This document shows positions 1 to 64,000 of a stretch of DNA of 64,000 nt, piece by piece. How positions within the stretch are numbered: the first letter of the stretch is position 1; each line of letters starts with the position of its first letter. Position numbers and translations under genes: made by a program. A model generated the notes under the pieces. That model was not told where the DNA came from. It made no database searches and saw nothing but the letters and a program-made list of their open reading frames with translations. Origin of the DNA: Dryococelus australis (taxonomy: Eukaryota; Arthropoda; Insecta; Phasmatodea; Phasmatidae); the NCBI GenBank assembly GCA_029891345.1, contig CM057009.1, positions 94,045,916 through 94,109,915 on the forward strand. Direction: 5' to 3'.

Positions 1-137
1 TCTTCCTTTATTTATTGGCAATCCTGGTATCAACAAACTTTCATTATTATGTAGTCAAAAGTCTCCGACTCACGGTGAGCTAGTCCATTGGTGTTTAATG
101 AGAACGAGAGAACAGGATGTTAGCCTGTTACAAGTGG
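1..137 (+). mobile_element. Probable end of a 5' LTR, truncated by window edge
   Basis: The stretch just upstream of a primer-binding-like site (135-151) is taken as the 3' end of a 5' LTR, by position only. It ends near ctgttaca. I could not match it to the LTR-like sequence starting at 3976, so pairing of the two is not shown. Confidence is low because the left part is outside the window. Confidence 0.3.
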
Positions 138-151
138 TGCCCAATGTGGGG
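135..151 (+). promoter_or_regulatory. Primer-binding-like site of an LTR retrotransposon
   Basis: The sequence tggtgcccaatgtgggg starts with TGG, as expected for pairing with the 3' CCA end of a tRNA, and resembles the tggtgnc(a)g-type leaders common after gypsy LTRs. A gag-like reading frame follows at 536, as expected for a leader. The tRNA identity was not determined. Confidence 0.4.
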
Positions 152-535
152 CCTGGATTTATGCACATGCCCTGCAACGTGAAAAGTGCCGATATTCATC
201 CCCATCAATTATTCAAGAACCTGCAAGCCCAGCTGTCGCTGGCGTATCAGTGTTTTTATCACTCGTGTTCCAGGGTGAGTGTAACTGCGTCAACCTCAAA
301 CTTCTAACTACAGTTCCAGACAGTTTCCATACAGCCAAGTACAGTCAATGAACGATAATACACGAGGGTAAATATAAACTTTTTGCCGAAGAAATTGCAG
401 GTACAGTCAAGATTGCAACATTCTAATGTAAATTTTTTTTTGAATATCACTATTTGTGTGTATAGTGCAGCTTTTTTTTTTAAGCAGATTGTACAGTAAT
501 ACGATAATACAGGTTAGAGATTTAAGTAGGTCATA

Positions 536-1608
536 ATGGTGAGTCAGGAAGAAGCACGAGTAGATGAAGAGGAGGACTTTCTGGGTTTTGAAAATAATGG
601 GGCAAATGAGGAAGCCGAAGTTAATGTGTCCAATGTGGTAGCGAGCCCTCCAGGTTCCGGTCTTGGAAATGGTTCAGGTCTTGAAAATACAAATAGGGAA
701 ACTCTGAGAACAGAAGCACCTGGAATTGGTGAGCAATTAAGTTTGATAAAACTGGCTACAGAACAAAGGGCGGAATCTCAGAAATTTCAAGGGAAATTTG
801 ACAAGCATTTAACTGACTTTAACAATTTGAAATTGACAATAAACAATAATGCAGAGTAAATTTGATAGTAATACAAAGGTTGTTTCAGAATTAAAGATTG
901 CCCTAAATGTCAAATCAACAGAGGTTAGGGAAGAATGTGTAACTAATGCAAGTCAGGGTGTAAACAATTATGTAGAATTGCCAAATGTTCTTAGTGGTGG
1001 AAGTAAAGTTGTAAAAGATCAAAGCAAAGTTGCAAATTGCCAAAGTGAAATAGACACTGTAGAGCACGAATGTCAAAATAAAATGGAAATTATAGAGAAC
1101 AACTGCCATAATTTAGAAATTGAGGCAAATGAAATTCATGTAGTACAACAGAAAATTTGGGGGGATAATCTCCAAAAAACCCTTAGTGAATTGAATTTTG
1201 TGTTAGGTTCAGCTGTTACTTTTCACCAACGGAGGGTACTTTCAAATATTTGTATTTTTTGTGCCACTGCTGATACCACAACCACAGTAGCAAAGTATAA
1301 TTTTGAAAGTGGGCGGTTGAATAGGCAAAAATATGGTTGTGTATTAGGTAAATGTAATAGTGACAATTTTGAACAAAGTGCAAAATGTGTTTAAAGTGCC
1401 GAACTTGTTTAGGATTCATGAGTTATTCAGAAAAGTAACTGTAAGTCAAGAAATGAGAAATAGTGACCTGATTAGGGGGGTAAAGAAGACTTACAAGAGA
1501 AAAAAGAAATGTAGTTTCTTGAGGGCTAGGTGTAAAGAAATTGTGAAATATGTTGTGAGGAAATGTGTTAGGAAGAAGAAACACAGTATAGTCTGTGATT
1601 TCATGTAG
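536..1608 (+). pseudogene. Gag-like polyprotein remnant, coiled-coil rich
   Basis: The first frame (536-859) is acidic and Gly/Asn-rich and ends in a stop. The reading then continues in another frame (849-1394) with long charged, Glu/Lys/Asn-rich stretches typical of the N-terminal coiled coils of gypsy Gag proteins, and in a third basic, Lys/Arg-rich frame (1360-1608). No zinc knuckle or capsid core is recognisable. The position, about 400 bases after the primer-like site, supports gag. The overlapping frames suggest at least two frameshifts. An unrelated coiled-coil protein is possible. Confidence 0.4.
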
Positions 1609-3256
<1,648 letters not shown>

Positions 3257-3962
3257 TTGTTGTACGCTGATCCAAACAAGGAATTAAAGTAACATTGAGC
3301 AAACCTACAAGCAACAAAGCACGTGTAGTGGGTACCACCTGAACTTTAGCTGGAAAATAGAAACTTTAGAATAATTAAATCTGTGTGGTTTAAACTAAAC
3401 ATAATAACATTTGATAAAAAATTATTTTCAAATAAAATATATAAATACTGCGAACAATATTTCAAAATATGATGAATATAACTTTAGGGAATTTTGTGTA
3501 AACTATGTATTGAATATTAAACCATTCGGCGACTGATGAATCAGGTACTGAAAGTCAGTGTAACATTGTAATGACTTTGAAGGAGATATATGATGTGCAC
3601 CAAATTTTTGTAAGTAATTCTTATTAATTTACTTTGTGGAATAAAATAATGGAATGTATTTTATAGTAATACAAACTTTGTATGTGAAGTGTATGATCAT
3701 GTAAACAAAAACTGAAAGTGAATGTACTATTGTATTTAACTGAAAAGACACATGTAATGTAGACTAAAATTTTGTATCGTGTTATGATTAATTTACTTTA
3801 TGTGATAATGTAATGAGATGTATTATATTGTGACTTTATTGTGTATGGATGTATAACCATATAAACGGTTAAACTTTCGAGATGGAATTGCAGCCCAGCC
3901 TTGATACACGACATCCATGTAGGTTTCGATTTAGAACAGGTTTCTTCGAAATCTTCCCCAAA

Positions 3963-4540
3963 CCGAGGGGGGTAATGTAGCATTACAGCTAGATATATAC
4001 AATTGGTATATTCGGGAAGTATTTCAATTGTCTATATTTCAGTCAAGTATAGTAATTCATGCAATATTTGAAAGGTCGTGGCAATGACAACTTGTTTGTA
4101 TTTCATATATTTTCGTTTTTCCAATTTTTTTTTTCTTTCCTCATTTCATCAGTAGTAACAGGCGTCATCAACAACAGACGCAATAGCGCATCTTTTCCTT
4201 TTCACTGGGTTAGTAAACTAAAAATATTGCCATCGCAAGGCACAACATGGTGAAACGAGGAAAATAACAGAGGTCACCTTTAGCCGACATGACCGACTGC
4301 TCGAAAACAATATGTTTTCAGTGAGGAAACTTTCTACCAATATATAAGGAAGCACGACCTTTCTTGGGTATCACAACATTTCGTCGCAGCACGATCGTTC
4401 GTCAGCTGTCAGTCGGACAGCCTGCAATGTGTGATCACGTGACTCGCACCGACCAGCGCCCGCGACTTTAACCTTCTTTTGTATTTTGGACATTTCAATT
4501 CCAATATCTATTAAATTTATTTTACTTCGGTGCGAGGCGT
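3963..4540 (+). mobile_element. Polypurine tract and start of a 3' LTR
   Basis: A purine run (cgaggggggtaa, 3964-3975) is followed directly by TGTAGCATTACAG at 3976, the arrangement of a 3' polypurine tract and LTR start. An atatataagg TATA-like box lies near 4340 and an AT-rich end near 4500. The right end is not clear, because sequence of a different LTR family begins by about 4540. It is likely the 3' side of the element whose leader is at 135. Confidence 0.45.
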
Positions 4541-5150
4541 CAACGGGGTGCCGGAAAATTCAATTTAATAAATGGAAAATCACTTAAAAACATTTATAAG
4601 ATAAAAACACAAATTTGCCACATGGCCTTTATGTGATATGCTTTAAGTGATGGTGCTTATATATGGGCGTGGCTTCTGGCCTTTACTTATGTTTGCGTTG
4701 TGACATATGATGATAATAAAAACACTGGATGAAAATAATAATAAAATAGGTACCCTTGCACAAATGTACTGACAATAACAATAAGCCCTGAATAAAAATA
4801 TGGATAAACACTAAGTAAAATAATAATTACACTGCACAAACAAATAACAATTATACACTTCACACATAAAATAAATAAACATTGAAAAGCATGATCACAC
4901 CATACACCCTTTAAACACCAAAACACTCACTGAAATAAAATATAAAGAATTAAAAAGTCTATGTAAAAATAAAAGAATAAAATAATGACTGACACACTGC
5001 ACTGATGCACACATGTGCACACACGCAGAACACTTGCTGCACAACACTGCTCTCACGTGGTGGTGATCTGCTGGCTGTGTTGCTGACAACGTGGAGAATG
5101 GCCTGGAGGGGACACCATGTGGTGCACATCACAATGTATTTCCAGTTACT
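4540..5150 (-). mobile_element. LTR fragment, family of the 14395-23245 gypsy provirus
   Basis: The segment matches, with many substitutions, the right part of the repeat at 22600-23245. The shared landmarks are ...acatggccttta, then ggcgtggcttctggcc, an AAT-rich tract and a GC-richer end with ctcacgtgg. The left portion also resembles 15380-15505. Orientation is the same as in the minus-strand provirus. No coding sequence is attached, so it is a truncated or solo LTR. Confidence 0.55.
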
Positions 5151-5293
5151 TTAAACATATGAGATGACATAATGCATTTTTGCATAATGCAGTACAAAAT
5201 TAAGGCCTCAGCAATGTTGTACATGTATTTTTGTGTACTTCTGTTGAAAGCTACTGAGAAGCCAGAAAAAAAAAAAAAAAAAAAGCCACACAC

Positions 5294-5435
<142 letters not shown>

Positions 5436-5814
5436 TTTGTCAGTATAAAATTGGCACTACATTTTCAGTAAAATAGTTTACAAGTATAGACAATGGGACA
5501 ATGGAAAACAAATAAGTTTTTGGTTCAAGTTGATATCTTTTCTACAGGAAAAGAATAAAAATAATTGAATACCTTTGTAACTGCAGTTTTAAAAGCACCT
5601 TCTCCTCTTCTAAACACCCCAATGAGTTAATAGTGATTAATAAAAATTATCCAACTGTGTTTCTGGTCACTTTATGTATGTAAGAATCATATAGCCCTAT
5701 ATTAATTTCCATTTTGTTGAGAATGGTGCTGCAACCACCCCCTGGTGACATCTACTGAAAACTGATTTGACTTAAGCTTAACAGCTTCATGTAGGAAAGG
5801 TGGCTGCAATGGCA

Positions 5815-6065
5815 CAAATGTTTGTCACTAACAAGGGTGCTTTTAAGGTGATCAAATTACAATTTGGTGTACGTGTAGCTCTATGAAATTGCAAAGTTTT
5901 GTGGAGGAGCTATTTGCAGAACTGAATGGGGTTGTACCCTATTTTCACAACATTATAGTTAAAGCAGAATCCATGGAAGGCCTAGTTACAATCCTGCATC
6001 AAGTGTTTCAGCATTTTGAGGCTACTGGCATTTGTATAAAGAAGGAAAAGTACATTCTATGAGCT
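5815..6065 (+). pseudogene. Ty3/gypsy reverse transcriptase fragment
   Basis: Conceptual translation in shifting frames gives the gypsy RT palm: a GAFKVIKLQFGV-like block, then a frameshift, then VVPYFHNIIVKAES and a helix ending FEATGICIKKEKYI. The box that should read Y-x-D-D reads Y-F-H-N, so both catalytic aspartates of that box are lost. The frame stops at about 6061 and the expected connection region is missing. It is a short, inactive relic. Confidence 0.75.
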
Positions 6066-7500
6066 TCAATATCCACAGAAACCTCTTGTGAGGAGTTAAA
6101 TATCAGACAAATAATTCTGGCAGCAAGCTTTAATTCACAATATAGCATTCACTCTTTACAAATTTGAGAAATGTCTCACTTCCAATACAAAACATAAAAC
6201 AGCTTTATTCTTATGAGGTCACATGCTTTTTAAACATTTGAAAATTAAATATTTGTTTTATAATTAGATAAACCAGTTACCCAAGTTTTACTGTTTGACT
6301 TAAAACAATTATTAGCACCAATTATTCAGAACATTATACCATATTAAAAGGGGTCTCTTTGCCCTCAAATATAAAGCTTCAATACACAATTTAATTTGCA
6401 AGTTTCACATTTAATCAGCCTTCTGGCTGGAACCTTCATACATGCAATAACTCTGTAAATAATGCGTAATATTAAGAGACCTCAAGACCAGATTCATACT
6501 TCATTTGACTAGAAATGTTATAGCGACAAGAAACGTTTGCAACGTGAGACAATCCTTGCAATCGTATATAATTTACATTTTTCTCAAACCTCAACAAACC
6601 ATTTCCACACTTGTGTTTTATTTTCCCAAAACACTTTATAGTAAAATGACATTTAAAAAAGGGTGTGCAGTTTTCATTATAGCAATAGAAAATTATAAAA
6701 CAATTCCCAACTTGTACACGCAATTCCTTTTACATTAACTACATAAACCACACAGGATAAAATAATTATGAATAAAATATTTCTCATTTGTTTGCCAAGC
6801 ATAAAAAGTAACAAGAAAATGGACAACACGCTATGCATGTCCAGTACAGCCGAATCTCACAAAATGGACAATTACAAATTTTAAAATTGCCATTAGAAAC
6901 AATTATGAATTCCCAAGGCGACGAGTAGTCCTTCCAAAGCTTGGGTTCAATAAATCCATACACTTTAAAATAAATGACCTCTACCACCAGCCGCTGTGAC
7001 TTGTGGCCCCATCTGACCGAGTAGTAAGACAAAGTGGACACAAATTTAAAAATTTAACTACTTTCATAAATCTAGTAAATGCCAGAATATAATAATGCCC
7101 AAACAACTGATTGTAAAGCAAGCTAAACTAATCACACAAACAACTATCAAAATTACTTTTGGCACACAAATTGAGCAACACCACAGCCCAACTATACTCT
7201 TAAAAGCTCTTTACTGAAAATTCCAAAATCAGCACATTCAAAGGTCACCGGAGGCCACGACTCACCTCAAGCTGTTTGTTCTGCATCTAATAGATAGACC
7301 ACAAAACTGATTTCGACATTTTGACATTTTTGACAATTTGTAGTTTTTAGAGCAGAAGTCCCATATCCATGATTTTGACCTAACCACAGCTGGGGCAGAA
7401 GAAGCAGGAGAGTAGGGGAAACACCCCTATTTAAAGATGAAAACCCCAGCAAAGGAGAGAAATGGGAGTAGGGATATGAAGGATAGCTGTGAAGGGATCA
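6066..7500. other. Unassigned AT-rich interval between gypsy fragments
   Basis: No protein family or terminal repeats could be recognised. It separates RT-like (5815-6065) from RNase H-like (7505-7735) sequence in the same orientation. It may be an insertion into one element, but I found no matching ends to prove it. Confidence 0.3.
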
Positions 7501-7504
7501 AGCC

Positions 7505-7735
7505 TTGCCGAAGATCTCGCCAAACACTCAGAGCGCCATAACGAAGAAATGCCAGAGACAATTGCACTGTCACTCTCTCATCCTTATGTGTGATGCATCA
7601 CAACATGACAGTGGGGCTGTATTAAGACAACCTAGAAAGAAAAGAAAGTACCTATTAGCTTTTACTCAAGGACATCGAACCCTGCAGAGCATAAATATGC
7701 TCATATAAACTGGGAAGCTCAGAGTATTATAGCAG
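7505..7735 (+). pseudogene. Ty3/gypsy RNase H fragment
   Basis: The translation holds the RNase H entry motif LILMCDASQHDSGAVL with its first catalytic Asp intact. It then degrades into a recognisable but shifted ...LAFTQGHRTLQ block. Only about 60 residues remain and a stop follows. It may belong to the same element as the RT fragment at 5815-6065. Confidence 0.6.
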
Positions 7736-7739
7736 GTGT

Positions 7740-9340
7740 GAATAAATTTCATAACTTCAGTCAACTCCCTTTTTACCGGGTGGGGGGGGGGGGGGGGCAG
7801 CTTAATTGGGTTGCGGCTTAACCATGAAGCCATCAATTCAAAGTAAAGTATTGAATATCTGCCGCCAGTTGTATGCCACTGCTATTAATAATCCATGCAT
7901 GCACTCAATTTACGCTCGTTCAAAGCCCACCTCAGTTTCCAGGCATCAGTCGAGTGATGTGGTTCAATTTTGGTATTTGAGAGGTGATGTATGATGCTAA
8001 CTGGAGGCAGTGACTACGTCATGGTCAGTGTGGTTCTGGGTGCTTTAGGCGAGTCATGTGGGCTAGTTTAATGTCCAGTTTTACTCATGATGTACTGGGA
8101 CATGGCCAATGTACAGCAACGGGCACCTAGCCTTGCGATTTGGTACAAAATCAGGGATAGCTGCTGTGGTCCTGTGGATGGGACGACACACTCCTACATG
8201 TTTACCTGGCTTGCTGAGGTCCTTTAGCAATTGCTTACCAAACTACGACAATGGTAGTCCGTGGCTGGTGCTGGCCCCGGGTCCTGTTGCATAGGTGGTG
8301 GTGTTGCAGCTGTTGGCAATGGTATCGGCCTTGGTTGGACTGGTTGGTTAATTTCTCCGGAACCAGGGATTGGTGACACCATACTACACTTCCTCGCCCT
8401 TGAGGAAGGCAGTGATGGCTGGGTGTTGGCTGCTGGCGATCTTGGTGGGAGCTGCGAACAAGGAGGCGTAGGGTTGGGAGCTGGCAGGTGAGGCCTCTCC
8501 AGCTGTCGGGCAGCGTGAGCTCGGTTCCACGGGGTTAAATTACAGAGTGCAGATAGCATAGAGCTGCAGCTTTGCTTGGCATTTGCAGTAGTTGTCTCTT
8601 TAGCCTTCCTTTGAGTCCCACTCCTATGAGTGTATAGCACAGAGATGAGATGTGAAGAGTTAGTAGGTGATGAAGTCTCTAGCTGAGTGTACTTCCAGTT
8701 GCTGAAGCTGAACAAACCAGAGCTGCACCCTGTGCTCCTTTCGTGTCCAGCACAGTGGACACAAATTGTTGGGTCGTGCTAAGTCTGCCCATCAACGATG
8801 CATGGGTGTGGGTTGTAAAAGGGGTCAGACCTCCAGGACCAGGCGGCCACTCCCTCCGGCACAGTTCAATGAAATGCATAGAGTACAACCTGGGCTAACT
8901 GACTAGCCACATTTTGGAAAATCTGTCGAATAGTTGGGGCTCTATTTTTCTGTACACCAGGGTGCACAGAACAGGTGGCCTTCTAATGTGTGTGTATCAA
9001 CGTATGTATGTCCTTGAGAGAGAGCTATGGAGTCATACTCCATGGTTCACAATGAATTTGAGCAGTACTTCGCTGTCTCCTGCTTAGTCCTGACGGACGT
9101 GACGTCTACCTGGAATCAGCACAAATACCCTCTGAAATAATACCTTATGGGTTGGTTTGAGAAACATGGTTATTCCAGTAGGCATAAACCCGGTGGCTCG
9201 TACTACCTCCTAACCAAGCAAAATATAAACAGAAGTAACTATGTGTTCCAGGTGAAGGTGACCTGGTTTTAGACTGCACAAGGTAGAAAAACTGCTAGGT
9301 GGCTATGGTAACTACTTGACCTAACTATCCTAACCTGTCG
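7740..9340. other. Unassigned interval with G-run and Pro-rich frames
   Basis: It contains a run of about 16 G (7782-7797) and a minus-strand Pro/Ala/Ser-rich frame (8224-8715). The latter resembles low-complexity tails of retroelement polyproteins, but no catalytic motif was seen. No gene is claimed. Confidence 0.3.
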
Positions 9341-9440
9341 TCCAGAAGGAACTTGTGGGGACCACTTACCAGAAGGGCAATGGGATGTGTTATCACTACC
9401 AGAAGGGCAGTGGTGGTTGCCGTACCAGAAGGGTAGGTAA
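9341..9440 (+). repeat. Imperfect short tandem repeat around ccagaaggg
   Basis: The core ccagaaggg recurs four times with spacings of about 25-30 bases (positions near 9342, 9370, 9400 and 9424). The copies differ outside the core. It lies in the coding direction of the following gypsy pol relic and could be a degenerate in-protein repeat. Confidence 0.45.
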
Positions 9441-9589
9441 TGAAGAAGGGGTTTTGCAGACTGCTGTGCTGACAAGTGCAGAGCTTCTGGTAGGACCAGA
9501 AGCCTCTGGTGCTAGTAGTGCAGATTCTTTGGGAAGTCCTGAAGATGGAGTAGTAGATGCTGAAGATCTTTTAGTGAATAGTGAGGACC

Positions 9590-10260
9590 TGGCTAGCAGT
9601 AGAGCGCCTCAACACACGAGATGATGGAGCTCCAGGCCTTTCTTGGACTGTTAAATTTTTTTACAACAAGGCAGAAATGTTGGAGCCACTTCACCGGTTA
9701 TTAGATGCAAATGCTCCATGGCATTGGACAGAAAAACAGCGTAAGGCATTTCAAAACGCCAAGCTGCTGCTGTAGCCAGAGCAGGCACTGCCACATTATG
9801 ACCTCAATAAGCCCCTAATTCTGACATGCAATGCCTCAGAGTATGGCGTAGGAGTGATACTGGCCTATGACATGGGTGATGGGAGGGAAGCCCCAATAGA
9901 ATTCGGCTCTAGGACACTACAGAAGAGCGAGTGAAACTATGCACAGGTGGACAAAGAAATCCTGGCTGTCATTTTTGGAGTAAGCAAGTTCAAACAATGT
10001 GTGCTTGGTAGGAAGTTCAAGATAGTAATGGATCATAAACCTCTCTTGCGGCTGCTCCATCCTAAGAAGTCCCTTTCAGATACAATATCCCCTCAATTGT
10101 TGCGATGGAGTCTCACATTGGGGATGTACAATTTTGAATTGGAATACAGGCCAGGACACCAGATACAACATGCAGATGCTCTTAGCATACTTCCGCTCCA
10201 GGGACCAGTGGTAGAGCCAGGTAAAATAGCAGCAGAAACAGGTAAGGACACGTTAATGTC
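9590..10260 (+). pseudogene. Ty3/gypsy pol relic: RT connection and RNase H
   Basis: The reading begins in the RT-RNase H connection (LEPLHRLLDANAPWHW...) and passes a stop at about 9773. RNase H follows (LILTCNASEYGVGVIL, then VDKEILAVIFGVSKF, VMDHKPLL and the tail YRPGHQIQHADALS). The first catalytic residue (normally CDAS) is Asn. The later D of MDHKPL is kept. Frames change at 9773 and 9933. It is continuous with the integrase that follows. Confidence 0.85.
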
Positions 10261-10289
10261 TAAGGTTCTTCAATACACTGCAAAGTGGA

Positions 10290-11244
10290 CAGCCAGTGAA
10301 AGTGGCTGTGGAAATGCAACCTCATTTTGTGCGCAGTCAGGAACTGTCTGTACATAAAGAGTGTTTATTGTGGGGAAACAGGGATGTGATTCCATCCCAG
10401 CTGAATTCAGAGGTGATGAATCTACTGCATGATCAACATAATGGGGTAGTGCATATGAAAGCAGTGGCCCGAAGCTATTTCTGGTGGCCAAAACTGGATG
10501 CGGCCATTGGGCACGTGGTAAAGGATTGCAACATTTGCCAGCAGTGCCAAAATAACCCACCTAAAGTTAAAACGGTTGCCTGGCCAAAACCAGATAAACC
10601 TTGGTCACGTTTGCACATTGATTTTGCTGGCCCATTTCAAGGTTCAACATTTATAATAGTCATTGACGTCTTTTCCAAATGGCCTGAAGTCAGTTGGCCA
10701 TATCAGTCATTCAAGAGCTGCGCGATATGTTCAGTTGCCATGGGCTGCCAGCTGTCATTGTAGCAGACAATGGGACTGCATTCCAATCTCAAAAATGGCA
10801 GGGTTTGTGAAGAATAATCGTATAGAAATGGTTTTTTCTCCCCCATACCATCCTTCCAGCAACGGGTTGGCCGAAAGGACTGTACAAACAGTGAAGCAGA
10901 AGTTAAGAAACGTTACTGAAGGTGACTGGCAGACACGGTTGGCACGCATGTTATTAGCTTGGCGGACAACCCCACGACAAGGGGAAAATAATACCTGGAC
11001 GACTCCTACAGAGTTATTAATGGGGCGACCACTACAGACGGTTCTGGCCAAACTGCATCCAGGTACAGACAGGCACACCTACCAGGATACGCAGGTAGCA
11101 GGTGCAGTAGTGGCAGGGGCTCGACACTTCAGTGTGGTAGAGACCATATGGCTGCGTAACTACGTGAGTGGCTTCAAATGGATACCGGGTTGGATCAGTG
11201 GGGAGGAAGGACGGTTGATTGTTGATTTACCAGGTCACAGATGA
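10290..11244 (+). pseudogene. Ty3/gypsy integrase relic
   Basis: The N-terminal HHCC zinc finger is present (HDQHNGVVHMK ... CNICQQC). The core has the first catalytic Asp in RLHIDFAGPF. The segment of the second Asp (a DNG box) is reached only after a frameshift near 10690-10780. The catalytic Glu is kept in NGLAERTVQTVKQKL. A C-terminal domain and a short tail follow to 11244. At least two frameshifts and stops make it inactive. It is the downstream continuation of the 9590 relic. Confidence 0.88.
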
Positions 11245-11880
11245 GTAGGGCAATTCTCATAGAAGGCATGTAGACCAGCTGCAACTGAGAAGTTGTCAAC
11301 CAGCGACAGCTTCGAAGGCCAAAGAAGCAGTTTCCAGCAGGGTACAGGCAGCAACCAGAGTGTTACAGCAGTTCGGGCCCAGGATCGCTCACAGCAGTAG
11401 AGACCCACAATGTTGTGCATCATCGGATGCTGGGACATCAGCTGCAACCCACCAGAACACCAGGGAGGATTCCACACCTGCATGTGGAGTCGAAGCTTCA
11501 GGGCCTCAGTGTGTAACTCTGGAAAAGTCAGAAGAGGCAAATTGCTCAGCTGTTTCCAGAGAATCTTCTCCCTTCCGAGGGTTTTGTGCGAGTAGGGCGA
11601 ATGGCTCAGCTGCTTTCCGAGAATCTTCTCCCTTCTGAGGATTTTGTGTGAGTAAAGCTCAAGGATGTATTCTGGGCAGAGCGTCGAAATGACAGCATGT
11701 GCCCCCAAGGAAGCTGGACGATTTTGTCACATTTTAAATGGGGAGGAAGAGTTGTGTATTGTGTTCAGGTAGAATTAGGTTAGGTACTATGTTATTCGTT
11801 AGGTTGGCAACAGCAGTAGCCACAAAGCTAAACACCAGTAGCCAGGTAGCAGCCATGGCGACATGTACGCGATGTGGAAC
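11245..11880 (+). mobile_element. 3' end of gypsy element with possible polypurine tract and LTR start
   Basis: A Ser/Gln-rich tail after integrase is followed by a purine-rich run (aatggggaggaagagt, ending about 11753) and TGTGTATTGTG, the expected polypurine tract/LTR arrangement. An internal imperfect duplication with the shared block ccgagaatcttctcccttc lies at 11560-11636. The right LTR end was not found. Confidence 0.45.
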
Positions 11881-12047
11881 ATAACACTTTTTATTCAACT
11901 TTAAGATATGGAGCTATTTTTCATCCATTGTTACCAACTTTACTTGGCAAATGTCACTCAGTGTACCCATAAAATATATGCGTTCAGAGGCAGTGACTTT
12001 TTTCCAAGGTTCATTTCAAAAGTGCTCACTTTATCGTGAACAGCCTT
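11880..12047 (+). mobile_element. Degenerate MITE copy, family of 63673-63904
   Basis: The right end (caaaagtgctcactttatcgtgaacagcc, 12018-12046) matches the terminal repeat of the small element at 63673-63904, and the interior shares a decayed gtcactcagtgtac...ttcagaggcagtgac-like block. The left end is weak (acataacacttttt). It is short and AT-rich, with no coding capacity. Confidence 0.45.
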
Positions 12048-12439
12048 TACTTGTTTAGAGGTGTCTTGTTATCTTCTCTTATGTGACATGTACAAACCCG
12101 TACATTATATGCTGCCATGACATTTATTCGTATATCGCAATGATCATGTACATATCTCCTGTGATACTACTACCTACATGCAACATTTTTGTTCCTGGAA
12201 CATTAATGTATGACTATTTCAATTTTTATATCCAATAGTAAATTTTTTATGAGGAAAAAAAAAATATAATTTGAATATAGAATGTAATATTATATTCAAA
12301 TAATCTTATTGTTCACATAGTTTTAGTATCAGTTTTATAAAATGAAGTATTAAATAGAGAACCTGTAGCCCATGTGTAATAGGCATGAACTTCTGATCAG
12401 ACTGTAAAGAAATTTTAAAAGAGTGCTCTTCTGTTGCAG

Positions 12440-12671
12440 CCATGCCAGAAATGAAGGTGAAATCTTCATTTTACCTATACCTGACACGAACCAAGGAGAT
12501 ATAATTATCAATCAAAACCAAGCAGGCATGATAAAACTCAAAACTCCTCTAGTGGTACACAAGCTGGAGCCATATTCATGTTGTCGCGGATGCCTGGCTG
12601 CCACTGGAAAAGTACTCTGCAACATGCTGTGGTTCATCCATGACTTGTGCTTTGGCGGACGATGCATCTGA
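12440..12671 (+). CDS. Possible terminal coding exon of an unidentified host gene
   Basis: A good splice acceptor (cttctgttgcag, ending 12439) opens an uninterrupted frame of 77 codons to a TGA at 12671, and an AATAAA signal lies at 12804-12809. The product starts around ARNEGEIFILPIPDTNQGD. It ends in a cysteine-rich segment with the pattern CC-x2-C-x8-C and C-x4-C near the C-terminus, in a partly hydrophobic context. Base usage looks more balanced than in the surroundings. I do not recognise the family. No upstream exon was identified, so this could be a chance frame or a retro-copy. Confidence 0.3.
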
Positions 12672-12803
12672 AGTTTCTAGTTTTGATTTATGGTATAATG
12701 TAGTTGCAAGATTCTCTCATCAATGTTATGAAAACATCACTGATTTAACTAAAGTTAAAACGAGAGGCATTCATTTACTGTGAAAACACATGTAAAACAG
12801 TGA

Positions 12804-12809
12804 AATAAA
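12804..12809 (+). promoter_or_regulatory. AATAAA polyadenylation signal candidate
   Basis: It lies 133 bases after the stop of the candidate terminal exon at 12440-12671. The hexamer is common by chance in AT-rich DNA. Confidence 0.25.
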
Positions 12810-13467
12810 GATAAATGTAAAATACTTTATGTTTTCTTATGGGAAATAATATACTGATAGGCTACTACCAGTTATCTTGAAGGTAAAAAAAAAAGTGAGC
12901 ACAGATACACACAGGTTGGTACATGCAGAAACATACACAATCAGATGACAAGTTTTCATGTACAGATGTACAAGCATGTTTTACTATCACTTGCCACCTG
13001 GAGCAGCTGGCCCAGCCAGAAAAATGTTGCAATCATGCATCCACTAGTGAGAATATATCATCCAATTATTTGAGTGATTTTTTCCACAAGTACCAACCTG
13101 CAAGTACTAAAGCTAAACACATTTTGTTTTGTAAAACTAGGTACTGGTAGCCAAAATCTTTTTTTACAAATTTATGACCTTGATATCCACCCATGTGTCA
13201 CTCATTATGCTCATGTTCTGTGTATTACATCACACAGTTTCACAACAACTTGATATATCATGTGTATTTGTTGAAACATTAATTTTGCTACCACACACAA
13301 GTATTATAAACACCTGTCAAACTAGAGATCATTATTCAACCAAAAAAATATTTTACAATGAAAGCAGTTTGAATCATTGACTTAACATTAAGGGGCAGTG
13401 TGGGCTGTGGAGCCTGAATAGCAAATGGACAGTGTCAGAGTTAGACTCTCGATCAAGGCATGAATAA

Positions 13468-13730
13468 TTATTCACAACTAGTTATGAGAGTTTGTTTATA
13501 GTTATACCAGAGAGAGTAATTGAGGTTTGGTCGCAAATCAGCAAAGAGATTCTTGAGTGCTACTGAATATGAAGTGAGGTGAAGGTGGAACAGTTGTAAA
13601 ATGCAAGTGCAAGGGAAATAAGAATGCCCTGAGAAAACCTGGTTGACACCACTGGGATTTAAACACTGTTTGCTTTTGTTGGAGGCAAGTAGTCTAACCA
13701 CTTCACTACCATAGCAACCATAGTAGACCC
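13468..13730 (-). repeat. tRNA-derived SINE-like repeat
   Basis: On the minus strand the 5' end reads ggtagtgaagtggttagac (A-box-like), followed about 45 bases later by gtttaaatccc (B-box-like), then a roughly 200-base unrelated body. This is the architecture of a tRNA-derived SINE. It does not fold as a convincing tRNA by eye. Confidence 0.45.
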
Positions 13731-13884
13731 TTTCTTTAATAACTTCTCAAGGAATTTAATGAGGAAAAACAAAAAAAACATCCAAAATTTCTTTTTTCAA
13801 CCATTTTGGCTGGACAAAAAATGGCTGCATGTATGTTATTAACTCAGAATCATTTAATTACTTACCAGATAACAATGTGAACTC

Positions 13885-13960
13885 AGTAGCTTCGTGATTT
13901 GCCTTCCACCATGGCAATCCAGGTTGGAATCCCGATAGGGTTACAAATCATCTGGTTTTT
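13885..13960 (+). repeat. tRNA-like SINE head
   Basis: The segment gtagcttcgtgatttgcc (A-box-like) is followed by ggttggaatcccg (B-box-like) at the spacing seen in tRNA-derived SINEs. No clear anticodon arm was found, and the body length is undetermined. Confidence 0.35.
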
Positions 13961-14159
13961 ACCAGACATGGTATATTTTTGAACCTTTCTAGTAACCTCA
14001 GCACAGCATTTGGTTTTTTTTTAATTCTGGCATTTTAAAAATAAAATGTGCAAGACCTTACTATACCTGGGCCTACATTGTTTGAATTGTTTATAGTAAA
14101 ACTCAATGGTAACAAGTGGTAATTTGTCACTATTGAATAACTGCTAGTATGTGCGGTTG

Positions 14160-14394
14160 GTACTGTTGCCAAATGATGTGGTCTGATGGTCTGACCATGT
14201 GCCCGCCACACTAGGAAGAATAGTAGTACTTAACACCCAGGGAGTTAGTTAGCCTCTTCTGACTAGCACAAGTATGAACATGAACTCTCAGAATGACATG
14301 GAGTATTTAGTCTGTGTGGCTGGTAGGCACGAGCGACAAACAATATGGTTTTCAGTTTCACTTCCACAAACCGCAGTGCTATCAGCATTAACAA
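14160..14394 (-). repeat. Left half of an older LTR-like repeat split by the gypsy provirus
   Basis: It matches 26665-26890. Shared blocks include ctcttctgactagcacaagt versus ctctgcagattaacacaagt, gaacatgaactctcag, and the end acaaac(c)gcagtgct(a/g)tcag. In the copy at 26660 this half runs straight into the sequence found at 23246 onward. Here the two halves are separated by the provirus at about 14395-23245. Confidence 0.6.
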
Positions 14395-15505
14395 TATGTG
14401 GGTTTGGTAGGTTCAGTTCATAATAGGGAAAGGATGGTTTTATGGTTCAGAATGGTTCATAGATACTTTGCCTTGGGCGCCAGCACGGAGAGCATGAATG
14501 ATGCAGTGCGTGATGGTCGACGGCCCTAAATGTGGCCCCCTCCGATGATCCACCATCTTGAAGATGTTGATGAGCTATATCCTGTAATGTCTGGGCTAGT
14601 GAGAGATATCAGCCTCTCTCAAAACTTATTCACTCCTGTGAGATTGTTTACGCTATCTCAACACATTAAGAAAAGTTACATCAGAATCATGAAAACGGGT
14701 TACGCGGCTGTTAAGCTGCTGGAGAAATAAGTAGTGTGCATTTCAAATGACAACACTATTTTATTTCCACTTCACTCCTCCTGAGAGGCACTAACATAAA
14801 AATATCCCCAGTGCAGCGCGGGGAACTCTGAAGCAGAAAAATGGTGTGAAGCCTATATGATGATTAAGTAAGAGAAATTACGGTCCCACAGTGAACAAAC
14901 TTGTACTATGGAGCGGCACTCTCCCCGAGATAGAAGAATGTAATTAAAAGGTTCCAGTACACAAAACTAACTATTTAACACTAGATTGAGAAAGATGAGG
15001 TAGGCCCGGGGAGGCAGCACATGGACGTCTACTCCACATGAGTACGATGATGCTACTAAAAGATGGTTGGTGCAGAGTTGGCTGACTGGCCAAGCGTTCC
15101 TGTTTGACTCATGAAAAACACTTAAATATGAAAATAATGATGATTAATGAAATGAGCTGAACATGTATGGTACTGATGATGAGGTGAAACACAAAAACAC
15201 AGTTAACTTTATTAAAAAATATATAATCAACAAAAAATATATAAAATGTTGACACTTAGTGCTTAACTCGGTTATGCAACACACAACCTCAACTAGTGTG
15301 CATTTTACATAGGGGCGTGTCTGGCTCAGCATCCAAAGTTCATAACACCTACTGTGCCCATGTATGTGAGAGGCTAGGAATTTTATTTTAATATATACGA
15401 AAATACTTGGAACATCTCTACATTAAAAATAAGAAATTTCCACGTGGCCTTTACGCATTATGTTTTATGTATTCACGTTTAGGCATGGTTGTGGCCTTGT
15501 GGTGC
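14395..15505 (-). mobile_element. LTR (left copy) of minus-strand gypsy provirus
   Basis: This 1.1-kb segment is a direct repeat of about 21660-22745. Shared landmarks are gggtttggta, actttgcc/actttgca followed by gggcgccagcac, gatgatccaccatcttgaagat, cacttcactcctcctgagagg, aaaaatatccccagtg and acatggccttta-like ends. It flanks integrase (from 15668) as a 3' LTR should for a minus-strand element. It lacks the AT-rich 500 bases present at the right end of the other copy, so it is partly deleted. Confidence 0.65.
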
Positions 15506-15667
15506 CGAAATCTTGGAATCGGTGGGCGGTGCTGTGTTTGCCCTGCTCATGTCGCCACCTGATGGAGGCGGGTCGATGCCGGTGCTGGCGAGCTGAAGCA
15601 CGTCGCAATTAAATTTTGCTGTCTTCCAGCGACTAAGGCAAACTTTGTAACATATGTCGCCTAGTGC

Positions 15668-16714
15668 TCAAAGGATAGTATGTGGACCACTCCACTTCGC
15701 AGCAAAACCCATGCAAAACCCCTTCTGGCTGACTGATTGGGGTGTGCACGGATGTAAACAAGTTAGCTGGGCTGGAGCTGTGGTATGGGGTGGGTGAAAG
15801 AAGGAACTTACTGTGCAGCGTAGCGGCACTGATTCTCTCACGCTTGCTCCATCATCTGCTATCACTTCTCCTCCCTGCTGCCTCCCTCTTCGGGACTTGT
15901 GGCATGCTCCCTCGCTCCGCTCATGAACTCACTGGGGAGGTCATGACCTTGTAACAGCTGGGCAGGTGTTTTGCCGGTAGCCTGGTTGGTTCGCATGCAC
16001 AGCGTGAAGAGGGCAGCAGGCAGATGTTTGGTCCATGCTGTATGATTCTCACCCACGCGCAGGCATAGCTGTGTTTTCAGCTCTTGATTATGCCACTCAG
16101 TTTGGTTGGTGTGTGGATAGTACATAGCAGTCATATGGTGTCGCACGCCCCATCTTGTGTAAAAGTTGCACCACACATGAGCTGTAAACTGTGTTCCATT
16201 TTTGCTCAAAAACAGTCACGGGTAACCCCAGCGGGCAAAGAATTTGCACTCAAGCACTTTCCCTATTGTGAGAGCCAGTGCACTCAAAATGGGGTAGGCT
16301 TCTACCCAACGAGAAAACAGGTCTGTTACGACCACTATGAAGCAGTTTCCCGTTGGTGTGCGTTGGCCCCATAAGATCAAGCGCTACGGTTTCGAATGGC
16401 TCAGCTGGATCCCTTGGTGGGTGTTGTTGACCATATGTGTGGTGGCTTTTGTAGCAATTATATGTGACACATGTACGTACAAAAGCGCTCATGTATATGG
16501 ATACGCCAGGCCAGTAGAAATACTTTAGCACATTTCTACGAGTTTGTTTGGCACCTGGATGACCGGGCAAATTACTGGTATGAGCGTATAGTAGCACTGA
16601 GTTACACGAGGTGGTGGGAACATACACATGCCACATGTCACTTGTTGCAATTGCACATGTTTTCATGCAATTGTCTATCATGCACCTATTATCGACTGTT
16701 TGCTGGCTGCCCAC
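15668..16714 (-). pseudogene. Ty3/gypsy integrase relic of the nested provirus
   Basis: The zinc finger has HTSNLPGHPGAKQT and CVTYNC. One cysteine of the usual C-x2-C appears to be Tyr. The first catalytic Asp is in VALDLMGPT. The second catalytic box reads LSKNGTQFTAH where S-D-N-G is canonical, so that Asp is lost. The region that should carry the Glu reads TNQTEWHNQELKTQL. It is split into two main frames by a break near 16220-16250. It lies downstream of RNase H and next to the left LTR. Confidence 0.85.
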
Positions 16715-16814
16715 ATTTCTCTACTTTTTTGCCACCGGACAATTTGCCTACGCATTTATTACACTTTCTCACAGCGCTGGAAGAGTGGGTGTGGTCAGCA
16801 ACACTGCAATGTTG

Positions 16815-17290
16815 TTACACTTCATGAATTATGTTGTTGACGTGTTTTGAGATGGGATGGGGGAGAATCTCTTCCCACTCCTCATCGTCATGTGCCACTG
16901 ACTCACCTGGCGAGCGGGAAAGATGGTCGGCCAACTGATTATCCTCGCCTGCTACAAGCTGCAATTCAAAATCGTAAGATTGGAGGAGAAGCGCACAGCG
17001 TGTGAGTTTGCTGCGGGTCTCCTTCATGCTGTGCTGCCATGGTAGGCAGCTAGCTGTCTCAGTCCGCAGGGTGAAGCGCTGATATTGAAGTAACTGCCTG
17101 TATTTCTTAAAACTCCACACCACTGTGAAGCACTTACGCTCTCACTGTGAGGCACTTACGCTCATTGACTTCATACCACCGTTCGACTGTGCCAAATTTT
17201 GCGCTGCTGAAATCGATAATGTGGAGAGTATCGTTGTCTGCTATATGGAAAAGTAGTACACCTAGTGCCTTTTCGCATGCATCTGTCTGC
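16815..17290 (-). pseudogene. Ty3/gypsy RNase H relic of the nested provirus
   Basis: The recognisable parts are the KKYRQLLQYQRFTLRTET-like block, LLQSYDFELQLVAGEDNQLA (a decayed form of the usual tail before the integrase) and ADHLSRSPGES. The upstream part is frameshifted. A 22-base tandem duplication around gcacttacgctc (17127-17167) adds further disruption. It is continuous in order with RT (17440-18360) and integrase. Confidence 0.75.
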
Positions 17291-17439
17291 ACGTAGAAGT
17301 GGCGGGTCAGGTTGTGGCGTGCCAGGGCTGGACACTCCCAGAAGATTTATGCTGTGCAGTTAGCCACTTAAACCAGATGTTTGGTGACATGAGATCAGTG
17401 AGTGGGGTAATGATGGGAAACTCAGCTATGTATTCCTGC

Positions 17440-18362
17440 AGCTATTCAACTAGACCAAAAAACTTCCTGAGCTGTTCGCATGTGGTGGGAATGGGATGAT
17501 CTTCAATGAGGCTCAACTGCTCTTCTGTAGGATAGCTACTATGTTCATCTACAATGTGGCCCAGAAACTGAATATTTGCCTTCCTAATATGACATTTTTG
17601 GTTTGCGCATGTTAACCCATTTATAGCGAGGCATTCCAGCATGACAGATAAATAATGGATGTGGTCCTCCCACGACTGGGACCAGACAATCACGTTGTCG
17701 AGATAGGCTAAGGCGAACTCGCCTATTAACCAATCCAGCAGCACTCTCACCATCATTGACTGGAAGGTTGATGGGACACACTTTAGGCCAAATGGCATGG
17801 ATCAAAACTGGAAATGTCGCCCGTCTAGGGCGGTAAAGTGGTTTTGTGGCGGTCCTCTGGTTGGACCGGAACTTGCCAGTAGCCACTGCGGAGATCAATG
17901 GTTGTGCATACTCTTACACATCAAAAATGTTTAGCGCATCCTTAACATGAATGTAGGGTGGTGATGTGCATTTTGTAACTAAATTTAGCCTGCGATAATC
18001 TATGCAAAAGTGCCATGACCCTTCTTTTTTGGGCGCTAATGTGATAGCTCAGTTGAATACACTTTCTGACGGTTCGATGATGCCTTCCTGTAACATCTCG
18101 GAAATCTGTTCCTTCATGATGCGGCACTGATATGGGTAACAATGGCGTGAGTTGTCATACACCAGCGTTTCAGGGGTGAGCGGAATACTGTGCTCGGCCG
18201 CTGTTGTACATCGTAGCAGGTCAGCTGCTGTAAAAAACATTGTGTTGCTCATTTAGGTGGTGCTGCATGGCTTCTCGTAATTCTGGTGGCACATGTCGCA
18301 GATGCAGCCTGGGCAGTGAAGGTGTGCCAGGCGGGTTCGAGAGCTGGAGCGGGCAACCCAGG
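17440..18362 (-). pseudogene. Ty3/gypsy reverse transcriptase relic of the nested provirus
   Basis: The N-terminal part has HSIPLTPETLVYDNSRHCYPY, MKEQISEMLQEGIIEPSES and a frame change near 18050. The palm has MPFGLKCVPSTFQSMM and FALAYLDNVIVWSQSWEDH. The catalytic Y-x-D-D reads Y-L-D-N, so one aspartate is lost. It continues with HIRKANIQFLGHIV and the connection QLRKFFGL. Several frames are needed. The upstream end is interrupted by a solo LTR (18363-18836). Confidence 0.88.
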
Positions 18363-18836
18363 TGTGGCATGCGGTATTTGGAGTATTGGGTAAACAAGGG
18401 GTGGCAGGACGACAGAGGCCAGCATCTAAGCGGGAATATATAAGCATGTGCCAAGGACGTGCTGATTCCCCTCTCCCCCCCCCCCCAGACTGTTACCAAG
18501 ACTTCACGACAACAAGTTGCTGCTAGAGGTCAGCATTGTTCTGCGGGAGCCTTGTCGACCGCTGAGCGAGAGACTTCAACTTATTTCAGTGGTGAGCATA
18601 AATCCTCCTTAGGCGCTAGGCAAGGCCGAGACGAATATTATATTGTTATTTAAATTAACTAGTTAATTGCTATCAGTATCTACTTGGTCAGAGTAAAGTT
18701 AACAATACTTGCATATATATAGCATTCATTTAATGATATTAACGTAAATGGTATTGTATGTTAGAGTCACAATAAAAACATATACCAGTGTTAGTGTATT
18801 CAAGATCTTATTTTGTTGTGTCTAGCTACTAACCCT
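18363..18836 (+). mobile_element. Solo LTR inserted in gypsy pol
   Basis: A 474-bp insert starts TGTGGCATGCGG and ends GCTACTAACCCT, bounded on both sides by CCAGG (18358-18362 and 18837-18841), a 5-bp target-site duplication. It has a TATA-like tatataag near 18436, a C-run (18473-18485) and an AATAAA near 18772, so it reads as a plus-strand LTR. Removing it with one CCAGG leaves the minus-strand pol frame open across the junction between the protease and RT portions. Confidence 0.85.
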
Positions 18837-19260
18837 CCAGGTCATACCTTGTACCCCTAAGGCAACTGTAACACACAAAATCGTCTACCTTGTCTAGCAG
18901 CACTTCCGGCGCAGTGCCAGCTGGTCGGGGGTCAAAGTTGTACACCATTCTGCGTTCTTTCTGCCAGAAATGTATACGTCGTGCTGCTGGTTCGACCACG
19001 ATGTTCTGTTCTGTGAGCCATGGCACTCCTAAAATAATGTTCTCCCTGATGTCGTCTGAAACACATGTGGTTGTAACAGTTTCGATGTCCCTTATACACA
19101 CTGTTATTTTCACCTCACCTGCAATCTCACCAGTGTGTTGACGGGTGGCTAAGTGAACTATTTTATTTTCTGTGTGGGTTTGATGTCACCGACATTGATG
19201 AAACTGGTGCGCACAAAGTTGTGTGATGCTGTGGTGTCAATGAGGTCTCTGCATGGATAA
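18829..19260 (-). pseudogene. Retropepsin relic of the nested gypsy provirus
   Basis: The active-site segment (about 19202-19243) reads LIDTTASHNFVRTSF where D-T-G is canonical, so the glycine is Thr. Downstream, in a second frame, come ITVCIRDIETVTT, ENIILGVPWLTEQN, and ARRIHFWQKERRMVY, which match the flap-to-C-terminal part of gypsy retropepsins. A stop and frameshift lie between. The 3' part reads into the solo LTR insertion. Confidence 0.8.
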
Positions 19261-19339
19261 CTGTTGACCTGGGGCAGGTGACGTCAGGTTGTGCTACCCC
19301 GTCTTGTTGTTTCCTAACGGTGATTTATTCTTTTCCTCA

Positions 19340-20501
19340 TTTTCCATTGCATTTTCCCTGGTGAGAGATTTGTTGTTGCTGCTGGTTGGTGGGCGGAAAA
19401 CGGTAGTGCCAGTCACTGGTTTTCAGTTGTTGTGGCAGCACTGTTTGTTGAGGTTTTCTTAGTGGGATTTGTTTGCACTTTTTCACTGTCATTACTTGCT
19501 TGACTATTGAAATGTCCATTTTCCCATCGTGGATGTGCGGTGTCGCAATTTGTGGAACGGTTGGGATGAGATGCAGAAATCGAGGAACATGACCGTCTGA
19601 ATGAAGTCCTGATCCATGGCATGAATGAATAATCGGTGCTAGAGCTGCACATTATTCTGCACGTGCAGTACTTGCAACAACTTTGAAATTGTACTTAAGC
19701 AATAGCTATGGATGGTATGTTCTGATGAGACTGATTTTGTGGGTCATGAAATTGTGCAATAACTCTTCTCCTTGTTTCTCCAAAATCACATGAATGCATG
19801 CTCGTAATAATGTGAATGTACCAGCAAAGCGGCATGTGGATGCACTGCTGAATTCCGCCCAGGTGATACTGTAATGTAATACTCCTCTCCACCATATATT
19901 GGTGTCACCTCCTAGGCATTCAGCAATGCTGTTCCGCCAGTCCTCTTCAACGCCATAGCGATAGAGCCAATTGGCACAATCTTGAAGGAATGCCACGGGA
20001 TCTTCGCTCGCCAGGCTGGAGTACGTTGGGAGAGATTGGAACATGGCTGGTGGTGTGGAAGTGAAGGTAGTGGTGTGCCTTTGTGGAAAACGTGATGTAA
20101 TGGGCGTAACTGCTATGCTGCCTGCCTGGGCCAGAGGTGCTTGAAGTACTGGCGTGGAGAGCGCGGGAGGTGCAACTGCTGTTGATATCCACGAGCACTT
20201 GGTTAGAAATGGGTGTGGCAGCAACAGTTGTGGTGCGCACTGGGCACACAAAATTTTTTATTGTTTCGGGCTGCACCATTCCTTTGGTGTTAAGCACTGT
20301 TTGTGTGCATCTCTTCCACATGAGAGACAATCGATGATGTCTCCTTCTACTCCAGGACATTGTAAAGTTTATCATAGGTGGTTTCCTTTTGATGCTAATG
20401 AGTTGTCTGGATTCCGTGGCCGGTGCATCATTATTGCAGCAGACACAATCAATGAAGTATTTTTCCCGTAGTGTAGCACATTCTTGGGATGACACACACA
20501 T
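19340..20501 (-). pseudogene. Gag relic of the nested gypsy provirus
   Basis: The capsid core is visible: LPTYSSLASEDPVAFLQDCA, WLYRYGVEEDWRNSIAEC, and WWRGVLHYSITWAEF, matching the gypsy Gag core with its paired Trp residues. The N-terminal part is Ser/Thr/Pro-rich. A C-terminal Gln-rich segment (QQQQQ) is near 19350-19380. Two overlapping frames (19706-20251 and 19947-20501) show frameshifting. It is the first gene of the minus-strand element. Confidence 0.75.
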
Positions 20502-21655
20502 TTCATGGTATACTCTGAAACACCGAACACATGCTAGTATTGCTGCTCCAGTGCCGGCACATCAACTGTAGTTTGCACACTTTCTTAAAATTTGACTAAA
20601 ATGTGTCGGTGTGGGTGCCTGATTTGCTTGGAAGCCGGCGAATGTACAAAGAGTGGGCACACAAACAGGGTTGACAAAGCCCCGGACCTGTCGAGGTCTT
20701 ATGCACTGCGCCCACACATTCTGCAGTGTGCCTGAGATGGTATGTCCCCACGCTTCTTCATACAGTTCGGCGTTCATGTGTTTTACTTCCCTACTTCCAG
20801 TTGCAACTGACAAGCGGCAGCAGGATCGTGACTTATGCAGGTGTTGCCTCTTAGAAAGTGTAAGGAAAATGGATCTGATGTCGGTGTGGAGAGCAAACAT
20901 TTCACACACAATGATGTGGGACTACCATTTGCTGTTTGCCAGTCCAGACGACCAGGGTCGTTTGTGCAACGCGGTTGATGTGGTGGATAAATCATCATGA
21001 AGTTGATTATTTACGTTTTCGCCAGGCCACATGGCCTCACAGCTCATGGCTGTCACCCTCGCAAAGCGGCATGGGAAGGGCGGTTCTTGCCGGCCAGGCA
21101 TGGGAGGGGGCAGGTGGCATGCTCCTCTCGACTGCTGGTTTTCCTTAAAATGGTGGGAGGGGTGGCTGATGCCACTGACGCTGTAGCAATCGATGGTGGC
21201 ATTCGTGCAGGCCCAAGATGGCGGACTCTCCTTGTTGCTGATGAAAAATGGCGATTTCTGGTGCCAAAACTCCGGTGTCATCGTGCTGATGTTTCCTGGC
21301 TCCAATGTGGGGGAATTTTTGCCAGTACCAAAAACACGTGAACCAACATGTTCAATGGATCCTACACCATGAACACATATAAACACACATGGTCACAAAC
21401 ATAGAACACTGGAAAAACTCAGGAATATACAAGGCCGTGGAAATACAATTCAAGGAGTTACAATTACATGGAACTACACTTGATGCAGGAGTTGGCGTTG
21501 TGTTGAGAGGCATATGGTGTGGGAGAGAGAATGTATGTGACTTTTGCACGACATGCAACACAAGTAGGTTGGGTTCTGAAGAATGCCATAAAGAGCGGGA
21601 TAAACGTAGTCTAGTTGGCGGGAATGAAAGGCCACCCGAAAGGGCGACACCTAAC
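20502..21655 (-). mobile_element. Leader region of the minus-strand gypsy provirus
   Basis: It lies between gag and the right LTR copy. No protein family is recognisable. Just inside the LTR, on the minus strand, ggtgtcgccctttcgggtgg (near 21634-21653) sits where the primer-binding site is expected. Confidence 0.4.
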
Positions 21656-21659
21656 GATA

Positions 21660-23245
21660 CATGAAATACGTAGGTTTGGTACATCAGAAGGAATGGTTGG
21701 TTTTAGGGTTGGGAATGGTTTGTAGATACTTTGCAATGGGCGCCAGCACAGAGAGCATGAATGATGCAGGGCGTGATATTCGACGGCCCTAAACATGGCC
21801 CCCTCTGATGATCCATCATCTTGAAGATGGTGATGAGCTATATCCTGTAATGCCTGGGCTAGTGATAAATGTCAGACTCTCTCAACGCTTATTCACTCCC
21901 GTGAGATTGTTTAGGCCATATCAACACCTTAAGAAAACTTACAAAAGAAACATGAAAATGGGTTATGTGGAAGTTAAACGGTGGGAGAAATAAGTACTAC
22001 GCATTTCAAATGACATCACTATTTTATTTCCACTTCACTCCTCCTGAGAGGCACTTACATAAAAATATCCCCAGTGAAGTGCGAGGAACTCTGAAGCAGA
22101 AAAATGGTGCAAAGACTACATGATGATTAAGTATGAGAAATTATGGTCCAGTCGTGAAGAAACGGTCTGGACTGTAGATTGGTACTCTGTGGGCTAAACA
22201 AATGTAATTAAAAGATTATGGTACCTAAAGCTAACTATTGAACACTAACATGATAGAGAAAGATGAAGTAGGCCCAGGACTTCCACTCCACAGACTTCCA
22301 CTCCACACGAGTACGATGATGATACATAAGATTATTTGGTGTGGAGCAGGCTGACTGGCCGAGCTTAAATATGAAAATAATGATGATTAATGAAATTAAC
22401 TTAACAGGTATGGCACTGATGATAAGGTGAAACACAAAAGCATTATTAACTTTATTTAAAAATACATTATCAACCAAATATACATAAAATGTTAACATTT
22501 AGTGCATAACTTGGTTACGCAAAACGTAACCTCAACTGGTATGCATTTTACATAGGGGGGGTGTCCGGCTCAGTGTCCAAAGTTCATTATGCCTATTATG
22601 CCTATGTATTTGAGAGGTTAGGAATTTTATTTTAATATATTGGAGAACACTTGGAATATCTGTACACTAAAATAAGAAATTGGTACATGGCCTTTACATG
22701 TTACGTTTTACCTGTTAATGTTTATGCATGGCTGTGGCCTCTGGCTGTTACGTTTCGCATGATGAATAAAAAAAAAAGCAATATTAACAAGACAACAAGG
22801 CACATATTAATTATTATAAATAGCACTGATTATAATAACAACATATAACCCTTAAATGAGACATTAATAAAAACACAGAATAAATTAATAATGCTGGATA
22901 CATTGCACATGCACATATATAACAATAAAGTGCTGCATGAAAATGCCAGACTAAGCATTGCACAAGAACAAGTAAACAAAACACAGCACAAACATAAAAT
23001 TACATGATTAACACTGGTAAATAAATAACAAAGCACTACACACGTAATAGTAATAATAACAACACTGAATGATAAATTAAAAGGCCCATGAAAATAAAAC
23101 ACAAATAAATACACACTGATGCACAGCTCCACACATGCACACATGGGGAACACTCTTTATGTGTTGCACTACTCTCACGTGGGTGGTGGGTGAACTGCTG
23201 GCTGACTATGAGACGAATGGTCTCGAGGGGTCACCACGCAGTACA
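21660..23245 (-). mobile_element. LTR (right copy) of minus-strand gypsy provirus
   Basis: The first 1.1 kb repeats 14395-15505. The remaining 500 bases (AT-rich tract, then ctcacgtggg and a gaggggtcacc end) match 4680-5130. On the minus strand it begins TGTACTGCGTGGTGACC, a standard LTR start. It adjoins the leader and gag as a 5' LTR should. Divergence from the left copy is considerable, so the insertion is old. Confidence 0.65.
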
Positions 23246-24150
23246 CGTCAGGGTCACACTGCACATCCATGGATGATGGGAATACAATTTGATTAAATGA
23301 AGGACACAAACACGGATCCCTTTTACTAGCTTTATTGGCCACAGCCGGCATATAGTACAGAACACAGTTCTCAGTTCAAAAAAACAAAAACATTATCATT
23401 ATTTTGAAAATAATAATAATACTGCCAATCTAAGAATATGCCCCTTGGGTATTAACAAAAATTGAGTCTCGCACTATTTCTGCTGGCCAGGATGCCAATG
23501 GATAAAACTCTGGAGTCGGCTGGTACCATAAAGTTCAACATGTGGCCGGCCTGGGGTACCGTGGCTCAGCCTGAAGACTAATTGAGTCCATGAGTGGTGA
23601 GTGCACATCTTCCAAAGTTAACTGAATTGTAGCCAGAAACTAAAATCAAGCAGTTTATTCAATGATGTGAAGGGCCCCACGGAACACACATCCATCCTTC
23701 ACTACTGTAGCTTTATGTTTGTGAGTGGCAACATGGTGGCTGGAAAGAATGACCAGAAGGCAACTTCCCCAGGTGTCCTTCCAGCCAGTACACACTACAA
23801 AAAAAACCTAACAAAAACTAAAACAATATGCCAATTTTTTGCAAAAAAAAATCAAACATAAATAATTACTTTGTTATGTTAAAAAACATTACTCAAATAA
23901 AAACACTTGATAATATTTTGGCTTGGATGGCCAAGAATGTGTGTTGTCTATATTTTGAGGGGTTTGAGAATATGTGACATCACATGGTGCTCAGGCACTT
24001 GGGTATTATTTGGTGATGTCATGTTTCTGCCAAGCATTTAGTATTGATCACTGCCTTCCTCCACCAACTTCTTACTCTGCTCACTCACCCTTTACACACT
24101 AACACATGCACTGGGTAACCACCAGGAATGAGTTAAAGGTGAGGGGAGAA
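23246..24150 (-). repeat. Right half of an older LTR-like repeat split by the gypsy provirus
   Basis: It matches 26880-27790 over its length. Shared blocks are gggtcacac(t/a)gcacatcca, ccttttactag(c/a)tttattg, aatatgccccttgg versus gattatgccccttgg, the caacatggtggctgg/caacatggcggccgg area, and gtgctcaggcacttgggta. With 14160-14394 it reconstitutes one unit, interrupted by the provirus. Confidence 0.65.
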
Positions 24151-26655
24151 GGAAGGATGAAATTCGCCATGCCCTGGAGAGGTCAGTCCTGGTGGTCCAA
24201 CGGCTGTGGCTGGTCTTGGATTGGCTCTATTTGCAGTAGGGGATCACTGTTCTGGTACGAAGGACCAAAGAGGAACTGGCTGGCTTATCTTGATGGTTGG
24301 TGTATCCAGTGGTATCTGGTTCTGCTCCGGCTGAAACTGATTACTACGGTGCTCGAGGGCAGGCCAAGGCCACCCATTGTGACATTCTAGTAAGCTCATG
24401 TGATGGTTCTGTTGGCACACATGCTCGCATGGTGTCACAGATGAGCATGAGTATAATGATACTGGAGAAAAATTGTCTCATTGTACTCTTCGCACACTAA
24501 ACTTTTTTTCTCACAAGGTGTGACCTCGCATTGTGGGGCAGGTGTTGGTTCCACACACATGATGGCTGGAGCAGCATCTGGCACTCTGGGTTGAATGGTG
24601 TCACGGCATCGGTTTGATGTTAGGTTCTGTGAACTGTGCAAGGGTGGCATCTGCCTCATGACTTTGGTGGTGGTGTAGCACTCGAGGGATGCCAGCCTCC
24701 TGTGGATTTGACTGTGGGTGGTCAGTGGACAGAGGTGATCCGACAGCAGGGATGCAATGCAGAGTAGATTGGAGAGCATCAAGGTGCCAGAGGTCATGTG
24801 GTTACAGACCTGGGTCTGCAATCTGAAATTGATCACAAGTTCATTTTTCCTTGGCACTGACACAGGAACCTGGTGGTAGCTATTGCAGCATGGCAGTGGC
24901 TAGTCCTACATTCTAAAATATTGTCTCACTACATTCTTCAAAATCTTATGTTACAATCTTGCGTATGGCAGCAGTATTGGCCTGGTCTCTGAGAATGCTT
25001 ACAGACACATCACACTGCAATGGTATGGTATTCCTGGAAAAACAGACATACGTACATGTTCGGTTAACACTGTTCGTGGAACAAGACATTTGTCAAAATC
25101 TAGGTAGTCAATTTTGGATGTTTACACTATCGATCCACAGCATGAATGAATGGAGATGGTATTGTGCAGTGCTTTCATGCAGCTGCAGTGATGTGAGGCT
25201 GGATGCTTGAGCAGAACTGCAATGGGTTTCAATGTCCTGGTGGACACCCAGCATCATGTTACATAATCAGTAGGAGCATGGGCAAGCAGTGCAGTTGGCC
25301 ATGCCTGTCTCATTCATGCATCTGCAGGGGTGTTCCAGGCAGCTTGGCTGTAGTTGTATTGATGGTGAGTCATCACCGATGAGCTAGAGCTCGTTGGAGG
25401 TGTCAAGTGTCTCCTGGGCATCTCCAGTGATATGACTTGGCCAGCAGCTATGGTGGGCCGCATCTTGAATGCGTCCGCTGCCTGCACACTCTGTGCTCCA
25501 TCACATTGTTTTGCTTTTGAGTGAATCTCAGTGCAGTGGGCGGCAGGCAGGCAGGCAGGCAGGCAGGCAGGCACTGCAATGTCAGCAAATGTGTCCTGTG
25601 TCAGAGTGGATTCACCAGCTGTCGACTAGCAGCATCTGGTGCATCTCTGCTAAAGTTCCACTACATTGGGCAGCATCAATGACAGCTGGATGTGGGGCAT
25701 TGGTGTAGATGCGTCCGGCCACTCTGTATTTGATTATGGAGGTGGTGATATCCAATAAAAGGCTGTTTCTAGCAGCAATACCCATGTTTCAGTTGGGATG
25801 TTGAACACCAGCAGCATGGGCAGGGCAGATGCTGTTGGTGGCGTTGTCTAAGCACCTGGCATTGTGATGTCAGTAGGTGCTTTGTCACTGGCTGGGCTTT
25901 ACTCTGCACTTGCAGTGATATTGGGTGGGTTGTTTGCTGTAAGCAGCAGTACTTCTGGTTGGTTGGGTGGCGGTAGTGCCATCAGGTCAATAAGCTACAT
26001 TTTGTATGTGAAAGGCATGTCTTATCATGCCCTTAGCTGTCTCTACCACACACGCTTGTGTGTGGCTGCAACATCAGGACACCACATTAAGTCCAGTGGC
26101 TCAACCAGCTGTGTCACAGCAGTTTTTGTGTACACTTGCCGTGCAGGCTTGGCACACAGTACGGCACACAGCCTGTGTCACTGGAAAGCCACTGCACTTT
26201 GATTTATTGCATCTTCTAATGACTACTCACCTTCTTTCTCTACTACTTCTCAAGCTATTCGTGACATGGGTTGCACATAAAGTAAGTCCTGTATCTGCTT
26301 ATTGAAGCACATTCTCCATCACTAGCAAAATCCATATGTCATATAATGCAACACTTCATACATGTTACCATCCACCTGGACAGTTCCACTCATCACACAG
26401 ATAAAAAATGTCACATTTACCTTGAACCATTGCATCTTTGTGTCCTCCTCGTGCATGTAGGTGTGCAGGATTTTCATCTGTCAGTGTTTGGTAGGCCTTG
26501 GTTGCATCTGTGCATGTCTGTACGTCCAGGTTTGGTGCCATGTCTCATCCTCTCCATTACCTTTTTGACTGTGTGATAAGAATCTCTACATACTGCACAG
26601 TCCTTCACATTGTACACATGTTTCTCCGTATGTCTGTTTGTCACATGTGCGTAGG
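24151..26655 (-). mobile_element. Degenerate interior between two LTR-like repeats
   Basis: Position between direct copies of the older repeat (14160-14394 plus 23246-24150, and 26660-27790) suggests a decayed LTR-element interior. Minus-strand frames are Ser/Thr/Pro/Gln-rich and fragmented, like gag-leader sequence. I recognise no catalytic motif. A (GGCA)n array is at 25542-25573. Confidence 0.35.
25542..25573. repeat. (GGCA)n microsatellite
   Basis: Eight contiguous GGCA units (32 bases) give a Pro/Ala/Cys/Leu repeat in one frame, which is an artefact. Confidence 0.95.
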
Positions 26656-26659
26656 CACC

Positions 26660-27790
26660 ACTTGTCGCCATCTGTGGTAGTCAGGTGGACTGAACACATC
26701 CCCACAACACTAAGAGGAATACTAGTAGTTAATACCCAGGCCACCAATTAGCCTCTGCAGATTAACACAAGTGTGAGCATGAACTCTCAGGATGATGTGG
26801 AACATTCGGCCAGTGTAGCTGGGAGAATGAGTGACAAACGATACTGCTTTAATTTACACTCACACAAACAGCAGTGCTGTCAGGGTCACACAGCACATCC
26901 ATATTTTTACACTTTTATTAAATAAAGAATGCAAACACTGATACCTTTTACTAGATTTATTGTCCATAGCTGCCACGTGGTAAAAAAACACAGTTCTAAG
27001 TTCAAAAACCAAACATGCTATCCTCAAATTGTTAAAATAATAATGTTGCTGCCAGCCTATGATTATGCCCCTTGGAAATACACAAAATTTGAATTCTGTG
27101 TGATCTCCGCCGGCTAGGATGCCTACGGATAAATCTCAAGTACCAGCCGGTGCTGTGTGCCTACAACACATGGTTTACAAGTCACACAATTGCTCAGCCT
27201 GAAACTTAATTAAATGAATCAGTAATTGGTGAAGGCAAAATGCAGAAAAAGAACCAAGTTAACTAAACGACAGCCAAAAATTAAAATGAATCAGTTAAGT
27301 ACAATTTGAAGGCACCCATAAGACACATGTCCATCTCTCACCCCTGCTGCTGTACGATTGGCAACATGGCGGCCGGAAGGCAAACTCAGCAAGTGTCCTT
27401 CAAACCATTACACACAATTCAAAACCCTGATACCCTTATACAACATTATGTTAATTCTTTCGCATAATACAGTTCAGACATAAATAATCACTTTGGACAC
27501 TAAACAACATTACGAAAAAAAAAATTTTTTTTTTTAGATGTTTTGGCCTGGATGGCTGAGAGTATGTGACATCAATGTTTTAAGGGGTTCATAAGTATGT
27601 GACAACATGTGGTGTTCAGGCACTTGGGTACCACTCTGTGACGTTACGTTTTTGCCGAGCGTTTTGCACTGACCATTGTCTTTCTCCAACAAACACACTG
27701 CTTACTCAGCCTTTAACACACTTGCACATGCCCTTGGGGTGTTGTCTGGAGCTGCTAAGTAGCTACCGGTACTGGGCTAAAGGTGACTGG
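26660..27790 (-). repeat. Uninterrupted copy of the older LTR-like repeat
   Basis: It contains, without interruption, both halves that flank the provirus at 14395-23245. It therefore represents the empty-site form (junction around cagtgctgtcagggtcacac, 26870-26890). It has a possible AATAAA near 26922 on the plus strand and no coding sequence. Confidence 0.6.
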
Positions 27791-27929
27791 AGAAGATAAT
27801 TGTAGCAGATCTGTAGCTGCAAACACATTGTGCTGTTCATCTAGCACTCACTGTACTGTATCACGGTAAGCTGGTGGTACTTTGTGGTCCAGGTCATCAA
27901 GCTTGATGCTGGGCGCACTATTGCTAAGG

Positions 27930-28260
27930 TGAGAATTTAGGTTGTAGATGGTTCTACGGTCCCTAGTGCCAAGATGGATTCCCCTAGCTGCTAGTATAAC
28001 GATAGTGTTCTGGTCAGTTAGCTATGGGAGATTGAGAATAGCATCATCATGGATCTCATTAATGACAAGAGCAATGGTGGTGGTCTCAAGATTGCATATT
28101 CATACAGTGATGTTGGTTTATCCCCTGTTTCCCTGCTATTGCTAGATGTGGCTAGTTGCACTGCTTCACTGCGAGGCTGCAGAACTCTCATGTCAACCAA
28201 CTCGGTTTGACAAAGTTGTGGGATGCAATTGTATCAATAAACATATAGCATTACAGATTT
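27930..28260 (-). pseudogene. Second gypsy retropepsin relic
   Basis: On the minus strand about 28190-28235 reads FIDTIASHNFVKPSW, closely related to LIDTTASHNFVRTSF of the provirus at 19202-19243. As there, the Gly of the D-T-G active site is replaced, here by Ile. Decayed downstream blocks correspond to the rest of the protease and carry many stops. It shows a second copy of the same gypsy family in the same orientation. Confidence 0.65.
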
Positions 28261-29579
28261 TTGATGCAAACTGAAATACATATGAACTTACTTATTGTGG
28301 TTTGATGATCTGCGAGGAGCAGTAGGGCTTGTTGCGGTGCCAAAGTTATGTTCACCTCAATGACGCAGGTGGAGGCTGCATTTGACCGACCTACTCCATC
28401 TTGCCATTTCTTGCCAACTCACCTCCGTGTGGTAAGCCTCCATTACCCATGGAGGCTTAATTTTCACTTAATTTCAAGTTTTGTGTGGCCACATACCCCA
28501 CATATTTTTATATTTGGCCACCAGGTGGTCTTAGGCTCAGCTCCACGTCAATTGCTTTCTTCATGTATTGTGTGATAATGTAATTTATGTACAAGGAAAA
28601 TATACATAAGTTTTGCAAAAAGGTGTACGTTATTCTGTGTACTTGCCTCCGGGCATTTAGGGGAACAGGACCCCAGTAACCTACTAAATACCTTTAAGTG
28701 TCAGGCATGCAGGTCAGCCTTGAATAGGCCTGCCTAAATTAAAGGGTGCACTGCATTTATGGCACGTAGGAGCCAATACCTCCAACATCAAGTGCTTTAT
28801 AACTATTACCAGGCACCAGGGGTCAGCAATTATGTCTGGGTGGTCGACTACATGACCCTGTAAAACAGCATCTCTGCTCTCATGTCACTGCCTGGAAATG
28901 GTGGCTGGCACCTAGATGAGTAGCTCACCTTCTTTCCCTCACCCGAAATTCTTACTCAACAATCACCGCCCTGACATACCATGTACACTCAGAACCCCAT
29001 CACCGTATTCTGGATGAACTGGCTCCCATCAAGTGGAAAGGATATAATTATATTGGCCCTTTAGGATCAAAATGAGCATTTGGCTAATTCATAGATAATT
29101 TGTAGTTTTAAATTTTAGGCAGTATTTTGCCTACTTGCATTTTCTTAAACAGGTGAAATTTTGATATCAAGCATTAAAGATTCTGGGCATGATTTTTTAT
29201 GTTCAGTTGGAGCACTTTTGTAATAGAATTTAAAATATCCTGGTCAGGTGTACTTTGCAAATTGAAATTTATGAGACTTGCATATTTTAAAATTCTAATA
29301 AAAAGGGGTTATAGGGAAATATATTGTTATTGGATTCAAGTTATGAGGAGATAGTTGGAGGTGGAGTTGCTGTTGTAACCCCAGGGCGCCAGGCTATGAT
29401 TTTTTGCACAGCCACACAGTGCGCCAAAACTCTTACTAGGGCTGTGACATTTACATGTGGCCAATAAATTTATTCCAATAACGCATACAAAATATTCTGC
29501 TCCATTGTTGGTCACAAAGCACGCCAAACGCAAGTACAGGGTGGCTGAGTCACTTGAAGCGTAAGAATTACGGGCAACC
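28261..29579. other. Interval with no recognised gene
   Basis: No family or repeat was identified. A minus-strand frame of 92 codons at 29336-29614 matches nothing I know. It could include the decayed gag side of the protease relic at 27930-28260. Confidence 0.3.
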
Positions 29580-29810
29580 TGTTGGAAATGGTAATCAACT
29601 GCAAATTTTGACATATTATGACTTTTTCCTTAAACTTTGTTTCGTGATAATATTTTTTGATTGTGTACATTAGCACCATTGCTATTTCTTTTTAGTAACC
29701 TTTTGTCTATGTTTTTCTTCTTCATTATGTCTTGCTACCAAGGTTGTGTGTAATAAAGATCAGCAATGTTTGTTCTGTTAAATATTGGGTGTACGGTTTT
29801 TGTTCTAACA
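29580..29810 (+). mobile_element. Ty1/copia LTR
   Basis: A 231-bp segment starts TGTTGGAAATGG and ends GTTCTAACA, the copia-type ends. An AATAAA lies at about 29752, and a copia primer-binding site follows immediately at 29811. A gag start follows in the same orientation, so this is the 5' LTR. Confidence 0.85.
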
Positions 29811-29824
29811 GGTTATGGGCCCAG
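29811..29824 (+). promoter_or_regulatory. Copia primer-binding site, initiator-tRNA type
   Basis: The sequence ggttatgggcccag is the classic arthropod copia primer site, complementary to an internal part of initiator tRNA-Met. It directly abuts the LTR end. Confidence 0.85.
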
Positions 29825-29924
29825 AACCATGAAACATATTCAAATACTTTGCACCACTGTGGAATGTTTGTATAAATTAAATTTCCACTGTTGTTTAAGC
29901 ATGTGATGAAAATAAACTTGTGAA

Positions 29925-30105
29925 TAATCTGGAAGATAGATTAGTAAATAATTCTGTCCTCTCCGGATTGAAAAACTTGAAGGTATGGAGAACTACAATA
30001 ACTTGAAGTTTTCAATGGAAATGTATTTAATTCATAAAGATTTGTGGGTGTGCATTGAACCTGAGGCTAATAGCATCATCAGCGAAATTAAGGACAGGAA
30101 AGCAA
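29925..30105 (+). pseudogene. Ty1/copia Gag N-terminal fragment
   Basis: Translation from 29985 gives MENYNNLKFSMEMYLIHKDL followed by WVCIEPEA and, about 12 residues on, KDRKAM. This matches the N-terminal domain of copia Gag, in which a W/L-K-F-x-M-x-M-x-L pattern is followed by a D/K-LW segment. The frame upstream of the ATG is shifted. The protein is cut at about residue 40, where sequence of a gypsy LTR begins (about 30106). The rest of this copia element is not seen in the window. Confidence 0.8.
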
Positions 30106-31009
30106 TGTTTAGGAGGGGAGGAACAGGACACTGTGATCAGGGAGTAATGGGACACTGTCACACTCCTCCCATATATGAATTATATTTGTAAAATGTTGCT
30201 CCTTTTTATTGTGCGAGTAAGCAGTGTGTGTGTGTGGAGGACACAGAAGTGATATATCGGGTGGTGAGAACAGTGTAATGAAGGTCAGGCGAGTGAAAAT
30301 CCAAGAAGTGCGTATTTTGTTTCAAAAAGCGAGCTGCCACGATAATCCTTTCTGGTGCATGCTCCTGACCTTCAGTTACTTGAATTTCTGTGTAATCTAA
30401 AGAATTTTCTAGTGGCTTACTGCCCTAGTTTCTCTCACATGACTCAGAGTGCGTCGAACTTTCCAGGTCAAGGCCAGTGAGTATAAAAGTGTGACAGGTC
30501 TCCGAGCCAGGAGTTGATGAGTGGAGTGGAGTGGAGTGAAGTGAAGAGTTTTAAGAGTATCGAGAGTATGGGCGATCATGCAATATTAAGCAAGAGATGG
30601 CGAGCGAGAAGAGAAATGAGCGGCGAGAGAAGTGACCAGCGGGAGGAAAATCTGCGACTGAGCATCGGCGAAGCGAATGGTGCAACTGGCAGGCTAGACT
30701 ATTGGACTGGATGTGTAAGTTAAAGACATTACAAATGATGGTAACCAACAGACAGACAAAGTGTGTTAATGATAGGTATGAGGTAATTGAATATAACCAA
30801 ACAGATACATTAAGAAGGATGTTAAATAGAGTTAAAATATACATTAAATATTGTGCTCACTGAGAAATAAAAAGAATAATAGGGTAGCTAGATAGAATGC
30901 TGTAAATAATAGCTGTACGAATAAATTAAAATCAAATTTACTTCTTTTATTTTTATTAAGACCTCCATTCCTAACAAACTTGGATACACACCTCAGGTAT
31001 CTTGTAATA
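30106..31009 (+). mobile_element. Gypsy 5' LTR inserted in the copia gag
   Basis: The right end is fixed by a primer-binding site at 31010. The left end is either TGTTTAGGAGGGG (30106), where copia homology stops, or TGTCACACTCC (30156). It includes a TATA box gtataaaag at about 30481, a gagtggagtggagtg repeat just downstream, and AATAAA near 30865. No second LTR of this sequence was found in the window. Confidence 0.65.
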
Positions 31010-31029
31010 ATGATGTCAGAAGTGGGATG
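31010..31029 (+). promoter_or_regulatory. Gypsy primer-binding site
   Basis: The sequence atgatgtcagaagtgggatg is a variant of the tggtgtcagaagtggga leader found after many arthropod gypsy LTRs. It marks the LTR end at about 31009. Confidence 0.75.
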
Positions 31030-31076
31030 TAGGCATTTAATTGTGGATTAAGTTAAACAGTAGGCAAGTAATTAGC

Positions 31077-31082
31077 GATATT
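31077..31082. repeat. Target-site duplication GATATT, left
   Basis: It is identical to 36019-36024 and directly abuts the terminal inverted repeat of the 4.9-kb transposon. Confidence 0.85.
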
Positions 31083-31113
31083 GCACCACCAGTACAACAG
31101 GGCCACAACTAAA
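31083..31113 (+). repeat. Left terminal inverted repeat
   Basis: It begins GCACCACCAGTACAACAGGG and pairs with 35988-36018. A related gtggccatgttgca motif recurs inward near 31287 and 31346. Confidence 0.85.
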
Positions 31114-31528
31114 AACTGTCACTTTTCTCAGGAGGGAGCTTTGAAGTTTTCTTGGATGTGTTATAAATACAGCACTTTAATTAAAAAAGTACAACATAAT
31201 TTTGTTACTGACATTTTGACCCTAAAAATTAAGTACAATATACATTGTATAGTTTTGGTAATTTATATAGTTCTTTTTTGACTTGTGGCCATGTTGCAGT
31301 AACCTTTTTAAAGTTATTACCTCTAACGCAGTGTAAGGATTTTGACTTGTGGCATTGTTGCACAGCAATATTTTGTAAAATTTTGTAACCTACATACAAA
31401 TTGTATATCTAATACCTGTTGACATGTTTATATTAGAAAGTTTGACATCCATATTAATAAATACCAACATAAAATATTTGTAGACATTCGTTACATGGAT
31501 TCATAAAATGCTTCCTAAGCAAATGCAA

Positions 31529-33390
31529 TTAAACACATTCATCTGAGTCATCACCATCTTTAGGTGATCCATTTGCTTGCAAATGGAAATAAAAAGTATG
31601 GTGAACATTTGGAATAATGTTCGATCTGCAGAGATAGAAAAGATACCTGATCATGGCTACATTAATTTTTGGAGGTCCTTCTTTGTAGGCAGGAAGAAGT
31701 TCAGGATTTAAAGGGCATCCAGGAAATCCTCTTCTTGTGTCAATTTGTTCATAGTCACACTCCTCATAGTCAGTCTTAAAAAAAATTATGTCTGGAGATG
31801 CATTATTGGTATGCAGCACTTTGATGTAGTTACATTTAACTTTGTCGTCATTAGAATCGACTGTGTAGTTAAACACTGCACTTAAACAGTTTCAAATCCA
31901 TGATATCAGAGGAGCTCACTTCTTTGACTTCATAAGGTCTTCCTTCCTTTTTTGCCATTCTCAAAATTGGAGTCCACTGGGCTGGTGTATAGATTGGGCC
32001 AGATTTAAGAACTCTATTCTTCTGCCTTTCAGTGGTTGAATGCATGCTGTCTCCTTCGTTTTGTGTATGCCCAACTATAAAATTTTTTTTATGAGTTATA
32101 GCAGGAATTCCAAGATTTTGTACAGCATACAAGAAAAGACTGGCCATCGCCCTGTTTTTGTTCTGGCCACTGCAATTATCTGAGTAGAAAATTACTTTTT
32201 TTTTTTTTTTTTCAACGCAATGATCCTTCAAATACAGTAAAATACAGCTACCAATTTCATTTACCCCTCGCTTTGCTACAGACTCGCTCCAAAAATAGCA
32301 AACATCATGTTTGCATACAGTATCATAAATAGTGAAGTTGAAGCAGTTCAATTTTCGTTTATAATACAAGAATGAATGATTTCCACATGGAGCTTGAAGT
32401 ACAGCTTGCAGGTCAAAGCATGCTACAAAAGTGTCTCATCGTTACTGTTCTTGAAACTTTCACACAGTGAGCACTGGTCTTCTTTAGGCTTGAAGAAAGA
32501 AATATTCAATTCAGTAGAAAATATAACCTCATATGGATTTTTTGGCGTACACAAAATCTTCTGCTTTTTGTTTTTCGACATATGAATGATACATTTCAGC
32601 AAGTGTCAAACTGACTTTTAGATATTCATGTGAGGTCTGAGCTCGAAGATAATGAGATTCAATTCGTGGAAACAAATTTATATGTTCTCTGATTTAATTT
32701 TTAATTTTGTCTGAAATAGTCCTTTGTTTGTCATGGACTCCTCTCATTTCATTCTCCAAAACTCCACTTCTGTTCTGGTTTTTTCTTGAATTTCTTATGA
32801 ATTTATCACCACTGTCCAATGTTTTCATGAAGTAAGTTTTGCAAATTCTTTTCTTTTGTCCATTCACAGTGAAGTAGTATGACATATTGTGTCCCCTATT
32901 GCTGCCTTCTGTTTTCATTCTATATTTTGGAACTACTTCTGTCATATTTGCAACAATAAAATGTCTCTGTAAACTATGATCTCCAAGTCTCCAGAAACTT
33001 GCATGAATATTAAGCTGTTCATTTGCAGATATTTTTGGTGGACATTGAAGGCAACACTTTGACCACAGGAGCCTTTCAAAGAACAAGCTGGAACTTCTTT
33101 GTTGTTTTCAGTAGTGTATGTCTTTCCTGAATTGACCATTTTTTTATATTTATTTTCCACGCACTTTTTTTTCGAGTTCTTTTACGACACTTTTTAACAA
33201 CATTTTCCTTCTTATCGTTATCAGGAATATGTGATGCTGAGTCAACGTCTTTGTCTATACGTGATTACTCATACACTTTCTTCCCATTGATGACCGGACA
33301 TAAATCTTCAGTGTCTGTGCCAGATGTCAAACTATTATGCATGTAGGTAATGTCAACATCACTGTCATCTACTGATGTCATGGATGAATC
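31529..33390 (-). pseudogene. DUF7869-like transposase gene, main exons (broken)
   Basis: The candidate DDE protein has these parts, in order. An acidic start follows a splice acceptor (exon begins 33390), then a basic RKRTRKK segment. Next are cysteine pairs near QCPPKIS and HASFWRLGDHSLQRHFI, then VNGQKKRICKTYFMKTL (33086-32694), and HINLFPRIESHYLRAQTS (about 32690-32630). The core (32369-31869) has a preceding FDLQ, KRGVNEIGSC, FYSDNCSGQNKNRAM and VGHTQNEGDSMHSTTER. The C-terminal part is 31876-31529. FD, SDN and the ER Glu are plausible catalytic acids. Stops or frameshifts occur near 33255, 33060, 32690-32430 and 31873. An 18-T run (Lys codons) lies just before the SDN box. Confidence 0.8.
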
Positions 33391-34160
33391 CTGAAAACAA
33401 AATCAACATAGTAAATAATTCTATAATTAAATCTATTAATTTTGGCATCATTTGATCCCTATCAAAGCTTTAAAAAGATATTAATGCAAAGAATTTCTTC
33501 CTAATATAAATACTTATTTTCTGAAAAGTAAATATTGATACTAGAAACTTCTAGAAAAGAAACTTTTGAATTACAGGTGTTGTAAACAAACAATTTGGTC
33601 AGCTTGTTTTCAGTATTATAATTTTTCAATTACATTTCTTTAGGAAAAATATAAACATATTGAAAAATGTATAATATGGTTGCTAAAGGTCTGGAAAACC
33701 TGGAGAACCTGGGAACGTCAGAGAATTTGAAAATGGTACATAAGAAAAAAACTCAAATAAAACAAGTATAACGACTAGGTGGTCCAATCACAGCCAGCAA
33801 GTCGTAAGTAAAAACAAGTCCTCATTGTTGTAGAAGACAATAATCAAATGACTCTAACTCTAATATACAGAACTGATTTATAGTATTTTGCAAGATACAG
33901 TTTATAAAGTGAATTTTGCACGCCTCTACTACGAACTGTATGCCCCATTCAGTAGACTTGAGTTACACATGTTTAAATTCAATCACATTCGATGAATTAG
34001 AATTATTAAAATGTTGAAAAAGACTGGGATTTTATCTATTTCTGTCTGGAAAATGTGGAAAATTCAGGGAAATTTTAATTTGATATTCTGTAGAAACCCT
34101 GTAGAAATATCTATACTGTAATAATGGTTGATTACAATTTAAAAAAACTGTTATACTTAC

Positions 34161-34313
34161 GGACAGCAAGAATTCCTGCTGTTTGGGAATGGATTTTGTG
34201 GCACTACTTTGCAACTGTGGTAAAGCATTTTGCAGTGTTATGTACTCAGGTGTTACATTTTAACTTATCATCATCCCTCGGTCCACAACAGCATTTTTCT
34301 CAGTTATTGTGCC
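34161..34313 (-). pseudogene. Duplicated exon unit 3 of the transposon gene
   Basis: On the minus strand it has an acceptor ttttcag before 34313 and a donor gtaagt after 34161. It is 153 bases, a multiple of three. The translation begins GTITEKNAVVDRGMMIS, meets one stop, then continues with YITLQNALP. It is homologous to 34451-34612 and 34734-34883. Confidence 0.6.
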
Positions 34314-34450
34314 CTGAAAAAAGTTTGTATAAAACCACATTTAATATTGACAGTAAAAAAAATATTTTACAAAATTGAAACTGCTTCTCATAAAATGTAT
34401 ATTTAAAATGTATACAGTAAATAAAACTAGCATTATTGCAAAACACTTAC

Positions 34451-34612
34451 TGCTAATGATTGTTCAGAAGATAGATCTCTTGTAAGGCATTGCCACTGCC
34501 AATTGACTCTGGTAAGACATTTTGCAGAGTTATGTACTTAATTGTTCCATTTTTGTTTATCATCACTTGGTCCAAAACATTATTATTCTCGCTGCTTGAG
34601 CCCTGAAAATAT
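34451..34612 (-). pseudogene. Duplicated exon unit 2 of the transposon gene
   Basis: It has the same acceptor and donor context on the minus strand and is 162 bases, a multiple of three. The translation runs GSSSENNNVLDQVMINKN and YITLQNVLPESIGSG, with a stop near its end. It is homologous to the neighbouring units. Confidence 0.65.
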
Positions 34613-34733
34613 TACGAAGAATATGAGATTTAGTATTAAAACACTAATTCGTTTATTTCACAATTGGAACCACATCTTGTAATCTGCATTACAAAATGTA
34701 TATATAAAACTAGCATTCTGGCATTACACTTAC

Positions 34734-34883
34734 TGCTAATTTAAATCCATAAGACAGGTAAATCTTTTGTAAGGCACTGCCACTGGAAACTGGAAAAGTA
34801 TTTTGCAGGATCGTGTACCCAAGTGTTATATTTTGGCTTTTCATCCTTTCGTCCATGCCAGTATTTTCATCATTACTTGAGCC
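34734..34883 (-). pseudogene. Duplicated exon unit 1 of the transposon gene
   Basis: On the minus strand it has acceptor ttttcag/GGCTC and donor gcag/gtaagt. It is 150 bases and fully open in phase zero: GSSNDENTGMDERMKS then YTILQNTFPVSSGSALQKI. It is the best preserved of the three tandem units. The repeat has no family I recognise. Confidence 0.7.
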
Positions 34884-35098
34884 CTGAAAAATGCACCAAA
34901 AAAATCACCTTCCACATTAAGACATTCATTAATTATACAATTCCAACACCAACACATAAACTGTCCCAAATTAATGTAAATCATAAATTCAAATGTTAAG
35001 TATTGCAGTTAAAAGTTTTAGATGGTGTTGCACAATCTACTTTCTAAGTAAAAGGCAACATATAACATAGTTATCTATATCAATTAGCATTACTTACC

Positions 35099-35145
35099 TT
35101 TCCATTATGTTCCAAATTCAGAGCAGTTTTTCATTCTTCTCCATT
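35099..35145 (-). pseudogene. Possible first exon of the transposon gene
   Basis: On the minus strand an ATG begins MEKNEKLL, one stop intervenes, and the exon ends at a perfect donor (ggaaag/gtaagt, boundary 35099). It is the most upstream segment with splice signals before the right terminal repeat. Confidence 0.4.
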
Positions 35146-35672
35146 GTTATCCAGATTTGCTAATGCTAATTGCACAAGCTTATTGCTCCTTGACATTATT
35201 TCTTCTCATTAGTATAAACATGCAAATAATAATCTTTAAAGTGTTACTAATACTACATTCCCCCCAAAAACCAAATGATGTTATCAACTGTTTACTACCA
35301 AGAACCATAGAAGATATATCAGAAAGAAATGTATCTCACTATGGTAGAAACCATGGAGGTAGGAATACACAGAAACACAATGTTCTACTCTCAACCGCTA
35401 CGGATGCCATTGTAGTAATTTCTTTTTTATGACATTACTGCAACTTGCATTTCATTATTACATTGGTGCAAATCTTTTATAATTTATAAATATTTACAAT
35501 TAATCTTGGTGACAACACCGGAACTGTGACCTATTATTGGTCATACTTTATTATTATTGTGAAATTTACATTTCAATTATGGTACAACCCTGCAAAATGA
35601 CCACGAATCAACATGAGGCTGGTTTGCTCATATTTTGTGTCACAAGTTACGTGTATTATTGTCACAAATAAA

Positions 35673-36012
35673 CATGTGGCCCTATTACACTAATATAATA
35701 CTTGTACAATACAGACACAATTCTACATTATGCCAACAATTCTTGTACAGCAAGGACACAATTCAACATATGGCAGTATTACACTAACATAATTCTTGTG
35801 CGACAAGGATACAATTTAAAATGTGACTCTATTGCACTGATAATTCTACAAAAATTACTCAGATACATAAGGAATTATGTGCCATTTATTGACATTTTAT
35901 GAAACTAAACATCTGGCCTTCTTGCACTTGATAAAACAACGGAAAAGGAATACAGATATGGCTTTATCTCAAAATTGATTTTTTTTTTTTAGATGTGGCC
36001 CTGTTGCACTGG
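35673..36012. repeat. Subterminal repeats of the DNA transposon
   Basis: A motif like catgtggccctattgcact occurs at about 35673, 35767, 35821, 35910 and, as part of the terminal repeat, 35993. Spacings are 54-94 bases. Inverted counterparts at the other end are near 31287 and 31346. Repeated subterminal motifs are typical transposase binding sites. Confidence 0.65.
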
Positions 36013-36018
36013 TGGTGC
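35988..36018 (-). repeat. Right terminal inverted repeat
   Basis: It ends ctggtggtgc and is the inverted match of 31083-31113, with two mismatches in about 31 bases. Confidence 0.85.
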
Positions 36019-36024
36019 GATATT
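36019..36024. repeat. Target-site duplication GATATT, right
   Basis: It is identical to 31077-31082 and immediately follows the right terminal repeat. Confidence 0.85.
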
Positions 36025-36086
36025 AAAACAAAAATTAATTAACAAAGACTGTTTGTACAATTATCACAGTGACAGCTAACTAGAAA

Positions 36087-36734
36087 ATATCTACAGAACT
36101 GGAAGCACTGCGAGCATTAATTGAGGGATTAGGTAGCCAAGTGAGCACACGTGATAAGAGCCATGATAAAAAAATTAGTAGTGAGAATGAAGCTGTGCAT
36201 ACCCAAATTAATAGTGTGAAAGGGTGTGTAAATGAAATTGTAAATAACCAAATTAGTTCAGTAATTGTGAATGTAAACGAGAATGTAAATAGTCAGATAA
36301 TTACTATAAGTGATTTAGTAGACATGAAATATGAAAATGTAGACAGAAAAATAAACTGTAAATGAAAATGTAGACAGGAAAATAAAAGGCTTAGTGAGTT
36401 GGTGAATGAAAGAGTTGAGTATAAGCACAAGAAAATTGACAGTGTAAAAGACAGAATGGACAATGTCGAGAATGAAGTTAAACAGGGAATAGGCACAATG
36501 AAGAAGGAATGGCAGCAATTTCTTCAGCAGCGAAGTTTGCCTATTACCACATTGGCAGTCAAGAAAAGTGGAGAAGCAATACAAGTCATAACCCACGCAG
36601 CAACCTTGAAGGATAACCAGCAGCTCCACTGCATTAGTGTAGCACAACCAGGTGCGGGGAAGGGGGTCTCAATTAAGTCTGTCCCTTATGATTGCCAGAC
36701 TTCATGGTGGGAGTACCAACACCAGATTAAATAA
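36087..36734 (+). pseudogene. Gypsy Gag N-terminal relic, coiled-coil rich
   Basis: It begins around ELEALRALIEGLGSQ and carries repeated VNEIVNNQI / VNENVNSQI heptad-like motifs. It then has a stop near 36365 and continues as a Lys/Glu-rich helix (VEYKHKKIDSVKDRMDNVEN) to 36734. This fits the N-terminal coiled coil of Gag in the gypsy element whose LTR and primer site lie at 30106-31029, with the DNA transposon inserted between. Confidence 0.55.
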
Positions 36735-36769
36735 GTCGCTACCCTGAATCGCTGGTCAGCCTAGCAGGT

Positions 36770-37300
36770 GTACTGAGAGGCCCCGTACTGAGCATGCTAC
36801 AATCTCTGCCAAAACGACATCGACTCGAGTATCCCATGCTCGTGTTGACCTTGTAACTACGTTTTGCGAAGCTGCACCCTGCAACCAGGGAAGCCACTGC
36901 AGGAGCTATAGCAAGACATTGTGCAGATTTCCCACCTATCTCTGGAAGGGTGCTCCGAGGAGTCATGAAGCTTGGTAACATTAGCATGGAGCACAATACA
37001 TACATAGCAGAAATAGGGGATGAATGTCTTTGGGGCATGAAATACTGCATAGACTGGGGTGCTGTATCGATACTCAACTTGGTGTGCTACAGGTAGGCTG
37101 TACAGAGTTGATGTCGACACCGAATGATTTGTAAACCCCAAGTGGCTGCCCTGTAGTCTGTGGTCAAACCACTGTGATGCTCTCTTCTAGTGCAATTGTC
37201 ATTATAGGCAGACGCCAAGGAAAATTAGCCAGGCATTTGGGTATAACTGAGACAAAAGAGAGGGTTGGCATCCTGCCAGGTAAAGTCGTAGCAAGAAATT
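36770..37300 (+). pseudogene. Gypsy protease-region relic
   Basis: In broken frames it contains VLRGVMKLGNISMEHNTYIA followed by ECLWGMKYCIDWGAV (about 36945-37070). This is the C-terminal half of a gypsy retropepsin, where the family has ...V-x-(I/V)-x-H-x-x-(F/Y)-V-A-x-I-x-x-x-C-(I/L)-L-G. The active-site D-T-G was not found intact. It precedes RT in the expected order. Confidence 0.6.
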
Positions 37301-37439
37301 TGGTGGAATTTGGTCTTCTCTAATTCTGACAGTTTTCCAGTTAAAATTATAAATTCGTCCGATAGTGACATTCATCTTGAGAAGGGGGCCATGATAGGTA
37401 TTTGTAGGCAGTTAACACACATGATTCCAAATGTCCCAG

Positions 37440-37795
37440 AAGATCTAGAGTAGAACAAATAGAATGTCTTCTACCAGAAGTACTGGTTGAACTGTTAGTA
37501 CGAACAAGAGAAAGTTTTAACTGGTGCCAGGAGAAGGCTGTGTCTGAATTACTGAAGAGAAATAGGGATGTCTTCTCATGTGGACCAAATAACCTTGGAA
37601 GGACTAACATGACCTGCCACCACATTGGTACAGGAGATATCAGACTCATAAAGCAGCTACCAAGACTGCTGCCACTAGCTATACATAAGGCAGTTGAGGG
37701 GATTGTGAAGGATATTTGGGAGTTAGATATGATAGAACCACCAGTTAGTCTGTGGTCATCATCCATTGTACTTGTTACGATGAAAGATGGCTCTC
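37440..37795 (+). pseudogene. Gypsy reverse transcriptase N-terminal relic
   Basis: An open stretch matches the start of gypsy RT: LLKRNRDVFSCGPNNLGRTN, HHIGTGDIRLIKQLPRLLPL, and DMIEPPVSLWSSSIVLVTMK ending KDGS. Homology stops right after the KDGS motif, where the minus-strand LINE sequence begins, so the catalytic palm is absent. It belongs to the gypsy element of 30106-37795. Confidence 0.85.
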
Positions 37796-39290
37796 CCCCC
37801 GCTGAACTCCTGCATTGGAGGTGCTCTGATCGCATCCATGGACAGGAACTTCTTCCTGTCGTGATGAGTGCTAGGTGAGAGGGCTCCCCTCATACTCATT
37901 TAAGACCAGAATTATTGGGGAGACTTGTTCATCCGTCTTGGGTGTTCATGTCATTCCCGTCCACCAAACTTTCCCCAAACTCACCGTTCAAACTACAGCT
38001 CGACCACCAGACATTGAACTCTTCCCGTCTTTTGCAGATAGACGTGAGGTATCTTAGCACCTCTGGCACCCTGAGAATGTCCCTGAGCCGAAGAGGTCCA
38101 TGTTTCCCCTCAAATTCTATGCGTAGGTCCGCTATCTTGGGACACTCCACTGTGTGGGCTGGGGTGTCAGGCACCCCACAGATCACACAATCCAGGTGGT
38201 CAACCAGGCTCATTGAAGACAACTTCTCCCTGAAACTTCCGTGCCCAGTCAAGAACTGCGCAGAGTAGTAACTTCTCCCTGAAATTTCCGTGCCCAGTCA
38301 AGAACTGCGCAGAGTAGTGACCTATTACTAGCCACTTCATCATACGCAGCCTCTCCTGGACATCAGGAAAGATAGAATATGTGGTTCTTCCCTTATCCGA
38401 ATTGTCCCATCTAGTTTGCCACATTCTCATGGTGGCTTCTCTTCATGCCTTTATTTCCTCGGGGAGTATCCCTCCCCATTTTCTCCTGGCAAATTCACCT
38501 CTTTCCACCATGAAGAGGTCTAGTGGGACTTCTCCGGCAACCACTTGCAGGGCCTCGTTGGAAGTTTTCCTATAGGCCTTTATGACCCCCAGCAGTGCTG
38601 CTCGATATGCACTTATTAATCTCAGCTTTCAAAAGACTTTCTCCGCCTTGGGGTATCATACCCCACACACATACATGAGAATGGGCAGGAAAATTGACCT
38701 GTACATCAATTTAAACATCTGGTAGCCGAGACCCCAGTTTGCAGGAGCCACAGCTCTCAGCCTCTGAAACATCACCACAGCCTTGTTCGCCGCATAGCGC
38801 ACGTGACCATGGAACGCAAGATGTGATTCCAATATTATGCCAAGGTACTTCATCTCCTGTACCCCTATCACTACCCTGTCCTTAACCTGGAATACAGGTT
38901 TTCGCTTTAAGTTAACCTTCAATAAGATAGAATTCATCTTCTCGACCGAGAACTCCAACTTGAAATTCTTGGCCCACTGGTGTATTCTCGTTAGGGCACT
39001 TTCTGCTTTCTCCTCAAGCTCTCTTCTAGTCCTGGCAGGTATCAGGAGCAATACGTCATCTGCATACTTATAAATCATGCAACCATGCGGGAGGTCAAGC
39101 CTCAACAGTCCCTCGAAGATCACATTCCAGAATATCAGTCCAAAGACCGACCCTTGCAGGCAGCCCTAGGACAACACCTTCTACCCCCTGCGTGTACCCA
39201 ATTCTAGGCCACAAGTCCTGTATGCCAGGAAACTCTTAATCATCTCGAAGATATTCCTGGGGCACATACAACGAAAATACCCTCAACCAT
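37796..39290 (-). pseudogene. R1/I-type LINE, 3' part of the RT ORF
   Basis: On the minus strand from 39290 come FLAYRTCGLELGTRRG, then GCLQGSVFGLIFWN, and YKYADDVLLLIPARTR with an intact Y-A-D-D. Next are EFSVEKMNSILLK and EMKYLGIILESHLAFHGHV (39123-38656). The C-terminal zinc-finger-like CVICGVPDTPAHTVEC is at about 38197-38147. This is the C-terminal architecture of R1/I-clade LINEs. The 5' end (endonuclease, RT start) is missing. Stops, frameshifts and a 49-bp tandem duplication at 38221-38318 disrupt it. It abuts the gypsy RT relic at 37795. Confidence 0.88.
38221..38318. repeat. 49-bp tandem duplication inside the LINE
   Basis: Two consecutive units (38221-38269, 38270-38318), both starting aacttctccctgaaa, differ at one base. 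The period is not a multiple of three, so the duplication shifts the LINE frame. Confidence 0.95.
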
Positions 39291-39640
39291 AGACTGGGGT
39301 ACGAGAATTCAATCTTGGCGAAGCCGCCCTACTCAAAAGTCATCCCTTCACTAAGGTCAGCAACCAGTTCAGCGCTGGCCTCGCTGACAAATGGGATGGT
39401 TTGTACCATACAGTAGGCAAGCGGGATAATATCTACTGGGCCAAAAACCTACAGAGACAGATCCAAAAGGCCACACAAAGCCAAACACGACTATTTCCAG
39501 GCGACATGCCCAGCCCAGAGGATGGCACCACCATAGATGAACCTCCATAACATTCCGAAGACGAGGACGACCCAACACCAATCATGGCACCTCCCGAAGT
39601 CGAGCCAAGGCCACCTAAGAGAAGTGAGGCACAAACCCCA
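39291..39640 (+). pseudogene. Retroelement integrase C-terminal relic
   Basis: An open plus-strand stretch reads EFNLGEAALLKSHPFTKVSN then FSAGLADKWDGLYHTVGKRD and YWAKNLQRQI, then becomes acidic and Pro-rich. This resembles the C-terminal domain of gypsy-type integrases (V-G-D-x-V-x-L-(K/R)...H-P...L-x-x-K-W-x-G-P-Y). It follows directly after the LINE 5' boundary. It may be the far end of the same gypsy element, with the middle of pol lost, or a different element. Confidence 0.5.
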
Positions 39641-41050
39641 GAACCCGACAGGGAGCCAAGCTACTCTCTACCAGTTGATAGTACACTTACCGCCATGCCG
39701 AGGTGCAGACTCTGTCAGATCCCTGCCCTCGACGCCTCGCAGCTATGCCCAAAGGGTCACAACCACAGGTGACCAGGCTACCCGTAGTTGCACCAAAGTG
39801 TCTTGGCAAAGTCCCCGAGACCGGGAATACAGTTGGACACCCTGCAGGTCCAGTTGGATATCCGGACCGCCATCAGTGATGTAGGTAGAAGCAATCCGAG
39901 CAAGTACCCCTACACCTGGTAAGAGCTCCTGAGCCAGAGGTCAAGGTTGTTCCAGCTTCCCCAAAGCCGATCTCTGGCTCAAAGGAGCTACTGCTACCCT
40001 CTGTTGGACCATCAAGCAGCACAAGTGCCGAGGACCCAACACCAACTGCCGTACTGGAGGAAACGCCTGAGACAGGAATCAGGTCACTTCAGCTTCTACA
40101 AAGCCGATCGCTGTCTTCGATGGCGAACCATCAACATTGCAGGAGGTGTCAAGCAGTGCAGACGACAGCGCTCCACCCCAACCTCCTGCCACACAGGAAG
40201 CTCCACCCATCGGTGCCATCGAGGATGAGAAGCCCATTTTGCCTCTTGCTTGACTGGTGGCTGATGAACCTAGGACATCCAGTCAGGCTGATCCCGATGA
40301 CCTACAACCTCCTGTTCTCCAAGAGGATACTGCCCTATTAAACACGAGAACTGCCGAGGACGATGGGCTATCCCACCCTCTGGCCACTGAGCCGGACACA
40401 GAGACCATTGATGCATCCAAATGCCTTGCTCATTGTCAAGGACCATCTGCAGTCGTGGTTGAGGGCAGTCCTCTGCCACTCCCTCGCACTGCTACAGCGG
40501 AGAAACATCCTGCCCTAAGGGTAGGAACCTGTACGGTCGAGTTGCTGCTCCCTCGCACTGCCTCATCGTCCCTTGCACCTGTTCCCTCCCCAACAGTTGC
40601 AGCAGAAGATGATGCCTCAGTACCATGTGCTGAACAGCGACGACTGATGCCCCCTTGTGCTGCCAAAGCTGGATCAACGCCTGGCCGGTACAAGAAGTCA
40701 CCCTGGAGACCCATGTCTAAGTTCACATGGCTGTATCCGGCATTTGCTGCACTCAGGCAGGGGGGAAGACCGGCGAAGACCAAGACTGCCAAACAACAGT
40801 AAGTGGAGTGCTCAGTAAAATGAGAACAAGGCAGTTGTCATAAAACTATCACCCAGCGAAAATCAGGATTTGTTATAGACCTGAAGAGGGTAGTAGTTAA
40901 ATTAACCGACCAGTTAAAGACTGTGAGAATTGATATTGGACACTCACATTAGGCTCGTTTAACGAGTGCTACGACAGTAGTAGCCTAACCAGCCAAATCA
41001 AGCTGTGGTAATAATTATACACACACTCCCTACAGTGATAAACTGAATAA
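39641..41050 (+). other. Pro/Ala/Thr-rich frames downstream of integrase relic
   Basis: The longest frame, 40257-40802 (181 codons), is low-complexity (LPRTATAEKHPALRV, PVPSPTVAAEDDASVPC) and ends in a basic tail (YKKSPWRPMSK...RQGGRPAKTKTAKQQ). A shorter stretch has a CRLCQIP...CPKGHNHR cysteine/histidine cluster. It could be the disordered tail of a retroelement polyprotein. No host family is recognised. Confidence 0.35.
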
Positions 41051-41439
41051 TCGAACTTGTTAAACAGCCTTCATTATGCTGTAGTACCAGCCAGTGAAAA
41101 ACAGACACTTAACACCTCACCAGTGAAAAAGTTTCATAAATTAGTGGCTGACAGTCCACTCGAAAATCACATATCACTTAAAGACGCTCACAACCGTGCC
41201 GGTGCATACACGAAGACAGACACTTCACCTTGTACATATTAGGCATAGGATAAATATAAGATGGACTCCCTACAAGGAGATAGGTTAGCTTAGATTTAAA
41301 AAAATAATTTGCTGTGTAAGTACACAACTAAATATGCCTATGAGTTTTTACAAATGTCCTTGTGAAGATAATACCCACAAAGTTTTATTATTGATTCAGG
41401 GTTTATTTTTCATAACACTATGTTTGTTAATTTGTTTAA

Positions 41440-41545
41440 GTATGGTACCTGTTTTTAATATCTTTTTCATACTTAGTACACTAACAAAGAGTCAAACCCG
41501 AACTCTGAGCCACAGAGCTCCCATGAACTCACCACAATGAGCCAT
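41440..41545 (-). repeat. tRNA-like SINE head
   Basis: On the minus strand tggctcattgtgg (A-box-like) and, about 35 bases later, gggtttgactc (B-box-like) lie at tRNA spacing. Flanks are AT-rich. It could be a tRNA pseudogene or a SINE end. Confidence 0.3.
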
Positions 41546-42053
41546 GGTACAAGGTATATTAATTTAAACTTAATTCTTGACTGCAGGGCTTTGTTTCATA
41601 GATTGTAAGTGACCAACCTGTAATTATGACTGAGTTTTAAATTCATTCTTAAAAGAGTATTCATTTGTTTCGTTAGCCGACCAACCCAGGTGATGGAGGG
41701 CCTGAGGTTGGCAAACTTTTACCCTGTCACACGTAGCTGTTTTGCTTGCTTGAGACCCACAGGCTTTCCCAGAAAGAATGCTAGACTTTCTGTCACTAAA
41801 TCACCACAGCAAACCCCGTGATAGTTCGTATTTTCACATCGCCTTCCATGAGTAAGGCTTGTACGTATTTTTATCCTAAATTGTCTTTTTCGTGTCATTA
41901 CTTTTACGTAATTTATTTCCACAGGTTCTTGTTGTAAATATAATTGTAATTAACCACAGTGCTATACTGATTTTCGTCAACGACACGAGTAACTAAAGTA
42001 GTCCAGAGGGACACCCGGTACACCGCGCCACTACTGACACTATCCTAACCACA

Positions 42054-43390
42054 TGGGGGGAACACATTTGCAAAGAGCATGGCTTTAACTCGCCAGGGCA
42101 AGGGGCAGAGAGGAAGCCCACCCAAAGAGTGAGACAGCACTACGGCAGGCGCACTGCATGCCACATGTCTCCAGCTGGTCCCCAGCACACAGAGCGAGTG
42201 CAATTACAGCGGTCAAGCAGCCCAGAGTTAAGGATCCTACCTAACTGTGCAATATTTTTTTTCTTCACCATTCTACTTCCAGAGATCTTCCAGATGAGAG
42301 CGAAACTCTTCTTCATTCCCTACTTCGCCCTTTTCACCCGATGAGTCACCATCTAAATGGGGGGCAGCGAATTGACGTGTGCTGCTCTCATGTAGTATAC
42401 TATGATGACTATGACTCATCTGACTTAAGTATTTATACTTCACCCAAGAGAGAATCAAACCCTGCCAATTTATTACACGGATGTCTGGATCGCCACAACC
42501 CCGGACGGCGATTCCAAACACCTGGGAAATAAGGTTGCGCAAGCCAGCAAGCATGCTCACCCCCTACCCTCTCCAGCGCTGAGAGCCAACAAGCTGTTAA
42601 CAGCCTCGGGGCAAAACCAAGCGCCGCCAATTGTGCACACAGCTAAACGGCCGGGCAGGGAGTAGTTAACCCCACCCTGGCCTCACACGAGAGGGACGTC
42701 GTGAGGCAACATCACACCTCCCACCGTGGCCCAGCGCTGCACCAGTCACTCGGACTATAAAAGTCTGTGCATGACCGGGCTCATGAGTTGTTCTTCCTTA
42801 TCCAGTAGCTCGCTCCTTCACTTTGTGTGCTGGGGCCTCCTACTGCTCAACAGTCATCAGCAGCCACCAGAGGCTGCTACCATTGCTGTCACCAGAATCT
42901 CTTCTGCAGCATGCAGTTACCAGAGGCTTCATTGTCGAAAACCACCACCAGCTACCATTCTCGACAACCATCACTGGCTACCAGAAGCTACCATTCTCGA
43001 CAACCATCACTGGCTACCAGAAGCTACCATTGTCGACAACCACCACAGCCTACCGGAAGCTCTTCTTCATCTGCACCAGTCCACACCTTCCATTAGTACT
43101 CCTCCTGGACCAGCAGCTGCCTCTACTTGCTGATAGAGGTAACCACACCCACTATTAGAGTAGTGGTCCCCTTTCATTATATTTGTTTCTTCTAGATGTA
43201 CCTTGATATAGTTAGCTGCGACTGAGTTGTTTTCATAGCAGTCAACGCCTCTAGTCTTCTAGGGTAGCTAGTAGGTCGCCTACACCTGTACAGCGTAGAT
43301 TACTTCCATACTCACATTCGCTTGGTTAGGAGATAATAAACACAATGACGTGTGCTAAGTTATTAATAAATACAGATTTGTTCCTTCACC
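42054..43390 (+). mobile_element. LTR-like promoter region with tandem repeats
   Basis: A G-run (catggggggaac, 42053) precedes a GC-richer block. A TATA box (actataaaagtc) is near 42756, polyadenylation-like ATAAA signals are at about 43335 and 43364, and a 36-bp tandem repeat lies between (42951-43058). TATA to polyadenylation within some 600 bases fits an LTR. Terminal TG/CA ends and a second copy were not found. Confidence 0.35.
42951..43058 (+). repeat. 36-bp tandem repeat, three units
   Basis: Units start at 42951, 42987 and 43023 with gctaccattctcgacaac. The third is more diverged, and a partial older unit precedes at about 42931. The period keeps reading frame (12 residues, ATILDNHHWLPE). 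Confidence 0.9.
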
Positions 43391-44400
43391 AAGGGTATTT
43401 GTTCTAGAGGTATTTCGGGTGACCACTAGGAATACGTAATACTTACTGTGCATTGTCAACCAAGACCGGGTTTGGCTATACCAATATGAAATAGAGTAGG
43501 ACTGCTGATCTCCTTCAGGAATACATACATCTACAAACTCACACCATTTGACGGCCACCCATTCTAGACCTCTGGGGATAGAACAGTAGAGCCACCACCA
43601 CTAGTAACTCATCCAACAGGGGAGAGAGAGTCCTCTTTGAGTTGTATCCCAACCGGAGCACTTAGGCACTAGCGGGGTTATTTGCTCAAGGGTTATGGCC
43701 TGTCCCGTGTTGCTACCTACACCCAATAGTGCAACCAACTACTAGCATCGCCAGTTCCAGCCAGACTACACCAGCTACACCGTCCTCGGCCGAAGAACTC
43801 CCTAGGAAGGCAAGTACGCCTGAAATGACTCGCCAACCAATTTACTTCGTACCAAAGATGACTAAAGTCCATGCAATAAGTCAGATACAGTTGCAGTCGT
43901 GAGCAAATTTGTTCCCAGTTGCCAATTGACGCGTCCAGCGAAAGTGGCTGGCATGAAGCATAAGCTAGACACACAAACTAATAACCTGCCAGCATGAATA
44001 GTCTAATGCTACTAAAACCACGTTGACCATGCAATCAGTTCTTAGCCCTGACATGCGTTAATTTCTTTAAAAAAAATTAAATTGAATTAGAATTGTAGCA
44101 TAACTCCTCTGGGCCAAAAATTATTGAAGATGATCATTTTCTGGATTACACCATATTTTGTATCCAATCATCAAACAGAGCAAATATGAAAATATTTCAC
44201 TTGGAGACCATAAGTCAAGACCTACACCCTCACATAATACATACATATTTTTGAGACCTGGACATGTGTTTATGCATGCACACAAAATACTATCTTGGTG
44301 ATATAGACAAGTGACGCTATCTGGTTCCAGGCAATGAGTCATTATGTCAGAAACAGAGACTTTGTTAGTTCAGGCTGGAAGCACTTACTTAGGGTGGTTT
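43391..44400. other. Interval with no recognised gene
   Basis: Position after the LTR-like region would suit a retroelement leader. Plus-strand fragments are Thr/Pro/Ser-rich. No primer-binding site or domain could be recognised. Confidence 0.25.
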
Positions 44401-44409
44401 GTGGCTGAC

Positions 44410-44988
44410 TTACTTTGGAACTGGATCATGACCTGTGTATAGTGTGGGTTGCGCCTGCTGTTGGCTAAGCACAAAGTCACTTACTGGTTTGGCTATTGGC
44501 TTTGGGGCTGGTTTCTTACCTACTCCGGTGTTTGGTTTAATGGATGGAGCTGCGGGCTTACTTGTGGTGGTGCAGCTGCTGGTGGAACTCAGCTGTCTCC
44601 ATGGGCTGCTGCGGCTGGAACTGCTGCTGCTGGCCGCAGCACTTGGCGGGCTAGGGTACCAGCAGATGTTAACCCAAGGGTAGGCCAGTCCAATGGGCAC
44701 TTTCTCTCCTCACCTGAAGACTGCTACGACAGGGTGTGGTGTCCCTGGAACCTTCTGGGGAGCTAAAAACAGAGAAGTGGAGGGAACAGGGGGGTGAAGC
44801 TCCACCAACTTGTGGGTGGCTTGAGCTCGTTCCTGGGGAGTTTCTTGGCCAAGTACATTATTGGTTTGGGTGCAGCTCCAGGTAGTTTGGAAGGTAGAGG
44901 TAGCCTTCCTCTCCAAGTCCTTCCCACCTTGCTTGGTAAAGGGCATTAGGTTAAAAACCTTATCCCAGGAGATAGCAGCAGGTGACAT
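44410..44988 (-). pseudogene. Unidentified Ser/Pro/Thr-rich frame, two pieces
   Basis: The minus-strand frames 44988-44710 (MSPAAISWDKVFNLMPFTKQ...) and 44700-44410 run almost head to tail and appear to be one reading interrupted by a frameshift near 44705. The second piece has SSSSSSRSSP and GVGKKPAPKPIAKP low-complexity stretches and ends at a stop. No domain is recognised. A retroelement ORF tail is as likely as a host gene. Confidence 0.3.
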
Positions 44989-44999
44989 GCAGTTCCCTA

Positions 45000-47250
45000 T
45001 CTAGTAGTGTTCTGCCATCTCGGCAAACTAGGCCAGCACCAAGCCTAACCGTTTCTCCAGCCAGCAACAAAATCAGTGCGGGGTTGGGGAGTGGGTTTTA
45101 TCAGAGGCGTCCCAATAGCTTTGACGGGTGATGTCTTAGAGCGGACAGGCCCCAACCCAGAACCAACCAAGTACACCCTCCGATAACTCACATGGTGTGG
45201 TGGGTGGAGTACAAGCTGGTCTAGTGGTCTCTCTTCTCAAGGGGTGTATGACTAGTGGTTGTGGCCTCTACCATTAGGTATATGCAATGCATCGAATGGG
45301 TGGCCATCGAATGGTGTGTGTTTACTGATGTACAAATTCCTGACAGGGAGCTCGCAGTCCTACACTAGGCGGTAAAATTGTATTGTTCAAACCCCGGACT
45401 CCTGCTCCACTCTGAAAGGACTTGGTATGGATTCTAGGGCGAAAAAGGAGGTGCGAGTGAGAGACACAATATGCATGCAAAACTTACAACATAGTGAGAT
45501 AAGCATTCATGATCAATACATTAAATAAATTATGCATGGTTCTCAATGGTTAACATTTTCTTTACAAGAAATACTAAAATTTCTTAAGGATGTTTTACAC
45601 TTGATGCTATCTTGAAATCACACTAAAAATCCACTACTTTTAATAGTATAAATATCAATCCAACATCTGTGGTGCTATTTTGGAGGGTGTACTTTCTGCA
45701 ACTAAATTTTACTTCACACCAGATTATATCACTTTCCAAGGTTTCCACCTTGGAGACAATTTTTTAATTTTTTAAATGTACTACTGTGCAATAACAGCAA
45801 CTAACTATTTGATTACATACCTTTCAATAAAGGATATGCAAGGATTCACTTGCGGGGTAAAGACCAGGATGTCTTTAATGTTGTACGTCAAAAAAAAAAG
45901 AAAACAAATGCACATATCAACAAAATTATTTCTATTTTAATGCTTTGTAAACCATGACATTCGAGTGATACACTTTACATGAAACAAATAACTTTTCTAC
46001 TTAACATTTGGTACAAACAAGAGCATAAAGTTTATATTTACAAGGATTGAATAGCAATTGTTAAATATATATATGTTCATTTGATCATTTTTTCACATTT
46101 AAAAATTAATTCAATACTACACACACATATTCCTTATGTACACATACACACAAAAATCTTATTTTGCCAAACCTAACAAAATTTTATAACTAAATTTACT
46201 AGAAAATTATACACTTCTTATATAACAAAATAAATATTACTGATAACAGTGTAAAAATCCCAACTATAACTGAATTTCACAATCATAAACAAAATAAAAT
46301 CTCCACAATAATAACAGGTACACAACTCCACCACCACCTATCTGGTATTCTGTTGTCTGGAACAAATTTGAGAAAACCTAGCACGAATGTTTTTAAAATC
46401 TCATACAACCTGTTTATTTTTCCAAAATATTCTTAAGTTTTAACAGACACAATAATAAATGCTTTTATTCTTAGGCTGGAAAGGTTTAAAAAAGAGTGAG
46501 ACATTCAATTTATCCTAAATGGCTGTATTTGATGCAAGCTCCATGAAATATAAAGTTGGTAGAAAAATCTGCATGCAACATAATGGCTTCCCACATCTGA
46601 GAACAGTACAAAAACAGGTTTCCAAAATTGGGATGCCAGATGGCCTAGCATGATAAATGTCAAAAATTGAAGAACTAATGACAATAGGATCCACAAGTGT
46701 CAATGTCATATTTAAGGATACAAGATAAAGCAATAAAATTATTCTTTTTATCACAAAAGAAGCTGACAGTTCATTCACAACTACATTAAACTATTTTTTT
46801 TTTTTTTAAATAAACCAGACTTCTGGTCAAATACAGGCAGCAAATAAAACTATAATACTGGTCATGAACTTATGGTGCAACCTATGCATGAACTAAAGAC
46901 ATCACTGTCCCGAGCAAAACAGAGGCCAGGTGCAGTAACTTTGGTGAGGCCTTTAATTTTCAAAATAGCTAATCCCCCTTTCAAACACTACACTCTGCCC
47001 TCAAGCAGCATGTCCCGTGCCTTAATAAAACATTAAAAATTTTATAAATAGAAATGTTTAAATGTATACATTTTATTGTGAAATATATAACTCACAATCA
47101 AACAAATGCTAAAATTGTTAATATTTTTTATTAAATAAAAAAAAATTCCAGGCACAAGGCCTTTTCTAGGCACGTGGTATTGTGCGTCTGCACCTGTCAC
47201 ACACCCCTAAGGATGGCTCTGACCGGAGATCAACAGCGTAGAACAATTAA
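45000..47250. other. AT-rich interval with no recognised gene
   Basis: Apart from short chance frames and an A/T-run (46794-46808) I see nothing to annotate. The weak A-box-like ctggtctagtggtctc near 45207 lacks a B-box at the proper distance. Confidence 0.35.
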
Positions 47251-47378
47251 ATATTCTAGAGATGAAAAACTACATATACCAGAAAACAATTCATATGCGA
47301 GTTAAATTTTTTGTATATTACTTTTAATCTGTAAATGCACATCATTTCTGTCATTGCTAAGCGTTGTGTGAAAAAAAG

Positions 47379-47470
47379 AGAGGAATTAGTATGCAGTGAC
47401 AGATGGCCAAGTTCTCCCTTTCTAAGAGGAATTAGTATGCAGTGACAGATGGCCAAGTTCTCCCTTCCTA
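47379..47470. repeat. 46-bp tandem duplication
   Basis: Two nearly identical units (47379-47424, 47425-47470), each starting agaggaattagtatgcagtg, differ at about one base near the end. They are probably recent. Confidence 0.95.
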
Positions 47471-48187
47471 ATGGCAGGATGGCTTGCTGAAGAAAGCAAT
47501 ATTACTGTTGATTTTTGTGGGTGCAGAGCATAATTTAATATTGAATAACAGGCCCACTTGACTATCTGCAAGAACCACTGTAACATTTTATTAAAACTTA
47601 GAAGCACAGTGCTAAAAAGCATATGTAAATCAGAAGGAATAACTATACATTATATTGTGACACATGAAGCATTTATGCACATTTGGCATTCACACTCCTA
47701 TACCACTTCATTCCATCTCCAAGCAGCAGTGCTTATTTGGGCAAGTCATTAATAAATAGTACAATAATCACGTGCCTACAGGGTCCAACATTGTGACTAC
47801 AAACATGTTAATAAATAAATTATACTGTTAGCTTAAAGCAGTCACGTGTTCGCCCGTAGCCCCTACGTGGGAATTGTACTGTTCGGCGAGCTGCCAACAT
47901 CCCATCTGGAGATCAACAAGTTCCATGAGTCGCTACAAGGGTGCAACACCCCTGCCAGTAGAACGTCACAGCCTCCAGAGCCTTGTGCAGAGGCGATAGA
48001 ACTGCCAATGCCTCCTCTGCAGGCGATAAGAAAAGGGCCATGCTGAATTAGCACTCGAAATTTCATCACCCTCGGGGAGAGGCTAGCCAACTCCACACAT
48101 CTCTGAAAGCCACCAAGCTGAGCTTTTAAATATATAAGGAAGTGACCCAAGGCTTGAGACAGTCATCGGCCCTCCAGATTGCATAAG

Positions 48188-48295
48188 CCTAAGGGCAAAG
48201 GAAGACGTAAGTGACAGCCACCCTAACTCCCAGTCTGTGAAGACTGGAACTCTGCTCTACAAGGGTTCTGACCACTAGGCCATCGCCCGAAGTGC
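48188..48295 (-). repeat. tRNA-derived SINE-like head
   Basis: On the minus strand gcgatggcctagtggtcaga carries a strong A-box (tggcctagtgg), followed by agagttccagtc as a weak B-box. The rest is not tRNA-shaped. Confidence 0.4.
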
Positions 48296-49078
48296 AACTG
48301 TGATCTAGCGAAAATTCTCCAGGGTAATTGGTAAACCCTCCCTTCCTCACAGCCTGCCAAGACCAGAGGTCATGCCAACAAAGAGAACGAACCAATAAGC
48401 TCTTACTAAGAAGGTCCGAGTTCGACTACCGAAGGCAACATTACAGCAAGTTTCCGACTGCAGAGCCACGACTGTCAACCAGCTCCAGAGAGGTATCAAA
48501 GAACGTCCCCCTGTCTCCCATAACTTCTGTTGTAGCGGGCCATGTAGACGTCCCTTCTGGACCCCTGGATTGGATTATTATGTATCGGTAATTGTGGTTC
48601 ATTTAGAACACACCCCCTCTACTAGCAAATTTTTTTTTTGCTCAGTAATATTTACATATTTTAATCTCAATTTTAGTAGGTTGCTTTCGCCTACAGTAAA
48701 TTCAAAACGCTATTATTAGTAAAAATTTTATCAGGAGAGTTATGCATCACTGTTTTCCTATTGCATAATATTAAAATTACGTATCATAATCTGAATTCAC
48801 GTTTTCTATTTATTTATTCTAAGTGTAACCCATTTGTCTCATCCTTTTTATGTTAACGTATTTTGAATTAACTCAAGAGGCGTTAACATCTCAATTTTCA
48901 ATCCTAGCCGCAAAAGTCAAACTGGGACCCGCATGAACTGCCTTAACGGCAGACACAAAGATATTAAGAGGCTAAATTGAGGTCTACCCGTGAGTAGATT
49001 GTTGGTGGACCCTAAAAACACCCCTTAAGAACTCTGCACCCCTTAAGAGCTGCGAGCAGCCTGGGTACTTGGTTTGAC

Positions 49079-49450
49079 CCCCAGCTTGAATAAGGCCGGA
49101 CGAGAATCTTAAGTACTCCAGCCTGATCGAACTCTTGGAGGTCACTCACCCAGGGATTCGGACATCTATTGTACCCATTGTCAGTCCCAGCTTGCAAAGG
49201 CCGGACGGTAGGAACTAGGAGTGGAACATACAGTTCCCTTGAAGTATACTGTACAGAGCCGAGGTTTAAATACCAGTTCCTCTTTCACTTACTTGTCACA
49301 AGGTAGAATTAGACAGAGTTCTCAAATCTGGACCCAGCTTGCATAAGGCTGGGGTAGAATTTGTGCATTTTGAGTTGATTTTGGCTCTGGATCATCAGGT
49401 TTCAAATGATACCTACCATCCTAAGTCCCAACTTGCAAAGGCTGGACTAC
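49079..49450. repeat. Four dispersed copies of a short hairpin-forming motif
   Basis: Variants of cccagcttgcaaaggccgga begin near 49079, 49188, 49335 and 49429. In each, the ends (ccagc ... gctgg or gccgg) can pair across an 8-9 base loop. The spacing of about 95-150 bases is irregular. Confidence 0.6.
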
Positions 49451-50244
49451 GGGACACAGGTACCGCCCTGAGTTCCGAGGTGCTTCATAGCACCTTTACT
49501 TTTATTACTGTCAGCTAAATGTCTTACGCCACTAGAGGCAGTTTGAGTATGCTAAGGAGAAAAGCATTAAGAGCCTCAGTCAGAGAATTATTATTATTAA
49601 CACAGTCGAGAATACGCGTACCAGTAGTGAACCCCCCTTAACTGAGGTAGAACCTGTTCCTTTATTTGGTCCTCACTTCAGGCCTGCATCGGGAGCAGAT
49701 CCTCTGTGCCTAGAAACATTAGAGTACGGAGATTGATTATTAGGTTTGGACTGGCCGTGACATAACATAGATTTTTCAGACATGCTCCGTGTTGAGGTAA
49801 AACGGAAACCACACCAACAGTCTCTTGAATTCCACCTCAGACGAGTACTCACAGCCAACCTGCATGGTACGAACACCCTCAGGAAAGATAATTCACCCAT
49901 GCTTACCACCAGGCCCCTAATCTACATGTTACACATGAAGCTGGTTTCACAGACTTTAGCGGTTGTAACTGTAAGTAAAACCAAAGCATCGTATCGAGAG
50001 TCATACCAGACTAAACTTACTTTTGGGATTTTCTCCCCTTCTCCTGTCACTACCATTAAACCTAAGAAAACTAAAACATAGGTATCCTGCAACATGGGAG
50101 GTAACCAGATGCAGCCGGCTTTATAGTAATTTTGTGTTTTAATTTTTTTGAGGAAAGCAATCCTTATTCGTACCTGATAGGCGAGGTAGGATAAAGTTAC
50201 CGGCTTTTAGAATCCAGGGACTATTATCCAGGGCGGGAACAAAC

Positions 50245-51132
50245 ATCAATTGTATACTAGATGATCCTGACATACATGTACAAATGCTATGAGAGGATTC
50301 CCTGTGCAAAATAAGATAGAAAACACTATACAAACAATGTCATAGAGTAACTTGTAAGGGAGGTAGCCACCCTTGAAAATCACTATATCAAATGGTTCTA
50401 CCAGAAAATAATGAACCCTACATGAGATAAAGGAGCCATTCTATGAATAATGTTGTCTTCAACCAAGATCTGAATCCTGAGAACAGTTGTGGTGTACTAT
50501 CATGCCCTATATTGAGACACTAGGGGGTAGTATATTGTTATCCTACAATGTGTGTGTAACCTTCAGGTATTTTGTAAAGACGTGATAATCATACGTTACT
50601 GCATGGAAACATGTTACCTTGATGTAACTCACTCAGATGAACAGTGTCCGAGACAACAAAGTGTGTACGGATGCACTTGGTTGCCTGCCAGGTATGCAAC
50701 CCAGTGCATACTTACAAACTTTGTTGTCTTGAACACTGTTCGTCTAAGAGTGTTACGTCAAGGTAATGTATTTCTGTGCAGTAATGTATGAAGACATATT
50801 TCCAAAATACCAGAGGGTTACACACACTTTGGTAGGATAGTACATACCACCCCCTAGGGTCTCAATGTAGGGGATGATAGTATGCCACAATTGTTTGTAC
50901 ATTTCAGGTCTTGGTCAAAGACATCATCATTCACAGAATGGCTCTTTCATCTCATGTCGGTTTCATTATTTTCTGGTAGAACCATTTGATATAAATATTT
51001 TCAAGGGTGGCTACCTCCCTTACGAGTTACTGTACATTATTCGTATAATGTTTTCTGTCCCATTTTGCATAGGGAATCACCTCACAGCATTTGTACCTGT
51101 AGTTCACGATCAACCTGTATACTCATTTATTG
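50245..51132. repeat. Large fold-back (near-palindromic) unit 1
   Basis: Left arm 50245-50688 is the reverse complement, with scattered differences, of 50689-51132. Examples are gtaacttgtaagggaggtag (50347) against ctacctcccttacgagttac (51011-51030), aaatggttctaccagaaaat against its inverse near 50976, and agacaacaaagt against actttgttgtct near the centre (about 50688). The loop is very short. Transcripts would form a hairpin of about 440 bp. Frames inside (50552-50791, 50874-51149) are not supported as genes. Confidence 0.85.
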
Positions 51133-51139
51133 CACACAC

Positions 51140-52665
51140 TTGTGTATAGCACTAATGTAAATAATAAACATCAAGGGTTTTTGAGAATGCTAAATTTTTT
51201 ACAAGAAAAATATCTAGCCCCTGGTCTCTCATAAAGGTCAATAAAAAATACATAATTTCTAATAAGCACGAAAACTAAAGGGAGGTTTGGATGGCAGGAA
51301 AGGTCTTAAGATGGCAGGAAAAAAAGTTATCCATTAGAAACTCATTCCTCAGATTATCTGTTTAATATTTTCTTGTTTATTCATCAGAAATCAACACCGA
51401 TGGAAAAACTGTTAAAGGAGAAAGAAAAAATTCCAAAACTAATAACGTGAGAAGGAAGAAAGAAAGAAAAAAAAAAAAAAAAAAAAAAATTCCAGAACAT
51501 AAATCTAATGTATATTGAGGTAGTTAATACACCATTAAAATTAATATTGAGGTTGAAGTAAGAAATGTGAGAAAATAATTCAAGGGGAAGTATTGCAGAA
51601 AGTTAATTATTGCTAGGTTGCCACTGGAACTTATCTTGTCAGCATATTCTGTTTTTTCTTTCAAGATTGCCACTCTAGTTAGCATGGTTGGCATTATTAA
51701 AATAGCTGTTATCGAGGTATGACAGGTCTTTTAATTACAATTCACAAGCCTAACAGATTTCTTTATAGAAAAAACCTACTTAAAACAAACCGTTCTTGCA
51801 ACTATATATAGCATGCACAATAATTTATTAAAACAAAATTTTGGAAAAAAGTTTTTCCCAGCAGGATCCACCAAGAATGTGAAATATTTTAAGCATTTTA
51901 TTGCTTAATATTCAATTTTCTTGTATATTTGTTTATGGATTTTTAAATGTGATTGGAAAATACTCTTAAATTACTTATGCTAAAGGCTGAAAGTTCATAG
52001 CAGTTAAAAGATCAGGAACTGGGGGGTGGGTTATTTGAGTGTACTTTTTTCCTTCCCAAACAGGAGAGTGCTGGAATGCATTACCCCACTCCCCCTTTTA
52101 AGAAGACTTTTACTACCACCTCCTCTCTACCCTCCCGGTCTGTGGTTGGTCATTTACTTATCAAGCAGTGCTGCGTTCACAAAATAAAGGGGCGGAACGT
52201 ACTGATTGGAAACAGCTGAGGCATAGAAGGTGTGGGATAAGGAGGGAGAAACATCAGCATGTGAAAGCTTTGTTTTGTTACTTAGAGGAGAAATGTTACT
52301 GTTGGGGGAGGGTACGTAACTGATGAGCCATGAATATGAAACACAGCCGCTCCCAAAATTGTGTAAGCAGCTTGTGCTTAAGTTCAGGTGGGTCAGATTT
52401 AGACCACATGGCTGCTATCAACATATTTACAAGTGCACTGTGTGTGACACTGTTGGAGAGGGTTAGGGGATGGGGAGGAAGAGAAAGATATGTGGACGAA
52501 AAGAAGGGGGGAGGGGAGCAAAGATAATGGCTGACAGTTCCAAAACTTTACACATGCCACTGTCTTCTTGTTGCATCCAACAATTTCTGGACAAATTAAT
52601 CTTCCCCCTTTCGTTTTTTTTTTTTTTGTTTTAATTTTTGTCTATAGTGCAAACTCTAGATTTTT
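51140..52665. other. Interval between the two fold-back units
   Basis: It contains an A-run (51471-51489) and purine-rich low-complexity sequence (52460-52520). No gene was seen. Confidence 0.3.
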
Positions 52666-52669
52666 CAAA

Positions 52670-54085
52670 GCTAAACTGTACGTAAAAAGGCCACACTACA
52701 ATTATTCAATGCTGAGCAGAATTCATGTGCCAAACTCGCGGAGGTGATTCCTTATGAGAAATAAGGCGGAGTATACATTCAGAAACACTATCGTGTGGTG
52801 AATATTAAGGGAGTTATGCAGCATTAAATATCAAAGTTTGAAATGCATGAATGTAAAAACATCAGGAAGTACTTCAGATGGAGAAAAAAAAATCAGAATC
52901 GTGTTTAATGAAACAAAGATTGTAAATCTGTTAAAATCGGGTTGGTCAAATTGTCCCCTTTCATTGCCTAAGCAGGAATAGTCACCCTATTTTTGCAGGT
53001 AAATTTGCAGCACTAGATGGTAGTGAAAAATTATGTCCAAACTTGTTCTAGTAAACAGTTTCAAGAAAATGCCATTCAAAATTTTGAAGGTACGGTGTAG
53101 CCCTGCGAGGGTAGGCAAAACATATGCCACCCATGCTACGGTACGTGGATGTAAGTACTGGTTAATCTGAGCGAGGGCAAGTGTACAGAATAAAGAACAG
53201 AGTGCCAACAGAAGGAATACATGACACGTGTATTTAGTACGTAGTACAGTGAAGCATGTCCTTGTCAAATGCCGCAGTTTGCATTGTCTGCGGTACTTCA
53301 GCATTCCACCAAATCATTATTGTTGAGCCTTCATTCTGCAATTTCTCATAGAGCTATGCCAATGTCGCACAGGAGGATTGACGACACTATGGATAGCACA
53401 GCCGGTACAGCTTCACTGCTTGCCTTGCATTCGTGTTGGCTGCTCCATACACTAGGTGCATATTGGCTAGTTCAACTCGCGTAAAATGTTCCATGCTTCC
53501 ACATCAAGCTGCAGGCACATACTGACTTACCCGCAGCCAAGCTCACTTTCATACTTGCACCAATTAAATCCCTCACCTGTTTCCTCAGCAATGTGCGTGG
53601 TGCGGGTGGCAGTTGCCTTGCCTGCACCCGCAGGGCTACACAGCACCTTCAAATCTTGAGTGGCATTTTCTCAAATATGGTTTACCAGAGCGAGTTTGGA
53701 TAAGAAGACTTTTGTCTTTATTTTACAATGGTAAGTAAAAACTTACCGTGAACTTTTCACTACCGCCTAGTGTTCCAAAGTTACTGTTGAAAATAGGACG
53801 ACAACCCTTCTTAAACAATGAAGGGGCACGATTTGACCAACCCCATTTTAACAGATTTACAACCTCAGTTTCATGAAACAATATTCAAACTTTTTTTTTG
53901 CTCCTTCTCAAGTACTTCCGGATATTTTTACATTCATGCATTTCAAACTTTGATATTCAATGCCAAACAATAGTGTTTAACATATAGACCACCTTTTTTG
54001 TTCATAAGGAATCACATCCCAGAGTTTGACACACGAACTCTGGTCAATGATGTATGTGGTATACTTTCCACGTAACACAAAAATA
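52670..54085. repeat. Large fold-back (near-palindromic) unit 2
   Basis: Arms of about 600 bases are inverted copies. Examples are tcaaagtttgaaatgcatga (52831-52850) against tcatgcatttcaaactttga (53934-53953), gtaaatctgttaaaat near 52922 against its inverse near 53850, and gtagccctgcg (53097) against cgcagggctac (53629-53639). Similarity weakens toward the centre (about 53290-53370) and at the outer ends. It is not related in sequence to unit 1. Confidence 0.85.
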
Positions 54086-54089
54086 TTTC

Positions 54090-56860
54090 ATCAATAACAG
54101 TGTATGAAATACACAATATTTAACATTTCCCTTTATTGCACATTGTTACAAACTAATCATTCAGAAATAAGTTTATACTGATGGCCTGAGAATATTAAAG
54201 CAATCAAAACACACAATACACATGCATACACAATGAAAAAGAACACAAATATTATAATTTACAAATTTGTATTATGAAATATGAGTATTAAAATAGGTAC
54301 ACAATTAAGAAGCATTTGACTAATGAACAGTCACAGTATGTTGATTATGTCATCTATAAAAAACACTTTTCTCATGCCTTCAATTACATTTTCTAATATA
54401 TATATTTGCTTCAAGTGCTGATCTACTTAAGTCCCCATTCTCCACAACTTCTATAAATAAAATATATTTGATGTCTGTGTGTTTAGACTTCTTTGACCTC
54501 ACATCATATTTGCAAAAAAAAAAAATTGTTCTATTGGATTCTCAGATTGCGATACGTCTTAAGCTTTCGATTTTTAATATTCTACAGAGCCTTTCCTTGG
54601 ACACCCACAAAAGTTTCCTTCTACAAGGTTTGATGAAAATACAGCTATATGACTTTCTATCATTAGTACCTCCAATCATTAGCAGGCACTTAGTATTCCA
54701 TTGCTTCTCCTGTTTCATATGTAGGACAATATTTTTCTGTGTTTCAAATAGTGATGTACGTGTCATGCCTTCTTATGGCATCCAACAGTAGATTTGCTTC
54801 TGCATCGTCACTGCTTGCTTATTGGACAAGACAAATCCAGTTTAGAAATTAAGTTAAATTCAACAATAACTTAATTTGCTTGTTGATAGATTTGGTCTAT
54901 GAACCAGGGGCAGACAATCTATACGCTAGGTAATGTGGCTGCTGCACCTTGTTGGGGTGTGGATTCCTCAACTGACATAGCTTAAGTGGTAAAAGTATGT
55001 TACTGTCTAACACACTACAGTTTATTATAGGGCTATAATGTAACACTACGAGAAACTGTTATACAACAGTAATTTACTGTATCCTGATGTATTTGAACTT
55101 CATTCACTTTGCAGCAGTTCCAAAGTAAGGGAAGGTAGGTGGTTCAACATGATTTTTGCTACACTGCTCTGCATGTCGTCATCAGTCACGACTAAGAACA
55201 ATATTGCAGTCTGTAATTTTTTGAGGGAATTCAGCTTGAATGATGCTCTAAACCCCACTTTGTTATCCAATTGAACACTTGCAAAATTTCCTTTCCATGG
55301 TTTTGCTGGGTTTGTTTCAGATATTTTATCAGCCTGCCAATTCTCATTGATAACAGATTTAATGTGTAACTAGGTCATCTAATTTTCATTACACATTCCA
55401 GATACTTTCACAAGTTGTTCATTCTACCCTTTTCTATTCATGCTGGCTGACTTTAGGGAAGATCATAAACTATCTTCTGCAACTGCCATACAATCATACC
55501 TGTTAGGTTTCCTTGAAATACTTTAGGCTGCTCCACGAGTACTTGTTCTTTTATTGGATTGTGTAAATAAGTATCTCTTACATACCAATGCTCTTCTGAA
55601 TCCTGATATTCTCAACAGATGCAACCAACAACAATCTCTCTTTCTTTGGCTAGATGCATGGAAAATTCTTTATAATAAAGGCCAGGAACCAGAATGTAAC
55701 GTTGAGCTTCAGGTTGCATATTGCACCTTTTAAATTTCTGTTTTATTGCCATGTACATTGCAATAACTATTGCTTGACACCCAGTCTAAAAAAGTGTTTT
55801 AACAATTTGTTATATTCCAGCATTAAGTAACAGCATCAAAATCACCCCAAGTCTTGGGTTTTATTTTTCTGTCACATTAAATCCAGAAAACTTAATTTTT
55901 TGTTAGAGAATGATTTATCAAGATACTAGTTCACCATGTTTTGTGTTTCAGTTTTTAAATATTCTAACATTTAGAACACAGTCCCTTCAGATTTATTTTT
56001 AACAAGATTTATCAAGTCAGGAGTTGATTTGAGAGAAAGTAAAGTTAGTAAAACTTTCTTCAAAATAACCTCCCTACACAAATGAATTTTCTCTAAATTC
56101 AGATACCACATATGGCAATCTTTAATGTTTTCTTCAATCACAAGAATTATTGCTTTCTTGGTGCTCTCAAAAATCAAAATCTTCAGTTCATTTACATCAG
56201 TAATTTAAGGTAAACAACCAACATCTTTAAACTTGAGAAATTTACCATTAGCTTCTAGTAGAATCACAGTTTAACTAGGATTGATGTAAAAAGAAATTTC
56301 TTAAACTTGCAAGCAGTTACAAAAGTTGGCAGGCAGATTTGACTATATAAGTAAACACCTGACAACATTAACATTCGTAAACACCAGTTTACTTATTTCA
56401 CCATTACCACACAGCCATGGAGCATACAACTTGACTTACAGTCTTTACTGTAGTCCTTTTCATTTCATCATGTACTTCTTGAACTATTTGCTGCAGTTTT
56501 CTTCACTGCCATCACATATCATAATTTTGTTAACCTTTCCCTGAAGTAATTATGTCTAACACCAAAATCTCTTGAATTTCTTGAAGAAAACCACTCATTT
56601 TCTCTTGAATGTCACACCTTCCATAAATCTGGCTTAATCATCAGTAAAGGTAACAAAATTCCTCACGCCTCTGACTGAAGCAGGTTGGACTTGACTAAGG
56701 GCAAGCTGTATCAATATGATGTCTATTCTAGTGTTACCTAACTCCCTGTTAGCTTGATCTGTTGGTAAAATCCAAATGGCATTGCATCAACACATTTTTC
56801 TCTTTGGTTAGAAACCAGTGTTACAAGGTTTAGTGGTTCTTTTATGCATTTGTTGGTAAT
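54090..56860 (-). other. AT-rich interval, possibly a decayed unidentified minus-strand gene
   Basis: Minus-strand frames at 56177-55971 (STKKAIILVIEENIKDCHMW...) and 54766-54542 look protein-like in composition, and fragments of similar character occur between them. I can assign no family, and stops are frequent. This may be a long-dead element or gene. Confidence 0.2.
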
Positions 56861-56867
56861 GAAAGTA

Positions 56868-59052
56868 CAGTGAAGCGTTGATAATCCGGATTAAATGGGA
56901 CCAGACCCCTTCCGGATTATCAAATTGTCCGGATTTTCGAAATGAACCAATAAAAGGGACAGTAGACGTCCTCAAGGTAAAAAAACTTGCTAAAATTGTT
57001 CATAATTCACTCTGTTGGTTACAGAAGTGGAGCGAATGAATAAAACCATTAATGTAGTAAAATTTGTACGTGTTTTAACTACAGAAAAAAATATTTTACT
57101 GTATGTACAATATTGCATGTACAGTCAGTCTTATTTTATGTACAGTAAATCTAGGCCTACAAAAAATACAGTACAGTAAAGTACAGTAATAAAAATATGT
57201 ATTTACAGTAAAACATATATTTAAGATTAAAAAAAAATCTTTTATGGGCTTTTGAACAGCTGCAGTGTTTTTTTTTGCAGCTAAGTCCTTGATTCATTTT
57301 AGGAGAATGAGCTGGGTTGGTGTGCTCTCAGTCTGTTTTTCAAGCCATGACATTAGTGTGTCTGCTGCCATAAATGATTCAGAATGTGTCGGCCCTGCTT
57401 CTGCAATGTCATTTTCATTCTCGTCCCAATCAGATTCTATTGTTTATGCGTACCCTTAAAATAAACAAAGAAACAAATGTTTTCTTTTTCTAATTTTATA
57501 GAAAAAATGAACAAGTACAAAGTTGGTTAAATATCTAAAAAATAGAACAGTGAATTTAAAATGACTGCATACCTTCAGACACTATGTCAGCTATTTCTTG
57601 GTTGCTCAAAATCTGGTATCCAGAATTGTTGTCATCAACAGTCAACCACTCACTGGTATCATTTTCATCACACTGTTCAAATCACAGGATCGCTCTGCAG
57701 ATTTCTGTCACCTCTTTTATCTTCTTTTTCTTGATCACTCCTTGGTCCATTGACTGCAGAGTTGCAGTAACGTTAGGTGGGAGAAATTGCACTTCGAAAT
57801 TCTGATCGATTTTGTTTAATACTTCGAGAGGGGAATGTATGGGTGCATTATTAATGATAAGCAGAACTTTCCCACTTTTATTTTTCTCCTCACGGAATTT
57901 TGTAACACTAGGGATAAATTCATCTTGAAACCAATCAAGAAAAATTACTGAAGTCATCGAAGCACTTTTCTGAGACATGTACAAAACAGAAAGGGTTTGC
58001 ACATTTTTAAAGCTACGTGGTTTTTTGCTCTTCCCAATCACTAACAGTTTTACATTGTGCTCCCCAATGGCATTAGCACATACCCTAGCTGTAATCCTCT
58101 CTTTGCTAACTTTAAACCTGGGAGCGGATTTTTCACATCTTGATGCCAGCGACTTGCGTGGAAGGGCTCGCCAGTTTATCCTGGTCTCATCGGCACCCCT
58201 AGAATAACCTTTTTCAGGTGCTTCCTTAATAAACTTCTCTTTAAAAACACTTCCAGCTGCTAAATCTGAGGAATGTTTTTCTCCTTTGATGTCTAACTCT
58301 CTAATGCTGTGCCTAGATTTGAAGTTCTTAAGCCAGCCAGAACTGGCTTTGAAATCTTTTGGTCCATTATGCTGTTCACTAAATTGTAAGGCTTTTTCAC
58401 AATCATTGGGCTTGAAATGGGCTCTCCTAAGCTTCTCCTGTGAGTAAACCACATATACATAGTATCTTTTAAGGCTTTGTTGTTTGCTGAACATGCAGTT
58501 TTTCTTTTCAACGTCCCTTCTTCACAGTCCCATTTTGATGTAAATTGTCCCAGCTGGGCTCTTTTCGCCTTAATATCACTTTTAGTGGAAGTTCCTACAC
58601 CATAAATCTTTGCAAGTGATACCCCACTTTCACCTTTTCCTAACCTTTCTAAAATTTTTAACTTGGTTTCAACGGTTACAAAAGTATGCTTTTTCTTCGA
58701 ACTCAACGCCATCATGGGTACAGAACAGTAATGTGTTACAAAAAACAAAACACAGACTAACTGACACACAAAAACACACTACTGTACACAAACTATAGGT
58801 TTGGTAAACAAAAACTTAGTGCACGCACAGAGAACAATGCTCGAGGTCAGAAGCCTGACGCGACTGATAGTGGCAGGGGAGCAAGTATATGACCTTGATG
58901 CTCCCGCTTTCACTGCCCCTCCCTCCTCCACACAACATGCAATTCACTCTCCACTCTGTAGGGCACGGCGAGCTTTACACTTTTAAAAGAATCAAATTCG
59001 GATTATCGACGGTTAAAATTTATTTGACGTACGAATTACTGATGCCCCACTG
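56868..59052 (-). mobile_element. pogo/Tigger-type DNA transposon, 2.2 kb
   Basis: The ends are inverted repeats: left CAGTGAAGCGTTGATAATCC, and right (inverted) CAGTGGGGCATCAGTAATTC. TA dinucleotides flank both sides (56866-56867, 59053-59054), the target duplication of the Tc1/mariner-pogo group. It contains one minus-strand transposase relic (58769-57550). Confidence 0.85.
57550..58769 (-). pseudogene. Tigger-like transposase (broken)
   Basis: The N-terminal helix-turn-helix runs from MALSSKKKHTFVTVETKLKI to VSLAKIYGVG. A CENP-B-type DNA-binding segment (LQFSEQHNGPKDFKASSGWL, LKNFKSRHSIRELDI) follows in another frame after a frameshift near 58460. In the DDE_1 catalytic domain the first Asp is in ADETRINWRALP. 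The second box reads VLLIINNAPIHSP where LDNAP is canonical, so that Asp is Asn. The third is kept in LPPNVTATLQSMDQGVI. Right after it about 100 residues are missing. The typical C-terminus then resumes (EICRAIL, stop, ...SGYQILSNQEIADIV). Confidence 0.9.
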
Positions 59053-59715
59053 TACTGGAAATCCATTAATTTATACTGAATACTCCGACTATATTGGAAA
59101 GAATGTTTATTTATATTTATTCTGCGATATTTACAAATTACATAAACAAACACTTTAGCTTGCACGATATCAAATACTAATGAGTATACATATAAATGTC
59201 CCAGGAACAACAAAATATAGTTTTAAATTAGTATTATTTGTTGTGTTTTGTAAGAACTTCATTCTGTAGTATCTAGGTTTTAAAATTTCTAATGATGCTG
59301 TGCTATTGCATTTTTGAATATTGTCCACGACATACTCCAAATTACACATGCACATTCAAAGTATGTGATGAAAGTTACTGAAATATTTAATAGTTTGAAT
59401 AATATATATGTTGATGTCAGCTGCATTATTTTAATTTTAAATCTGTGCCACTAATTTGTGTGTTTTTTTTTCTCCTTTTTTTTCTTTCACAATATGAACT
59501 GCTTTGGTATTATGAAATGCAATGTCTGAATTTGTTTCCTTCAGAGACAGAATGTGGAGATAATTAATCCATACCGCACTGTCACTTTTTAGAAGCTTGC
59601 AAATGGCTTACTGATTAAAAACATAATTCATACCAACTTGCATAACCTTGAAATATGGTGACAAAAAATTAATCATTTTGTATGCAGCTCCTCATAACTT
59701 AATAATTAAAAACTA

Positions 59716-60210
59716 CAGTAAAACCCCTCGATAACAAACCTGGGTGTTTGTTATAGAGGGGTTATTTGTAGAGAGGTGATTTACAATGTGTTTGTTCTTT
59801 ATCATGCAGTCAATTTTGAATCTAATTGCCGCTAGAATTCAGTAGCATTGGTTCTTTTGTATAGATTTATTTAAGAAAAGTATTAAAAGGATTTTCTTTT
59901 GAACACTTATACAATAAAACATCATGGCGACTATTAATAAACTACCATTGTCATAGAAAAAAATAAGGCACTAATTTTGTTTGGAGCCACATTAAGTAAA
60001 CAAAAAATTTCCAAAATTCTTTAATTTTAAGTAAGTAATGAAAACGCTTATGATAAAAAAAATACTTGGTAGACACATAATAAGACAATAAAGCTTCTAC
60101 AACAGTTAACAAACATTATGGCTTTTGTTAATTTTATTTTTTGTCTAAAAAAAATGACAAATATAGGTTTTTTTTAACAGTTCAAAGCAAAAGGGGGGGG
60201 GGGGGGGTGT

Positions 60211-60260
<50 letters not shown>

Positions 60261-60461
60261 GAGAAATATAAAATGGAAGTAAATATAATCAGACTTTTCA
60301 GTCTTTGTTATAGAGAGGTTTTGTGCTGAAGAGAGAAAAATAATTTGTTATAAAGAGTAGAGAATGCATTGTATCATATACAGTTTTGATTGGACCAGAC
60401 ACAGACTTTGTTATAGCGAGGTTTTGGTTATAAAGAGGTTCACTGTGTAGAGGTTTTACTG
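59716..60461. mobile_element. Non-autonomous Tigger-like element
   Basis: The left end is CAGTAAAACCCCTCGATAAC and the inverted right end is CAGTAAAACCTCTACACAGT, flanked by TA on both sides (59714-59715, 60462-60463). Several 'ttatagaggggtt / gttatagcgaggtttt' motifs recur near both ends. There is no transposase. A G-run and (TA)n (60193-60256) are internal. Confidence 0.75.
60193..60256. repeat. Poly-G, (GT)n and (TA)n compound microsatellite
   Basis: About 15 G are followed by a short GT run and about 17 TA units. It lies inside the non-autonomous element at 59716-60461. Confidence 0.95.
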
Positions 60462-63400
60462 TACTATGTATTCATTTTGCACTCGTATAGAAGGTAAGAG
60501 CAGTCACGTATACAAAATTTCGGGCAGTATTTCGGGTAATGGAAATGCCCAGAATACCAGACAGGTATTGTGACTGCCCGAAAATATTGGGCTAACATTC
60601 CTTCCTATACTCATCCAGCTTAATTTATATAACTCAATTACAGTAAAACTAGCTTACAACTTTTTTAAAGGGCTGGATGCTAAAAACTTCTTATCAGAGA
60701 AAACTACTTAGGGGGGAAAAGAGATTTTTAATCTTAACAAAATTACAGAATTTACAAGAAAAGTTATACCCAAGATTTTAGTTTTTCTTCAAAAGATAAC
60801 ACTTCGCGCTTTATAGGCCCGTCACTACTCGTAGAACCCATTATGAACTGCACTATACTATCACCATATGCACAAAAAACTTATTTAAAGAGACCTAAAT
60901 GCCCTTACATGGGAAAATAACACGTGCTTCCTAACCAAATTTTTTTACTAAAACAATTGCCAATATAAACAAATTCATCCACTTATTTTGGTTTAAATGC
61001 CCCAGCCCGAAAATATGAGAAAGTACCCGCCCAAAATAAAATTTCTCGGCCCGACCACTGGTTATAGAGGGATTAGGCTAAATACCACTTTGTAATGAAA
61101 ACTTGTAAATAAATTAGAATTTACAAGAAACTTACATGATAAAACATTCTTTTTGTGAAGCAAATACATTGTACAAAGCCATGGTTATGTGATTTTACAA
61201 TTTTACACACATTTACAAGCTATTAGCTCTACTTATAAATATATGGCCTAATTTGCAAGACATTTTTTCATTATAAACATACCTCTATAAAAATTAACAA
61301 AATTTTAATACAATTCATAGGACTGTGCAAAAGTTGGTACACATAATCAACAATCAGTTTATAATACTGCATATGAATTGTGAATTTGCTTGATTGGACA
61401 CACACATTTTCCAAAATAAAACAGACTTGCAAAATTCCCCTATCTTTGAACAAATAAATTGATTCACATCCCAATAGTCTCAAATAATACTTCATTAAAA
61501 TTATGTTTCAACAGTTACAATTATCATCATTCACAAGTCGAAAGAATCATCAATATTCCTTGTTTTCATACTCGCTACCCCCTTGGATAAATGCTAAACC
61601 AGCCATCCCACAACTGGATAGTTTACAAGAGAATAAAATCTCCGGATAGCAGTAACACATGCTCATATAACAAATCTTAAGCCTAACACGAGAATAAGAT
61701 TTACCCAGTGTGCTATTTCTTGATGGTACAACTGGCCCTTACCATACCGTTGTGTAATCCAGAATATTTTGGCTCGACTTTGGCTTACAGGGAATGAATG
61801 GCTTCATCTTTATTTTCCCTCAAACACTCTCATCATAGTTTTCTATGGTTTATTCTTAACCACATCATTGCAGTTCCTGCAAGTTACCATCTTCTGCACC
61901 ACAGATTTTAGGTTTTTCTTCATAATTCTTGTACATTCTTGAAAACTTGAAATTTTAGTTTCTATGTCATATTTCTCTCCTACCATCATTTGCAAAGGCT
62001 TTGAATACCCCTTGATCATGCTCATTCATGCCATAAACATATTCAATTTTGATGACCAGTGTTAATTACTTTTTATGTTATGGACCCAACGGAAGATTGT
62101 CACCCTTATTAGGAATGTAAAAAAGGTCAGAAAAACTACAACCATATACAGCAAGCATATTAATCATCACAGCCAGCCTAAGAAACAGTCCCAGTTCCTT
62201 TTCAAATGTCTTGAAAAGTTATCTATGTGGTGGCATATTAAATGCAGCTTTAGCCACAAACCAATCTCTGTCCCACATAATTTGCAACCGTAGCTGACAC
62301 TTTTAGTTCATTCATGTGCCCAGTTTGAGCCACAGTCTTGAATTTTTGTTGTTCCTTTTCAATGAACTCTGGACAGATTTTCAAGCTACTGCCTGTCTCA
62401 TCACATGCAGAATATTCAGAATTCTTTGACTTGTTCATTTGGTGTTGACATATTACTTTCATTTCTTAGTCAAAACGGCTTGCAACTTAAGTATTTTGCA
62501 GCATCCATAGACTTACATATTGTTGGACAGCTACTGCTTTGTCATCTTCCATTCTCTCTCTTTCCACTCTCTTTTTCTTTTAAAAACAACTTTGCTTTCA
62601 CTACTATAGTAAAAAAAAAGCACTTGAGTATCACCTCTGAATATATTTGACTAATTCCTTATATTTGTGAATGGTAAACCAGTGAAATATATGACTACTT
62701 ATTATTTGTCTGCCAACTCAATGACACCTGATTAGATTTTTCTGCCTAGCTCTCCTTTGGTCGATATTCTTGTATTATTTGAAAGCATCGCCTTTCCAGC
62801 CATTCTGATGTTCTTAAAATGAAACCATTGCAAAAAAAAAAAAAAAGAAGAAAAAAACTAATAGACCCTAAATTACAAATGCCATTTCTGTTCCATCCGA
62901 TAGTATTTGAAAGAGATTTCCATACAAAATTACACTGTAATAGCAAATGATTTGTGGCCCACATTAAAAATAACAATAATACAACTGTAAACAAAATAAG
63001 GGTGAAAATGCCTACCACTTCAGTAAATACCGGCCATCACGAAAATAAATATTCAAGTGTAAATTGTAGCACACAGGCAATGTAATGTTCTATTACATTA
63101 TGTATACACACAGCTAAATGGCTCATTGAATATCTTCAACTACTTGAAAACTGTTTACCATCCTGCAGAATGAAATCAACACAGTTGCCAAGAAAAATAT
63201 CACCACCATCATAAATATAAAGACTATTTTATTTCATTAAAGAACACACAACAGTTATTGCACTTACACTTAACAAAATATGTGACAAGGCCATCACAAG
63301 GAGTATTACAAGCTCAAAGGAAAAAACTAATTATGACTAATCTAGAAAGCTGTGAACAATTTGACACCAGTATATTATAGATAAATGTGTATAATTACTT

Positions 63401-63670
63401 GTATATTAATTTCATTGCACAAGTATGTTTTATGCAAGTTTTTGGAACATAAACTCTAGAACAACTGTGATCCAATGTTATAATTATGGCACTATGAAAA
63501 TCAGATTTAAAACTCTTATTCATTGTTTATTTTGTGTTATTCAGTGGAGAAATTTAAAATATATGCAGTTTAGTCAAGTTTACGCAAACCTTCATTGGTC
63601 TGAATTTTTTTAATGCAAAATAATTAGTGGATTTGGAGATATCAGTACAAATGGAAATGTGATGACTTTA
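60462..63670. other. AT-rich interval, unassigned minus-strand frames
   Basis: Minus-strand frames 62462-62250 (NSEYSACDETGSSLKICPEF...) and 62025-61843 (with QKMVTCRNCNDVVKNKP, a C-x2-C pair) look coding-like and may be pieces of one decayed gene. I cannot name it. Near 60642 a single cagtaaaactagcttacaac resembles a Tigger-like end, without a partner found. Confidence 0.25.
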
Positions 63671-63672
63671 TA

Positions 63673-63904
63673 CGCTGTTCACAGTAAAGTGAGCACTTTT
63701 TAGCCCCTAGTTACTTTTTCCTTTCAGACACTTTTATCCTTGAACAATATTTATAAATAAATATCACCATGTAAGTAACATACACAGTACGTATATTCCA
63801 CTGCACTCGGAAGTTAATATCCACGGCTATAACAAAATATATTCATTGACTAACATTCCAAATATGAGTACTTTCAAAAGTGCTCATTTTAACCGTGAAT
63901 AGCC
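63673..63904. mobile_element. Small MITE with 28-bp inverted ends
   Basis: The left end is cgctgttcacagtaaagtga followed by gcactttt, and the inverted right end is ggctattcacggttaaaatg followed by agcactttt. TA flanks both sides (63671-63672, 63905-63906). It is 232 bp with no coding capacity. A degenerate copy is at about 11880-12047. Confidence 0.7.
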
Positions 63905-64000
63905 TATAGCGTGAAAAACTATATCTTTGAGGAAAAAGCTGATGGGGAGCCTGGTGCAGCAATTTCTGCCTACTGTTGGATTTCACTACTGCATGTGAGT

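Follow-up and report, generated by a model that had tools for sequence, protein, structure and literature searches.

A probable inactivated DNA transposon with a DUF7869 gene in Dryococelus australis and the four-base target duplications of related elements

The window, i.e. the whole analysed stretch of 64,000 nucleotides of Dryococelus australis (contig CM057009.1), was found to contain an element with inverted ends of about 32 bp, repeated end motifs near both ends and the broken pieces of one minus-strand gene. The features were found at the following positions.

31078..31081, no strand: left copy of the target duplication, ATAT in the 4-bp reading (from the ANNT rule of families A and B, below)
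31082..31113, plus: left terminal inverted repeat (arm complementarity and end-pattern search)
31092..31363, no strand: region of the left end motif TGTGGCCCTGTTGCAC (motif search, up to 3 mismatches), with copies at 31092-31107 (minus), 31284-31299 (plus) and 31348-31363 (plus)
31529..31891, minus: C-terminal part of the DUF7869 transposase, read in a different frame
31869..32435, minus: catalytic piece, open over 188 codons
32414-32412, 32180-32178 and 32051-32049, minus: codons of the candidate triad D, D and D, within the catalytic piece
32435..32587, minus: piece in a different frame with a match to relatives (residues 300-350 of P0002)
32517..33107, minus: N-terminal half, with in-frame stops and with Cys and His residues that are conserved (open at 32694-33107)
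33050..33381, minus: probable N-terminus in two frames, the first ATG probably lying at about 33381
34214..34890, no strand: three internal direct repeats spaced 281-292 bp, upstream of the gene (self-comparison)
35675..36009, plus: right copies of TGTGGCCCTGTTGCAC at 35675-35690, 35822-35837, 35912-35927 and 35994-36009
35988..36019, minus: right terminal inverted repeat, last bases GGTGGTGCG (arm complementarity)
36020..36023, no strand: right copy of the target duplication, ATAT (window sequence)

The inverted arms at 31078-31115 and 35986-36023 were found to be 92% complementary over 38 nt, and the 31-bp terminal inverted repeats with two mismatches that the first-pass annotation had described were present as read from the window sequence. 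Their limits are better placed one base further out, as the window-type relatives mostly begin with 5'-CG. The first base of the left repeat is T in the window and C in most relatives, which fits CpG decay. With up to 3 mismatches allowed, a 20-base end pattern was matched twice in the 64 kb (0.01 expected), and TGTGGCCCTGTTGCAC was matched 7 times at the same tolerance (0.71 expected), all within the two ends of the element. No second copy of the flanks was listed in the self-comparison of the 64-kb window, and no Pfam family was matched in the flanking stretch scanned, 37408-37878, so that both the gypsy label of the flank and its exact resumption after the duplication are putative.

The single minus-strand gene with the motifs YSDNCSGQNKN and GHTQNEGDSMHS, as reported earlier, was found again and scored 26 bits against DUF7869, which is exactly the cut-off of Pfam. 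It is broken into pieces in different frames with in-frame stops, and about 36 residues are lacking before the catalytic region when P0002 is taken as reference.

The 3.4-Gb genome from which the window comes was searched for relatives. The search for the window family gave 6 matches, including two to the window itself, so that other genomic copies exist; the copy L007 covers both ends, and its three main pieces were 84.5-87% identical to the window element. DUF7869 was abundant in this genome (150 of 1555 candidates scored, those listed lying above the Pfam cut-off), and the P0001 search gave at least 89 matches (77 of 6273 candidates scored), from which 13 window-type loci were read (L065-L069 and L072-L079). 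Two families that are unlike in their DNA, A and B, were each found to contain a gene of the DUF7869 kind between inverted ends, and the same arrangement was found in several window-type families. The B-type and window-type proteins were homologous across 567 columns (probability 100), and family A was linked to both through the Pfam profile. The ends were CG..CG or GAA..TTC, lying inside a 4-bp duplication, and the four A/B copies that were measured were about 2.9 kb long. The paired relatives L066/L067 and L076/L078 were set aside with ends that were not convincing. No relative was found in the viral and prokaryote contigs scanned with the alignment A1.

The target duplication was read at 24 loci of families A and B (18 A, 6 B), of which six with one end missing or weak were left out (L018, L028, L030, L039, L032 and L037); outside this count stand L017, which has no left end, and L020, L022, L023, L031 and L033, which belong to neither family. 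An exact 4-bp direct repeat was found to flank 16 of the 18 copies with both ends readable, compared with 5.57 expected from reshuffled ends, and none of 20000 shuffles reached this count. The repeat was ANNT in all but one copy and sits inside a YANNTR site. The lengths of 2, 3 and 4 bp all scored 16/18, as the outer A and T hardly vary. The copy L035 contained CAAT on both sides, with C in place of A, and therefore the outer base belongs to the target; a duplication of 4 bp was accordingly preferred to one of exactly 2 bp, which is the less likely length. An 8-bp outward match, the Zisupton length, was found in 0/18 copies, and 6-bp readings were found in 0/18 outward and in 3/18 when centred (0.64 expected).

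In the window type, an exact duplication was found in three of the eight copies with both ends readable, namely the window copy, L065 and L075, all with ATAT on both sides. ATAT is a palindrome, and these matches do not separate 2 from 4 bp. The duplication was absent in L007 (TGTT vs GTAT), which besides the window element was the one full copy found in the window family, and no exact one was seen by eye at L068, L073 and L074, though inverted ends were present there. Of 15 additional left ends read in family C, ten started with CG, followed by TG and CA (two each) and AG (one); the CG start was also found at both ends of L065 and in L009. Right ends of these copies were sought at distances of 2.65-3.15 kb in 10 copies and of 3.7-4.6 kb in all 15, counted from the left end, and none was clear; the one weak candidate, in L108 for L096, showed no duplication (ATAT vs GTTT).

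The GATATT seen earlier on both sides of the element does stand at 31077-31082 and 36019-36024, but as a duplication it is better read as ATAT: with the ends one base further out and a length of 4 bp, GATATT becomes ATAT plus one chance match on each side. A true 6-bp duplication in the window family, with the ends starting from G 31083 and a length that varies between DUF7869 families, would explain why all six bases match at the apparent ends, and L065 and L075, when placed alike, match at 4/6 by eye. This is an unlikely reading, however, given the CG starts of family C (10/15), L065 and L009, the lack of a 6-bp repeat in L007, and a fit in at most 3/18 of the A/B copies. The counts thus indicate that DUF7869 transposases duplicate about four target bases, not six.

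Two features of the TIR order were found in these elements: terminal inverted repeats around a transposase-type gene and a fixed duplication length (16/18 at 4 bp in A/B, 3/8 in the window type). Within this one genome, several separate families have such a gene enclosed by inverted ends, and target duplications are demonstrable in A and B; the proposal that DUF7869 proteins are transposases is thereby well supported. The gene might instead be a passenger, or a host gene that came to lie between the inverted ends, with another transposase moving the element. Such a capture is very improbable, since A and B with their unlike DNA and several window-type families all carry the gene in this position, and since no second gene was recognised among the longest open stretches, three per 3.4-kb locus, the four A/B copies measured being about 2.9 kb long. 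The window element is quite probably an old, inactivated cut-and-paste DNA transposon, with a DUF7869 transposase as its single recognised gene and a 4-bp target duplication. The protein would bind the arrays of end motifs, its Cys-rich N-terminal half probably making the contact, and its core would fold as an RNase H-like domain with three aspartates (DDD). The transposase would excise the element and insert it into target DNA cut with a 4-bp stagger, and the window copy would have been inserted at ATAT.

In the alignment of 194 proteins, the residues D469, D544 and D586 were found in 190/191, 191/191 and 186/189 of the proteins with a letter at the position. The order of these three near-invariant acidic residues fits an RNase H-like DDD transposase. 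The core proposed at first, made of FD, SDN and a later Glu, keeps its three ordered acidic residues but not the last assignment: the third position shared by all subgroups is the D of 'GD/CD', which has an E seven residues on, whereas the E of NEGD is not conserved across subgroups and was rejected. As judged from the sequences, an RNase H-like fold may be inferred for the DUF7869 core, and the support from coevolution is mixed. When the 10 strand pairs were ordered by best single score, the four expected ones took ranks 1, 2, 4 and 5, the third rank fell to an unexpected pair, and the strand orientation agreed with the fold in one of the four expected pairs. The sequence search of solved structures gave one chance-level match (E 2.3) and none with the consensus, and the consensus core matched nothing in NCBIfam. 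No known transposase profile was found among the best 25 of 54 Pfam families in one search or among the matches listed elsewhere.

The Dada elements were suggested earlier on account of the 6-bp duplication. A DDE-type transposase with DxxH after the second D is shared with Dada, and DxxH is present in the window type. According to PMC3706591, Dada elements use RNA genes as insertion sites and make duplications of 6-7 bp, and terminal inverted repeats were not found in the snRNA-targeting ones. The window element, in contrast, has long inverted ends and a 4-bp duplication, no Rfam match was found at or around its site (0 at 30000-37500), and an F stands in place of the H of DxxH in other DUF7869 subgroups (H 121 and F 67 among 189 proteins with letters). 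The hint of Dada is not supported.

The hint of IS3EU is likewise not supported. The termini of complete IS3EU families are TA..TA, and their duplications are usually 6 bp long (PMC10045372), whereas the DUF7869 elements, which share with IS3EU/GingerRoot a DNA transposon with a DDE-type transposase, end in CG..CG or GAA..TTC with a 4-bp duplication; a 6-bp reading fits only the window copy by itself. The hhalign comparison with the bacterial IS3/IS150 core, a shallow IS150-type profile, gave a probability of 0.12%, compared with 0.14% and 0.09% for control pieces of the same protein, and rve was not among the best 25 of 54 Pfam families. The superfamilies hAT, MuDR, P and Kolobok are grouped by C/DxxH (PMC10045372); a similar motif is found in the window type, but its H is not conserved across DUF7869. 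Neither these transposases nor a KDZ (Kyakuja, Dileera, Zisupton) family were found among the Pfam matches listed (best 25 of 54 in one search).

Sola transposons contain DDD transposases, make 4-bp duplications and fall into three very divergent groups. The DDD residues and the 4-bp duplication of the DUF7869 elements would agree with this description, and Sola would be the known group to compare with them. The DUF7869 elements could then be members of Sola or of another superfamily catalogued in Repbase, with the Pfam link as the only new point, and we regard this as a serious possibility, somewhat short of probable. Sola1, 2 and 3 are treated by Repbase as distinct subgroups within one superfamily (PMC4455052).

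We also consider, tentatively, that DUF7869 may represent an unnamed DDD superfamily with at least two deep branches (GHTQNEGD and GHSFLxCD), ANNT duplications in YANNTR and arrays of end motifs. In the literature searched, of partial coverage, no mention of DUF7869 or of a transposase with SDNCSGQNKN was found, and no paper recognisably on these elements. Such a superfamily would rank with the most abundant protein families in insect genomes that still lack a label. Proteins that are common in arthropods and cnidarians and listed as 'uncharacterised' would be recognised as transposases, and many predicted host genes could thus be relabelled as mobile DNA. With the 4-bp ANNT rule and the CG or GAA ends as a search key, genome annotators could look for complete as well as non-autonomous copies, and a young DUF7869 copy could possibly serve as a gene-delivery tool in insects.

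The element with inverted ends and the coding trace of its DUF7869 gene were located as follows.

31082-36019, element with inverted ends, 4.9 kb
~33381 to 31529, minus strand, coding trace of the DUF7869 gene

The 20-base end pattern was found twice in the 64 kb (0.01 expected). Within the end, the 16-base segment TGTGGCCCTGTTGCAC had seven window matches at up to three mismatches against 0.71 expected, all within the outermost ~350 bp of the element, the pattern expected for putative transposase-binding sites. The gene was found to be broken, containing in-frame stops and pieces in differing frames, and its catalytic piece (31869-32435) only just attained the Pfam DUF7869 cut-off. Three direct repeats spaced 281-292 bp apart (34214-34890) were present within the element upstream of the gene.

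The left end was found at six places in the 3.4-Gb genome, which by its best relatives is probably an insect's, namely twice in the window and at four other loci. L007 was a full copy with both ends, 84.5-87% identical to the window element, followed by the partial copy L008 and the short end pieces L009 and L010. DUF7869 was abundant in the genome: the profile search marked rows over the cut-off among 150 scored of 1555 first-look candidates, and the same search found DUF7869 in 0 of 14 control genomes. Protein P0001 gave 89 matches in the genome, from 77 scored of 6273 candidates. The window element is a dead member of an abundant family of cut-and-paste transposons, and the first-pass annotation was right as to its kind, a DUF7869-bearing DNA transposon. 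One P0001 match (G000:C3:324598366-324599301) was listed with an open frame 2001 codons long and is possibly a fused or captured copy.

Among thirty loci from the DUF7869 genome search (L011-L040), two large DNA families were found, A with the end TGAACCGC... and B with the end TGAAGACTTG..., and the inverted end partner lay ~2.9 kb away in the first four copies measured. Both contained the motif GHSxLxCD, unlike that of the window. Both ends could be read in 18 of the 24 loci tested, and an exact 4-bp direct repeat (ANNT, once CAAT) lay on either side of 16 of these, the exceptions being L025 and L034; reshuffled ends gave 5.57 of 18 expected, with an equal or better score in 0 of 20000 shuffles. 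Scoring two or three of the four bases likewise gave 16/18. L035 was found to contain C instead of A on both sides, which argues that the outer base belongs to the target. A 6-bp duplication was found in 0/18 copies read outward and 3/18 centred. The insertion site was YANNTR (Y 16, A 16, T 18 and R 17 of 18).

The window type comprises further families whose gene is of the kind found in the window element. Inverted ends surrounded the gene in L065, L068, L073, L074 and L075 among the 13 window-type loci read. L073 and L075 were one family (C), whose left end had 30 matches, both included. The first bases of 15 further family-C left ends were CG (10), TG (2), CA (2) and AG (1); their flanks contained A at -4 (14/15), C or T at -5 (15/15) and T at -1 (10/15), a YANNT pattern shared with families A and B. 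In the CG-start register the window reads ATAT/TGCACC...GGTGCG/ATAT, and ATAT was also present on both sides of L065 and L075. No exact duplication was found in L007, L068, L073, L074 and L096 (right end of L096 weak), so that the 4-bp reading is backed by the window type alone in 3/8. The 6-bp duplication GATATT had been proposed earlier; the 4-bp ATAT is preferred, and GATATT would be ATAT extended on each side by a base of the element and a base of the flank that agree by chance.

Sola transposases are of the DDD type with 4-bp duplications. On these two points Sola fits the DUF7869 elements. Dada is described as sitting in RNA genes, its snRNA-targeting members being without inverted ends (PMC3706591), whereas the window element has inverted ends and the Rfam scan of 30000-37500 gave 0 family matches. 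IS3EU is described with TA..TA ends and usually 6-bp duplications (PMC10045372, PMC12730594). By these features neither group fits, and the first-pass annotation was most likely wrong on both the duplication length and the hinted relatives.

The candidate triad was conserved among 194 relatives at D469 (190/191), D544 (191/191) and D586 (186/189 with letters), followed by E593 (184/190 with letters), while E584 and H589 were window-type residues. The strand and helix order around the triad, judged by eye, was that of an RNase H-like fold. Coevolution in 188 sequences (effective number 141), with segment borders chosen by the analyst after earlier runs had been seen, was scored for 10 strand pairs. 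Ranked by their best single score, the four pairs expected to be neighbours came 1st, 2nd, 4th and 5th, and one that was not expected came 3rd. When the five best scores were averaged instead, only 2/4 expected pairs exceeded the 95% level set by random segments, and the orientation preferred by the scores matched the fold in 1/4. The coevolution lends weak support to an RNase H-like core.

The read-through query found 469 relatives at E <= 0.001 among 3481 candidates; DUF7869 was present in all 120 listed, and the named relatives among the matches listed were insects. The family-B query found 74, including one spider and one sea anemone protein, and the two sets were homologous across 567 columns. 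No Pfam family of known function was prominent among the matches listed (25 of 54 families in one search), and no NCBIfam family or solved structure was prominent either. The transposase nature of DUF7869 carries no label in Pfam. The catalytic region of the A2 consensus weakly resembled the Pfam family DUF7717, at an E value of 0.0011 that does not reach the cut-off of that family, possibly a further branch.

The gypsy label of the flank was not borne out, the single plus-strand stretch scanned (37408-37878) being without a Pfam match. The following features were found elsewhere in the window.

10660-11244, plus strand, integrase core fragment (rve_3), Pfam match
14407-15497 and 21670-22740, direct repeats of ~1.1 kb, 81% identical, self-comparison
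23247-24115 and 26879-27737, direct repeats, 67% identical, self-comparison
57682-58521, minus strand, DDE_1 and Tc5-type DNA-binding domain, open stretch of 279 codons

Over 879 columns (81%), the region 50252-51122 aligned with itself in reverse complement, as a large palindrome or inverted repeat. The stretch 57682-58521 is, by its predicted domains, a transposase remnant of a different kind from DUF7869.
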